Assembly: GCF_024713975.1 (NCBI RefSeq)
Contig: NC_091095.1
Location: 4,500,001 to 4,564,000 of the forward strand
DNA: 64,000 bases
Direction of reading: 5' to 3'
From: Paralichthys olivaceus
Taxonomy: Eukaryota; Chordata; Actinopteri; Pleuronectiformes; Paralichthyidae
The translations under genes were made by a program, and so were the position numbers. Below are positions 1 through 64,000 of this stretch, one piece after another. The notes beneath the pieces were generated by a model. It made no database searches, was not told the origin of the DNA, and saw only the letters and a list, made by a program, of their open reading frames with translations. The number at the start of each line of letters is the position of its first letter. The stretch's first letter is position 1.

Positions 1-189
1 CTACCTGCCACCAGGTGCTGCTCAGACCTGGTATCAACAGTTGTACGTTCGTCCGTTCGCACCAGATTTCATTTTACGATCTCTACATTTACTTGTACGT
101 CATTTCAGTGAAGGAACTTTTGAGAATCCAAATACAGCACATTTGCTATTTGTTAAACCATTATGAGAACAGAGCCCATCTCATGGACA

Positions 190-320
190 CATAATCCCTT
201 CTCTCCTTACCCAAGGCCAGGTTATTGGTGAAGGGCAAACTACAGAGGTAAATTGTAGCATCTGTGCTCAGAGACTTTCATATCTAATTCTCATGTGCCA
301 GACAGAGTGCATAGCAGTTC
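190..320 (+). repeat. Interspersed repeat, copy also at 50.58-50.73 kb
   Basis: The text around 'acccaaggccaggttat' and 'gactttcatatct' followed by a 'cagacagag'-like end recurs in the same order at 50580-50730 ('acccaaggtcaggttat', 'gactttcatatct', 'cagacacagaggcacc'). Shared order with many substitutions indicates two old copies of one dispersed element. The family is not identified. Confidence 0.5.
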
Positions 321-1109
321 AATGAAATTGCAGTAATTTTATTTCAATGAAAGAAAGATTTTAGAATTTTACAAAATCCATGACAAGTCGATTTCAGCTC
401 ATCATGGACGTAAGTAAATTTTACCTGTGTGTGAGTATATGACAGAAAATAAGGACAAAGCATAACAGGTCAGCTTTAATGTAATATTGACAATTCTTGA
501 TAAAATGATTTAAACAATGACGATAACGAGACAGAGCCGTCCAAACACTCCTTTACGTAAATTAACTTTTTCCGCACCAAAGCTTATTTATCTGCTCAGA
601 GGGTCGAATGACAGGTTTGTTGTTCTACTTCCAAATAGAACGTGAGATTTTACCGGAGGCCCCTGCTCACTCCAGAGTCAAGGCCCCTGTGTCTGGCTGG
701 TCCCTGATCAATTTTCAAAACGGTGAAGACAGGACCAACTCTCAGTGCCAAGGTATTTCCTGATTTAATTAATTGTCCACTCTGCACATCTACAGGGCCA
801 CTGCTCCTTCCTGCTGGTGTTGGCCCCATTCAGTGTACAGTCATGCAGTAGCGTATAAAGGCACAATTCAAAGAGCAGGCAGCGACTTGATGGCTAAATA
901 TGATCCCACCATGTGGGAACCATATGGGCTGGCTAACCAAGATGGGACCAACAGGCAGTAGCCAGGTCCGAGGAGGCGCATGGGAGTTATATAACCTTGT
1001 GATCTCTGCTGGCACCTTGGCCTCTGAACAGAAGAATCTTTTGATACTTCAGCTTGCACAGGTTTCTGGTTTCCAAAGAAAATTTAAGATGGACCCTGAA
1101 CCTGAATCA

Positions 1110-1505
1110 TCAGGCTGTACAAAAAGATGGACGATAGCTCCCCAAAAGTAATGACAAATAATCGTGATCGCCCCCTGCTGGCTGGCTCCACAAATGCTAC
1201 CTCCTCCATGTTAATGAATGGGACATTTAGGTGGTTCTTATCACTGTGTTAATTTTTCTGGTAAGTTTGGTTTAAATTAGATATTTGAGGCTATAAACAT
1301 GTGAAACGTCATTATTGACAGCTGAGACTAACTTGCTATTGGCCAAGCGTGTGACCTCGATACTGAGACTCTACAATAACTCGACTTTGGTTCAAAATAA
1401 CATTGAATGCGTAAGAAGGCAGCACCTGTATTTAGGATTTTTAGATTAATTTACATTATCTAAAGAGGGAGAAAGTAGTGGCCCTTTGTCCATCTTTATA
1501 CAAAC
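1110..1505 (+). repeat. Non-autonomous interspersed repeat, family A, copy 1
   Basis: The core 'gccccctgctggctggct', then 'cctcctccatgtta' and 'atgggaca', recurs at 22355-22735 and 46870-47045. The copy at 22.4 kb also shares the right end ('catctttatacaa' here, 'tatctttatacac' there). 'aagatggacgat' at the left recurs as 'aagatggacgacatga' near 44.6 and 46.87 kb. No ORF is present, so this looks like an old non-coding transposon or SINE family of the kind common in teleosts. Confidence 0.6.
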
Positions 1506-2639
1506 ATATATATATAATATAGTCTATTGACTGAATTAATTAAACATGTTATATGCTGAGACTACACTGTGTTCTGCAGAAACTGGTCCAGCTGGTGATT
1601 GGCTTTATATCAGCACCAATTACAGAGACAAGAAATAAGGAACAATTTCACCATCATATTAATTCACTACAATGTGGTGGAAAGTGTTAAGAGGAGAAAG
1701 AAACTCACAATCAAACTCACTCAGAAAACAACACAGCACTGGCTTATCTTCAATTTGCCTCAGTTGGTCAATTTATTCTAACAGTGGGAGTAAAAGAGAA
1801 TGAAATCCCAGACGCCCTGATGATTCTCCACTCTGGCACCACAGTCAGCAACTGAGCTCTGTAAAATGGAGAAATCTGCAAACCTCCGAAACATGCCGTG
1901 ATAGCCCCTCATAAAGCCCTGCATCAGCTTCCAGTAGGGAGCTCCCTCCTGAATAGTTATTGTGGTTAGTGAATCACAACTCAGATTTATACCCCAACTG
2001 AGGAGAAGTGGCCCTGTGGAGTTTATGATATAGTAGTCTAATATGATTCCAGTGCATTTCTATATAAAATAGAGAGTTGGCCCCAGCTGCTGTCCTATGT
2101 ATCAATCCTCCTACCTATCTTTTTTTTTTGTCTTCAGCGATGTCTCTCTCTTTCTCTTATCTCCGGTGACCACAGAGGAATCTCTCAGACTGTGTGAAGT
2201 CAGCTGAGGTTTGTCTTTGATTTTGTTGTTCTCAGTTTCCTTTAGAGAGCCAAAGACTTGCTCCTGCACCATAAGAAGAAAAAGCACCACTGCAGCCCAT
2301 AGAACAGAAGAGAAGAGTCTGAGTAAAGACAGAGGGGATACTGTATGGACGGGAGACAAGTAAAACCAGGTAGAATACATGGATAGGAATGCATCAGCTT
2401 TTTAATTTATCTGCCTTAATGAGCAGGTAGCTGTTAATAGAGATTAGCCAGATTTATGTCTCGACCTACAACTGTACGTAGGCATCCAAGGAATTGAATA
2501 TCATAAATCCTGTGACCTGGATGACTGAGAATCTTCACAGACAAACTGCTACTGATCACTAATACAGCGCTTGAGCTGATGAAGTTCCATTTGGAAAGTG
2601 TTTGAAAGATGTTTTGTTCACAAGGAATAAAATTTGCTT

Positions 2640-2830
2640 TGTGAAGTCACAGTGACATTGACCCTTGACCAGCAAAATCCAATCAGCTCATCTTGAGTAT
2701 AACGGAAAGTTTCTACCAAATTTGAAGAAAGTTCCTCAAAGTGTTCTTGAGACATCAAGAATGGGACGGATGGACAACCCGAAAGCAAAATGCCTCCAGC
2801 TACTGGCTGTCGCGTGTAATAAAACTCTAA
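2640..2830 (+). repeat. Diverged teleost interspersed repeat
   Basis: The sequence contains 'tgacattgacccttgacc', 'aaatttgaagaaagttcc', 'gttcttgagacatcaag', 'aatgggacggatggacaacc' and 'actggctgtcgcg' in order. I recognise this arrangement as a very common dispersed repeat in fish genomes. The small minus-strand ORFs over it are by-products. The identification is from memory, not a database search. Confidence 0.6.
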
Positions 2831-3193
2831 GAATCTGAAAACATTGATGTGTCTCATCCCTGTAAATTAACATGCTAAAGTTGTTGTGTTTATCCATATG
2901 AATATATCGCGGGTAAACTGCCCTGTGGTCATCCAAACAAAATAATTCAAACTGCATTGAGTGAGCCTTTTGAAAACCTGGACTCATCAAGCATGACTGG
3001 ATTGCATCACTGCCTCCACCTCCACCTCAGGCCAAGAAGAAATTATGTGAAAGGATTTTATGACTAATGTTTGATTGCAGTCTGGGCAATGAATCCTGGG
3101 TAATAAAGTCAGGCAAATCATAAAGTTAAAACACTCGGGTGTCCCTGTGTGCAAACTGCTGTGTCAAGTAAATGAGCAGATTATTCATGACTA

Positions 3194-3436
<243 letters not shown>

Positions 3437-6400
3437 TTAAGAATCTTACGAAACCTGTCATAGTATCCTGCTGCAATGTTGGTAACCATCCAGATGTTTT
3501 CCTCCGAACAAAATGTTAAACTTGAAGCTGTCTTGAGGTGAATGCAGATAGAGGCAGGTGACCAGAGCAGTTGATTTTGTTCCAGAAGAGGAAAAGGAAA
3601 CAGACACGTCAGCAGAGACCTTTTCATGAAATGTGGACTAGCGACTCGTGAATTACTTTATCATACTTTTTGGCAATTTTTCAGTTACGTTTTACCAGAT
3701 ATACCAGATATTTGTTTATCTCAAAACTATTAAAAACATGTGAAAATGTCATACAGCATTGGATCATATATTTACTGCTAGTATCGACAAACCCTCTAAA
3801 CTACAATACCATATACAGTCGGTGATTAAGTCTAATAATATAAATAACACTTGACAATGTGATGATAAAGGCATAATTTTGTTTAGCCACAAAATCAACA
3901 GGTTAAGGAATGGTTGTGGTTTGTATTTATAAAAGCAGTACAAGGTCGTAATTGTGATATAATGCTTTGATAATTTGTTGATTTTGTACAATTTATAAGA
4001 TGATTTGTTCAATCTTGAAATTTAAGGCTTTACCTGAATTCACATAAAGTGCTTTAAATGGTAAACAGTACTGGACAAACTCTATTTAAATGCAGCTCAT
4101 GCATATATGGGGCAGTGGTTTTATTGTAATAAATCATCGTTGTTAACTCATTGCAAATGTTTCCTGACTCTGTAAGTGTTGAATAAAACCTCTTTCATAA
4201 TGGATGTTGTTTTTCTTCTGGAGCCAGTTCAGATTATTCTCAGCTCATTCAGAGGTTCCCAGTCCTGTCTTCTGCTCTGACAAGGCTTCAACTGAGATTA
4301 CTTTGTCAACATTATTGTACTTCATTCCCAGCACAGAGGGATTTTCATTACCTGAGACTATAAACCGCAGTCTGTCACAGTATTGAATAGGCTGTCATAT
4401 CCACCTCGAGCTAACCCAGTCTCTCCTCTCTGCAGACACCTCAGAGTTTGTGTATTTCTATTCAAACTCAGTTTATTATACTGCATCTTCAAACTGAATC
4501 AGACGGTAACTCTTTGCTTTTCACATCCATGCACTGATTTAACCATTTTCAAAAGTATTTTTTGAAGTAACATAACAGTTGTGTATCTTATTTTGCGTCA
4601 CCAGCAAACTAATCTTGGGAGCAGATCGACAATGTTCAATCCATTCTTTTTACTTTTGCTTTTATGTCTTTGCTTTTGGAGCAGCTAAAAATAAATCAAC
4701 TTTTAAACCCTTTAAATGTAAAATATCTGTCAGAAAAGCTCCATTCACATCATTTGAAGACGTGGAGAGGTGTGCTGTGCCAATCTATGGCTGCTCAGAT
4801 GTCTTCTATTCTTACAGGATGACATTTTGTCCAACAAGCTACTTCAGTGTGACTTCTTTTAATGAGCTATTTGGGATCTCAGAGCATAAAATACAAGAAT
4901 GCGTCAAATCTGAACATTTACCACTGCACCTAGAGCAACCTGTGAAGATGTAAGTTGATGCTAATGGAATTCATAATGCTGCTGTTTCTTCATCTCCATC
5001 CAGCCATGGAGGCCTGAGGCTGCCAGAGACACAGAGCAAGAGGTGGATAACATCTGGAAAAAGGGAGTTGAATTAGATTAGAGAGGATAACATCTCAGAG
5101 GATAATGTGTTATAAGAGCACGACCTTGGCAAATAAAGCTCGATAGAAGAAGCAGGTATTTGAACAGGTGAGGTTGAGTTTTCCTTGGATGTTTAAAATG
5201 TGACTGTGACAAAGAGGTGAAGCACAAGCACAGAAATCTTAGAGGAAAGTGAAGGTTAAAGGTTGCTGTACTGACCGGGGCAGACGTGGAACTACAAGGC
5301 AGTTTTTAAACAAAGCTACAAAGAATCCACAAATCCTTTGGTAAATCTGTGACAGCTCATGAGATCGGCAGCAGAAGGGAACTAAAAACCAAGTGGCATT
5401 GACATAGCGGCAAAAACCTCTTCTGACACCTTTCTGTGTTACCTCTTTTAAATCTAACGTTTCTGGATGGGTGAACTATAGTGTTATTTGATGTGGTACA
5501 AGCACAAGCGCTCAACACAGCACCGAGAGCTATATGTAAATCGTATTATAATTCATTCTGGGTGGTAAGTCAATATTATCACATTACAAGAAACCATTTA
5601 ACACCTTGAGATCTTGACTTGTGAACCCTGAAGACGTCAGCTGGTACAGTCACAGTGTCAAGTGAGATGAGGTTCAATGTCAATGTAAAGGAGTCCAGAG
5701 GCAACAAGAGGAATAACTACTTGGCTGAAAAGGTTGTTGGAATAGCTTCGGTAAACCCTGAGATTTTATTGTTTTCACAATTCATTATTCTCATCATATA
5801 TTCAGGGCAGATTTTATGTAATCAAAAATAGTTATTCATTTTTCACTTCTTGAATCTCTCCAGCCAATGTTCCAACAGGTTGACCTGGCTGCTTCGTACA
5901 ATTACTACGACACATCTCTTGACACACAACATGATAAACTGTTCTGATTTAGCTTTCCTAAGACACCAGCCTCTGGCATAGTATTATGTTTTGTACATAA
6001 TTATACTAGCAGCTCTGTAGGGTTGTACTATGGTAAATCAGTTTGCCTTTGTACAAACATACAAAAGTGCGTTGGTGAAATATTAAGGTATCGCATAAAT
6101 TACAAAAAGTGGTGACCTTATTTTGGTGTCTGATCAAAAGTCAGAGAATCAACAAAGACATAACTCTTCCTCCTGAAATGTGTAATTTCTTAGCAATTCT
6201 ATGAAAACTATTTTCCCTAAATCTGCAAAGATCAATGTTATGGTGCCACCAAAGCAAATGTCTGTCTGCAATCCCCAAAGTCATTGAGATAATTCATCCG
6301 CTGCTGGTTGTTTGTTCTCATCTGTGTGTTGGTGACGCACCAGGCAGGCCAGTAATTCTGCTGACTCTCACCAACGTTTAGAGCACCGTGGTACATAAAC

Positions 6401-7729
6401 TGTTTTCTGCAACATAATCAGCTACATTTTCTCTGAGAGTATAATGCTCTAGATTCCACTGAAATAACTGCAGTACCTAAGCTTAATGCACCTGATTAAC
6501 AAAATTAACACAAAAAAAAACGCAATGCAACAAAGCAGCAAGTGCAGCGTTTATCTGAATTGTGTGAGGTTTAACCCTTGTGATGTCAGCACACACACTG
6601 AGAGCTTAATCAAACAAGCAACAGTAAAAATGATAAAAGAATACAAACATCAGTGATGAAAAGAAAAATCTTTCACAGTGTTATATGTCACTCTTACACA
6701 GATGTGTGACAATTGCTGCATGTTACATCACTTCTACTAATGGACCCATGAGGGAACATGTGGAGTCTGATAAGCACATCGTTAAAGGTTCATATTAGCA
6801 ATTCAAAATAGGGACAAGAGATTGAAAGACACTTTTCATTGCAGACACACTGGGAGGATATTAAGTCATACTGTGTATGAAAATATAATGTTCTTCCTTC
6901 TTTATGTTTTGCCTGGATCATTTTTAGGGTTGGCTTCCCCAAAGGGTGGAGAAGAAGTGAAAATGACCAAAGCTTTGTTCAGGACGATGGAGTTTAAGAG
7001 TTGCAAGACAAATGGTGCTCTAAATTAAGTGACAAAAGTACAATTAAAAGAATGACACAATAATGATCAGGGTCCTAAAAGGAATAAACTGATGTTTGAC
7101 TGCCGGTAGTAAAAGGGAAACAAGCAGTGTTTTGGCCCATGTTATAGAAAAGATCCAGGGGCATATTTATAAAGTTTACTCATAGTTGAAGCATCTTTAA
7201 AAGAGCTCAAGTGAAAAACTGTTATAAATAGGGAGGAAGCTTAGGAGTTTCTTAAGCAGAGGACAAAAGGGTGTTATTTTAGATAACTTTGTTAGCAGTA
7301 AGTATAGCAACTTTGTGCTTCAAACGTTTTAGACTGCACCACATAGCTCACTCCACTTCATGACTTCTGAATGGTGAAGTATAACCACAGAGAATTAGGT
7401 GTCTTGACTTGTGCTGTAACAAAGACACCAAATCTTCTTCTGTAATGGGTTTTCGATCCCAAAAACTAAACGAGTAAACATTGGTCCTCCAGTTTGATTT
7501 TCATGTTGTGCTTGTTTAGCCTCCATTTCAACACAGAGTGAAGCCACAATATTGTATTTTGCAAAATGTCAAAAAGAGTAAAAATATTCACAAGGATTAA
7601 ACTATTGACATTTTGAGTACAATGCTATTTTATGTAACAAGAATGATTAGTCCTCTAAATGTGCCAGATTTGTTTTTCATCAGGATCCATGAAAGTGTCA
7701 AAACATGCACAAATCTCACAATGCTTAAA

Positions 7730-7925
7730 AATAAAAATTCCTCGAATCCTCGTGGTGAATCCTCCCCCTGATTCACACCCACACCAACATTTTCTGGGTT
7801 TTCTCGACCCGCAATGCATCTTTCCACCAAGTTTCCTGGCAATCCATCTGATAATTCTTGAGCAATCTTGCTTACAAACACAGACACGTGAAAACATAAC
7901 CTTCTTGGCGTAGGTACGTAACATC
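7730..7925 (+). repeat. Diverged teleost interspersed repeat
   Basis: It carries 'caacattttctgggtt', 'ccaccaagtttcctggcaa', 'ttcttgagcaatcttgct' and 'acataaccttcttggcg', in the order typical of a common fish repeat that ends in a 'aacataacctccttggcggag'-like sequence. Overlapping ORFs on both strands are not genes. Confidence 0.6.
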
Positions 7926-8689
7926 GAAGTCGTCAGGAATTGCGCCTGATGATGAAGTTATAAATTACCACTTGAGAACGCAACAGGCTGCTGATTGAAT
8001 GCACCAGCTGGCGACAACTGTAAGTGTCCTTGATCAAACACACCTGAATAAAGGATCACTTCTATTGTCAGTGAGGTGAGCTCCACCTTTCTACAGTTTG
8101 TGATCATCTCCGACTGTGGAGCTCCTCCACCTCAGGGTTTGGAAACTGGGCAGCGAGCCCAGAGCGGCTGAGTGGGCTGCTTATATTTTACATCGAGAAT
8201 GAAGAGCAGTGAAGTCGGATTTACAGATTATTGTGGAGGACTTAACGGTGCACAAGACTCATTGAGTGATATTTAGGCTGGCTGTTTGATTTGTGTGGCT
8301 CAATAAAGACTTGTAATTATCAATCATCGATTATCAGTAGTATGCGCAGGCTATAAAGTGCCTGAGTGGAATTTATCGGTTGTTTTCTGTGAAGTTCTCA
8401 CCTTTCACCTCGTGGCATATAGATGTTAAAATGCCAATACCAGTGGTCGCCTAAAGACAGGCTTTAAATCAATAGTTTAATAATTTATTAATGACCACAT
8501 AACATTAAAAGCACAATAATGTCTAGTGCATTTTACATTACTTGTTTTATACTTTAATCTGAGTAAAAAATATTTGCAGTAGTATGACACACCTGACATT
8601 GATCTGACACATTTCATGTGAATTTAGTTTTGCTCACAGAGAAAGGCGATATCTATAACTTCAAAAGAAAGCTCTAATGCCTTTTTTCC

Positions 8690-8910
8690 CCTAGATTTGC
8701 ATCTATTTTATCAGGACACTGCCTTGTTTTCACGCCTAAACGTTTAGCGAGCCTCTGCACCTCACCCCTGACCCAAACCGAGAGCTCTGAAATGACGTTT
8801 TGCCTCATTGGGACCAAGCTTTGGTCCTCATAAGGGCGACTAGTCCCAGCAAGGTTGGTGTTTGTACTGGAAAATGCCCCAAAGACAAGAACAAAAAAAA
8901 TGCACAGACA
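8690..8910 (+). repeat. Repeat with 'ggtcctcataag' core leading into a CA-rich tract
   Basis: The stretch 'tttggtcctcataagggcga', then 'ctagtcccagcaaggttggtg', then an A/C-rich tail resembles the repeat that often sits next to (CA)n microsatellites in fish. A related composition occurs near 59.85-60.02 kb, where the microsatellite is still long. Confidence 0.5.
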
Positions 8911-9184
8911 CATGCACAGAAGCGCAGACACACACAAAAGAAAACCCAGCGATGGGTGAAATGAGAGGAGAGAAGGAGCTGGGAGGGACACAGCTTGACT
9001 TAAAGATGGTGGACAACCAGAATGAATGTCCACACAGAGCACCGCAGTACACACCTCCACTCTTGTGTTCTGTACACAGCTCTGTGTCTCCTCTACCTAC
9101 TCTATTCTTTTCTTTCACATGTAATGTCACTCACACAAATCTAGTGTATTATTATTATAATTGCATTTTTGGGTGTGCCCAGTA

Positions 9185-9435
9185 AACCTCAAGAGGAAGG
9201 CTCCCAGGAGACATCCTAACTAGACGCCCAAAACACTGAGACTGTCCCCAGTCAACATGAAGGAGCAGGGACTCTACTCCAAGCTCCCTGTGGATGTCTC
9301 ACAGTCACTGCACTGACCCGCCTGTCCAACTCACGTTCCATCATCCCTGGAAAGCATGGCCAGGGATAGGGACGTCTGGAATGCACTACCTCCACAACCC
9401 AAGCCCAAATAAGCGTAAGATAATGAGTTAATGGA
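9185..9435 (+). mobile_element. Diverged retroelement-type repeat fragment
   Basis: Segments such as 'caggagacatcctaactaga', 'aggagcagggactctactcc', 'aagctccctgtggatgtctc' and the end 'acccaagcccaaataagcgt' parallel a widespread fish repeat whose intact copies end in '...gacccggataagcggaaga'. I infer a decayed non-LTR-derived fragment. No reverse-transcriptase coding remains and the family name is uncertain. Confidence 0.5.
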
Positions 9436-10667
9436 AGTTCCTTTTTGACATTGTTCTTTGAGAGGTCGAGACAATATCACATCAAGGTCCATTTCAGGTC
9501 CTCAAGGTCATCAGCGCTTCTGCACTACCCACGTACTCCATCTCTAAATGTACTAGACAAATGTGCTCTACAGACTGAGGCACTGAGTAGTCAGGGGGAT
9601 ATTATTCACAAAATATAAAGTCATCATTGCACATCAATCGACGCCGTGTTAGTAGCTGACGTCCACAGTTTCCACTGTCCTGCTGCATCAGAGAGTGACA
9701 GTGAACAGTGACCTCAGCACAACGTGGCCGATTCTTGGACCGATAACAAGTCCGCTGATATAATGACAGGGCCATTTGATGAATGGGTCTGTTTTTAGGG
9801 AGGCACACATCCACTGGGGAATCAGCCTTGGGCAAACACAAAATCCCACAGGTCACAAAGGCAGATGGATTGACTGCAGTTCTCTGTCACTTTTATCGCT
9901 TAACTACTCGCCCCTGGATTAATAAATCTAGAGTCAAGACTGGCAGCTCCAGGCGCACAGAAGCAGCCGGTGCCACCTTTATGTAACCTTGACTTAATCG
10001 CAACCTCTTCATGACTCCACTTCCACTTAACGCCTTTTCATAAATGACTGTAAAAAAAAGAAAAGTATGGCTGATTTATCCTCAACTACTTTGCTCTTTT
10101 TCTCATGCTGGTTCTCAAAGACTCCATCGTCTCGCGAAGCATAAAGGACAGCAGGCTTTGCAGCAAAAAAAAAATGCCTCACACATTCACACTAAATTGA
10201 TTTTATTCAGAGGTTTATGTACTCTCAGTGCAAACCACCAGCTCATAGAAAAGTAATAAATTCTGATGAGACAAGAGCTTGCATATGAACCAGGGGGCTC
10301 GGCGTAAATTCAAATCAACTTCTCTCCCTGAATATATATTTTTTACCAAATGCTTTCTGTCTGCCTCTGAACTGGAGGAGATGAATTTCCAGCGTTTGGA
10401 GAAAATAATGGCACCACATAGACACCCACCCCCCATCAGTCTGAGCTGGTTCAACAATCAAACACTTCTAACCAGCTCACAGTCTCAGAGGTCTGAGAGA
10501 GAGGGAAGAGCAGGAGACACAATTAAATCATTTGTTTAGATTCTTAAACCTGACAAGTAGCCTCGTGATCAATCACAGCAACAGTTTGATGAACAAGAGG
10601 TCAGAGGTCGTGTAGAGACTTCAACACCAGAGGCTGACCTCCAACAAACATTCATTTATTTGAATCA

Positions 10668-10760
10668 AGGCCATGCATCCATTATCTGTCTTACTTATGC
10701 TTATATGAGGGTGCTGGGGTGAGCTGGAGGCGGGGAACATCCTGGACAGGTCGCTGGTGA
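10668..10760 (+). mobile_element. Short fragment of a fish dispersed repeat
   Basis: 'catgcatccattatctgtct', 'ggtgagctggaggcgggga' and 'acatcctggacaggtcgctg' match, with changes, a common teleost repeat with the pattern '...gaggcggggtacaccctggacaggtcgccagt'. It is a fragment without coding capacity. Confidence 0.5.
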
Positions 10761-13368
10761 GTTTTAGTTGCTCAAACTTAACCTCACATCGAAACTTGAA
10801 TGTTTAGTGTTTTAGACAGACTGCTGAATATGACATTTATGTATAAAGTCTTCGTAGCTCTGTTGCTTTATTTTTTCCCCTAACACTAAAAACTTTAGCT
10901 AAACACTGAAATTCCATCATTTGCCCTTGTTTTGATATGAGTTGTTGGGCCTGAGTTTGTCCGTGTGTCGGTGAGGATGAAGAGCTTAATGAGAGGAAGT
11001 TCAAACTCTGCATGTAGTCTCTCACCTCAGCCCTGTTACTGGATGAAGTGAAAGTTGGATTCTCAGTTTAAACAAGAGAATGATTATCAGACATCTGCTT
11101 CCAGATGTTCAGCCGCCCATTTGTGGTGAACCGTAACGTAAGATGACTGTGACAATGCAGAAAGCTCCTGCCCTCCCTGAACAACTCTTGATGAACGACG
11201 TGTCAGTTGTTTACTGAGCTGAAGCCTTCTCATTCTAGATTCGGTCGATTTCCAGTTTGGCCCGGGTCTGGTCCAGTGCCTGATCTGAAACCAGCCAATG
11301 GGTTCTGGCAATTTGGAAAGCGACCTTCATCAGAAACCTCTGCCGACAGCAACTCGTAGCCTATTGTGTTAGTAATAAACGACATGATGTGATTAACATA
11401 ATGTGATGTTGTTCAAAAAAACTGAGCCGCTACAAACAAAGACTGACGAAGATCTTGATGGGTGTGCACGTTTAGTCTAGAACGTTTATCGGCTTTTTCT
11501 TGAGAGAAGACGAGGCAGCTGAACGTGAGGATTTAAAAAATTAAAAGTGTGTCACTGTGTCATCATGGTGCCGCTTTACTCTCTGTTTCTTCACATGTTT
11601 ATTGGCGATTGTGAAAACCAGCTTAGAGGTGCATTACCGCCATCAAGTGGACTGGAGTCGCTACTCTCTCATTCATGGGTGCTCTCTCGCTCTTTGCTCG
11701 CTCGCTCTCGTTAAGGTGTGACATCTAGTGGTCCTGTTTGGTATAATACAGGAGCAGTTTGATAATGTTTACACTGACCTGATCCCGTTTCACTGCTCAA
11801 GAATTAAAATCTGTATGAAAGACAGATACAGATGCAGTATATACGGTATACACATAATATACAGTATATGCTGCAGAGCAAAACACACTATGGGAAACAC
11901 AGCAAAGATTTTGTCTTTGGCTCAACCCACCGAGGCACCGACGACTTTATCTGGGTATCGGTCAATTTTGGTTCAAAATTACCAATATGTCCCATTTTAT
12001 TAAGCAAATGTTGTCTTTACAATCCATCAACACAACTGGGAACCAACAATGTCCATAATGCATTCGTCCTTATTCTCTGTCCACCAGGAGCCGTTCATCC
12101 ATTCAGTCTTGGATTGTACAACTTTCTTTTATAGCTGATTAACAATGTGTGTGAAAACGTCTGATCCATTAGGACCAGTACTGATTTTTTTGTGTTTCTT
12201 TAGTCGATCTGCCCACAGGGATGTCACGTGATAGACGGCTCTTATTTACAGCATCAGTCCGAGGGAGCGCAGTAATTACAATGGGGGAAGAACCACATTT
12301 TACTGAGACACATACAGTTGTGCAGCTACTGGAACTATTTGTTGAAGCCTCCCTGGAGGAGAATGCCTCATCTGCAAACAGGGGCATCTATCTATCGATC
12401 TATCCCACTTGTTGCAGGGTAAATTATCTATTTTCTCTCGCGCAGCAATCAAAGAAGCATTTTTGTGATTTCTCCCTGAATCTCCCTCTTGCACAAGGAC
12501 CCACTTTTTTAGGATATTTTCTGAAGATAATCCTGGAGCTGAGGAAGGAGCTGCAGCAGCATCCTGTGCGGCTTTGCCCACATTTTTCACAGACAGACCA
12601 CAGTCTCTCCTCTCTTCTCTCATGAGGAAACATCAAATGCTGGAAAAGCCAAAATGGGAACGAGCAACTTGTGGGATTCGCTATCTCAGAAATAACTTGA
12701 CGGCAGAAAATACCCCCAAGAGGACGTGTGCCCCCCTTTTAGCAACGAGACCCCATGGTGGACGGGTCAGTGCAGCCACATGCAGCCTGTTTCATTCACC
12801 AGATTCACAGAATAAACTGAATGAGCTGCGGCACCGTTTCCCCAAAAATGGAGAAACAAGTCAAGATGCAGATCCTGTCTTATAGACAACAAATAACAAA
12901 CAAATAATGAAAAAAATTAAGCTCATGATCTTTTGAAGACTTCAGCTTATCATTATTATATTAAGTTCAAGAAAATTAAAGATATTGAAGTATCTTTTTA
13001 TGCAAAACTACCAAAGTTGCAGATTTGTTAGGTTTCTCTAGTTGAAATCATAGTAAACTAAATATATTTGGTTTTTATTACATATTTGAGAAAATTGATC
13101 ATTATCTTTGTGTCTATTGTTATTATTCAACTTATAAAATAATCAGCAAATGTATTCATAGTGAAAATATCTATTATTGCAGCTCTCAATATATATAGAA
13201 TATTTGAGTCTTAGACATTTAAACGTATTTCCCACTTGTTTTAAATGTATTCTAGTAGTGAAATAAAGTTCCTAATGTGTTTTACATCTTTTTTTATTAT
13301 AAAATACGGAAGGTAAAGTTTAATTTTAAAGTCTATTTTTCCTCTTTTAATTTGTGGACAGTAAAAAG

Positions 13369-13391
13369 TCAGCAGCAGCAGCAGCAGCAGC
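13369..13391 (+). repeat. (CAG)n trinucleotide run
   Basis: About seven consecutive CAG units. It lies about 120 bp outside the splice donor of the putative signal-peptide exon, so in the presumed first intron and not translated in the model. Confidence 0.8.
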
Positions 13392-13510
13392 CCTGTGCCA
13401 CACACAGCCCCCAGGTATTAGTCCATACCCTCACAGAGTAATAATAAACCGTGGGGGTCCCACTTAATGAAACCACACACTCTCTCCAGGACGCGCACGG
13501 AGCCGCTCAC

Positions 13511-13604
13511 CTTGCGCACCTGTCCCACAGGAGCCGAGCAGCAGCAGCAGCAAGGAGCCTATAAACGCAGTAATCCCAGCGACTCCTTTACTCCCCACAG
13601 GCAT
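13511..13604 (-). CDS. Putative first coding exon: signal peptide of an unidentified secreted or membrane protein
   Basis: On the minus strand an ATG at 13604-13602 in a good context (CACC before ATG) opens 31 codons beginning MPVGSKGVAGITAF, followed by a six-leucine run (encoded by CTG repeats) and GSCGTGAQ. The frame then meets a strong donor, GTGAGC, at 13510 in phase 1. A short polar start, a hydrophobic core and small residues at the end make a classical signal peptide. The upstream DNA (13605-13870) is GC- and CpG-rich, unlike its AT-rich surroundings, as expected for a promoter and 5'UTR. A second donor candidate (GTGCGC at 13520) would shorten the exon by ten bases. No second exon is visible to the left, so the first intron would exceed 13 kb, which is common for neuronal cell-surface genes. 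I cannot name the gene; the exon itself is inferred, not proven. Confidence 0.5.
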
Positions 13605-13890
13605 GGTGAAGCGACGGGATACCGCACAGTATAATCCCGCCTGTTGAGGGAGAGACAGTCCTTCCTCCTCCTTTTCTCTGCTCCTCTTCTGCTGCTGCTC
13701 TCTTTTTCCCTCTGCTCTCCTCCAGCTCCGCTCCGGCTGCGCTGCGCTGCGCTGCAGTCAGTCGCCCCGCTGGCACGGTGTGCTGGTGGTGGGGCCGGTA
13801 CCCAGAGGAGGATGAGGAGGATGCTGCCACAGCACCAGCCCTCTGTGAAGCGATGGGAGGAAGACTAGGAGAGAGAGGAGGGGGGGGCTT
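13605..13890 (-). promoter_or_regulatory. CpG-rich putative promoter and 5'UTR of the signal-peptide gene
   Basis: This GC-rich island contains repeated 'gctgcgctgcgctgc', several CpGs and pyrimidine-rich stretches within an otherwise AT-rich 30 kb. It immediately precedes the minus-strand ATG at 13604. Open frames on both strands here are composition effects. No TATA box was assigned. Confidence 0.4.
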
Positions 13891-16800
13891 TCGATGAGAG
13901 TTAGTGTCGCAGGTCCGAGTCATGCGTCCACAGAGCGCGCAGAGTTCCTGGAGGGAGTCCCACCTCTGGTCTCACAGCACTGACAGCGTGTGTTCACTTA
14001 ATGCAGCTGCACACTTCACGTCTCAGTCTTCTCAAAGTACTTGTCACATTTCTGTGCACGCGTCCAGGGACAGAGCTACAGAGGATAAACGGATTCTGAG
14101 ACAAAAAGCTTTGCAGAAGGTCTCCTACAGAACCCATAGCTACCAGATGGAAACAATGGCAGTCACTTCTGTCCCTTTATTGTCTACTTCAGTTGGTTTT
14201 ATGTCTTTGTATTATTTTTTAACTCTTTGTGTGTTATTTTTAGTCGTTTTGCATCTGGGATAACATTTTGCAGGTGAAGCCCCCTGACCACCGGAACCTG
14301 CTCCGTTCATTTAGTAACCCATTAACCCACTAGTCTATCTTCACAAGTAACATGATTCTGTGACATGACATGGATCAGCAAAGGATCAGATACTGTCCAC
14401 ATCTTCTTCCCATTGTGTTTGCTCAGTAGATACTCCATAACTGTTTCTGTTAACTCACTTGTGACGTCACATACTCATGTCCACGGGACTTTGACAGTGA
14501 AGGACAAATATCAAGTGAAGTAACAACAGTTCACATTTTAACGTGGCCGGAGCTTTAGATTTATCACTTCATCACTGTTTGAGAGGCAGTTTTAATAATA
14601 ATAATAAGGACACGTTTAAGTGTCCTCACTTTCCAGCCCTGTCTCCTAAAATTACATTTATATATAACTAAAGTGCTTTTCTTCACTGTGGTGGCAACAT
14701 CACTGCAGGACAACATTCAATTATATTTGTATCGTATTGTTTTTTAAATGAAAAAACCCTACGTTTATCAACGGCAGTGGACCAAGACGTGACCGGAGTG
14801 AAAAGTTCATTTCTAGACCACCTGACTTTAACCGAGCGCTGTGAGAGTTTAAACACCACATTTTAAAGTATAATTATACTCCAGCTACTGCAAATGGATA
14901 TTTACTGCCAAACAAAACAGAATGTCTGAACATTTTACTGATAATGTTCATAATCACACTTTAGTAACTTTCCAAATATGTTAATTCAACAAAATACATT
15001 AACTGAATTAAATCGACAATGTTCAAAATCTGGACGCCCCATGTGGAGGCTTGAGTCCTCGCAGCTTCAGCTCTGACCTGGATCTTTCCTGCATGCCCCA
15101 AAATCTGCAAGTAGATATATTCATCCAGATAAATCCCATAGGGACGTTGTCATCTTCTGGGAATTGCTCCTTTAAATATTATTACTCATTAACTCATTTC
15201 CAGACAAACTCTGAGTGAAGTGAGGAGAGAAAGTGGGAGTGGAGGACACAGAGAGCGAATGCTGGATTTGACTCAGCGACCTCCCAGCGGCACCTCAGCC
15301 AAGTAAAGACACCTTTTGCTAGCTGAGGAAAACTGTCACCTTTAAAGTGCACAACACAGCATCTGAATATTCAGGCAGAGTTTAATGACTGTTCCACTCT
15401 GACACACCTCATCAGTCATTTTGATGCTCAGGACAGAGGTGAAATGCCGACGAGGAGGGTTGAACCTACCTACATAAATATTTGATTGTTTTCTACTCTA
15501 CTGTATATTCATCAAGAGGACACTTGGATTTCAAAATATGATGTCCATCACTCAATCAACCACATCTACATTGATCGTAGGCCTGCATAAAGACATTTTA
15601 CACGTTAGACAAACGCCCACAAATGTCAGTCATCCACAAATATCTCCGGAAACACAACGCCAAATATAAAACTGACCTTCAAACCAGGAGGAAACAGCAG
15701 TGGAGCTTCTGTTGTTGCCTGTGAAGGTCATGAATGGGATCAGCAGTAGCTTAGCCTCGCTGGTGTGCACCCACGCAACCTTTGATCCCCGCTCTCAGCC
15801 GCACGCTGTTTGGTATCAAGGTCGTGTGTCGCCGGCTGCTGCAACAGTCCCTCTCTGATGAAGGTCTCCTCGGTGGAGGGCAGCTTACAAAAGAGATTCG
15901 CCTTCCACTTTATGTGAGGATTGAGATGTGGTGTGTGGAGCAGTAAACGATTCCAATTCCACGTGGTTCACTGCTCAAGCCCAAAGAAAATATAACAAGT
16001 GTGAGAGGAGCCTCAGACCCGAAACAACGGGTTCCAGATCAAACTGAACTGAACTTTTCAAAAAGTAGTAGGGAAAGCTTTAAACAGATGAAGAAAAAGA
16101 AGCGGAAGCGGCTCACAGGGTGCTTGGAGTCTTTTCCTCTGGTGTTTGAATAGCGAGGACATTCATTTTTCTGGTGCTAAAATCATAATGATATGTCAGA
16201 GGCAAGACAATTAACAAGGGGATTGCTTCTTTCATTTTGCCCATACAAACAGAAATACTACTTTATTCAAAAACAACTCGCTAACGTCAGACGAACACCT
16301 GACTACAAACCAATCAAGGTCAAGTATTCACAGACACAGTTGCAATGTGGAAACAAAACTAACTGGATCAAATGGAAACAATGGGACAGTTGCCGCGTTC
16401 CAGACAACTCGGATGTCAAATCCTCCGACATCCCTGGAAAATCAAAGTCAGAGGTCTGACTTGAATGTACTCTTCACAGACGAGCAGTTGTCTGACGTCA
16501 CACCTCTTATGAACTGGAGTGTGTTTCCAAAACGTGCGTCGTTGTCCCTGCTCTGCTTTGTTTCTGTGTGAACGGAGGCTGCACTGGTCACAGCTGAATT
16601 GTCTCATGACAAGTCTAATAAACATCAGCTTCTCACGCTCAGCCATCTTTGTCACTGTGCATTGGAACGCTAGGAAGTCGGACATTTTGAGTCAGAATAT
16701 CAGAAGACATGAACCCCTTGGTCTGAACTTTCATTTCTAACATATGATCTGAAGATTTACATTGTGTCTATGGTCATGTAGACATTTTGACTCGATTTTA

Positions 16801-17331
16801 CCTATATCAGTGACGGGCAATAATTTTCCAATGAATATAATCTTCATCTTTTTCTCTCTCATCCCATTATTTGTAGAGATATCTGGGAAAATGTGTAAAC
16901 GTTGATCTTTGACTGCAAACATTTGAACAACTGACTGTATATTTAATGAGGTCAAAGAAATTTAATTAAAATGCTGCATTATTGTTCTGGTGCAAAGAAA
17001 CTTATTTAGCTGAGATTTCACTGCTCTACTGTACCTCTGAAACATTTACAAGACCTCAGCTCGGAGTGAGCTGCACAGCACCCGGTTCATTTCCCCACTG
17101 ATACAGTGCACTGCCAACACTGATGAAGCCGCTGCACGATCATATCCAACAAAGCATGCACGGTAAGGAATGAAAGCTGGCAGCAGAAATGAAAGGAGGC
17201 ACATGTTCATACGCGACGAAGGAGGGACGGAGAAGAACAATGACTGTGGAGTGATACACGAGAGGAAGCACTGCGGTAAGAGACAGCAGGTAATATCATG
17301 CCAGTGGGACTGAGAGTGGGAGTGACAGGGG

Positions 17332-17334
<3 letters not shown>

Positions 17335-17363
<29 letters not shown>
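17335..17363 (+). repeat. (AC)n microsatellite
   Basis: About 14 AC dinucleotides without interruption. Confidence 0.95.
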
Positions 17364-18431
17364 GCAGGAGTCAGTGGACTGTGTAATGGTATCTGCTGTC
17401 TAATATCCAGAAAAGGAGAGAGGTGTGCACATCCACAGCAGACATACGCCACACAAACTGAATTTAATGGCTCCCAAAAATTATTATTTGACTCATTATG
17501 TACATTAAAAAAGTAGAGTTAGGAGGAGAGTGACTCAGAAACTTTATATTTATCTTCCTTGTTTCCATTAACATATCATCAACCACCACATAATAGAGAT
17601 TGGCACTGCAGCATATTAATGAGATAATAAAAGATGGAAACCTGGACAAGACTATATGTTAAGAAGACTTTTAAACAATAAATCCTTTATAGAAAAAAAA
17701 CCTGGACATTCAAAGCTAAGTCGTCCTTGATGTTCCCCCTTCCCTTTGTGTAAAACACACTCCCTCTCTCGACATGACAGTGGCGTAGATTGGGAACATA
17801 ATGCCGCCATAACCAACCTCTCCTCCTGTGAAAAGCCAAATTGAAAATTGGATTGATGCTATTTGTCCTCTTGATTATTTGTTTCCGTATGTGAGAGATG
17901 TGAAGAAATGGCCTTTACAATCAGACAGGAACTCTTCTGCAGCGGAGGTGCGAGGAAAGTCATTTCTCCCACATTGTGAAAATCCATCGACAGGCTGACT
18001 TGTTGAGATGCTTGATTTCCTTCTCTTATAGAACGAGTGCGGAGCTTAGTCCCAGTGACGGGAGGAAGCTGCTGTTTGATCTGAAGGTGCAGAGACAGCC
18101 AGGAGGCTAATGCTGACTTCATATCAGATCTGTCTGTCTACATCTGCTCATTTGTTCGGGTTTCTGTTCTGCAGATTCTAGCTTTAGTTAGGCCAACACT
18201 CAGCTGCCTCAGAAGGAGAGCTAATCCTCAACGAAGAAAGACAAAGAGGTGAAGAGAATCCACGGCTTCGTAATGAGCCCCAGTAGAAATGTAAAGAAGA
18301 GGAGAGGTAGCTGCTAATATCATGTAAGAGATTACAAAAATAAGAGACAATATGTTAAATGAACTGTATTTATATTACAACTTCTGGCCTTACAGCACAA
18401 GTCATATTCACACACACACACACACACTTTT

Positions 18432-18560
18432 GTAGAGGTTCAGTGTCTTGCTCAAGGACACTTTGTAATGCAATCTAGAGGAGCCAGGGATCGAACTATG
18501 GATCTTCAGGATAGTGGACGACCCTCTCTGCCTCTTCTGATCCACATCTGCCCCAACAAT
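18432..18560 (+). repeat. Teleost dispersed repeat next to a (GT)n run
   Basis: The series 'ggttcagtgtcttgctcaag', 'gacactttgtaatgcaatct', 'gagccagggatcgaac', 'gatagtggacgaccctctct' and 'catctgcccc' is a lightly diverged copy of a very common fish repeat ('...gtgtcttgcccaaggacac...gggatcgaacc...'). It is recognised from memory of teleost genomes. Confidence 0.7.
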
Positions 18561-18581
18561 CAGCCCAGTTTATTTTGGAAA

Positions 18582-18583
<2 letters not shown>

Positions 18584-18639
<56 letters not shown>
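18584..18639 (+). repeat. (GT)n microsatellite
   Basis: About 28 uninterrupted TG/GT dinucleotides. The ORFs read through it on both strands are artefacts. Confidence 0.95.
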
Positions 18640-18640
<1 letters not shown>

Positions 18641-21600
18641 TGCTGGATCATTAACGAATGTAGAATTGCAGAATATACAAAATGCATCAAATTACAAATT
18701 AAAATCTTGTTAACAATTGTGAAATTCAGAATTTGATGGCTATGTCCTTTTTTTCTAATGGTAATTATTATTAATTCTGATGGTTGATTTTGAAGTGATC
18801 TCGATTAGATTTCATTTGAAGCTTTTAATTACAAAAAAGGTTTTATAATTAGTTTTCAGTAACTGACTGTGAAGGAAGCAACTCTCTGCTTCTACAAAGA
18901 GGCCGGCCACGGAGACGTAGGAACTGAAAAGAGATTCAAGAACAAGCATTATTCTGAACTTGGTAATAAATAATAAATAAAACTGTATTCATGAATCACT
19001 TCTCATCACAAAGTTACACATTGCTCTGTAGGAAAGAAAACACCAGAGCAGGAAAACAATGAAATCATAAAACAAGATGAAAGTGTCAATGTCACAAGAA
19101 GAGGAAAACACACAATGGGAAAATTTGAAAGTAAAATATTTTGTGAATCTTATTTCAAGGGAACTTTTGTTCTTAAAAATACTTTAACTTATTGTTTCTG
19201 TCACTTGGCGGCAGCACAACCAGTGGAAACACGAACCACTTATTTACACACATTAACTTCATCATCAACTTTCAGGACGTCCACAGTGTGTTTACTGCGA
19301 ATAAATAAAGTTAAAAGTTGCACCTGAAGATGGCGCTGATGAGAGTGAACCGGCCATAAAAACAAAAACGAGCTGAACGATGCTAAATTAAAGCAGGGAA
19401 TCAAGTTAGAGTAAATTATGTGATCACAGCTCCAGGAGAAATATATACATAACATACAGAACGACCATTTGACCCCCTACTGATATAAAAATAATATAAC
19501 ATCATAAAGCTTTGATTTCTCTATAGGAATAATATCAATTCCAAGAGAAAATCCTGACAAAGATTGAATATAATTTTCCACCTCAAATCTATTTTGGGCA
19601 GATCATGAAGCTGCTGTGTCAGAAAGCATCAACTGTTGGTTTTCATTCCTTTCTTACCTGCTGTCAACCCTACTTAGCATATTGTGCTAATGAGTCTCGC
19701 GAGCCTGAGAAAATAATTGCCTCATTTATCCAGACTTCCACGTCACTTTGATATTGAAATAGTTTTGCACATTAATATGTAAACATGCACACACACACAC
19801 ACACAGAATTCCTCCCTCAACAATACGTCTTTCTCTTTTTTGCTTCTCAGGAATAATCCCGTGAAAAGCCAGCGTTCAGTTTCAGACCAGTGAATCCAGT
19901 AATGTCAGCTCGCCTCTGGGCATGCAGCTCTTCATTTGTGCTACTTCACATTATTTTCACATTTCTTCACCTTCCCTGGCAACATCCTTTCAAACGATGA
20001 GATGGAGAGAGGCTCTTCTAGTGAAGATGAGCAACAAGAGGTGGATTTTTAATGGCTCTGGAATGTATTTCAGCTCGACATATCTGTGCATGGCTTGTTC
20101 CCAACCACCGATACTTGTACACCAAGGGGTACTTCCACAGTTGCCGGCGGCAACATGTACCTCAACTCATTTGGGGAAAAAAGCGTGTGAAATTGTCTAA
20201 GAGATCCATGGTTGAAATGGATAGCTACAAGAAATGGGCTGATTTAACAAGCTAGAAATTGTCAATAAAGTGTTAAAGATAAATAGATCGATAGTCAAAG
20301 GAGCCTAATAATAGAAAATTAATGGATAAATGTTTGAAATACAATGAATTAATAACTGACAGAGCTATCTTCTAGTAATGTTTAAATGGCTGAAACAGAT
20401 TAAGCTAAAAATAAGTAAAATTGTTGAAGCTCAAGATGCTTTGGCTTCACTCTACTGAGCTGTCATGTTGTTCAAATGTTGGATTAGAAAATATATGGTT
20501 TTAAATTTAAATGTATCAATGGTTTAAAAATATATGAATAAATGGTTAAAACAGGAAAATCCTATTCAGAGTCGCATAAGCTGCAATACAACTATTGTTT
20601 CACTCCAATTGTTGTTGATTGATTTATTGCAAACTTACACACCAACTTAATAATTAAAAATGTTGTTTATATATGGAAAAATATACGATCACTACGTCGG
20701 CCATCAAATTTAAAACTGGAGTCTGTTACATTCCAGCCAAACAACGATACACAATGCTGATGCCTGTATTGTTGCCTTGTAGAGAGGCATCAACCGGCAA
20801 TGATTGGTTTTCCAGAACTGAAAAGGGAGCAACTGTCATGTCTGAGACAGACTGAGCTCGAGCAGATGGGACTACAGTAGTACATATGGTGGAAAATAGA
20901 GGAAGGAAAGTTTCCTAAGCATTATAAAAAGTTCAGGATGGGTGGGTTTGGGGTGGGAGACATCACAATCGTGTAAGTTTGGTTCTCAGAGTCCTGATAC
21001 GCCCAAAACTTATCGCTGATGCACACAGTTCCTTGCACAGTTCCCATCAACTTCAATGATCGCTCTTATCTCCAGTTTGAGAGTGTGAATGGCTTCAGCT
21101 GCCTCATTTACATTTCACACAGGTCTTTACACTCTGTGAATGTTGGAGCATTTCCTGATATGGAATTAGAGAGAATGGATTATTCATGGCTGAACATTTG
21201 AGCACAGTACATTTAACGCAGGAGTTCTCGGCACTCGTGTGTCAGCTCATTCACTGACTGAATATTGGTAGAAAAAGGTTATTTCACCTCAGCGTCCTTA
21301 ACGGTTGAGCTCAGCTGATATGAGATGATGAAATTTCATACTGGAACTCGTCCGAACCAATGATTGTATTGGACTTGCTCATGAAATAGTGAAAGTGTGG
21401 TTGAGCTGGACTGCTCCCTGGTATAAGTACATGTGACTCTACTGCTAAAAAGCCTGTGCGGTCACAGCTTGACTGCAGAAATTAAATTATCTTAATGTGA
21501 AGATAATATCAAATAATTTTTACATTTTTCCCACTCGGCTCATATTCCACCAGTAAATGATTTGGCAGCTCCAGTTGATAAGGGAGTAATTCGAGGTTTA

Positions 21601-22354
21601 CTGGACAGTGCAGCCTATCAAGCCACTTATCCAAATATGATGCTTTCATTTGCTGCTAAACAAAATGGATCATTTTTGCTTTGCAGCTGTTCCACTCTCC
21701 AATCTACTGTGGTCATGTTTTCCACATGCTCCCATTTATTCTGCAAACCAAACGGAGTCGGCCAAGTTATCACTACACTCTTCTTCTAGCTTTTTATTCA
21801 CAACATCTGCTGCACTTTTGGCAGGTCATTTGGTTAAAAAAAAAATAGAAAAACTCCAGCTCCATTGCCGTGATCTCCCTGAAGAACCTCAAAATGCCTT
21901 AGTTGCATTATTCATTCATTTTCCTGCTCGGGGTCACATGGAGTCAGGAGGCCAGTCCCAGCAGACACCGGGTGAAAGGAGAAGGTAAACAGCTGGTGAC
22001 CATTCGAACGCTGAGGCTCAAGCCAGACTCAGACTACTGAAGTTTTAAAACCGATTTTAAATCAGGTTGCGACATAAGTAGAAACTTCAAAGATGCTTTT
22101 TTCTCTCATCTCAAACGTGCCAATCTTTGCAAGATTTAAAAAAATAGGATGCATCTGACACATTTTAACACCAGAGGGAGCAATGCACCGTTATGACCTC
22201 TCTCAGGGGGAAGCAGATATAAACATTATGGAGATGGTGCAACAAACTTGTTATAACATTAATTGTTCTTTGACAGTTGTCTGCTTGCTGTTGTCTTCAA
22301 TTAGCTGTAAAAGTACTCAAATCATTATTGTAATTTATTGAAGCCATATCATCT

Positions 22355-22735
22355 GGATCGCCCCCCAATCACTGGCTGCCTCTAGAGGGCCTCCTCCATG
22401 TTGGCAGATGGGACATGGGCCAAATTAAAAAGTCAAAGTACACATCAAATAAATTAAAGATGTTTTTCTTCATTTCAGGTATGGCTGTTCCATTTTTCTA
22501 ATACATTTGTTTTGAATTGGTTATTTTAGGCAGAATAAAAATAGTGGCTTACCATCGTGATTGACAAATGAGACTGACGTAATCGGTCAAGTGCGTCTGT
22601 CGACTCTTGATCCAAGTGGCATTAAAAAAAGCACTAGATGGCAGCTCCCATATCCAAAATATTTTGTCTTCATTTACAATGAGAGAGAGCGGAGACGCGT
22701 CGTCTATCTTTATACACAATCATTGAGTTGAACAT
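22355..22735 (+). repeat. Non-autonomous interspersed repeat, family A, copy 2
   Basis: It shares with the copy at 1110-1505 the left core ('gccccccaatcactggct', 'cctcctccatgttg', 'gatgggaca') and the right end ('gtctatctttataca'). A middle stretch, 'gactgacgtaatcggtcaag', matches the position of 'gctattggccaagcgtgtga' in copy 1. It is about 380 bp and non-coding. Confidence 0.6.
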
Positions 22736-25700
22736 GGGGCCCAAGCTCCGAGATCAAATTCCTCCACCAGCTGACCGGAGGGTTGAATCAGGGATGAATC
22801 TGACAGTTTAGTTCCAAACCTTTGGGAAATCAGGTATTATTATTGTTTTTATTGATGTTCAGTAATCTTCCTGTAAGTCGGCGCTGGGCAATTGTAAAAT
22901 ATTCTGGCCTGTGAAGGTTTTGTCAGTATCGGCTGGAGAGCAGCTTCACGTCTGTGCCCAGTCACCCTTGTAATGAAAACAAACACAGCCCCAAGGTGTT
23001 ACTTATGAGACTAGATTTACACGGCAAGGTCAGACAAGGGAAGAGAAAACAACAGTCTGAAAAGTGATATCAGTATTCATGTTTTCCTTTGGCTCATCCT
23101 TGGGTCGGTTCACAAACAACACTTTTTCTTAACTCCATTTTTCAATGTCCAGGAAGACACTCGCTTCGTCCCGCACTTCACCTCTTCTGCATTTATTATT
23201 GATTAATGAATTATTTATTTTGGATTAATTACTTTAAAGTAAAAGTCACAGTTTTGAATCAGGCAACAAGCCTCCTGCAGCTGACTGACAGGAGCATTGT
23301 TGAGATTCGCAGGGTGTCGGTACGACTCTGCATGCCGGACATCATCGTGTCTGAGTAATATCATCACAAACGCTCCCCAAAACATCTGCTTGTCAGAAAT
23401 CCCAGATAACACGCAGTACTGCAGCTCTTTGATCGACTTTGATGTGAAGTGAATGAAGCTGTGAATCAGCTGGATGGTTAAATCTGAATCTTTTACTCCT
23501 CCACCAGGCACAGTTTCCTGATTTAACTTGAGTTAATTAAAAAGAACAGAAAGAACAATATAGAATTTAATTTCACTTACTAAATTAAAAGATTGTTGAA
23601 AAGAATTCAGCATGTAGCTGGAAAGTTACAGCTCTGCTCTGGTCAAAATGGAGGAAATTCTACATGTTACACATACATAGGGATTATACTGTACATAGGA
23701 AAAACATGACATTACGTTAGCGTAAGCTCAAATATAAAGAGTCCACAGGAGGACGATGTGTAAAAAGCAACACATTAGTGTCAGACTGAGTAAGAGTCAG
23801 CTTGATGAGCACTGAACTAAATTAAAAACGACAAATCAACAAAAGCAGCTGTTGTAGAAATGAAAACGCCACAGATTGAAATTCATATCACAAATTAACT
23901 CTTTAATGTATTTTTTTTTAAACTCAATTTCTATTGTATAAAAACATCCATTCATTCCTCTCTGTCCAGCTGTTATTACAGATGTCTAATTTAACCGTGT
24001 CTCTCTTCAACTCCCTCACAACCATTTCTGTCACAATCTTTGAACACATGCAAATAAAACCTCAATATTGAATGAACCATAATTTTAAAATACAATAGGC
24101 TGTGTATCAAGGATGCATCTTTATTACTTCTTATATCAAGCCCCCAGATTTGGTCTTGTAAACTTAATTTCTAAATCAAACACTGGAGTTATTAGGATTG
24201 ATTCATTTAGTTAAAACAAATGTGCAACATCGTGCTCTTCTGTCTGTGAGGTTTTTATAATGCTAGAATTTGCTAATTGGCTCTTAAATCTCATTACAAA
24301 CATTTTTTATATACAAACTGAGAGAGAGACAGCTGCCCTCTCAGACATGTCGCTGATGATAAAAATAGTTCCCACATCCCGAGCAGATGGAGGCTGACAG
24401 GTTTTGACATGAACCCGTACATGACATCAGCTCTGCAGGATTCTGCTCATTTGTCAGCTGCAGCCTGGCCTGGACATCAGCAGCTCACCTGAGTTCACCA
24501 TCAGGAGGACGCCAGCCTGCAGAGCGGCGGCTACAGCTGCATGGTTAGCATCCCACCAACAGCTACTGTCTTATCTAATCGTCCACACAGACGAGCAGAA
24601 GACTGAACAAATAAATGTGTTTCCAGGCGGAGGTGATGAAGAGGTCCTGTTTTTGGTGGCAAGCTATATTTTCTCTGAATGGAGTGTTTACTTTCAATTT
24701 GCCACCTCCTGTGTACCACAAAAGCTTCCCAGCACTGAAAATGCCCAGAACCTGAATTTAATTTGGATAAACAAAAAAAAATATATATATATATGTGTGG
24801 TTACTTCGAATATCTGGAAAAAGGATTTTATAGAGCTAGTGCAATAGCCGTCTTTTATAGACTATTTAAATAATCTGCTATCTCCTCGAGTTAAAGCTTT
24901 ATTCAAGGTCTGTATGACACCAGAGATACTCAGGGACCCTTGAGCTGAAAGTACAACGTTAAGGAAGGGAGGTTTGTAATAAATTAATTAAGTTAAAGGA
25001 AGTATAGCTAAAATATATATTTTTTAAATTACAAATGGATCTTTGCTGGAGGGGTTTTACTGTTTTACCTTCTAATGGATTCAGGAGACTTGGCCAGGTC
25101 AGAGTTGTTGTTGTCTTTTGACAAACTCTTTCCTTCAGTGTGTTTGGGATCGTTCTAATGTTGGAAAATTCCTCTCCTGCGTAACAAGCTTCTTGAACCT
25201 GAGAGCCACATTTTCACAGTGTGTGGGAATGCAAATTTGCATTCATTGTGCCATCAATCTCTCCTGCAGCCTCGTATCAGCTCCCCCTCACCTCCATGTA
25301 TCACGACAGGTGCAGTCACCATAGCAGTCCTGACCAGCTCAACATCGAGCGTGCAGGATCCAAACTAATTTTATTTGATTCCTTCTGACAAAAGAATGAG
25401 CTTCCAAGATTCATCAGGCCTCTTTTCCTGTTTGTTGTTGAAAAGTAATCATGCACTTTTTTGCCGTTTCTTCGACCACAGAGTTTGATGCCATGCGATG
25501 TCTGATCCGTCACTGATAACCAGACAGTCCTTGTGCCAAGTCTGAAGCAATTACCCATCCGCTTTTCAAATCAAGGTTACACAAAGAGTGAATCATGAGG
25601 CATCATTTTTTTGGAGACAGCAACTGTGCTTCCATTATTGACTTCAGAGCCTCCTAACCTGCTCTTGTAAGTGTCATGGTCTAGTTTATTACTTTTCCAG

Positions 25701-27639
25701 ACATGTGGAGCCATGTTGTATCACAGTTTGTGAGATGATGTAATTTTAGATCATTAAACATTTTAGTGATATTGCACAAGGGGTTTAATCAGGTTTGTTT
25801 CATAATGTAGCTGTGAATAATTTTCATTAAATATACTTTTTTTTTTGTCCCCAATCCAATCAGATTTCAATGTGCTACTTTATATTACCACACCATCCTC
25901 TCCCCTCTCCTGGATTCCAGTTGAGATATACTGTAAAATACAATTTCTGCCAAAAGAAAAGATCTCTCTATTCCAGGAGATCTCTCAGTTGAGGTGATAG
26001 ATGGTTTTCTGGTGTTTACCCAGAGGACAGAAAGAGAGAGTGAGAGACAGAGACAGAGAGAGAGAGAGACGGTGTGGGGTCGTGAAACCTGTTTTTTTTT
26101 TTTTATTTAACTGAAAGCTACTGTCTATGCAAGACAATCATCAGCACTGTCAGGAGGAAGAAAGCGAATCAATCCGGGGTGGGAAATGGACTGTGCTAAA
26201 TTAAAACAGACTGAAAAGTTCTCCTGTAATTATCACTGTGCTCAATTGGCCTTAACATGATTGCTGAAAGGTTATTTGTAGTTCAGGCAAGAAGAGCTAA
26301 AGTGGGACAGTCGTTCCTGCAGATTAGTCTGAGAACATCACTATCAGAGGAGGAACGTCGGGACAGAAATCTTCAACCTTGAGTCCGTCAGAGCAAAAAC
26401 TTGGACGTGTAGTTGCTTAAAGCTTGAGGGGTATGAACCTGTTCGGATTTCACCCGGTAGGTGTTTCACTCAGCTGACATTGATCTTTAGTGAGTGCGTG
26501 AGAGGAACATATGTATTGCAGTAGTGTTTGAGCACTGAGGAAGAGGAGAAGCTCTCTGGAAAGCTGCGGGGTATTGAGAGTGTTGTGGAGCGTGATATTA
26601 AGGCCAAAGCTTCCCACTGAGAGGCACCATCAGACCAGTGACTATGACAGACAAGACCCCTGAGCTGGAACAACACCAGGGAATGAGCAGAGGTGAGTTA
26701 AAGCTTCTGCCTGAACAGACACTCATATTTAACATATGGCTCAGTTTAACATCCACCTCCAACCAGGTTTTATCTGCCTCCTTTGGGTCTTTTAGACGTT
26801 AGACAATGTGCAGGTGTCCTCTCGTGAGGGCACTAATGAACCTTGATATATAGAAACAGACTCAAGTTGAAAATGGATCCGAACTGTCGGTGACTTTCCA
26901 GCTTTTTGTCCCTGCTATGGGTAAAAGGTCAAAATCATCAAATCCAACAATCACTGTAAACTGCACACGTGCAGGCACAGAAAACTTGACAGACAGCAAC
27001 AGCACAAAGTCACTAAAGCTGTTTTCAAACGTGACCTGTGGAAAGTTCTCTGCTCAGACGCTTTCGCAACAGCAACAAATCCTCTGCATCATTCAGGTGA
27101 GGGGTGGAGCAGCAGGCGGAGACAGGAAGTGACGTTTTAACTCAGCAGCGATCATGCGATGTTGTTTACAACACATCGTCAGCTCTGATCAGCACAAACT
27201 CTCTTGACAGCTTTGTCGGTGGGTTCTACATGTGTTGCACCGAAGATATTGCTTTTCATTTGCGCATTTGTGGCGTGTTAGAAGCGTCATTAACTAATAA
27301 ATAATGACAGAACAGCTTGCTCCTAATGCGTTAAATAAAGTCAACGTTACCCTCGTAAACTTTATTTTTCCATGGCTGCCCTTTCTCCTCTTACTCACTG
27401 CCCCATTTTCTTCACACAGCAATTGTCTGCTACAGTTTAAACCTCTTTTCCACCAGGACGATGGCCGCGCCGTTCACAAACTGCTCCTTTTGTGTGACTG
27501 CAATGCCCCAATTTCCATCCTATTTGCTACAGAAAAAGAAATGATGGCATGTCATCGTTAAATCTTTGATTTGAAGGTATTCACAAAGCTCTGCGCAGCT
27601 GCTGCTGCTGCTTTTGCTCAAGTTTTCACAAAATGGCGT

Positions 27640-27800
27640 AAATTCTCACCCATGACCAACGTCACCAACAAACATTCACGAAACTGGGTGGAACGATGAC
27701 ATATGGGTCAGGGAGGAACCCAATGTATTATGGTGCAGCTCCGAATCAGTGGGTGGATTCAATAATTGTTTTTTTTACTTTAATTTTTAAGAGTGTGTGA
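27640..27800 (+). repeat. Diverged teleost dispersed repeat (family B)
   Basis: 'acgaaactgggtggaacgat', 'gggtcagggaggaacccaat' and 'atggtgcagctccgaatcag' parallel the elements around 50850-51000 ('atgaaacttggtggaaggat', 'gaagaagccactcattttg'). Both resemble a common fish repeat containing '...acttggtggaaggatg...'. It is non-coding. Confidence 0.5.
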
Positions 27801-30426
27801 AATTTGGTGCAACTAGTGGACTCTTGGTGGAGATATGTGCTCTCTGAGTAATATGAAAGTTGTGTTCTTTGTGTTTCCTGCATCATCCATTCACAGAGTA
27901 TCAGAGAACAGATGATTAACAGAGTCAGGGTGGACAGACAAAGGGCTTTTCCAGTCTGGTGAGCTCCTACCTGTCAAATCCTTTTCAGTGCTTCCTCTTT
28001 AGCCGCATCACACCCCACTACTCACTCTCAATCTCGACACTTACAGTGTACTCACGTTCAGGCTGAATTGAAAGCACGCCACGAGATAAAAAACACTTTT
28101 CCCCACAAATTCTTCCCCTCGGGCCGCAAAATGTCAAGCTAACATTTGCTAATTTAGCTTCTTTATGGGCTTCCTGCAGCTCATCAGGGTAGATGTGTTT
28201 CCAAACTAGCCATGGAGGAGTGAATTACTCTGCTGTAATGAGATCCCCCTCAATAACCGGAAATCTACATGTTTACTCTCTGGACCATTTGAAATGCCTG
28301 CAGCTGATATTCTCCTGCAGCAAATAAAATATGTAGGAGGTTAATGTTTCTCCTGACACTGCAAAATGGTGATGGAAGTATTTGCCTTGGAGTGACGCTC
28401 GGATGAAATGTATGATGGACTAAGTTCTTTCTTTATTGTTAAACGACATTCAACTTAGAAATGTAGACACTTTCATTTAATCCAGGGCTTTAAATAAGCT
28501 TTATTGAATCACTACAAACACTGCACAGTCCCAAAAACATTACACCAATTTGTGATGTTTGACCTAATCACAGATGTGCAGATGCTGTTACAACTGCACC
28601 TCTGTGAGGGCTTTGCACAAGATTTAAAAAACCTGGATGCAGAGATGAGATCTCAGCCACAAGCACATTGCTGAGGTCAGGCATTGGCTGATAAGACCCG
28701 GCTCACATTCAGCCATCCAGTTCTTCAGGAATGTGTTGGATTGGGGTTGAGTTCAGGGCTCTGCATAATCACAGGCTTTGAAATATAAAAAAATAAAAGG
28801 CCTTAAAAAGTATTGCATTTACTTCTATTCAGATTTAATAGAAGATAAGTGGACAAAGCGAGAATTCCAGTGTTGAAAGTCGCTCAAAATGAGGCTCAGG
28901 ACACTGGATTCTAACGGACATAAATGTGGAACAGGTATATTTTCACTTCTGTGTGTATTACAGCTGGACGTTTGGTCTTACATTTAATTTCAAGTGGTGT
29001 TAAAAAGGTCTCAAAAGTTCATCTAAACCAAACAAACAAAATAAAGAATGTTTCTTTATCTTATTCTCTAAAATACTTTTGTCAGCATTAAGATTTGAAT
29101 GAAATGAAACCAAACTGCCTGAGTGTAGATACGAGTGAGAGGAGATTGAACAACTTGACATGCTGGTGTGTTCGTCGGCTGATCCATGACGAACCTCTTA
29201 TCATGAACTAACGAGCAAGCCGGGGCGTATCTCCCGCGCTTTGCGCTGGTGTTGAGCGCTCGTTGTTCTTCATTGTAATGGTGGATCATTATCTGACTCC
29301 ATCATCTACAACCGGCCAATGAGTTTCTTTAGCGAGGTATTTCCAAACAGCCCTCTCGTTAGCATAATGTCTCATTAATTCAGGGTCTGGTCTCGGTGCC
29401 GTCTGATTGTCTCTTGACCCCGTTTGAACCCGACTATGATAACGGCTAATGCTGTAAATCTCCAGGGACCTTATCGTGTGGGACACATTCAGGGCATCGG
29501 TGAGCTTCACTTCTTTTGCTGCAGCAAACAGAAATGGATGAATCCCCCAGACGCAGGTGTTATGGATCAAAAACAGATTCTTTGCAATATTTAGGACAAG
29601 ATGAAATTCTCACTGCATCTTAAAATAAACAGAGATGAAACAGTGGTGATATCCAGCTCAGTCTGTAAATGCAACACCTCATATATATTCCTTTATTGAC
29701 CCAGCCTGTCAAATTGGTTCATTTTGAATGAATTTGACAGAGGATGCTAAATAATACTAAATTTAAAAAATATCGGAATATTTTTATATGAATAAATGTC
29801 GATTTTACAGCAGTTTGGATGAGTTTTCATGTCGGCCTTCACAACTTGACGTGGCAGAAACTAAACCATTTACCATTCGATCGGATCAGAAAGATTGATA
29901 AATGATTGATGGTCCAGGGAAATGATTGTTGACGCAGGTCTTAGTAGTAAAATTGAAGTAGGTGCTATTCTCTCACATTAACGTTACTACCACATCCGCC
30001 TGTCCCCAATTATTCTGAGGAACTTAACCGCCTCTCCTGCCATCTTGTGTTCATTTTCAAAATCTGCTTTGAGAGGATGTGATTAGGAGTAAAGTGTAAT
30101 AGTGGATAAGTGTTGGTAACACAATTAAAATGTGCGTCTGGGCCGGTTTCCACTGTTTAGTATTCAACAACCATATAAAGTTTACAGCTCAAAAAGGCCT
30201 GATCTCTGCTCCGCTGCATTTTCACCAAGGAGCGAGTAACAACCAGTCACTCCGACTTCTTGCCGAGGTTCAATCCTACAAAGTCACGACAATATGAATG
30301 AATAATAAAAGAGTGGCAGAGCTGAAGATCTGGCTCTGGATCGCACAGCTCTGGAGTCAGACTCCTGCAGAATGAGAACAGGGTGACAAGGTGTCCTATT
30401 CATCACTTAGTAAACATTAGATTATC

Positions 30427-30476
30427 ATCATATCAGCCTGAATGAACACTGACTTGTTCATTCAGGTTAATATGAT
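30427..30476. repeat. Compact inverted repeat (22-nt arms, 6-nt loop)
   Basis: The left arm 30427-30448 and right arm 30455-30476 are reverse complements at 20 of 22 positions, with 'ctgact' between them. As RNA on the plus strand, one of the two differences becomes a G-U pair. No neighbouring gene explains it. Confidence 0.75.
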
Positions 30477-30959
30477 CTAACGAATACACAACTTGAAATG
30501 TTCTTTACACAGGCTTACAGGTTAGGCTTTTGCAGTTTCCCTCCAAAAGTGAATTCCTGTCTTACTCCATTTCATAAAAACGAATCTTTAAGGTCTAAAT
30601 CCAGAGAAGTTGGTGCATCACAGTGATATTATGCTTTATGTAAAATACTTGCGTCCTTGTTGTTCGCTCCTCAGGCACAATCTGATTGGTTGAAGATAAC
30701 CAGGTGTGGGGGCGGGGCGTGAATTGAACGTGTAGTTCGTCTGTCTGACATCATCATCTCCAAAGTCTCATCATGGAAACTGTTGAGTCTCTTTACATTT
30801 AAGGTCTTGATCTTATTATGTTATGATTCAGAAATTAGAATTGAACTGAAAACCTTTTATCATAATTCATTCTTCGTGTTGCCATGGATTCTTTTGTGTG
30901 GAGCACTTTGTCAAATTGTTTCACAAGTGCTATACGAATAAAGTTATTATGAAGTATAA

Positions 30960-31430
30960 AGGAGTATTAGAGCCACATTGTTAAAAGAAATTATATGTGT
31001 GGGTTAGAATGTGCCATAATGAAGAGTTAACCAACTTTGCTTTTAATTTTCTCAGACATTCTACAATAAACTTAAATAAAACTTGACGCGCAGACAGTGA
31101 AGGTCACCACGACAAGAGTGATGTGAAATATCTGTCACCTCTCAAGGATTTTATTCTATAATATTTCACATAAGCGTTTATGAGTGCCGTGATGAAAATC
31201 TTTTAAAGATTTATTCAGTAAAATCCTCTGAACCCTGACACGCAGACAGCGGGAGTCACCATGAACAGTGAGGTGAAATATCTGTGTCACATCTCAAGGA
31301 TGTTTTTAAATAATATTAAATATGAGTTATAGTATAATATGTTATTAGTGACATAATGAAAAAAGGAGCTAAGTTTGCCTTTGATTTTCTAAAAACACCA
31401 ACAACTACACCTGACTCCAGATTTTGATCA
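30960..31430. repeat. Degenerate tandem duplication, period about 152-170 bp
   Basis: 'cttgacgcgcagacag...gtgaaatatctgt...ctcaaggat' starting near 31082 recurs as 'cctgacacgcagacag...gtgaaatatctgt...ctcaaggat' near 31234. A linker motif of the form 'gtgccataatga' recurs near 31010, 31183 and 31349. This gives roughly two and a half diverged copies just beyond the ncbp2 3' end. Confidence 0.7.
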
Positions 31431-31466
31431 GGACAGAAATTTCACTCAAATGAACCAAAAAATATC

Positions 31467-31472
31467 TTTATT
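31467..31472 (-). terminator. ncbp2: Candidate poly(A) signal of ncbp2
   Basis: Minus-strand AATAAA about 450 nt after the ncbp2 stop codon, the first canonical hexamer downstream in an AT-rich context. Confidence 0.5.
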
Positions 31473-31919
31473 TAAAAAAAGTAAACACTGTTTGGGACAG
31501 AAAGTTTCATTCATAGAAATCAGTACTTCAGCAGACTACGATTAATTCCTGACATGAAGATCATTTTGTCCATTTGATATATTTGTTAACCCAGTCGCTG
31601 CATCCTGTCAGTCGTCCAGGTTGTTGGAACGTACAACGTGTTTCTGTTTGCAGGATAATGAAAAGATCACTAAATATCACAGTTTAACTTTGGGGCCAAT
31701 ACAGACTGATAACAGGTATGGAAGCCAATTAGAAGAGGAAACAAGTCTGCAGAAGAAATAAATAACAGCTGCTGATTTCCAGAGTCCACTGGTTCATGCT
31801 GACCTGCTGTCGAGTGTCTCATGGCAACACTGGAACAAACAATCTGTGTTGGCATCGTTAGGGGATGAATCCGGCCCAGCGCTGACGCTGGAGCTCTGTG
31901 TGGACCAGGAGGGTTCAGT

Positions 31920-34601
31920 CTAAAACGTGTTGCGCTGCTCTGTGGCCGGATGCTGCTGAGCCAGTTTACCATAGCCGCCTCTGGCTGGGTCGTAGTCCTG
32001 CCGGTACTCATCTCTCACCTGCAGGAGAAACACAATCAGAAGACACAGATATATGACAGAATGTTCCATCACCAAACAACCGTTACAAGAGCAATCAAAT
32101 GCACCATTTTCCACGAGTGATGCATTTGATGGTTATAAATATTTTCCCACCCCGTTAACATTCCCACGTGATTAATTAAATTCAGATTTAACCCTAACTA
32201 TTGACTTTTGTGACTCCAAAAGTGATAATGATGCTCATTTCTTTAGACATTCACATTATTAGAAAGTGAAAAACTATTTTCTTTATATTTACAGTTATTA
32301 ATTATAGTTTTATAGGGAGGTTCCTATCCTATGATATCCTCGGGGTATTCTTAAAAGCAGAGAAAATGTTTGTGTTTTCTTATTAACACGAGCAGAAATC
32401 TTGTTGAATACAACTACACGACAACTGGACGTGTTTATATATGTTGTATTCGTTAACAGTATAATAAACACATTCATTTTTCAAATGCCATACTACAGTG
32501 AAGTTATCTCTTCAAAGGCCACAGTTAATCATGCATAATTCATTTTGAAAGTTATACCACTTTCTAAATATCATACTGATGTATTAAAATGTCATGAGGT
32601 TTTTTTTCAATGCAATTTCAGTATGTGTCATTTTTCAAATGTCATATTATTCTGTGTTTTTCATTGTTTTTCAAACTGCTGCACTGCAAAAAAAAAAAGA
32701 CAAGTCCAAACTTTTCCCCTATGGGCAGCTCGGGGTGAGACAGTGAAACTCCAATCAGCTGTTCCCCACTATGGAGGAGAATCTTATCATGGATCTATGC
32801 TGGGAATAAGTCTGTATTTCATTCTCTACAACGTGAACTGCTCTGTGTTGTATTTAATATAAACTACAGTGTTTTGGGACTGAGGGTGCTGACATACAGG
32901 CTGTTGGAATTATATTTTATTAAAAAAACTAACGAATCAGTGCTTTGCATGTTCACTTCTGAATATAAAAACATGTCAGCATCCACGCTGTGATGTTAAC
33001 ATGTTCATACAAGTGTCTGGAATCCTCACCTGTCCTCCAGATTTGCCGCGGCCGTGCTGTCGTCCCTCTTTGAAGCCGGCGTCCCAGTCTGTCCTGATGA
33101 TGCGGTCGTCGAGTCGTGTGCCATTAATGAAGCGCATGGCGTGTTCTGCGTCTGCACGTGTGTAGTATCTGGTGCAGCCGGAGGGTTAAGGTCTGTCACA
33201 GGCGTTTGATGGAGATGCGTGTGTGTTATTTTTGTGTCTGTGAATACAAGGTCTTCTATTTTCAAACACACCATTGTTTAATTGGGTGTTCCATTTCAAA
33301 GGATACTCGACAAAACAGAATCCGCAGGCCGTCTTCTTGACTTTATCCAGGCCGATGATGATCCGCTTCACGTCTCCACTTTTAGAAAACAACTCATGTA
33401 CCTGCAACATTGGAGCAAGGTCTGTTGTTAAATACAGAATATTAATTTAACCACATTTAAATGCACGTGTGTAATGTAATGTGCCAAACTAGCAAACATC
33501 AGGTATTTTAACAACAAAGAAGCTGATGAACTCAGTAAAAATGGTCGCCTGTCGTACCTGCTCCTCTGTGGTGTAGAAGGAGAGGTTCCCCACATACAAA
33601 GTGTGGCTCTGCTTCAGCAGCTTCTCCTGGTCATAACGATTACCCTGAAAAAACCCAAAATAATATCCTGTCAAAAACAGAACAGAACCAAGCAGAAAAC
33701 AACAGATGGCTTATCTCTATTATTACAGAAGCTATTATTAGAGTTCTGAGTTTATTATGTTAAAACAGGTTAGAGTCTGACTCAACAAAAGTAGAGTCAG
33801 ATATTTCTCTGTCTCGTTTTAGGAAAAATACCCGATAATCATTTGAGAAGAAGTGTTTGTGCAATTTATTACATTTTAAAGGAATACAATCATTTTGAAA
33901 CACAACCACACGATTAAAACCGACTGGAGGGGAAATTATAAGTACTTTATTTGAATGCTCAAACACTTTTATTGATAAATAATTGATAACTTGATTAAAT
34001 CCATTAAAACCAAGATGATAGAAATGAAACCCTAGATGTTCTCATGATGATCTCATGTCAAACATAAAAGAGGTGAAGGACAAAGAAAAGAATCATCTGC
34101 CAGTTTCAGCTTCATTTCATCATCAGTAAACTGCGACCTCTGAACGTTTATCAGCGTAATTAACAAATAAAACTTCTTATTTAAACGCTGCATCTTATTC
34201 TTTATAGATTATTTAATTATAATCTGGCTGCAAATGGTTACGAGCGGAAACGAGGGATCCTGAACCGACAATAAGAGTCGGTGCGGGGGACAGATTTCTA
34301 CAAACACCGAAGCTCCGGATGAAACTTTTCTGCTTTAGTTGACGTTTTTAAACTTGTCTGTTGAATGGATCCAACCCGGGACATTAAACTACATTAATAT
34401 TGTTTCACAGAGACAAGAAGTCGAGCTAATGAGCGACGACCTCACACGTTGGACCCGTGTTTGCTAACGGTTGCTAACTGTTAGCTAGCGTGATGCGCCG
34501 CTGGAAGCCTCGCTGGGTGATTTTACCTTGAAGTGCTGGTCCCTGTATTGACTGACGTCGATGTAAGAGTCGCTGTTCAACGCGTTCAGAATCGCAGACA
34601 T
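31920..34601 (-). CDS. ncbp2: Nuclear cap-binding protein subunit 2 (CBP20)
   Basis: Five coding exons, all with in-phase splice sites: 34527-34601, 33558-33644, 33307-33401, 33030-33168 and 31920-32018. They encode 164 aa; the human protein is 156. The product is the small subunit of the nuclear cap-binding complex, which binds the m7G cap of RNA polymerase II transcripts with NCBP1 and acts in splicing, export and pioneer translation. The start [20 protein letters not shown] is the family N-terminus. The RRM is clear, with RNP2 LYVGNLSF at about residues 38-45 and RNP1 GFCFVEYY at about 79-86. Cap-contacting features follow ([13 protein letters not shown], then the RG-rich tail with [19 protein letters not shown]). 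The tail ends with an unusual extension, [12 protein letters not shown]. Intron 3 (33169-33306) carries U12-type signals. In human its divergent partner is NCBP2AS2; here an fkbp2-like gene lies between them. Confidence 0.95.
33169..33306 (-). other. ncbp2: U12-type (minor spliceosome) intron of ncbp2
   Basis: In the mRNA sense the intron begins GTATCCTTT, a perfect U12 5' splice site, directly after '...TTTGTCGA'. It contains CCTTAAC, the U12 branch-site core, about 15 nt before the acceptor CACCAG. Joining at these sites restores the conserved ...[14 protein letters not shown]... frame across a phase-2 junction. Confidence 0.85.
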
Positions 34602-34619
34602 GATGAAGTTGTTGTTGTT

Positions 34620-36180
34620 GTTTCACGATCTGCGGATAATCCGATGCTAGCTGAGCGGAATGTGGACGAGGACAGGTTTCCGGTTCGTTTGTCCGTCCCG
34701 TAAAGAACTCCGGTAGGAAATATTTGACCAGGAGACAATAGCGTCCCCTGTAGGTGCCACTTTATGTTCCTGACTGTGGCTCAAAGTACATCGAGTATAA
34801 AATACTACACAGAACATACACGTCAAATACAAATACATGATTTAAACAACTTTCTTCACATGCATCATAACAACAGCCCTATTTAAGAGTTCTACTCTCA
34901 TCAGTTTGTGATGGAAGTTATTTATAAAGTGGCAGATTTGTTAATGTCTAATTCTTTGGCTACGTTTTATATGAACATGTGACATTTAACAACCTTTGAT
35001 GGAAAAACAACAGCACTTCAGAGTTTTCAAATAAACATTTGTATACATAAATATTAAGATGTTGTAGAATTTGTTGTTTCCCTTCGACTTTCCAGAATAG
35101 AGCCGAGTCGAGCTTCTCTTTAGATTTGTTTGTAAGTTGAACTGTGACGTTCACATTCAGATTCGGACAATTTTACTGATCCCAAGGAGGAGAATTTACT
35201 CGCGAGTCACCCCGTTCACATTCACACAAACAGCTTCTAATGTGGCACGAGTCAAAAAGCACAGGTCAACAAACAAACCAAGGTCGGTGAAGGAAAACAA
35301 GATCAAGATTGAGGAGGTCAAATAAACAGAAATAAAAGATAATTAGCTGATAAATACACATTTGTTACGTGTTATGTAAAAAGCATGTGTCATATATTTA
35401 CCTTTCTCCATCTTACTTGTTCGACGGCCTCCACATGATCAAAAACCCACAGAATTTTAGACACAGGTTAATTTTCATCTTTCATCGTACACCCCCCCAA
35501 CAATTAAAAACTAAATACAAATTCCGGCCCCTGCTGTAACGTTGCCCTGCAGGAACTTCCGGGGACAGATCTATCGGGCTTACCTTAAACCTGACAGGAG
35601 ACCCACCATTTTTTATTTATTTAGCAAAATTTGTGTTTTGTTTTGGAGTACTGCATCTGATTGACTTCACATTTTCAATGTTATATCTATAAACAAACAC
35701 AGTATATTTAAGAATATTTCAGTGTATAAATCGAAGTTGATGTTTATGATTTATAAAACTACATTTCCCATCCAAAGGGCTGTGATCCAAAAAAATACCC
35801 ATAAATATAACATACACATAATATTAATGAGATCAATGAAAACTTAAAAACTTGTTTTCTTGTTTAAAAAAACATAAACACACTTCAGACAGTAGATTCC
35901 CGAAAGGTCAACATTTTATTATTAGAATTCAAATACTGAGAACAAAAACTTGTTATCCTGATTTTTCCCCGGCCTGACGTCTGACGAAATCTACCACCTA
36001 AACAATTTTGTAAAACTAACACTTGGATGTGAATGAATCCATTCATTAGTAACATAAAATTAGCAACTACAAAAAGGATGAAACAGCAGGGCATGGCGTT
36101 AACATTCGCCTCCGGCCTAATACTGGGCTGAGCTGCTACCTGACAGTTCCACACACGTTTTCCAAGAACAGGCGGTTGTT
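34620..36180. other. Intergenic region upstream of ncbp2
   Basis: The proximal part (to about 34760) contains the ncbp2 promoter and 5'UTR. It includes 'ttccggttcg' and 'ccggtaggaa', which resemble ETS-type elements often found at housekeeping promoters. The rest is AT-rich; no exon or known repeat is recognised. Confidence 0.4.
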
Positions 36181-36186
36181 CTGCTA

Positions 36187-36324
36187 TTTAATAACTTCAT
36201 ACCAATAAATCAGAGCATAATTAGTAAAGCCACTGAAAGGTGTCGACTCTTCTCTCAGATTTGACGTGTCGTCTTCATCAGTGGTCGGATGATCTTCACT
36301 TTATGTTGCAGCACCTCCTGGAAC
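36187..36324 (-). other. Candidate spliced 3'-terminal exon downstream of the fkbp2-like ORF
   Basis: A good acceptor (TTATTTTCTTCCAG) ends at 36325, followed by an open stretch reading FQEVLQHKVKIIRPLMKTTR before a stop. An ATTAAA lies at 36187-36192. A GTACGTAA donor at 36938-36931, 38 nt past the fkbp2-like stop, could splice to it and give a 3'UTR intron. The text around the stop (ATCCGACC.TGATGAAGA) recurs in this segment, suggesting a small duplication. This is inference only. Confidence 0.25.
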
Positions 36325-36615
36325 CTGGAAGAAAATAACATTTATTTATTCAACAGCACACAGAGTATCTCATCTGAATACATTTGTATTTTTAGAGTAA
36401 TACTAATATTAATTTGGTAAACTTCACATCCTGTCACCTGCAGCTCTTCGTCTATCGCTGATGTTTCTTGATTCGACAGGGAACAGTGTGTTTCAATAAC
36501 ATGCTCAGAAAGACACAACCAAAACTTCTGAATCGACGGAGCTCAGATCCTGAAAAAAGACTGTGTCTGTGTGTGCGACACTTTAATAAAGCGTCTGCTC
36601 AACCAACATCAAAAT

Positions 36616-36621
36616 TTTATT
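36616..36621 (-). terminator. Candidate poly(A) signal of the fkbp2-like gene
   Basis: Minus-strand AATAAA about 355 nt after the stop codon. It is used only if the 3'UTR is unspliced. Confidence 0.4.
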
Positions 36622-36829
36622 AAAAATACCTGGAGCCATGAACTGTTGCATATTTTAACATGAATATAAACTAATACTAATAATGAGGAAAAGGTAAATA
36701 ACTGAGTTGTTCTCGTAAACAAAGTTCCATGTTTTCTTAAACAGCAGATATTTAACTTAATCGTTGGTTGGAGATTTGTCTGAAGTGTGTGAGCTGAGGG
36801 AATCTGTACTGCATCCTCAATCACTTGTG

Positions 36830-36920
36830 GTAAAGTACGTGTACTTAAAAGTACTGAGTTAATTTCTACAACTTGTGGTTACGTAAAAGTACTCGAGTAA
36901 AAGTACTTGGTTACTCTCGC
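36830..36920. repeat. 'aaaagtact' repeat fragment in the fkbp2-like 3' region
   Basis: Several 'aaaagtact' units ('gtacttaaaagtactgag', 'gtaaaagtactcgagtaaaa', 'gtacttgg') occur within 90 bp. They resemble a dispersed fish repeat of the same wording. It lies in the presumed 3'UTR or 3'UTR intron. Confidence 0.4.
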
Positions 36921-36976
36921 CAACGTGTGTTTACGTACGTGTCGAAGCTTCCTCCTCTTCCTCTCCCTCCTCTTCA

Positions 36977-37393
36977 TCACAGGTCGGATCTCCTCTCGAT
37001 GTTCAGCAGCTCCACCTCGAAGATGAGCGTCGCTCCCCCGGGGATCTTCGGCGGGGCTCCCCGGTCTCCGTAGCCGAGCTCCGAGGGGATGACCAGCTTC
37101 CTCTTCTCGCCCTCGCACATGCCCAGCAGCCCCTGGTCCCAGCCCTTGATCACCTGCCCGGTGCCCAGGGTGAAGGTGAAGGGTCTGTCGCGGGGGATGC
37201 TGCTGTCGAACTCGGTGCCGTCCTCCAGCTTCCCGGTGTAGTGCATGTTGAGCACGTCTCCCTTGCGGGACTTGATGGGGCAATGGTCGACCCGCTTCTT
37301 GATGCCGATCTGCAGCTTCTTCTTCTCGGCTCCGCTCACCGCCGCCGGGCTCAGAGAGAGCAGCGTCACCGCGAACAGCACCAACACCCGCAT
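36977..37393 (-). CDS. fkbp2: FKBP2-like ER peptidyl-prolyl cis-trans isomerase, uninterrupted ORF
   Basis: An intact 138-aa ORF gives a complete FKBP2 (FKBP13). A signal peptide ([21 protein letters not shown]) precedes [20 protein letters not shown], then one FK506-binding isomerase domain. The domain includes [43 protein letters not shown] and [13 protein letters not shown], with the usual pocket residues Tyr, Asp, Val-Ile and Trp. The protein ends RRSDL, close to the RTEL/RSEL-type ER-retention end of the family. FKBP2 catalyses proline isomerisation in the ER lumen. I chose the ATG at 37393 because the upstream extension of the frame (to 37672) is not protein-like and the signal peptide starts here. 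No intron interrupts the coding sequence, although mammalian FKBP2 has several, so this may be a retrocopy or an intron-losing lineage. Its location, between ncbp2 and ncbp2as2, is unlike human. GC content is high across the ORF. Confidence 0.93.
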
Positions 37394-37942
37394 GGCTGCA
37401 GCCCGGTTCGTCCCTAAGGTCTCCGGGTCACTCGACACTCTGACGCTCGAAGCTGTGCCCGGTTCTTCGCTCGAGTCTCCGGGTCTCTTTAAACTCTGAA
37501 GCTCGGCGAGAGGAAGAAAACCTGCAGGAGCGGAAGTGACAGGGAGATCTGAGGCCGGAAGCGGAAGTACATTTGGTGTTACCGGATAAGAACGTCCGGA
37601 AAATGGGAACCTCGTTTGAGATTTGTTCCCACCAGAAACCAACATTTTGATTGTATTTAAATTAACACTCAAGAATTTTATGGATGATAATAATTATAAT
37701 AATAATAATAATGCTCTTTATTTGTACGGCACCTGTCATACTAGAAATGCTTAAAAGTAAATATAATGTTAAAACAGAAAAGAAGGAAAGTGATAAAAAA
37801 TATAAGAGCGCAGGAGTTTAATGAAAAAAAGAGAAATATAAAGACAAGTGGAGAAAAAAAATACAGTTAATGATTTAATCTCAAAAAGGAGTGAGGAGTA
37901 CACATTTATATAATCTCAGCCCTTCTCCATAAATCATTAGTT

Positions 37943-37983
37943 AATAATTATATATGTGTATATACATACACATATATAATTAT
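37943..37983. repeat. Perfect AT-rich palindrome (18-nt arms, 4-nt loop)
   Basis: Arms 37944-37961 and 37966-37983 are exact reverse complements around 'atac'. It lies in the spacer between the fkbp2-like gene and ncbp2as2 and is a likely cruciform former. Confidence 0.8.
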
Positions 37984-38142
37984 AATTATACCTACATTCC
38001 CAAAATCAACTAATAACAGATTTGCATTGTTATTTATAGAAAATAGAGAGGAAGATAAGAAACAATAAATATGAAGTGAACAAATAAAGAAACTGTTCCT
38101 CTGAGAACACCTCATGATTAAATAATGTTTGTAAAACTGTAC

Positions 38143-38147
<5 letters not shown>

Positions 38148-38173
<26 letters not shown>

Positions 38174-38174
38174 A
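38148..38174. repeat. (TA)n microsatellite
   Basis: About 13 TA units in the spacer upstream of ncbp2as2. Confidence 0.9.
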
Positions 38175-38235
38175 ATATATAATAAAAATCCAGAAACATG
38201 ACAAATGAGTGAACCAATGAACGAGCTCATTTCAC

Positions 38236-38245
38236 GTCACGTGAC
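38236..38245 (+). promoter_or_regulatory. ncbp2as2: GTCACGTGAC E-box palindrome in the ncbp2as2 promoter
   Basis: The ten-base palindrome matches the CLEAR/USF-type E-box consensus. It lies 272 bp upstream of the ncbp2as2 start codon, at the boundary where AT-rich spacer turns into CpG-rich DNA. It could be bound by USF or MiT/TFE factors; occupancy is not shown. Confidence 0.45.
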
Positions 38246-38516
38246 ATCTGCCGTCCTCTCGCGTGAACTGGGACGTGACGCTGCCGTCAGTGCGCGATGA
38301 CCTCACAGATCTCCAGCTGTGACCTCATCAGCTGCTTGTGAGTCAACTTCTCTCTGTCTTCAAACTTCTCCCGCAGCTCACGCGACAGAATCAACCATCA
38401 CAGGTCGATGTGCGTGTCTCTGACTGTTCACGTCGTTTTTTCCCCGCAGAGCCGAGAACCCCGCAGTGTGGACGCGGGCTGCTAACGCTTAGCTAGCCAA
38501 GCTAACGCCCGCCGCC

Positions 38517-38822
38517 ATGCTGTCCCGCTTGTTGTTCTCCCTCATCAACAACCTCCGCGTCGTGGAGAAGTTGGCGGAGTCTCGGCCGATCCGCAGGGCG
38601 GCGCAGATCACCGCCTACGCCATCACCAAGGCTCAGATGGCCGGCCGGGACGCCTCGGAGCGGGCCATGCGGTCGCAGACGCTGCGGCAGGTCCGGGAGG
38701 AGGCCGGCAGGGTCCCCGGGGACCTGGGCGAGGTGGGCAGCCGCCTGAGGAGGGTCCGGGAGACGTTCGTGAACGAGGTGAAGGAGGGATGGAAGGACGG
38801 CTCCAGGCAGGTCAAGAAGTAA
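38517..38822 (+). CDS. ncbp2as2: NCBP2-AS2 homologue, small conserved protein
   Basis: A single-exon ORF of 101 aa. The N-terminus MLSRLLFSLINNLRVVEKLA, then ESRPIRRAAQITAYA, aligns with the human NCBP2AS2 protein (same spacing of the SRPIRRAAQ block). The remainder is basic and helical-looking, rich in Arg and Glu, with a terminal basic KEGWKDGSRQVKK. The hydrophobic, basic N-terminal helix would fit mitochondrial association, but that is inference. The start codon follows 'cccgccgcc', a strong context, in GC-rich DNA. Despite the 'antisense' name this is plainly a protein-coding gene. Its 5' end faces the fkbp2-like gene about 1.1 kb away, and its 3' end converges with the meltf 3'UTR. Confidence 0.9.
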   Translation: MLSRLLFSLINNLRVVEKLAESRPIRRAAQITAYAITKAQMAGRDASERAMRSQTLRQVREEAGRVPGDLGEVGSRLRRVRETFVNEVKEGWKDGSRQVKK

Positions 38823-39346
38823 AGAGGACACCCTGGGTGAGGAAGTGACAGACTTAATGACTGCAAACGTCACTTCTTTAACCTGAGTGTGTTCCTGAGA
38901 AACTCCCTGCTGGAGAAATCCAGAATCTACCTGTGAATCTAATGATCAGTCACATGAAATCTGTGTCCAAACAGTTTATGGCATTCACTGTATTCACCTC
39001 TGAAAACACACGGACGTCTGCTGCGTGCACTGGGTGTTTTAGACATCCTGTGGGGAACCTAGGAGCTGACTCAGAAAGTTATGTGCAGGAAGTTATTTCA
39101 ACATATAGACCAGACCTCTGGAGCTGCACTGTCTGAATAACCCCATAGTAACGTCCTGGTGACAGTTTAGTCATTAACCGATGTGCCGAGCACTCGATCA
39201 TCTGTGACACCAATCCTCCCCGGGACCTTCATTTCCTTCATTTGACATTGGGTTGTCAGTGGGAATCTTTTATCAGCTGTATATGTGTATTCAGAGGGAT
39301 ATAATTATCATTGACAATGAAGTCATCATTTAGTTCTGGTTGTATA

Positions 39347-39352
39347 AATAAA
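39347..39352 (+). terminator. ncbp2as2: Candidate poly(A) signal of ncbp2as2
   Basis: AATAAA 525 nt after the stop, in 'tataaataaag'. No earlier canonical hexamer was noticed in the 3'UTR. Confidence 0.6.
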
Positions 39353-39369
39353 GATGATTATTTATAACG

Positions 39370-40030
39370 AAGCACTTTGACTGCTGTTTGTATCTGTTGG
39401 TATCGTATGTTTTCAGAATCTCCCAAGTCGTTCTGATGAATCTGTAAGACAAGACTTTAAAGTCCTCCTCCACTCAAAAATGTGTTTTGGGATCTTACCT
39501 TAATTTTGCAGAATGACGTGCAGGATTTGACCCTAAGACCTATTTCCACAACTGTTGATTTCTGTGTTTTCTGGAGCAGCGTTTTGAGTTTGAAGCTATT
39601 CATGGTCTAATATTCACATCACTCTACACAGTTCCTCTCCCTCGAGATGTAACTCACAGTTCCTTTGCTTTAGCAACTCTTACAGGACAATAGTATGTTA
39701 CAACATGTATATGAGTAGAGATAACTGTGCACCAGCAGATTCAGCTGGTTGTTGTTTGTAGACCCAGATACTTTACTCTTACTGAAAGAGGCAGTGGTAA
39801 GTGTCACATTAAAAAAAAGAGAAAGCTAAAATATAAAGCCACATTCCTAAATCAATAAATCAAAATATGAGTAAATTTCTTGTCAAACAACTATTTTATT
39901 TTTCTTTACATCTGTTGGATGAGTTTAACGTCTGACAAATAACTGCACCATGATGAAAATCCTCATAAATCATGATCTGAGTCTTAAAACAGTGGGACAT
40001 TACACCATAAATATTAAACAAAGAAAAGTT
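39370..40030. other. Spacer between convergent ncbp2as2 and meltf
   Basis: About 650 bp of unique-looking AT-rich DNA. It contains a further minus-strand AATAAA-type site near 39.89 kb that might serve as a distal poly(A) signal for meltf. No coding sequence is seen. Confidence 0.4.
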
Positions 40031-40058
40031 CAACAGAGTGAATTTTGCAGCATAAACT

Positions 40059-40064
40059 TTATTT
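40059..40064 (-). terminator. meltf: Candidate poly(A) signal of meltf
   Basis: Minus-strand AATAAA about 1.44 kb after the meltf stop and 36 nt beyond the end of IRE-4. Use of this site would give a 3'UTR that includes all four IRE stem-loops. Confidence 0.5.
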
Positions 40065-40099
40065 CATTTGTAGATAGCAGAGAAAAAATCTTTATGCAT

Positions 40100-40140
40100 T
40101 AATACTTATGCAGACGCACTGGTCTGGCAACTAAATATTA
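40100..40140 (-). promoter_or_regulatory. meltf: Iron-responsive element 4 in the meltf 3'UTR
   Basis: In mRNA sense: upper stem CAGAC/GTCTG (five perfect pairs), loop CAGTGC and a bulged C (40127) directly 5' of the upper stem. The lower stem is G-C, T-A, a two-nt bulge, then nine consecutive pairs (one G-U) to 40140/40100. It satisfies every position of the canonical IRE and has the AU-rich lower stem seen in transferrin receptor 3'UTR IREs. It differs in stem sequence from IREs 1-3. Confidence 0.85.
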
Positions 40141-40211
40141 GTCACATGTGACATCATTTCACAGAGAAATAATTCCATATCAAGGGGAAAAGGAGACGAT
40201 GGTTGCTGACA

Positions 40212-40253
40212 GCATGAGTCAGTACATATACACTGATATGGCACCTGAACTTC
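40212..40253 (-). promoter_or_regulatory. meltf: Iron-responsive element 3 in the meltf 3'UTR
   Basis: Upper stem CATAT/ATATG, loop CAGTGT and bulged C at 40241. The lower stem starts G-U, T-A, G-C, G-U and continues with bulges (C-G, T-A, G-C, A-T). The lower stem is the least regular of the four. The 13-nt core TGCCATATCAGTG is shared exactly with IREs 1 and 2. Confidence 0.78.
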
Positions 40254-40939
40254 ATATAAAAATAGAAATCTCAACATATAGGAAAATACACATCCAATCA
40301 TCAATTATAAAACAAACAGTACCGAGCAGCAGGAAGCATTTTAGATATCAGAAAAGTCTTGTAGCGATTATTGCTTTTCAAATGTGATTTATTTTGTTCT
40401 ACAACTTTATTTAAAAACCTTTGCACAAGGAAATTTGAGTAAAACCAGTATCCAAAACCTGTTTTTCTTAAACTGACATTTTGGCCACTCTTAGAAATCT
40501 GCACCTTCACTGCTAGATGTCACTAAATCCCACACATCGAACTTTTAAACCATCCAAGTACAAGATGTTTTCTTCATGTTCTCCCCAAACCACTGAGTTT
40601 GTGTCCATTTGTGTCTCAATGTGTAAACTAATCTTTTAGAGGGGGAAATGGTCGGAGTGACAGAATAAGAAAATGGCTCAAGCAGCAAAAGCAAAAGCAT
40701 CTGCAAGCAGCAAATGAATGTTTCCTTTTATTTATTAATTAATTCATTATTTGTATTAACATTTCTTGTTTAATCCTTTTGCAAAGCAATAAGAAAAGTG
40801 CAACGGAAATGAAATAAAGATTATTATTATCATTATGAATAAAACTGGATGAATTTAATCATTTATATCTTTAACTTTTAAGCTTTCGAGGAGAATACAT
40901 CATAACAACGTCCCGACCACAGCTCTGTGTGGAGGCAAC

Positions 40940-40970
40940 ACTAGTGCATATTCACTGATATGGCATTAGC
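40940..40970 (-). promoter_or_regulatory. meltf: Iron-responsive element 2 in the meltf 3'UTR
   Basis: Upper stem CATAT/ATATG, loop CAGTGA and bulged C at 40963. The lower stem is GCTAATG with CACTAGT, giving G-C, T-A, one mismatch, A-T, T-A, C-G, G-U. Both the primary and secondary IRE consensus are met. Confidence 0.85.
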
Positions 40971-41164
40971 TTCTATGAGAAACACAGCCTGAACTAAGAA
41001 AAGGCTTTTCCAGTACTGACATATCAAGTGGCAGCAGAACAACCAACAGCAACAATCTGATTTCTACGTCCACATGAAAACCTTTGCAAATGGTCAAACT
41101 GGCTGAACTTTGTAAAACAAGCTTTGGACAGACAGGCACTAGTACCCACTAATGCAATGTAACA

Positions 41165-41198
41165 GGTGGCAGCATACACACTGATATGGCAGCTCACC
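41165..41198 (-). promoter_or_regulatory. meltf: Iron-responsive element 1 in the meltf 3'UTR
   Basis: Upper stem CATAT/GTATG (last pair T-G), loop CAGTGT and bulged C. The lower stem pairs GGTG with CACC and GCTG with CTGC, with one unpaired A and one T-T mismatch. It is the closest of the four to the stop codon, about 310 nt downstream. Confidence 0.85.
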
Positions 41199-41503
41199 CT
41201 CCGTAAACAACATGGCAGCGATGCCTGATTGACACCGGCTGAAAGAACTATTTAAATCCAAAGGCAGCTCCAACATGCCTCCCATCTCGTAGATTAAAAT
41301 ATCACACAATCGGGTCGAGGTTCTGCTATTTCACGATTTAAAAACACATTCAGGGATAGAAGGAGAGAGGGAGAGTGCCTCCTGAAAAGCACAAGGGGCT
41401 GAGATATACTGTGGTGGGTGAGGAAGAGAGAGATGAAGAGAAAAAGAGGAAGAATAAAAAGAGGAAGGGATTAGAGGCAGAGTGTCATTCTGTGTGTTTA
41501 TAT

Positions 41504-49755
<8,252 letters not shown>

Positions 49756-49784
49756 GGCCTTGCTCCGTCTTCCTCCGTCTGTTA

Positions 49785-50100
49785 AAAGGTAAAACAGCCT
49801 TCTCCTCCACTTTATATGATGCCTCCAGAGTCAAAGTCCAGCTTCTATCTTCAAGACTCAGCTTAAAGTCCTCGAGTGGAGCTGAGAGGAGGTCGTTTTT
49901 TTTAGTGATTTACAACCCAGTCACCGGTCATTCAGGAATCATGGGACTCTGAGTGTTTATGAAAGAGTGAGTACCTGGTCTGACACGTCTCTGCTGCTGC
50001 TGCTGACTGGCTGCAGGCCCGAGTCCAGACAGAGACGCCTTTTACAGTCAGGACCCCACCTCTGCTCTCTCCGCTCTCTCTCCCCTGCTCTACTACTGTG
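49785..50100 (-). promoter_or_regulatory. meltf: meltf 5'UTR, possible non-coding first exon and promoter
   Basis: In the mRNA sense an acceptor-like CCTTTTAACAG lies about 24 nt before the ATG. A donor-like CAG|GTACTCAC at about 49977 could end a non-coding exon in 49978-50060. The upstream DNA is richer in C and G than the intergenic DNA beyond 50.2 kb. Transcription start and promoter elements cannot be fixed from sequence alone. Confidence 0.4.
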
Positions 50101-50476
50101 GTGTTTTCCACTGATGGTCAGAGAGGAAAAGATTCATGTCAGCGTTGGTCAGTGACTCACCCCTGCTGAGAGAAACACAGACACACAGGCTGTTTACCTG
50201 TTTTACACTCACCTCAATCTAAGAAGCTGAATTTATCTGAAACAGAAAACTGAGGTTAATAAAAGCGAAAACTGAGCTGAGCCAAAAAAATAATAACTCG
50301 ACTGTTGTCATGAAACTAAGAAGGTGTAAACGAGGTAAAACCTTGCACTGCTGATTTTCTGGGTTGAATCGAGTCTCTGTACTCCGGCTGCACATGGTGG
50401 AAAAAGTCAGACCAATTACTGAGGTACCAGTGTTGAGGAGTTTTTGACGATCCTCACACATAACTCTATATGCCAC

Positions 50477-50483
<7 letters not shown>

Positions 50484-50513
<30 letters not shown>
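50484..50513. repeat. (TA)n microsatellite
   Basis: About 15 TA units. Confidence 0.95.
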
Positions 50514-50515
<2 letters not shown>

Positions 50516-50579
50516 GCATATTACACATCACTTCTGTCCATTAAGAGAATAGTGCCTGTCTAGTTCCACAGATACTCTC

Positions 50580-50730
50580 TTCTCTCTCTCAGTACCCAAG
50601 GTCAGGTTATAGATAAAGTATCAACCAGCAGTACATTGACTACATTGACTACAGGTCTACACTGAGGGACTTTCATATCTACCTCAGACGACCCAGACAC
50701 AGAGGCACCAACTTCAGCTCTCACCAACTT
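50580..50730 (+). repeat. Interspersed repeat, second copy of the element at 190-320
   Basis: The order 'acccaaggtcaggttat', 'cagtacattgactaca', 'gactttcatatctacctcag', 'gacacagaggcaccaac' parallels the left-edge copy and looks less degraded here. Confidence 0.5.
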
Positions 50731-50849
50731 CTCTCGTCCTTCACCAGTGGCAAGACGTGAGGACACAATGTGGTTTATTAATGCATATTTAGACTTAACC
50801 ATCCAATAGGATGTAAACACCTGCATGTGACATAGAGAGTGACAGCAAT

Positions 50850-51000
50850 TCGAGCCATTCATGGATGTGCTGTTTGAAGGGGAGAAACTACATGATAGAT
50901 GTCTATGAAACTTGGTGGAAGGATGGAACATGAGCTAAATAAGGAAGAAGCCACTCATTTTGTATCACTTTCTTCAACGTTGAAAGATAGAGAATAAAGC
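50850..51000 (+). repeat. Diverged teleost dispersed repeat (family B)
   Basis: 'atgaaacttggtggaaggat', 'ggaagaagccactcattttg' and 'tcactttcttcaacgttgaa' followed by 'agatagagaata' resemble a common fish repeat. A related copy lies at 27640-27800. Confidence 0.5.
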
Positions 51001-53200
51001 CTGGGTCTTAGATGCAATACAAATAATTTGGACATTTGATGAACTGATATCAAAAAATCAGTTCATCACAATCAGTAAGAATAACAAAGTACAGTTAGGA
51101 AACTTCATACGGCTGCAAAAGGTTCTGCCAGCTGTTGCACACTTTAAACTAAAACTTACGTCATTAAATATTTCTGCATATATTTGGTGAAACACAGGAA
51201 GCTAGCCTCATCATAAAACCTGCAATTGCTCTAAGTATCCAGCCATAAACATTAAACCTACAATGGGTGGTAAGATTAATAAAGCTTAGACAATCTATAG
51301 TTGAAACATATAATCAAATGAAACAGTGTGTATACTACAGATTAACTTAAATCCTATAAAGTCCAAGTTTCACTGCAAAAAAGAAACTAGCAGCTGCTGA
51401 ACATCTGAAGGCAGGGATTGATTTCAAAATGGACCTTCATCGTGGTTCACAATGTTCTCATTGCTGTTAGAAGACACTTATCAAAACATGCATCAAACTA
51501 CAGCAGGTTTCCATTATGAACGTTTCCTTCTATGCTGAGAATTCTGTGTTTTGTAAAAGTTGATTTAATGAGTTGAGTGAACTCTCAGCAGCACATTCAT
51601 TGAATTGGTCAATTCAAGGGTGTTTTTTTAAAAGTGGTTTACAATAAATACTTTTAACTTGAATTTACTTTTCTTTATATTTAAGGTTAATATGAAAACG
51701 TTAGTTGGTTGTATCTCAATATTTGTGTGACACAGTGCAGCTAATGCAATTTTGCAAAATTGATATTTGACATGGAGGTGACAGCCAGGTGTCTGGCTCC
51801 TGGTGTGTTTATTACTCCTCCGCTGTCACCACTGCAAATCTACCTTTCTCTAAAATATCAAAACAACGTGAATCCACAGAGAATCCTGAGTGAACAGCAC
51901 TGTGTTTTATTACAACATTAGTTGAACAGTTAGTGTCTGAGTTTGATAACAGTGGTTTACTGCAGGATATTACCTGTAATTGTGTCAAAGTGTTATGATC
52001 TGAACCTTGGACTTGAGTTAGTGACACAGACAGATTAGATAAGACGTTCGCTGAAAGTAGATGAAATCTCAGGCTTTGTTAAAAGCCACAGTTTCTTCCA
52101 AGGAATTTACAAGAAGACAAAATTAAGTGTTTGAGTCCCATGCCTGACTATAATGCATTATTTTTAATTGGTTGTGAAAAATATTGTTGGTTTAGTTAAT
52201 TTTGTGTCGTTGGCACAGGATATTGAAAATGGTGTTCTTCAAGGAAGTATTTTAGAGCCTCTTCTTTTGTCTTTATCGAAACATGAAGCCACTGGCCAAA
52301 GAGTTCCACTTCCCTTGAGTTCAGGTCTTCTTCTGGTCTGGTGTGACCTCATTCATACCGAACAACATCCTACTGTGATGGTCAGTGAATGATTAACTGC
52401 AGCAGCAGCAGCGAGTGAGAGTGGTGGGAAGTATGAGAGGAGAGAGAACGATAGATAGATAAAGACTAAGATGGTAAATAATTAATACAGAAGCAAACCA
52501 GGGTTTTGTGTGAAACACAGCAAGTTGTGTTCAGGCAGAGTTGATGAGGCTTGTGTGTTTATACAGGCACAACTCAGTGTACAATGAAAACCTCTGTGTC
52601 CAGGAGCCACGAGTGGGACTTCAGATTTGAAGTCGTGCATTAGAAGCTGTTTGCTGAACGTCATCCTCATCATCATGTGCAAAAGAAAAGTCAGCCAGTA
52701 TTTGCTGCAGTCTGTTGCACAGTTTCAGTTTCAGGGTTTTCAGGATTATTACTGGAATATTAAGAATAAAAAAAATGTGCTTAGGCTTTAAATTATATTA
52801 ATCGTTTGTGAGACGTCACCCAGTAAACAGAGGAGCGGGTTTGTTGAGATTCTGTGAGAGAGATACAGGTTAGCTTGAATGTGTAAGTTTGTATTTGCAG
52901 TTAATGCACTGGTCTTTTGACCTAAATGCAGATGTCACAGATGGGGACAATGGATAAACGGTCCTATTCTGTAGTTGGAAGAGTTGCATTGATGTGTATC
53001 ATAAAAATAAACTTGTCAAGAGAAGTTTGTTCATAAGTAATAGTGAGATATCTTACTACACTCGCTATACACTCGCTATGAAAGAGCCATATTAGATATT
53101 CACAGTGTCCGAAACCTGCAGTAGAGGTGAAAGTAAAGGAAAATACATTAATATTTTACAGTTATTATATCATATTCACAATCCATTCACATTCCACAAA

Positions 53201-56016
53201 GCAAAAAGAAAACAAATCATATCTGGTAATTAGTGGAAGGATTTCAGTAGATGTCAATAAAGACTTTTATTTATTCATTTTTGTACCAAAATAGGCAGTT
53301 AGAGCAGGGATAAATATTATAATATGTTAGATATAGATCCATCTCTGTAATAGATTCTTTGCATCAGTGCTTTACTCTAACAGACAGTGGCATGGTCCCC
53401 TGGCTAGAAACACACAGCCGGAGTCATACAGAGAGTTTGTTCCTGTCAACTGACGAACACCACTGATCTACTCGAGTCGCACAGAGGAATACACGAGGAG
53501 AGAATTTGAGTTTAGCTGAACATTCTGTGAGGAGATATTAAAGCTTTCCAAACACGCGTGGTCAAAACTATCCAGTGTTTGGGTCTAGGAGCTACTGTGC
53601 CGACAGAACAGTCTCTCTGTGTGTCTCTGGTCTCCAGTCAGCGTGGAGGAGTCGCCGTGGGGGTTGAGGGTGGAGATGGGTCGTGGTTTGGCTGACAAGG
53701 TCCATAAGGGGGCTGTGGCACCAAAAGCATCTTGAATGTTTCACTTGACAACGCAGATTATTGTCGTTCGTTTCAGTTAAGCTGCAGTTTCGACTTCACT
53801 CTCCTTTAGCTCCGTTTTTGGTCCCCACCGACTTCTGAGGGGAAGATTCAGCTCGTTAGTTGCTAAATGCTAAACGTGTCCTCTCTTCAGGGCTTTCCAG
53901 CCAGTTTAATAAAGCAGTGGATCAGCTGAAGGACAAATGAATGCGTCAAACATCAATAAATACCAGAGAATCACTGGGACGGTATCAGACCTGTGACACT
54001 AAGATGCTTTTATGAAACCAGCCCTCGTTAGTGCAACGACAGTAAGACGGAAAGCTAAACCGATGATGCTGATGATTATGATCGTGATGATAGTGCAGAA
54101 GAAGATGATGATGATGATACACTGTTCAATGTTCAACTAATGTCACATGAGTGTGGAGAGGAAAGGAGACGAGAGGACAAGAGGAGGAAATGAAGACGTG
54201 AAAAAGAGAAGAAGAGGAGGAGGGAGGAAAGAAGGGCAGTGGAACAATGGTGGGACATACTCAAGTTTCTTTATCAGAGGATCAGTGCCCAATTTATCGA
54301 GGAGCTAAAAGTTAAAATTTGAACTTCAGTGAAAGATAAATCCAAAAATCATTCACTTGAATTTCACTTGACTAAAATATATTTAAATTTCCTTTGACAT
54401 AAAGTAGCTTATACTCTGACATTAAGACAATGTAGTCTTAATGGAATTGTACAAAATATAAATTTTGTCATGATGAGCAACATGTTTACATGTTATTTGG
54501 ATTTGATTTGAACATTTAATACGATTTCACACCAGTTTTTCATCTACTTATTAGGGGTACAACAAGAACACAACTAAAATCATTTGATTTCCACTTGTCA
54601 GTGTGACACTAAATTCTAATAATCATCTTTTTTTTTTTTATTGTTATGTAGAGATGTAGAGCATTGACCAGCAGCAGCCTTCGCTACCTTTAAGTTTCTT
54701 TTGATCATCAAAAGCAGTTTCCCTCATTTATATTTTTAAATCAATAATTTAAATTACAGGTTTTCGCAGAATAAATTATGAAATAGTGAAATACAAGTTT
54801 CTGGTTGAATAATATGCACCATGTCTCTAATTGGTTATTTGTGCTCGGAGTAAATGAATTATGTGTAAGCAACTATTTCACCTTTAAATAGCAGCTTTAA
54901 AATCCTGTAGATGTCACACTGACTTCTCTCTTCTCACCACTCCGCCTGTTGCTACTCTCCTCTGCTGTGGGTTCAGATGTTTTCAGTCACTCTTATTAGC
55001 TTCAGGAAGTTCGCTGCTTCCACTACCTATTATCAGTCTTTTAGGATAAATAGATAAACCAAGTCCAAGTCTTTACTTACAGGGATTTAAATTTGTGTTT
55101 TTTAAATATACACTCTTGATGTATTCTCAGAGAGTCGATAAATAAAGGCTCGGGGCTCCACATGGGTTCTTACACCATAATGAGGTCGATGTGCTCGGTT
55201 TCTTTTCGGCCCTTTAAAAACAATGGAATCAAATTTAGTTTTCTATTTAAATTCAGATTGAAAATGTATAAGAAATATTAACAAGACAGTCTTAAATGAC
55301 TTCATATACAGAATATCTTCATATATATTTGTTGTTCTCTTAACCGTGATTGTACGTAAAGTTTCCTTTTGGCCCTTGATTCCAATACGTTGGGGCGCAT
55401 TATAAAGTTTTCACCTCATATTTAAAGTCTGAAAGAGGAGAGGATGGAACGAGGGATGGGATATGAGAGGTAGAAAGAAAAAGACGCGACAGAGAAACTG
55501 TAAACAGGGAGTGATGCCATGAGGAAAGACGGTCCGACAGGAAGAGGAGATCAAGTTTTTCTCCCGAAAACATGCTCTTAAAGCTACAGCGTGCAAAAGT
55601 CTGCCTCTTGGTGACAATATTATCATTACAAACCCATACATTGATGCATTACCCTTCATTAATATGAAAACAACAACGACAACAACAATAAGAACAACAA
55701 TAATGAAATCAAATCAGATAATGGTACATGTCGCCTTGATTGGAAACCACCTCCTTAAACATTAAGGAACTGAGCTGTAGGAAGATCCACCAATAGGCTG
55801 CTGGACAGACTTGAGCTCCTCCCTCTTCAGGAACTAGCAGTCCCAGATAGTCCCAGCCCTCGTCCCAGTTCATGTGCTCGTGTGAATGTGTGTGTGTTCG
55901 TCGTGATGAGTGCACCAGAGAAAAAGAGAGAGAGAGAGAGAGAGAGGAAGCAGGCTGATAATAGAAAATTAGAGAAGACGGAAGTATTGAAAGAGTGATG
56001 TGTGTGATGTGTTTAT
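53201..56016 (-). other. Probable dlg1 3'UTR and downstream flank
   Basis: This follows the dlg1 stop codon on the minus strand and has no coding signal. The minus-strand text TGAATAAAC puts an AATAAA directly over the stop, and several other AT-rich hexamers occur further on, so the true 3' end cannot be set. A purine-rich stretch lies at about 54155-54240 and a (GA)n at 55925-55946. Confidence 0.4.
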
Positions 56017-59000
56017 TCAAAGTCGCTCCTTGGTTGGAATCCAGATGTATGGACCGGACTGCTCCTCCACGATCTGCTTCACCTGCGAGTAAACTTCCTC
56101 TAGAGACGAGCCCTGGACTATTCCTGCACAGAGACAGAGACAGACAGGGACACACAGAGACACACAGAGACACTGGGTCAACCACACAGCAAACATTTGT
56201 CCAAATATATAACACACGGAAAATAAAGTATATTCAAAAACTCCATTAAATGAGATGATACCAGTAAAGGTCAATATTATCATCATTATTGTTATTATTA
56301 GAAATAGTAAAAAACTATTTAGTGACCAACACAAAGACACAGCACGAAACAAGAGAGGGAACTAGACCTGACCACCTCAACTACAGGAAAAGAGGAGAGA
56401 CGAGCTGAGCGTCAGGGGTTTTATTTAGAAGATGTAAAGTTTTCTGATTCCTCTCAGAACATGAGTGGGTTCAGGTGTTTGTGGGAAAACCGCTCTGGCT
56501 CGTGAATGTGTGCTCCGGTGTGGAACTAACCGGTGAAGTATTCCGTGAACTCCTGCTCCAGTTTGACCGCTCGGTCGAACGTCTTCCTCGCCTGCTCCTC
56601 AGTGAAGCGCTTGTTCATCTCTCTGGAGACAGACGAGAGTCACAAATCACAACTGAGACGTAACGTACAGTTTCAGAATTACATTTTTACAACATCTTTT
56701 TCCAGGAATATGAACTCCCCATAACCTCATTGACCTCAGTGTAGAGTTCAGCAGGTCCCATGATGTGATGACAGAGGTGGGTTAATGAGCTCCGATAAGA
56801 ACCATGTGATATGGAAAAGGTTGTTACTGACTGGACCTTATGGTGAGATTCACTGGCCTTAGTAACGTTACTCACAGGATGTTGTCGACGTTGCGTGGGC
56901 TAATGAAAATAGCGACGGGATGGAGGCCTGCCATCTGGAGACGCTTTATTGCATTCCCTGATACGTCCAGTATACAATGTTTACCCTGGTGGAGAGAGAG
57001 CATCAAACAAAGAGAGAGAGAGAGAGAGAGAAATCATTAAGTTCCTCTGTGTGTTCTGTCCTCCATCGATCCCTTCACGCTGTTTCCTCTGCCGTTTGTT
57101 TTATTCCTCCTCTCCTCCACCGTGTCACGTCTCTCGGCGTCTCACCTTGTCGGCGACCTCTCGGACAGACTGTATGCTGGTTCCATACAGATGGTTGTTG
57201 TACTGTCCGGCCTCGATGAATTTATGCTCCTGGATCTCTTGCTCCATGAGCTCTCTGGAGGACATGAAGTGGTAATCTCTGCCGTCCACCTCGTAGTCTC
57301 GCCGCGGCCGCGTCGTGTCTGAGGATCAATGGTTTTACACAGTGTTAAAAAATAGATCAGGTCCTTGTGTTAAAGAAAACTGTAACAACAGGTTTGTTCC
57401 CTGATGTCCGGAGAACATGATTTGCAGCCTGAAGCGTCTGTGTAGCATCACATTTCTTCATTTATGTTGTTACACATTTGACCTTTATCAACAAATTGCA
57501 GCAATTACATATTACACCAGGCCATATCACGGTTTCGATAATATTTTTTTTTATTATTCGGACCAACTTTCAGGTTTTAAACTTTACAGGAAATGAAATA
57601 CAACTGTATATTCATTTCGATTCATTTTAATCTTTGACTTGAAATTTCAATTCACACTCGTCTCGACCCCGTGAGGGAGCAAACCGCTGTGTTTTCAGTT
57701 TTGCTTCAAGCTACACATCAATTTCAAGTGAGTTCGTAAAAAAGTGCTGAGATGTATAACACATAAACATCACAGGAGTCTGAGGCGTCAGCATCTGTTA
57801 CGGCATCATAAACATGATTTTACAGTTTTCATAATGTGAGTGAAGGTCAACATAGGTAACCTATACTGTACGTTTCTGTACGTTTCAGAGGTCAGTTCTT
57901 ATACGAGACTCACGTGGGACACATGAGCCAAACTTATCAGGGAACTCAGAGATGAGGTCATCGTTGATCCGATCTTTCATCGGTCCGAGCACGATGACTG
58001 GCCGCGTGTAATTAACTGAAAAAGAGAAACAGAACCACATCGATAAACAGGAAGACACAAATTAGGATGATTTAAGTGATGACAACACAACAGCATCCAC
58101 TTTTCTCCTTTTAATTATATTCAAGTATCTTTGAAGCTATTCATTATTTTTAAGAATCAATATTAGGTGAAATAATTGTGTGCGGCTCTTAGTGTCAAAT
58201 CCACAAAGACTTGTCATCCACCGCTGCAGCTCTACAGAGTCTTTAAGTGACTGCTCTGGTTTTACAGCTCAACGGCTCAATGTCAGTAAACAAGTATTCA
58301 AAGTTTACCAATAAGAGCCGGATATTTTCCTCAGGAGCTGAACAGAGAGTAAATACTGGACTTACAACATGTCTGCTTGATGTATAAACAGACATGTGGC
58401 TGCTCACATGTGAAACACAACAACTCTGCATGTCAGTGATGTGTGCAGCTTTTTTCTGCTGTCGCCAAGTGGCCAAGAAAAGCCATTGACTTTTGGTATA
58501 TATTCTATATAATCATTTTTACACATTAATACAGGACGATATATTTGTAATTTATATCCTATTTATTACAATGAGCATTTATAGAGTTTCACTTTGCAAA
58601 TGAAGAAGGGTGTTTTTATCAACGTCCATGATTGAAAAACATAAAGTGAATCAAAATAAAATGAGAGGGTGAAGCTCTGACCTTCCTGCTGCATGACAGG
58701 TTGGTAGGTGAGTAAAGTCTCCTCCTGACCGGCTGATTGGACAAACAGAAATGACACGTTTAGAGGAGCAGAGGAGGAAAATCATCAAAACACAACCTCA
58801 TCCTTTTCCATTTTTCACTTTTGGCTTCATCAACAGCTCTGAAACATCAGGCTGGAGAAGCAGAGGAAGGTGACACTCACACACACGCACTCACACACAC
58901 TCACACACACGCACATACACGTCACACACGTGCACACACACCCACACATGCACATAAAAACACTATAAGCACAACACACAAATACATGTATTTGTGTTAA

Positions 59001-59983
59001 TGTATGCATGACAATCCCACAAGGACACACAGAGACAAACACACCACAAACAAAAAACAAAAAAATAAGAAGAGAGAGAGACAGACAGAGACAGAGAGAG
59101 AGACAGAGACAGAGACAGAGACATAGACGAGGGTCTAGACTTACAGGAACTACTCTCACTATCGCTGGTGCCAGAGGTTACCAGCTCTGGAAGGACAAGA
59201 CAGGTCAGAGTCAGCAACACAAACACACACATAGAAGCACATACACACAAGCACACGCCAATCACACATAAAAACACACACAGACTTCCATCCTTAACAC
59301 ACACTTTATCTTGCATTGTTCGGTCAGTATGCAGGACATGTCATAAAGTAGAATACGTGTATGTAAATGATGACAGCACAACTAAGTACAGCTTCTAAAA
59401 TGTAAATGTAAAAGGTGCACTCTGGGTATTGTACTTCCATAAATTTGCAGGACTAGGGATAAACAGGTGAAACTGATAGATCTATGGATTTCATCTCCAT
59501 CAATTACATTTGAAGCATGTGTGTATTGTTCTTTTTACTTTTGCAAAGTTTGGAAGCAGATATCCAATTAAATTAAACAACCACACATCACCCGATGTCC
59601 GAATGATGAAGTGATTAAACAAATATCCTCTAAAACAACCCGACCTCCCTCGACATCATGTTCCTTGAAGAAGGAGGTAAAGAGAACTGCACAGTGGTGT
59701 AAAATACCGTACTGACCAGCAGGTGTCGCTGATGGAAAGACTACCTACCTTTATCATCCTGATCCTGCAGAGGAAGAGAGAGACAGAGAGACAAAGAGAG
59801 AGAGACAGAATTAATTATCACGCCCAAGATAATAAAAACAGAAGACTTGGTTTTAGGGTCAGAATTAGTTTTAGGTCAGGTTAAGGGTTAGGCTTTTAGT
59901 TTGGATGGTTAGGGTTTGGGTAAGGGGCTGGGGAATTCATAATGCCAATGACTGTCCTCACTAAGATAGAAGTACAAACGTGT

Positions 59984-60015
<32 letters not shown>

Positions 60016-63000
60016 GATATTTTTTAATTATCTCCTCTTCATCATGCTGAGCTGCTGATTCACATAGTGCGAGGAAAACACAGCGAGCTGACAACACAGT
60101 GATATCAATAGCTGGTGTTAGACTCGTGTGTCGGCTGCCGTCATCACGATGTGTGAGTGAGATTAAAGTCACGTCGTCGCCTCGCATGCAAGCTCAGGGA
60201 GGAACTTTCCAGATCAAAGAAACAACTTACTGTGTTTTATTTAAGCCTTAATTACTGTTGGTGCTTTCTTAGTTTGACCGGATTGAAGACGACATCACAC
60301 AGTCAGGGGATGTTGTCTGTGGTTTGCCAAATATTCAGCAGGTTCTCCGACACGACGGAGACGCTGCTCATCCAGAGTTTTTGTGCTCTCAGGCTAAAAT
60401 GTCTGGTTTTCAACACCAGCAGTGAACGATACCGGTTTGTAAGTTTTGGTCCAGACCTTTGGACTTTTCAGTTTATTCTGAAGCAAAACAAATCTTCTCC
60501 TCACGATATAATGTTTAAACAACAAGGAGCCTCATGTTGCTGGTAGTAACACACACTCGAGTACAGACCAATCAAAGCCAAGTATAGATAAACGCAGCCC
60601 ACGGTGATGATGACAGGACGATCTTATGTCATGTAAAAGTCTGAAGTGCGCTCCCTTCATTACAATGTGAAATTAAAACTGGATCAAATGAAAACGATGT
60701 AATAAAGACATGAACTACAGTTTGGACCTCGTGGACCATGGTCCAGACATTCAGGTGTCTTTATTTACTGTCTTAATAAAAAAAAAGATCTGAGAAGTCT
60801 CTACTCACCGATCTGTCCTGAGACCTCGACACTCTGACCGTCTTTAACCTCGACCGCTCCTTCTTCTCCGCCCTGTGGGACAGAGAGAAAGAGCATTTAG
60901 AGAAACGCTGAGGGACGAAGACGGGACGAGAAAGCAGCGAGAGGAAAGAGGAAGGAGACAGAAGGTAATGGTGTTTAGTGACAGCTATGAGAAACATTAG
61001 TGATCAAGCATGTGAACTTCCTGTAACACTGAGACTTTTCATTTCATTCAGTGCTGTTTATACTGTGAGACTCTGCCCACACAACAGTAACTGTTCACAC
61101 AGAGACTGTGCTGAGGTTGAACTCTGTTTGTGAAGGGATTTCCATCTGAAGCTTCTTTTATGTTTGAAAGATCCAAACTGCAAACGCAGAATCATCCTGA
61201 TGTTTTTAAAGAACAAAAATCCTGAAACTGTAGAACTAGTTTAAACTGTATCATCCCACAATAACCTTTTATCGTAAAAAAAAAAAAAAAAAAAAAAAAA
61301 TCATTTTGTCCCTGTCTATATTTGAAGTATATTTTTGGATCTACTCTAACTCATCTGCGAGCGTCACTATGAATTTATGGGATTTCTGTCGAGCAGTGGG
61401 AGGTGGCTGATTGAATTTTGTGGAATTTGACGTCCAGATGTGATGTAACTTGACGGTAAAGAGCAGATCCATGTCCTCTAATCTGAATGTTCTGTAATTA
61501 ACTTATCACAGATGGACAAGAGACAGAGAACATGACGTCAGCTGCAGCGTCAGGGACCAGAACAGACACTCTGCTTTCATACAGCGTCTGCTTCGGAGAC
61601 ATTTTGGTCTCCTACAAGTTTAAAATTAGATTTGTCACTTCCTGTGCGGGACCATTGTCTGCTGGCGATCATATTCGCTGCTTGAATTTCCAATAAGCTT
61701 GATGTGCAGCGTCTCGGTTGAGGGACCTGTTTGCTTCTTGAAGCCTCATTTCATAATTTAGTTAAGTCAGATTTATTTGGAAGTTTGTAAAAACAGCGAA
61801 ACAACTGACGCTGAAAATAAAGCGGCTGCTTCGTGGTCCAAAGCAGAAATAAAGGTAAAATCTTTAAATCCCTGACGACAGCAAAGATCTGAAAAATAAA
61901 ATATATCTTTACACTTCTGCAACATCTTTACTTTTACCTCTCCACTCCACTCCTTTTTTTTTTCTTCCCTTCAGTGAATATAATCAAAATGTGATTTCCA
62001 AGCAAAAACCCACCGGTTATTTTACTTGAGAAGGAGAGGAAGAGGAGGAGGAGGCGAGGAGGATGAAGAGTGGCAGACAGGGAGAGAGCACAAGTGGAGA
62101 GGAAAGGGGGAAAATGGGAGGAGGATAAGATTTTGGATGAAGTGAAAGGAGGATGAGAGGAAGAAGGGAGAAGGAGGGGAATAGGGGAAAGGGAAGAGGA
62201 GAGGGAGAGAAGGAGGGAAGTGAGAAGGCAGAAGAAGAAGACAGGAGGGGCAGAGGAGAGAAAGAAAATTATGTGAAGGGAGGAAGATAAGAGGAGAGAA
62301 GGAGAGGAGGGGAAGAAATGAAGAAAACAGAGAGAAAGTGAGGAGAGATGGAAGAAGAGAAGAATGAGACAAAGTTGGCCAAAGGTTTAAAGGAGGGGAG
62401 AGGAAGAGGGATAGAGCAAAACAGAGCATGTGGAAGAAAGGGACTGAAAGGAAGATAAGATGAGGGGAAGAGGAGGAGGAGGTGAAGGAAAGGAGGGAAC
62501 ATCTTAAACGTCTCATATTGAAAGACTGCGTGGAGCGCATACAATAATTAACCTCACATTCATTATACCTCTATTTGTTCTAATGTCCAGTCATTTATGT
62601 ATCTGCTGGATTTATAATATTCGAACATCTTTTACATTTCATATTTTCTATTCTATTACCCATAATGCACCAACCCAACACACCCTCTATATTCTAACAC
62701 CTCAGTCTATTAATACTCCACCCTCTGCACCCCTGTGTGACAATATCCATCCCTTCCGCGTTCACTCGCTCCTTCACCTACTCCCACTCCTCCTTGTTGC
62801 CTGTAAACCCTTCTTCCATCTTCCACTTATTCCCCCTCACTCTAACACGCTCTCAAACATCTGTCTGTCACCTCCTTCACGCCGGAGGATAGTGAGAAAG
62901 AAGAAGGGAGGTGTGTAGAGGTGAATATATATATATATATATTTATATAGATTTATTAGTTATCATTTTACAGATCCTCGTCTTTCGTGATATTTATGTA

Positions 63001-63950
63001 AAGTTGTTTGTGTCCGAATGAACACGTGTCCGATGGATGAATCTCCTTTCGGAACCGACGTGTGATCAGCGACTTAGAAAAACCAAAAATGTGATACAAG
63101 AAAGCTGCGTCACTGATTTCAAGTCTTTGTAACTATGGAAGACACGTTATTGAAACAACAGATAATTAGGACGTGGACGTCGAAATTCTAAAAATCTAAT
63201 GCGGAGAGTGTCCCTGAATTTTTATTTTTTCTAACCTCTTTCCTTTTTACAGTGTGTGAAACATCTCTATTTCCACCACAGGTTTACATTCAGCTGATTC
63301 CACACAACGACGATGCTCGCGGGTTAATGAGCCGACTGCAAAATGACACCGTGACGTAAATTGAAACTAATGTGAAAGTGCTGGAGCTGACGAGCTGAGA
63401 TTACCAGCTCAGTTGTCTTTGCTCTAGAAGCATCACAGAGCAGGTCCAATGATTTGTTTGCAGCATATGTAGTATTTATAATCGTATTCAGATCACGTCA
63501 GAGAGCGATGAGATGTCAGAGAAGTGTCACATTTATCTTAACTATTTATGTTTTGCAGAGTGGAGGTGAGGCTTTTAAAATGTGAACGTCCCAGCAGCAC
63601 TGATGGTTTTAATATGATTAAATCATGATCATAGATCATAGATAAGGTAAATGTTGAGGAGCATGTTGCGTGAGAGCGGTGACGGACTTGAGTCGACAGC
63701 CTGAATGAGCTCTCAGTTCAGAATCATTGAAAACATCTGCCCGTCCAAAAACCCCAGTGACTCTGACCTCCTGCGGCTGGGGATGACCCCGACTTCGGGG
63801 CAGTTCGGGGGCGGGGGGCTGAGGTGACGGGCGGGCCACCACTCCTCTTCGCCGGCGCCGCTCACATGGAGGATGTCCCCGAAATGAAACGGCAGGGCCT
63901 GATTGGGCGCGCTCAGATCCGACGCACTTCCGTCGTAGTCGAACAACGCT
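56017..63950 (-). CDS. dlg1: Disks large homologue 1 (SAP97), C-terminal part: SH3, hook, guanylate kinase-like domain
   Basis: Ten coding exons join in phase to 313 aa ending ...[13 protein letters not shown]: 63768-63950, 60809-60872, 59749-59764, 59145-59186, 58682-58732, 57914-58015, 57146-57318, 56876-56985, 56531-56622 and 56017-56123. DLG1 is a MAGUK scaffold at cell junctions and synapses. Seen here are the SH3 domain ([37 protein letters not shown]), a basic hook ([13 protein letters not shown]) and a variable linker with a 16-nt microexon. The guanylate kinase-like domain follows ([66 protein letters not shown]). The family's GK domain binds phosphopeptides and is catalytically inactive. 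The SH3 exon enters in phase 2, so the PDZ and L27 exons lie beyond the right edge. DLG1, not DLG2-4, is chosen because of its meltf/ncbp2 neighbours; the sequence alone is less decisive. Confidence 0.93.
56999..57030 (+). repeat. (GA)n run beside a dlg1 acceptor
   Basis: GA dinucleotides on the plus strand form part of the polypyrimidine tract (CT-rich in the mRNA sense) upstream of the exon at 56876-56985. Confidence 0.85.
58870..59290 (+). repeat. Compound CA-rich and AGAC-rich repeats around a dlg1 hook exon
   Basis: CA-rich DNA occupies about 58877-58960 and 59216-59290, with (AGAC/AGAG)n at about 59075-59125. The 42-nt hook exon 59145-59186 lies between them. In the pre-mRNA these read as UG-rich upstream and UCU-rich downstream. 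ORFs over the repeats are artefacts. Confidence 0.85.
59850..60017 (+). repeat. Fish repeat leading into a (GT)n microsatellite
   Basis: 'aggttaagggttaggctttt', 'gtaaggggctggggaattca', 'actgtcctcactaagataga' and 'agtacaaacgtgtgtg' match a well-known microsatellite-associated repeat of fish. GT units run to 60017. It lies in a dlg1 intron. Confidence 0.75.
61276..61300 (+). repeat. Poly(A) run
   Basis: Twenty-five consecutive A, possibly the tail of a decayed retroelement. No target-site duplication was recognised. Confidence 0.9.
62033..62507 (+). repeat. Long polypurine tract (GGA/GAA-rich)
   Basis: About 475 bp that is almost all A and G on the plus strand (pyrimidine-rich in the dlg1 pre-mRNA), with only scattered interruptions. 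The 172-aa Ser/Leu/Pro-rich ORF on the opposite strand is a by-product. Confidence 0.9.
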
Positions 63951-64000
63951 CTGCAGACAGAGAGAGAAGATTCACATTTACAACCTCACATCAATGAACT

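Follow-up and report, generated by a model that had tools for sequence, protein, structure and literature searches.

The window, that is, the whole stretch of 64,000 nt analysed in this study (positions 4,500,001 to 4,564,000 of contig NC_091095.1, assembly GCF_024713975.1, of the flounder Paralichthys olivaceus), carries on its minus strand a complete gene for melanotransferrin, meltf, followed by a long putative 3'UTR that contains four hairpins of the iron-responsive element (IRE) type. The features are listed below, with coordinates counted from the first base of the window.

41504..49755, minus strand: meltf coding gene (721 aa), gene model complete, with 16 coding exons and 15 of 15 introns GT...AG
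40040..41503, minus strand: predicted long 3'UTR of 1,464 nt, from the stop codon to just beyond the distal poly(A) signal
41165..41203, minus strand: IRE-1, loop CAGTGT from 41183, bulged C at 41189, upper stem CATAT/GTATG with one U-G pair
40940..40974, minus strand: IRE-2, loop CAGTGA from 40957, bulged C at 40963, upper stem CATAT/ATATG
40727..40736, minus strand: proximal overlapping AATAAA signals, present in the sequence and putatively used
40214..40253, minus strand: IRE-3, loop CAGTGT from 40235, bulged C at 40241, upper stem CATAT/ATATG, N7-N25 pair G-U
40100..40140, minus strand: IRE-4, loop CAGTGC from 40121, bulged C at 40127, upper stem CAGAC/GTCTG
40058..40063, minus strand: distal poly(A) signal AATAAA, present in the sequence and followed by a T/GT-rich stretch

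The last coding base of the minus-strand gene model is 41504. The predicted protein differs from P0001, 'melanotransferrin [Paralichthys olivaceus]', at one of 721 residues, and its top structural match is 6xr0 (E 1.8e-240, 803 bits), which we take to be human melanotransferrin, followed by other transferrins at about 449 bits. Its layout comprises a signal peptide, two transferrin lobes and a hydrophobic C-terminal tail that was judged by eye to be of the GPI type. A whole-genome search identified a single meltf locus and three further transferrin-like matches (contigs C16 and C12, 47-55% identity), while a protein search of the viral_contigs and genome_contigs collections returned no relatives. 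Open frames at 57000-64000 minus, 38493-38822 plus and 33000-33700 minus resemble genes that we take to be DLG1, NCBP2AS2 and NCBP2, respectively; these are presumably the neighbours of MELTF on human 3q29, in which case the gene order is conserved. The intron after exon 8 contains a long tetranucleotide microsatellite (45570-45460 minus), which translates as YLSI repeats.

The definition of an IRE used here was taken from the motif table and rule of SIREs 3.0 (PMC12230718), coded with motif 22 left out and motifs 9a and 9b merged. The full rule comprises the hexaloop CAGUGN, five paired bases, a bulged C at N8 and a pair between N7 and N25. The first-pass annotation had placed four IREs downstream of the meltf stop on the minus strand and had counted four of the six CAGTG motifs in this UTR as IREs; the gene model and motif scan find the hairpins at these positions, and four of the six motifs in the 1,464-nt UTR satisfy the full rule, so the presence of the four hairpins is confirmed. 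All of them have the CAGUGN hexaloop (SIREs motif 1), a five-pair upper stem and an unpaired C at N8. The upper stem consists of five Watson-Crick pairs in IRE-2, IRE-3 and IRE-4 and of four plus one U-G in IRE-1; N7 pairs with N25 in all four hairpins, in one of them as G-U, and a CC at N8-N9 allows two equal bulge registers. The described anatomy thus holds for the loop, the bulge and the upper stem, but the lower stems, which had been called paired, are irregular beyond N7-N25, with the next three pairs holding in 8 of 12 cells. On the predicted extent of the UTR, the four elements span 1.06 kb, about 320-1,380 nt past the stop codon. The identity of the gene, its strand, the 3'UTR position, the anatomy of the hairpins and their clustering are supported.

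Covariance models gave a different picture. The first-pass annotation had suggested such models as a check, and here the outcome was unfavourable: neither Rfam model, IRE_I (RF00037) or IRE_II (RF02253), matched any of the four meltf hairpins at the gathering score or even at E <= 10 (searches over 3,001, 176 and 281 bases), and a whole-genome IRE_I search did not list them. The same models were also judged by what they found elsewhere in the flounder genome. IRE_I lists two sites (49.5 and 46.3 bits), presumed to belong to ferritin, while IRE_II lists 14 sites at tfr1, 10 of them over threshold; at E <= 10, IRE_I lists no tfr1 IRE and IRE_II lists neither IRE_I site. Because each model misses the sites of the other, both seem to read the sequence of the stem besides its shape, and because both proved narrow in this genome, the Rfam negative for meltf is not decisive; IREs with other stems can escape both models. 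A covariance model of our own, R1, built from six published human IREs, placed IRE-3 at the top (14.6 bits) and IRE-2 in fifth place among nine matches in the window when run without filters, leaving IRE-1 and IRE-4 unlisted, and with default filters it found none of the four hairpins and one other site in the window. R1 was rejected as too weak to judge the meltf hairpins, since it gave only 15-16 bits to the two IRE_I sites.

The transferrin receptor served as a positive control for the rule itself. The flounder genome contains two tfr1 genes, which were located by a pattern based on published human IREs and identified by C-termini that match structures of transferrin receptor 1. When extended to CAGAGN loops, the full rule finds seven elements 3' of one tfr1 gene and four 3' of the other, while none of 142 CAG[TA]GN loops at two control loci satisfies it. 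Of the 14 IRE_II sites at tfr1, 3 escape the rule, and for this reason it does not cover the whole of possible IREs. The two paralogues with IRE arrays are L032 on contig C16 and L033 on contig C17; the first four full IREs of L032 lie 235-249 nt apart with near-identical reading frames between them, an arrangement that looks like tandem repeats. Near matches on C15 and C13 were dropped, as they had only four of the five upper pairs, and the C20 locus had none. A TFR_dimer family search, tried as another route to tfr1, gave NAALADase-like genes (names by our own reading).

The number of IREs in the mature transcript could depend on the choice of the 3' end. The distal AATAAA at 40063 lies 52 nt beyond the IRE-4 loop, and the minus strand between IRE-2 and IRE-3 carries further signals, namely AATAAA at 40736, 40732, 40411 and 40393 and ATTAAA at 40859 and 40774. 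To judge from the signals in the sequence, use of the proximal ones would yield an mRNA with IRE-1 and IRE-2 only, and use of both ends could provide transcripts with either two or four IREs. A scan of the UTR for decay elements found three ATTTA motifs, a count made without a chance comparison, and two Y-R-Y triloop stems; the latter were rejected as decay stems because they are not above chance (43 of 300 shuffles reach two).

In TfR1 mRNA, binding of iron regulatory proteins (IRPs) at low iron protects against decay. The reading preferred here, which the first-pass annotation had also put forward, is that meltf is regulated in the same manner. At low cell iron, IRP1 and IRP2 would bind the IREs in the meltf 3'UTR and shield the mRNA from decay, and the protected mRNA would lead to more GPI-anchored melanotransferrin; when iron is high, the IRPs would be released and the mRNA degraded. 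From the analysis as a whole, it is likely, and we hold this with good confidence, that the four hairpins, or at least some of them, act as TfR1-like 3' IREs that stabilise meltf mRNA at low iron. For meltf, we infer transcription through 40100, the binding of IRPs, the direction in which they act and the machinery of decay. A four-IRE cluster in fish predicts that meltf mRNA rises upon chelation together with tfr1. If the reading is true, meltf would be added to the short list of genes with several IREs in the 3'UTR, its stems differing from those recognised by the Rfam models, which would show that models of this kind can overlook such elements.

It had also been claimed that all four hairpins fold as IREs, which holds by the rule; in 60-160 nt of context, however, the minimum-energy fold of IRE-1 and IRE-2 is not the canonical one. 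Short segments of 28-45 nt (28-41 nt for IRE-1 and IRE-2, 28-43 nt for IRE-3) have the canonical fold as their optimum in two of five cases for IRE-1, four of five for IRE-2, four of five for IRE-3 and five of five for IRE-4. At 37 C, the canonical fold of IRE-1 is the optimum in 40 nt and exceeds it by 2.1-3.3 kcal/mol in 60-160 nt, while for IRE-2 the excess is 0.3 kcal/mol in 40 nt and 1.5-2.9 kcal/mol in 60-160 nt; at 18 C, the two exceed the optimum by 1.5-3.1 kcal/mol in 60-160 nt. The canonical pairing probability of these two hairpins in context is at most 0.11. For IRE-3, the distance from the optimum is 0-1.0 kcal/mol over contexts of 40-160 nt. Its pairing probability is 0.9 in 60 nt, drops to about 0.22 when 160 nt are folded and is 0.06 for the whole UTR. 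The canonical fold of IRE-4 is the optimum at all four context lengths, and IRE-4 is the only hairpin with a high pairing probability when the whole UTR is folded. Based on these energies and probabilities, IRE-4, followed by IRE-3, is the strongest hairpin. The 11 full tfr1 elements, for reference, lie 0-1.5 kcal/mol from the optimum in 60 nt.

These energies bear on a weaker form of the preferred reading, which overlaps with it, in which only IRE-3 and/or IRE-4 are functional, the other two hairpins are weak or have decayed and add little, and regulation is modest or dependent on the distal poly(A) site. The gap between the two pairs of hairpins (at most 1.0 kcal/mol from the optimum against 1.5-3.3 kcal/mol above it) and the prominence of IRE-4 alone in the whole UTR are what this form would lead one to expect. 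However, the loop, the bulge and an unbroken upper stem are kept in all four hairpins despite their unlike flanks, and the energy model has no score for the C-G pair across the loop or for the help of a bound protein. We consider it rather unlikely that function is confined to one or both of the distal hairpins.

Comparison among the four copies bears on a second alternative. IRE-1, IRE-2 and IRE-3 have in common TGCCATATCAGTG, a run of 13 identical bases on the 5' side, and such an identity could reflect a linear site for a microRNA or a protein, to which the hairpin would be secondary. The stem of IRE-4 speaks against this, as it differs from those of IRE-2 and IRE-3 by two compensatory pairs (T-A to G-C and T-A to C-G) and nevertheless keeps the CAGTGC loop and the bulged C; a linear site is therefore very improbable. 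Over the nine pairs examined, pairing holds in 88.9% of cells, a value equalled by 36 of 500 shuffles, while the observed number of pairs changed on both sides was equalled by 18 of 500 shuffles and the covariation score by 21 of 500. Covariation among the four copies is thus supportive of the hairpin, with the little power that four rows afford. Outside the hairpins, identity among the four copies is 18-35%; this carries no sign of duplication, and a fresh tandem duplication was rejected as the origin of the four hairpins.

The cluster was also compared with chance expectation. The whole window has 205 CAGTGN sites on its two strands, of which 4 satisfy the full rule, all of them in the meltf UTR (4 of 6 UTR sites versus 0 of 199 other sites in the window; Fisher test, p = 2e-7), and the other 20 loop/bulge motifs coded from SIREs 3.0 yielded no full element in the window. 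In 20,000 dinucleotide shuffles of the UTR, 25 contained one element and none contained two or more. The 19-mer pattern of IRE-1, IRE-2 and IRE-3, TGCCATATCAGTGNRTATG, matches the 588-Mb genome perfectly at three places, each of them in meltf, and at 76 places if up to two mismatches are allowed, compared to 20 for the reversed pattern. A functionless array, produced by chance or by a short tandem duplication kept by drift, can draw on the fact that single elements are not rare (about 0.85 per Mb and strand at the UTR shuffle rate, or about 1,000 when extrapolated to the genome), but it is highly improbable given that the expected number of sets of four within 1.06 kb is about 1e-7 for the genome if independence is assumed, that the flanks lack duplication, that meltf is an iron gene, and that salmon meltf has been listed as well (PMC8544657).

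The iron-ligand residues of the encoded protein were surveyed in the best 120 of 1,549 protein matches, among which the named ones are all from fish and 10 are unnamed. The ligand positions in the flounder gene fall in exon 3 (48403-48304), exon 10 (44495-44399), exon 7 (46821-46637) and exon 14 (42959-42772). Among these best 120 matches, the N-lobe has Asp in only one and Arg at the His position in 119, while the C-lobe ligands are kept, with Asp in 118 and His in 119. In 6xr0, the iron-site Asp is found in the N-lobe, whereas in fish melanotransferrin it is found in the C-lobe. Because the C-lobe Asp and His are kept, it is plausible that flounder melanotransferrin binds iron through this lobe, which its ligand residues suggest is iron-competent. 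The same lobe swap of iron ligands has already been reported for melanotransferrin of Atlantic cod (PMC3125230). An unnamed protein on a 3,769-base contig (P0098, source jgi) is a melanotransferrin in which the Asp and His of the C-lobe are also replaced, by Gly and Ser, so that probably neither lobe binds iron.

Melanotransferrin is a transferrin whose function has long been elusive. Combining the elements above, we tentatively propose, at somewhat less than an even chance, that in ray-finned fish an IRP-controlled meltf forms a second, transferrin-independent arm of iron uptake, with a 3' IRE cluster parallel to that of tfr1, tunable between two and four elements by the choice of poly(A) site, and with iron bound in the C-lobe. 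Mammalian melanotransferrin (MELTF/MFI2) is said to lack an IRE, and according to a 2026 paper, which rejects the argument, this absence had been held against a role in iron transport (PMC13213057). If the reading of meltf as a second uptake arm is true, the mammalian absence that was used against an iron role would be a derived loss.

IREs in fish meltf are not wholly new, because salmon meltf has already been listed with a predicted 3'UTR IRE. The MicroSalmon study, published in 2021, applied UTRscan to the 3'UTRs of full-length Atlantic salmon mRNAs (71,461, or 43,305 after deduplication) and predicted an IRE in 138 transcripts of 43 genes, 9 of them iron-linked; its Table 2 gives meltf a single line as a gene with a predicted 3'UTR IRE and also names two tfr1 paralogues (PMC8544657). 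The gene, the part of the mRNA and the kind of element agree with flounder, while the number, position and sequence of the elements are not given in that listing. The salmon listing supports the conservation of a meltf IRE across distant teleosts and the transcription of such a UTR. The first-pass annotation had regarded the cluster as undescribed, and no description of a meltf IRE cluster was found in the open-licence literature searched, but novelty does not extend to a predicted IRE in fish meltf (PMC8544657). It had also called meltf a second IRE-cluster gene; the clustering stands, but since the genome has two tfr1 genes with arrays, meltf would be at least the third such locus.

Among known systems, the ferritin IRE family (IRE_I) has the loop, the bulged C and the five-pair upper stem that are also seen in the meltf hairpins. 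It differs in position and mode of action, as ferritin IREs lie in the 5'UTR and exert translational control, whereas the meltf hairpins lie in the 3'UTR. Mammalian MELTF/MFI2 encodes a protein orthologous to the flounder meltf product, yet its IRE is said to be absent (PMC13213057), and the present findings suggest that fish may tune melanotransferrin to iron supply, a control reportedly missing in mammals. A close parallel is TFRC/tfr1. Unlike TFRC/tfr1, meltf belongs to another gene family, its stems are not of the ATTATCGGGAG...CTTCCATAAT type and none is listed by IRE_II, its lower stems are short and irregular, and two of its four hairpins fold less well in context; like TFRC/tfr1, it carries several CAGTGN bulged-C hairpins over about 1 kb of the 3'UTR of a single iron-uptake gene.
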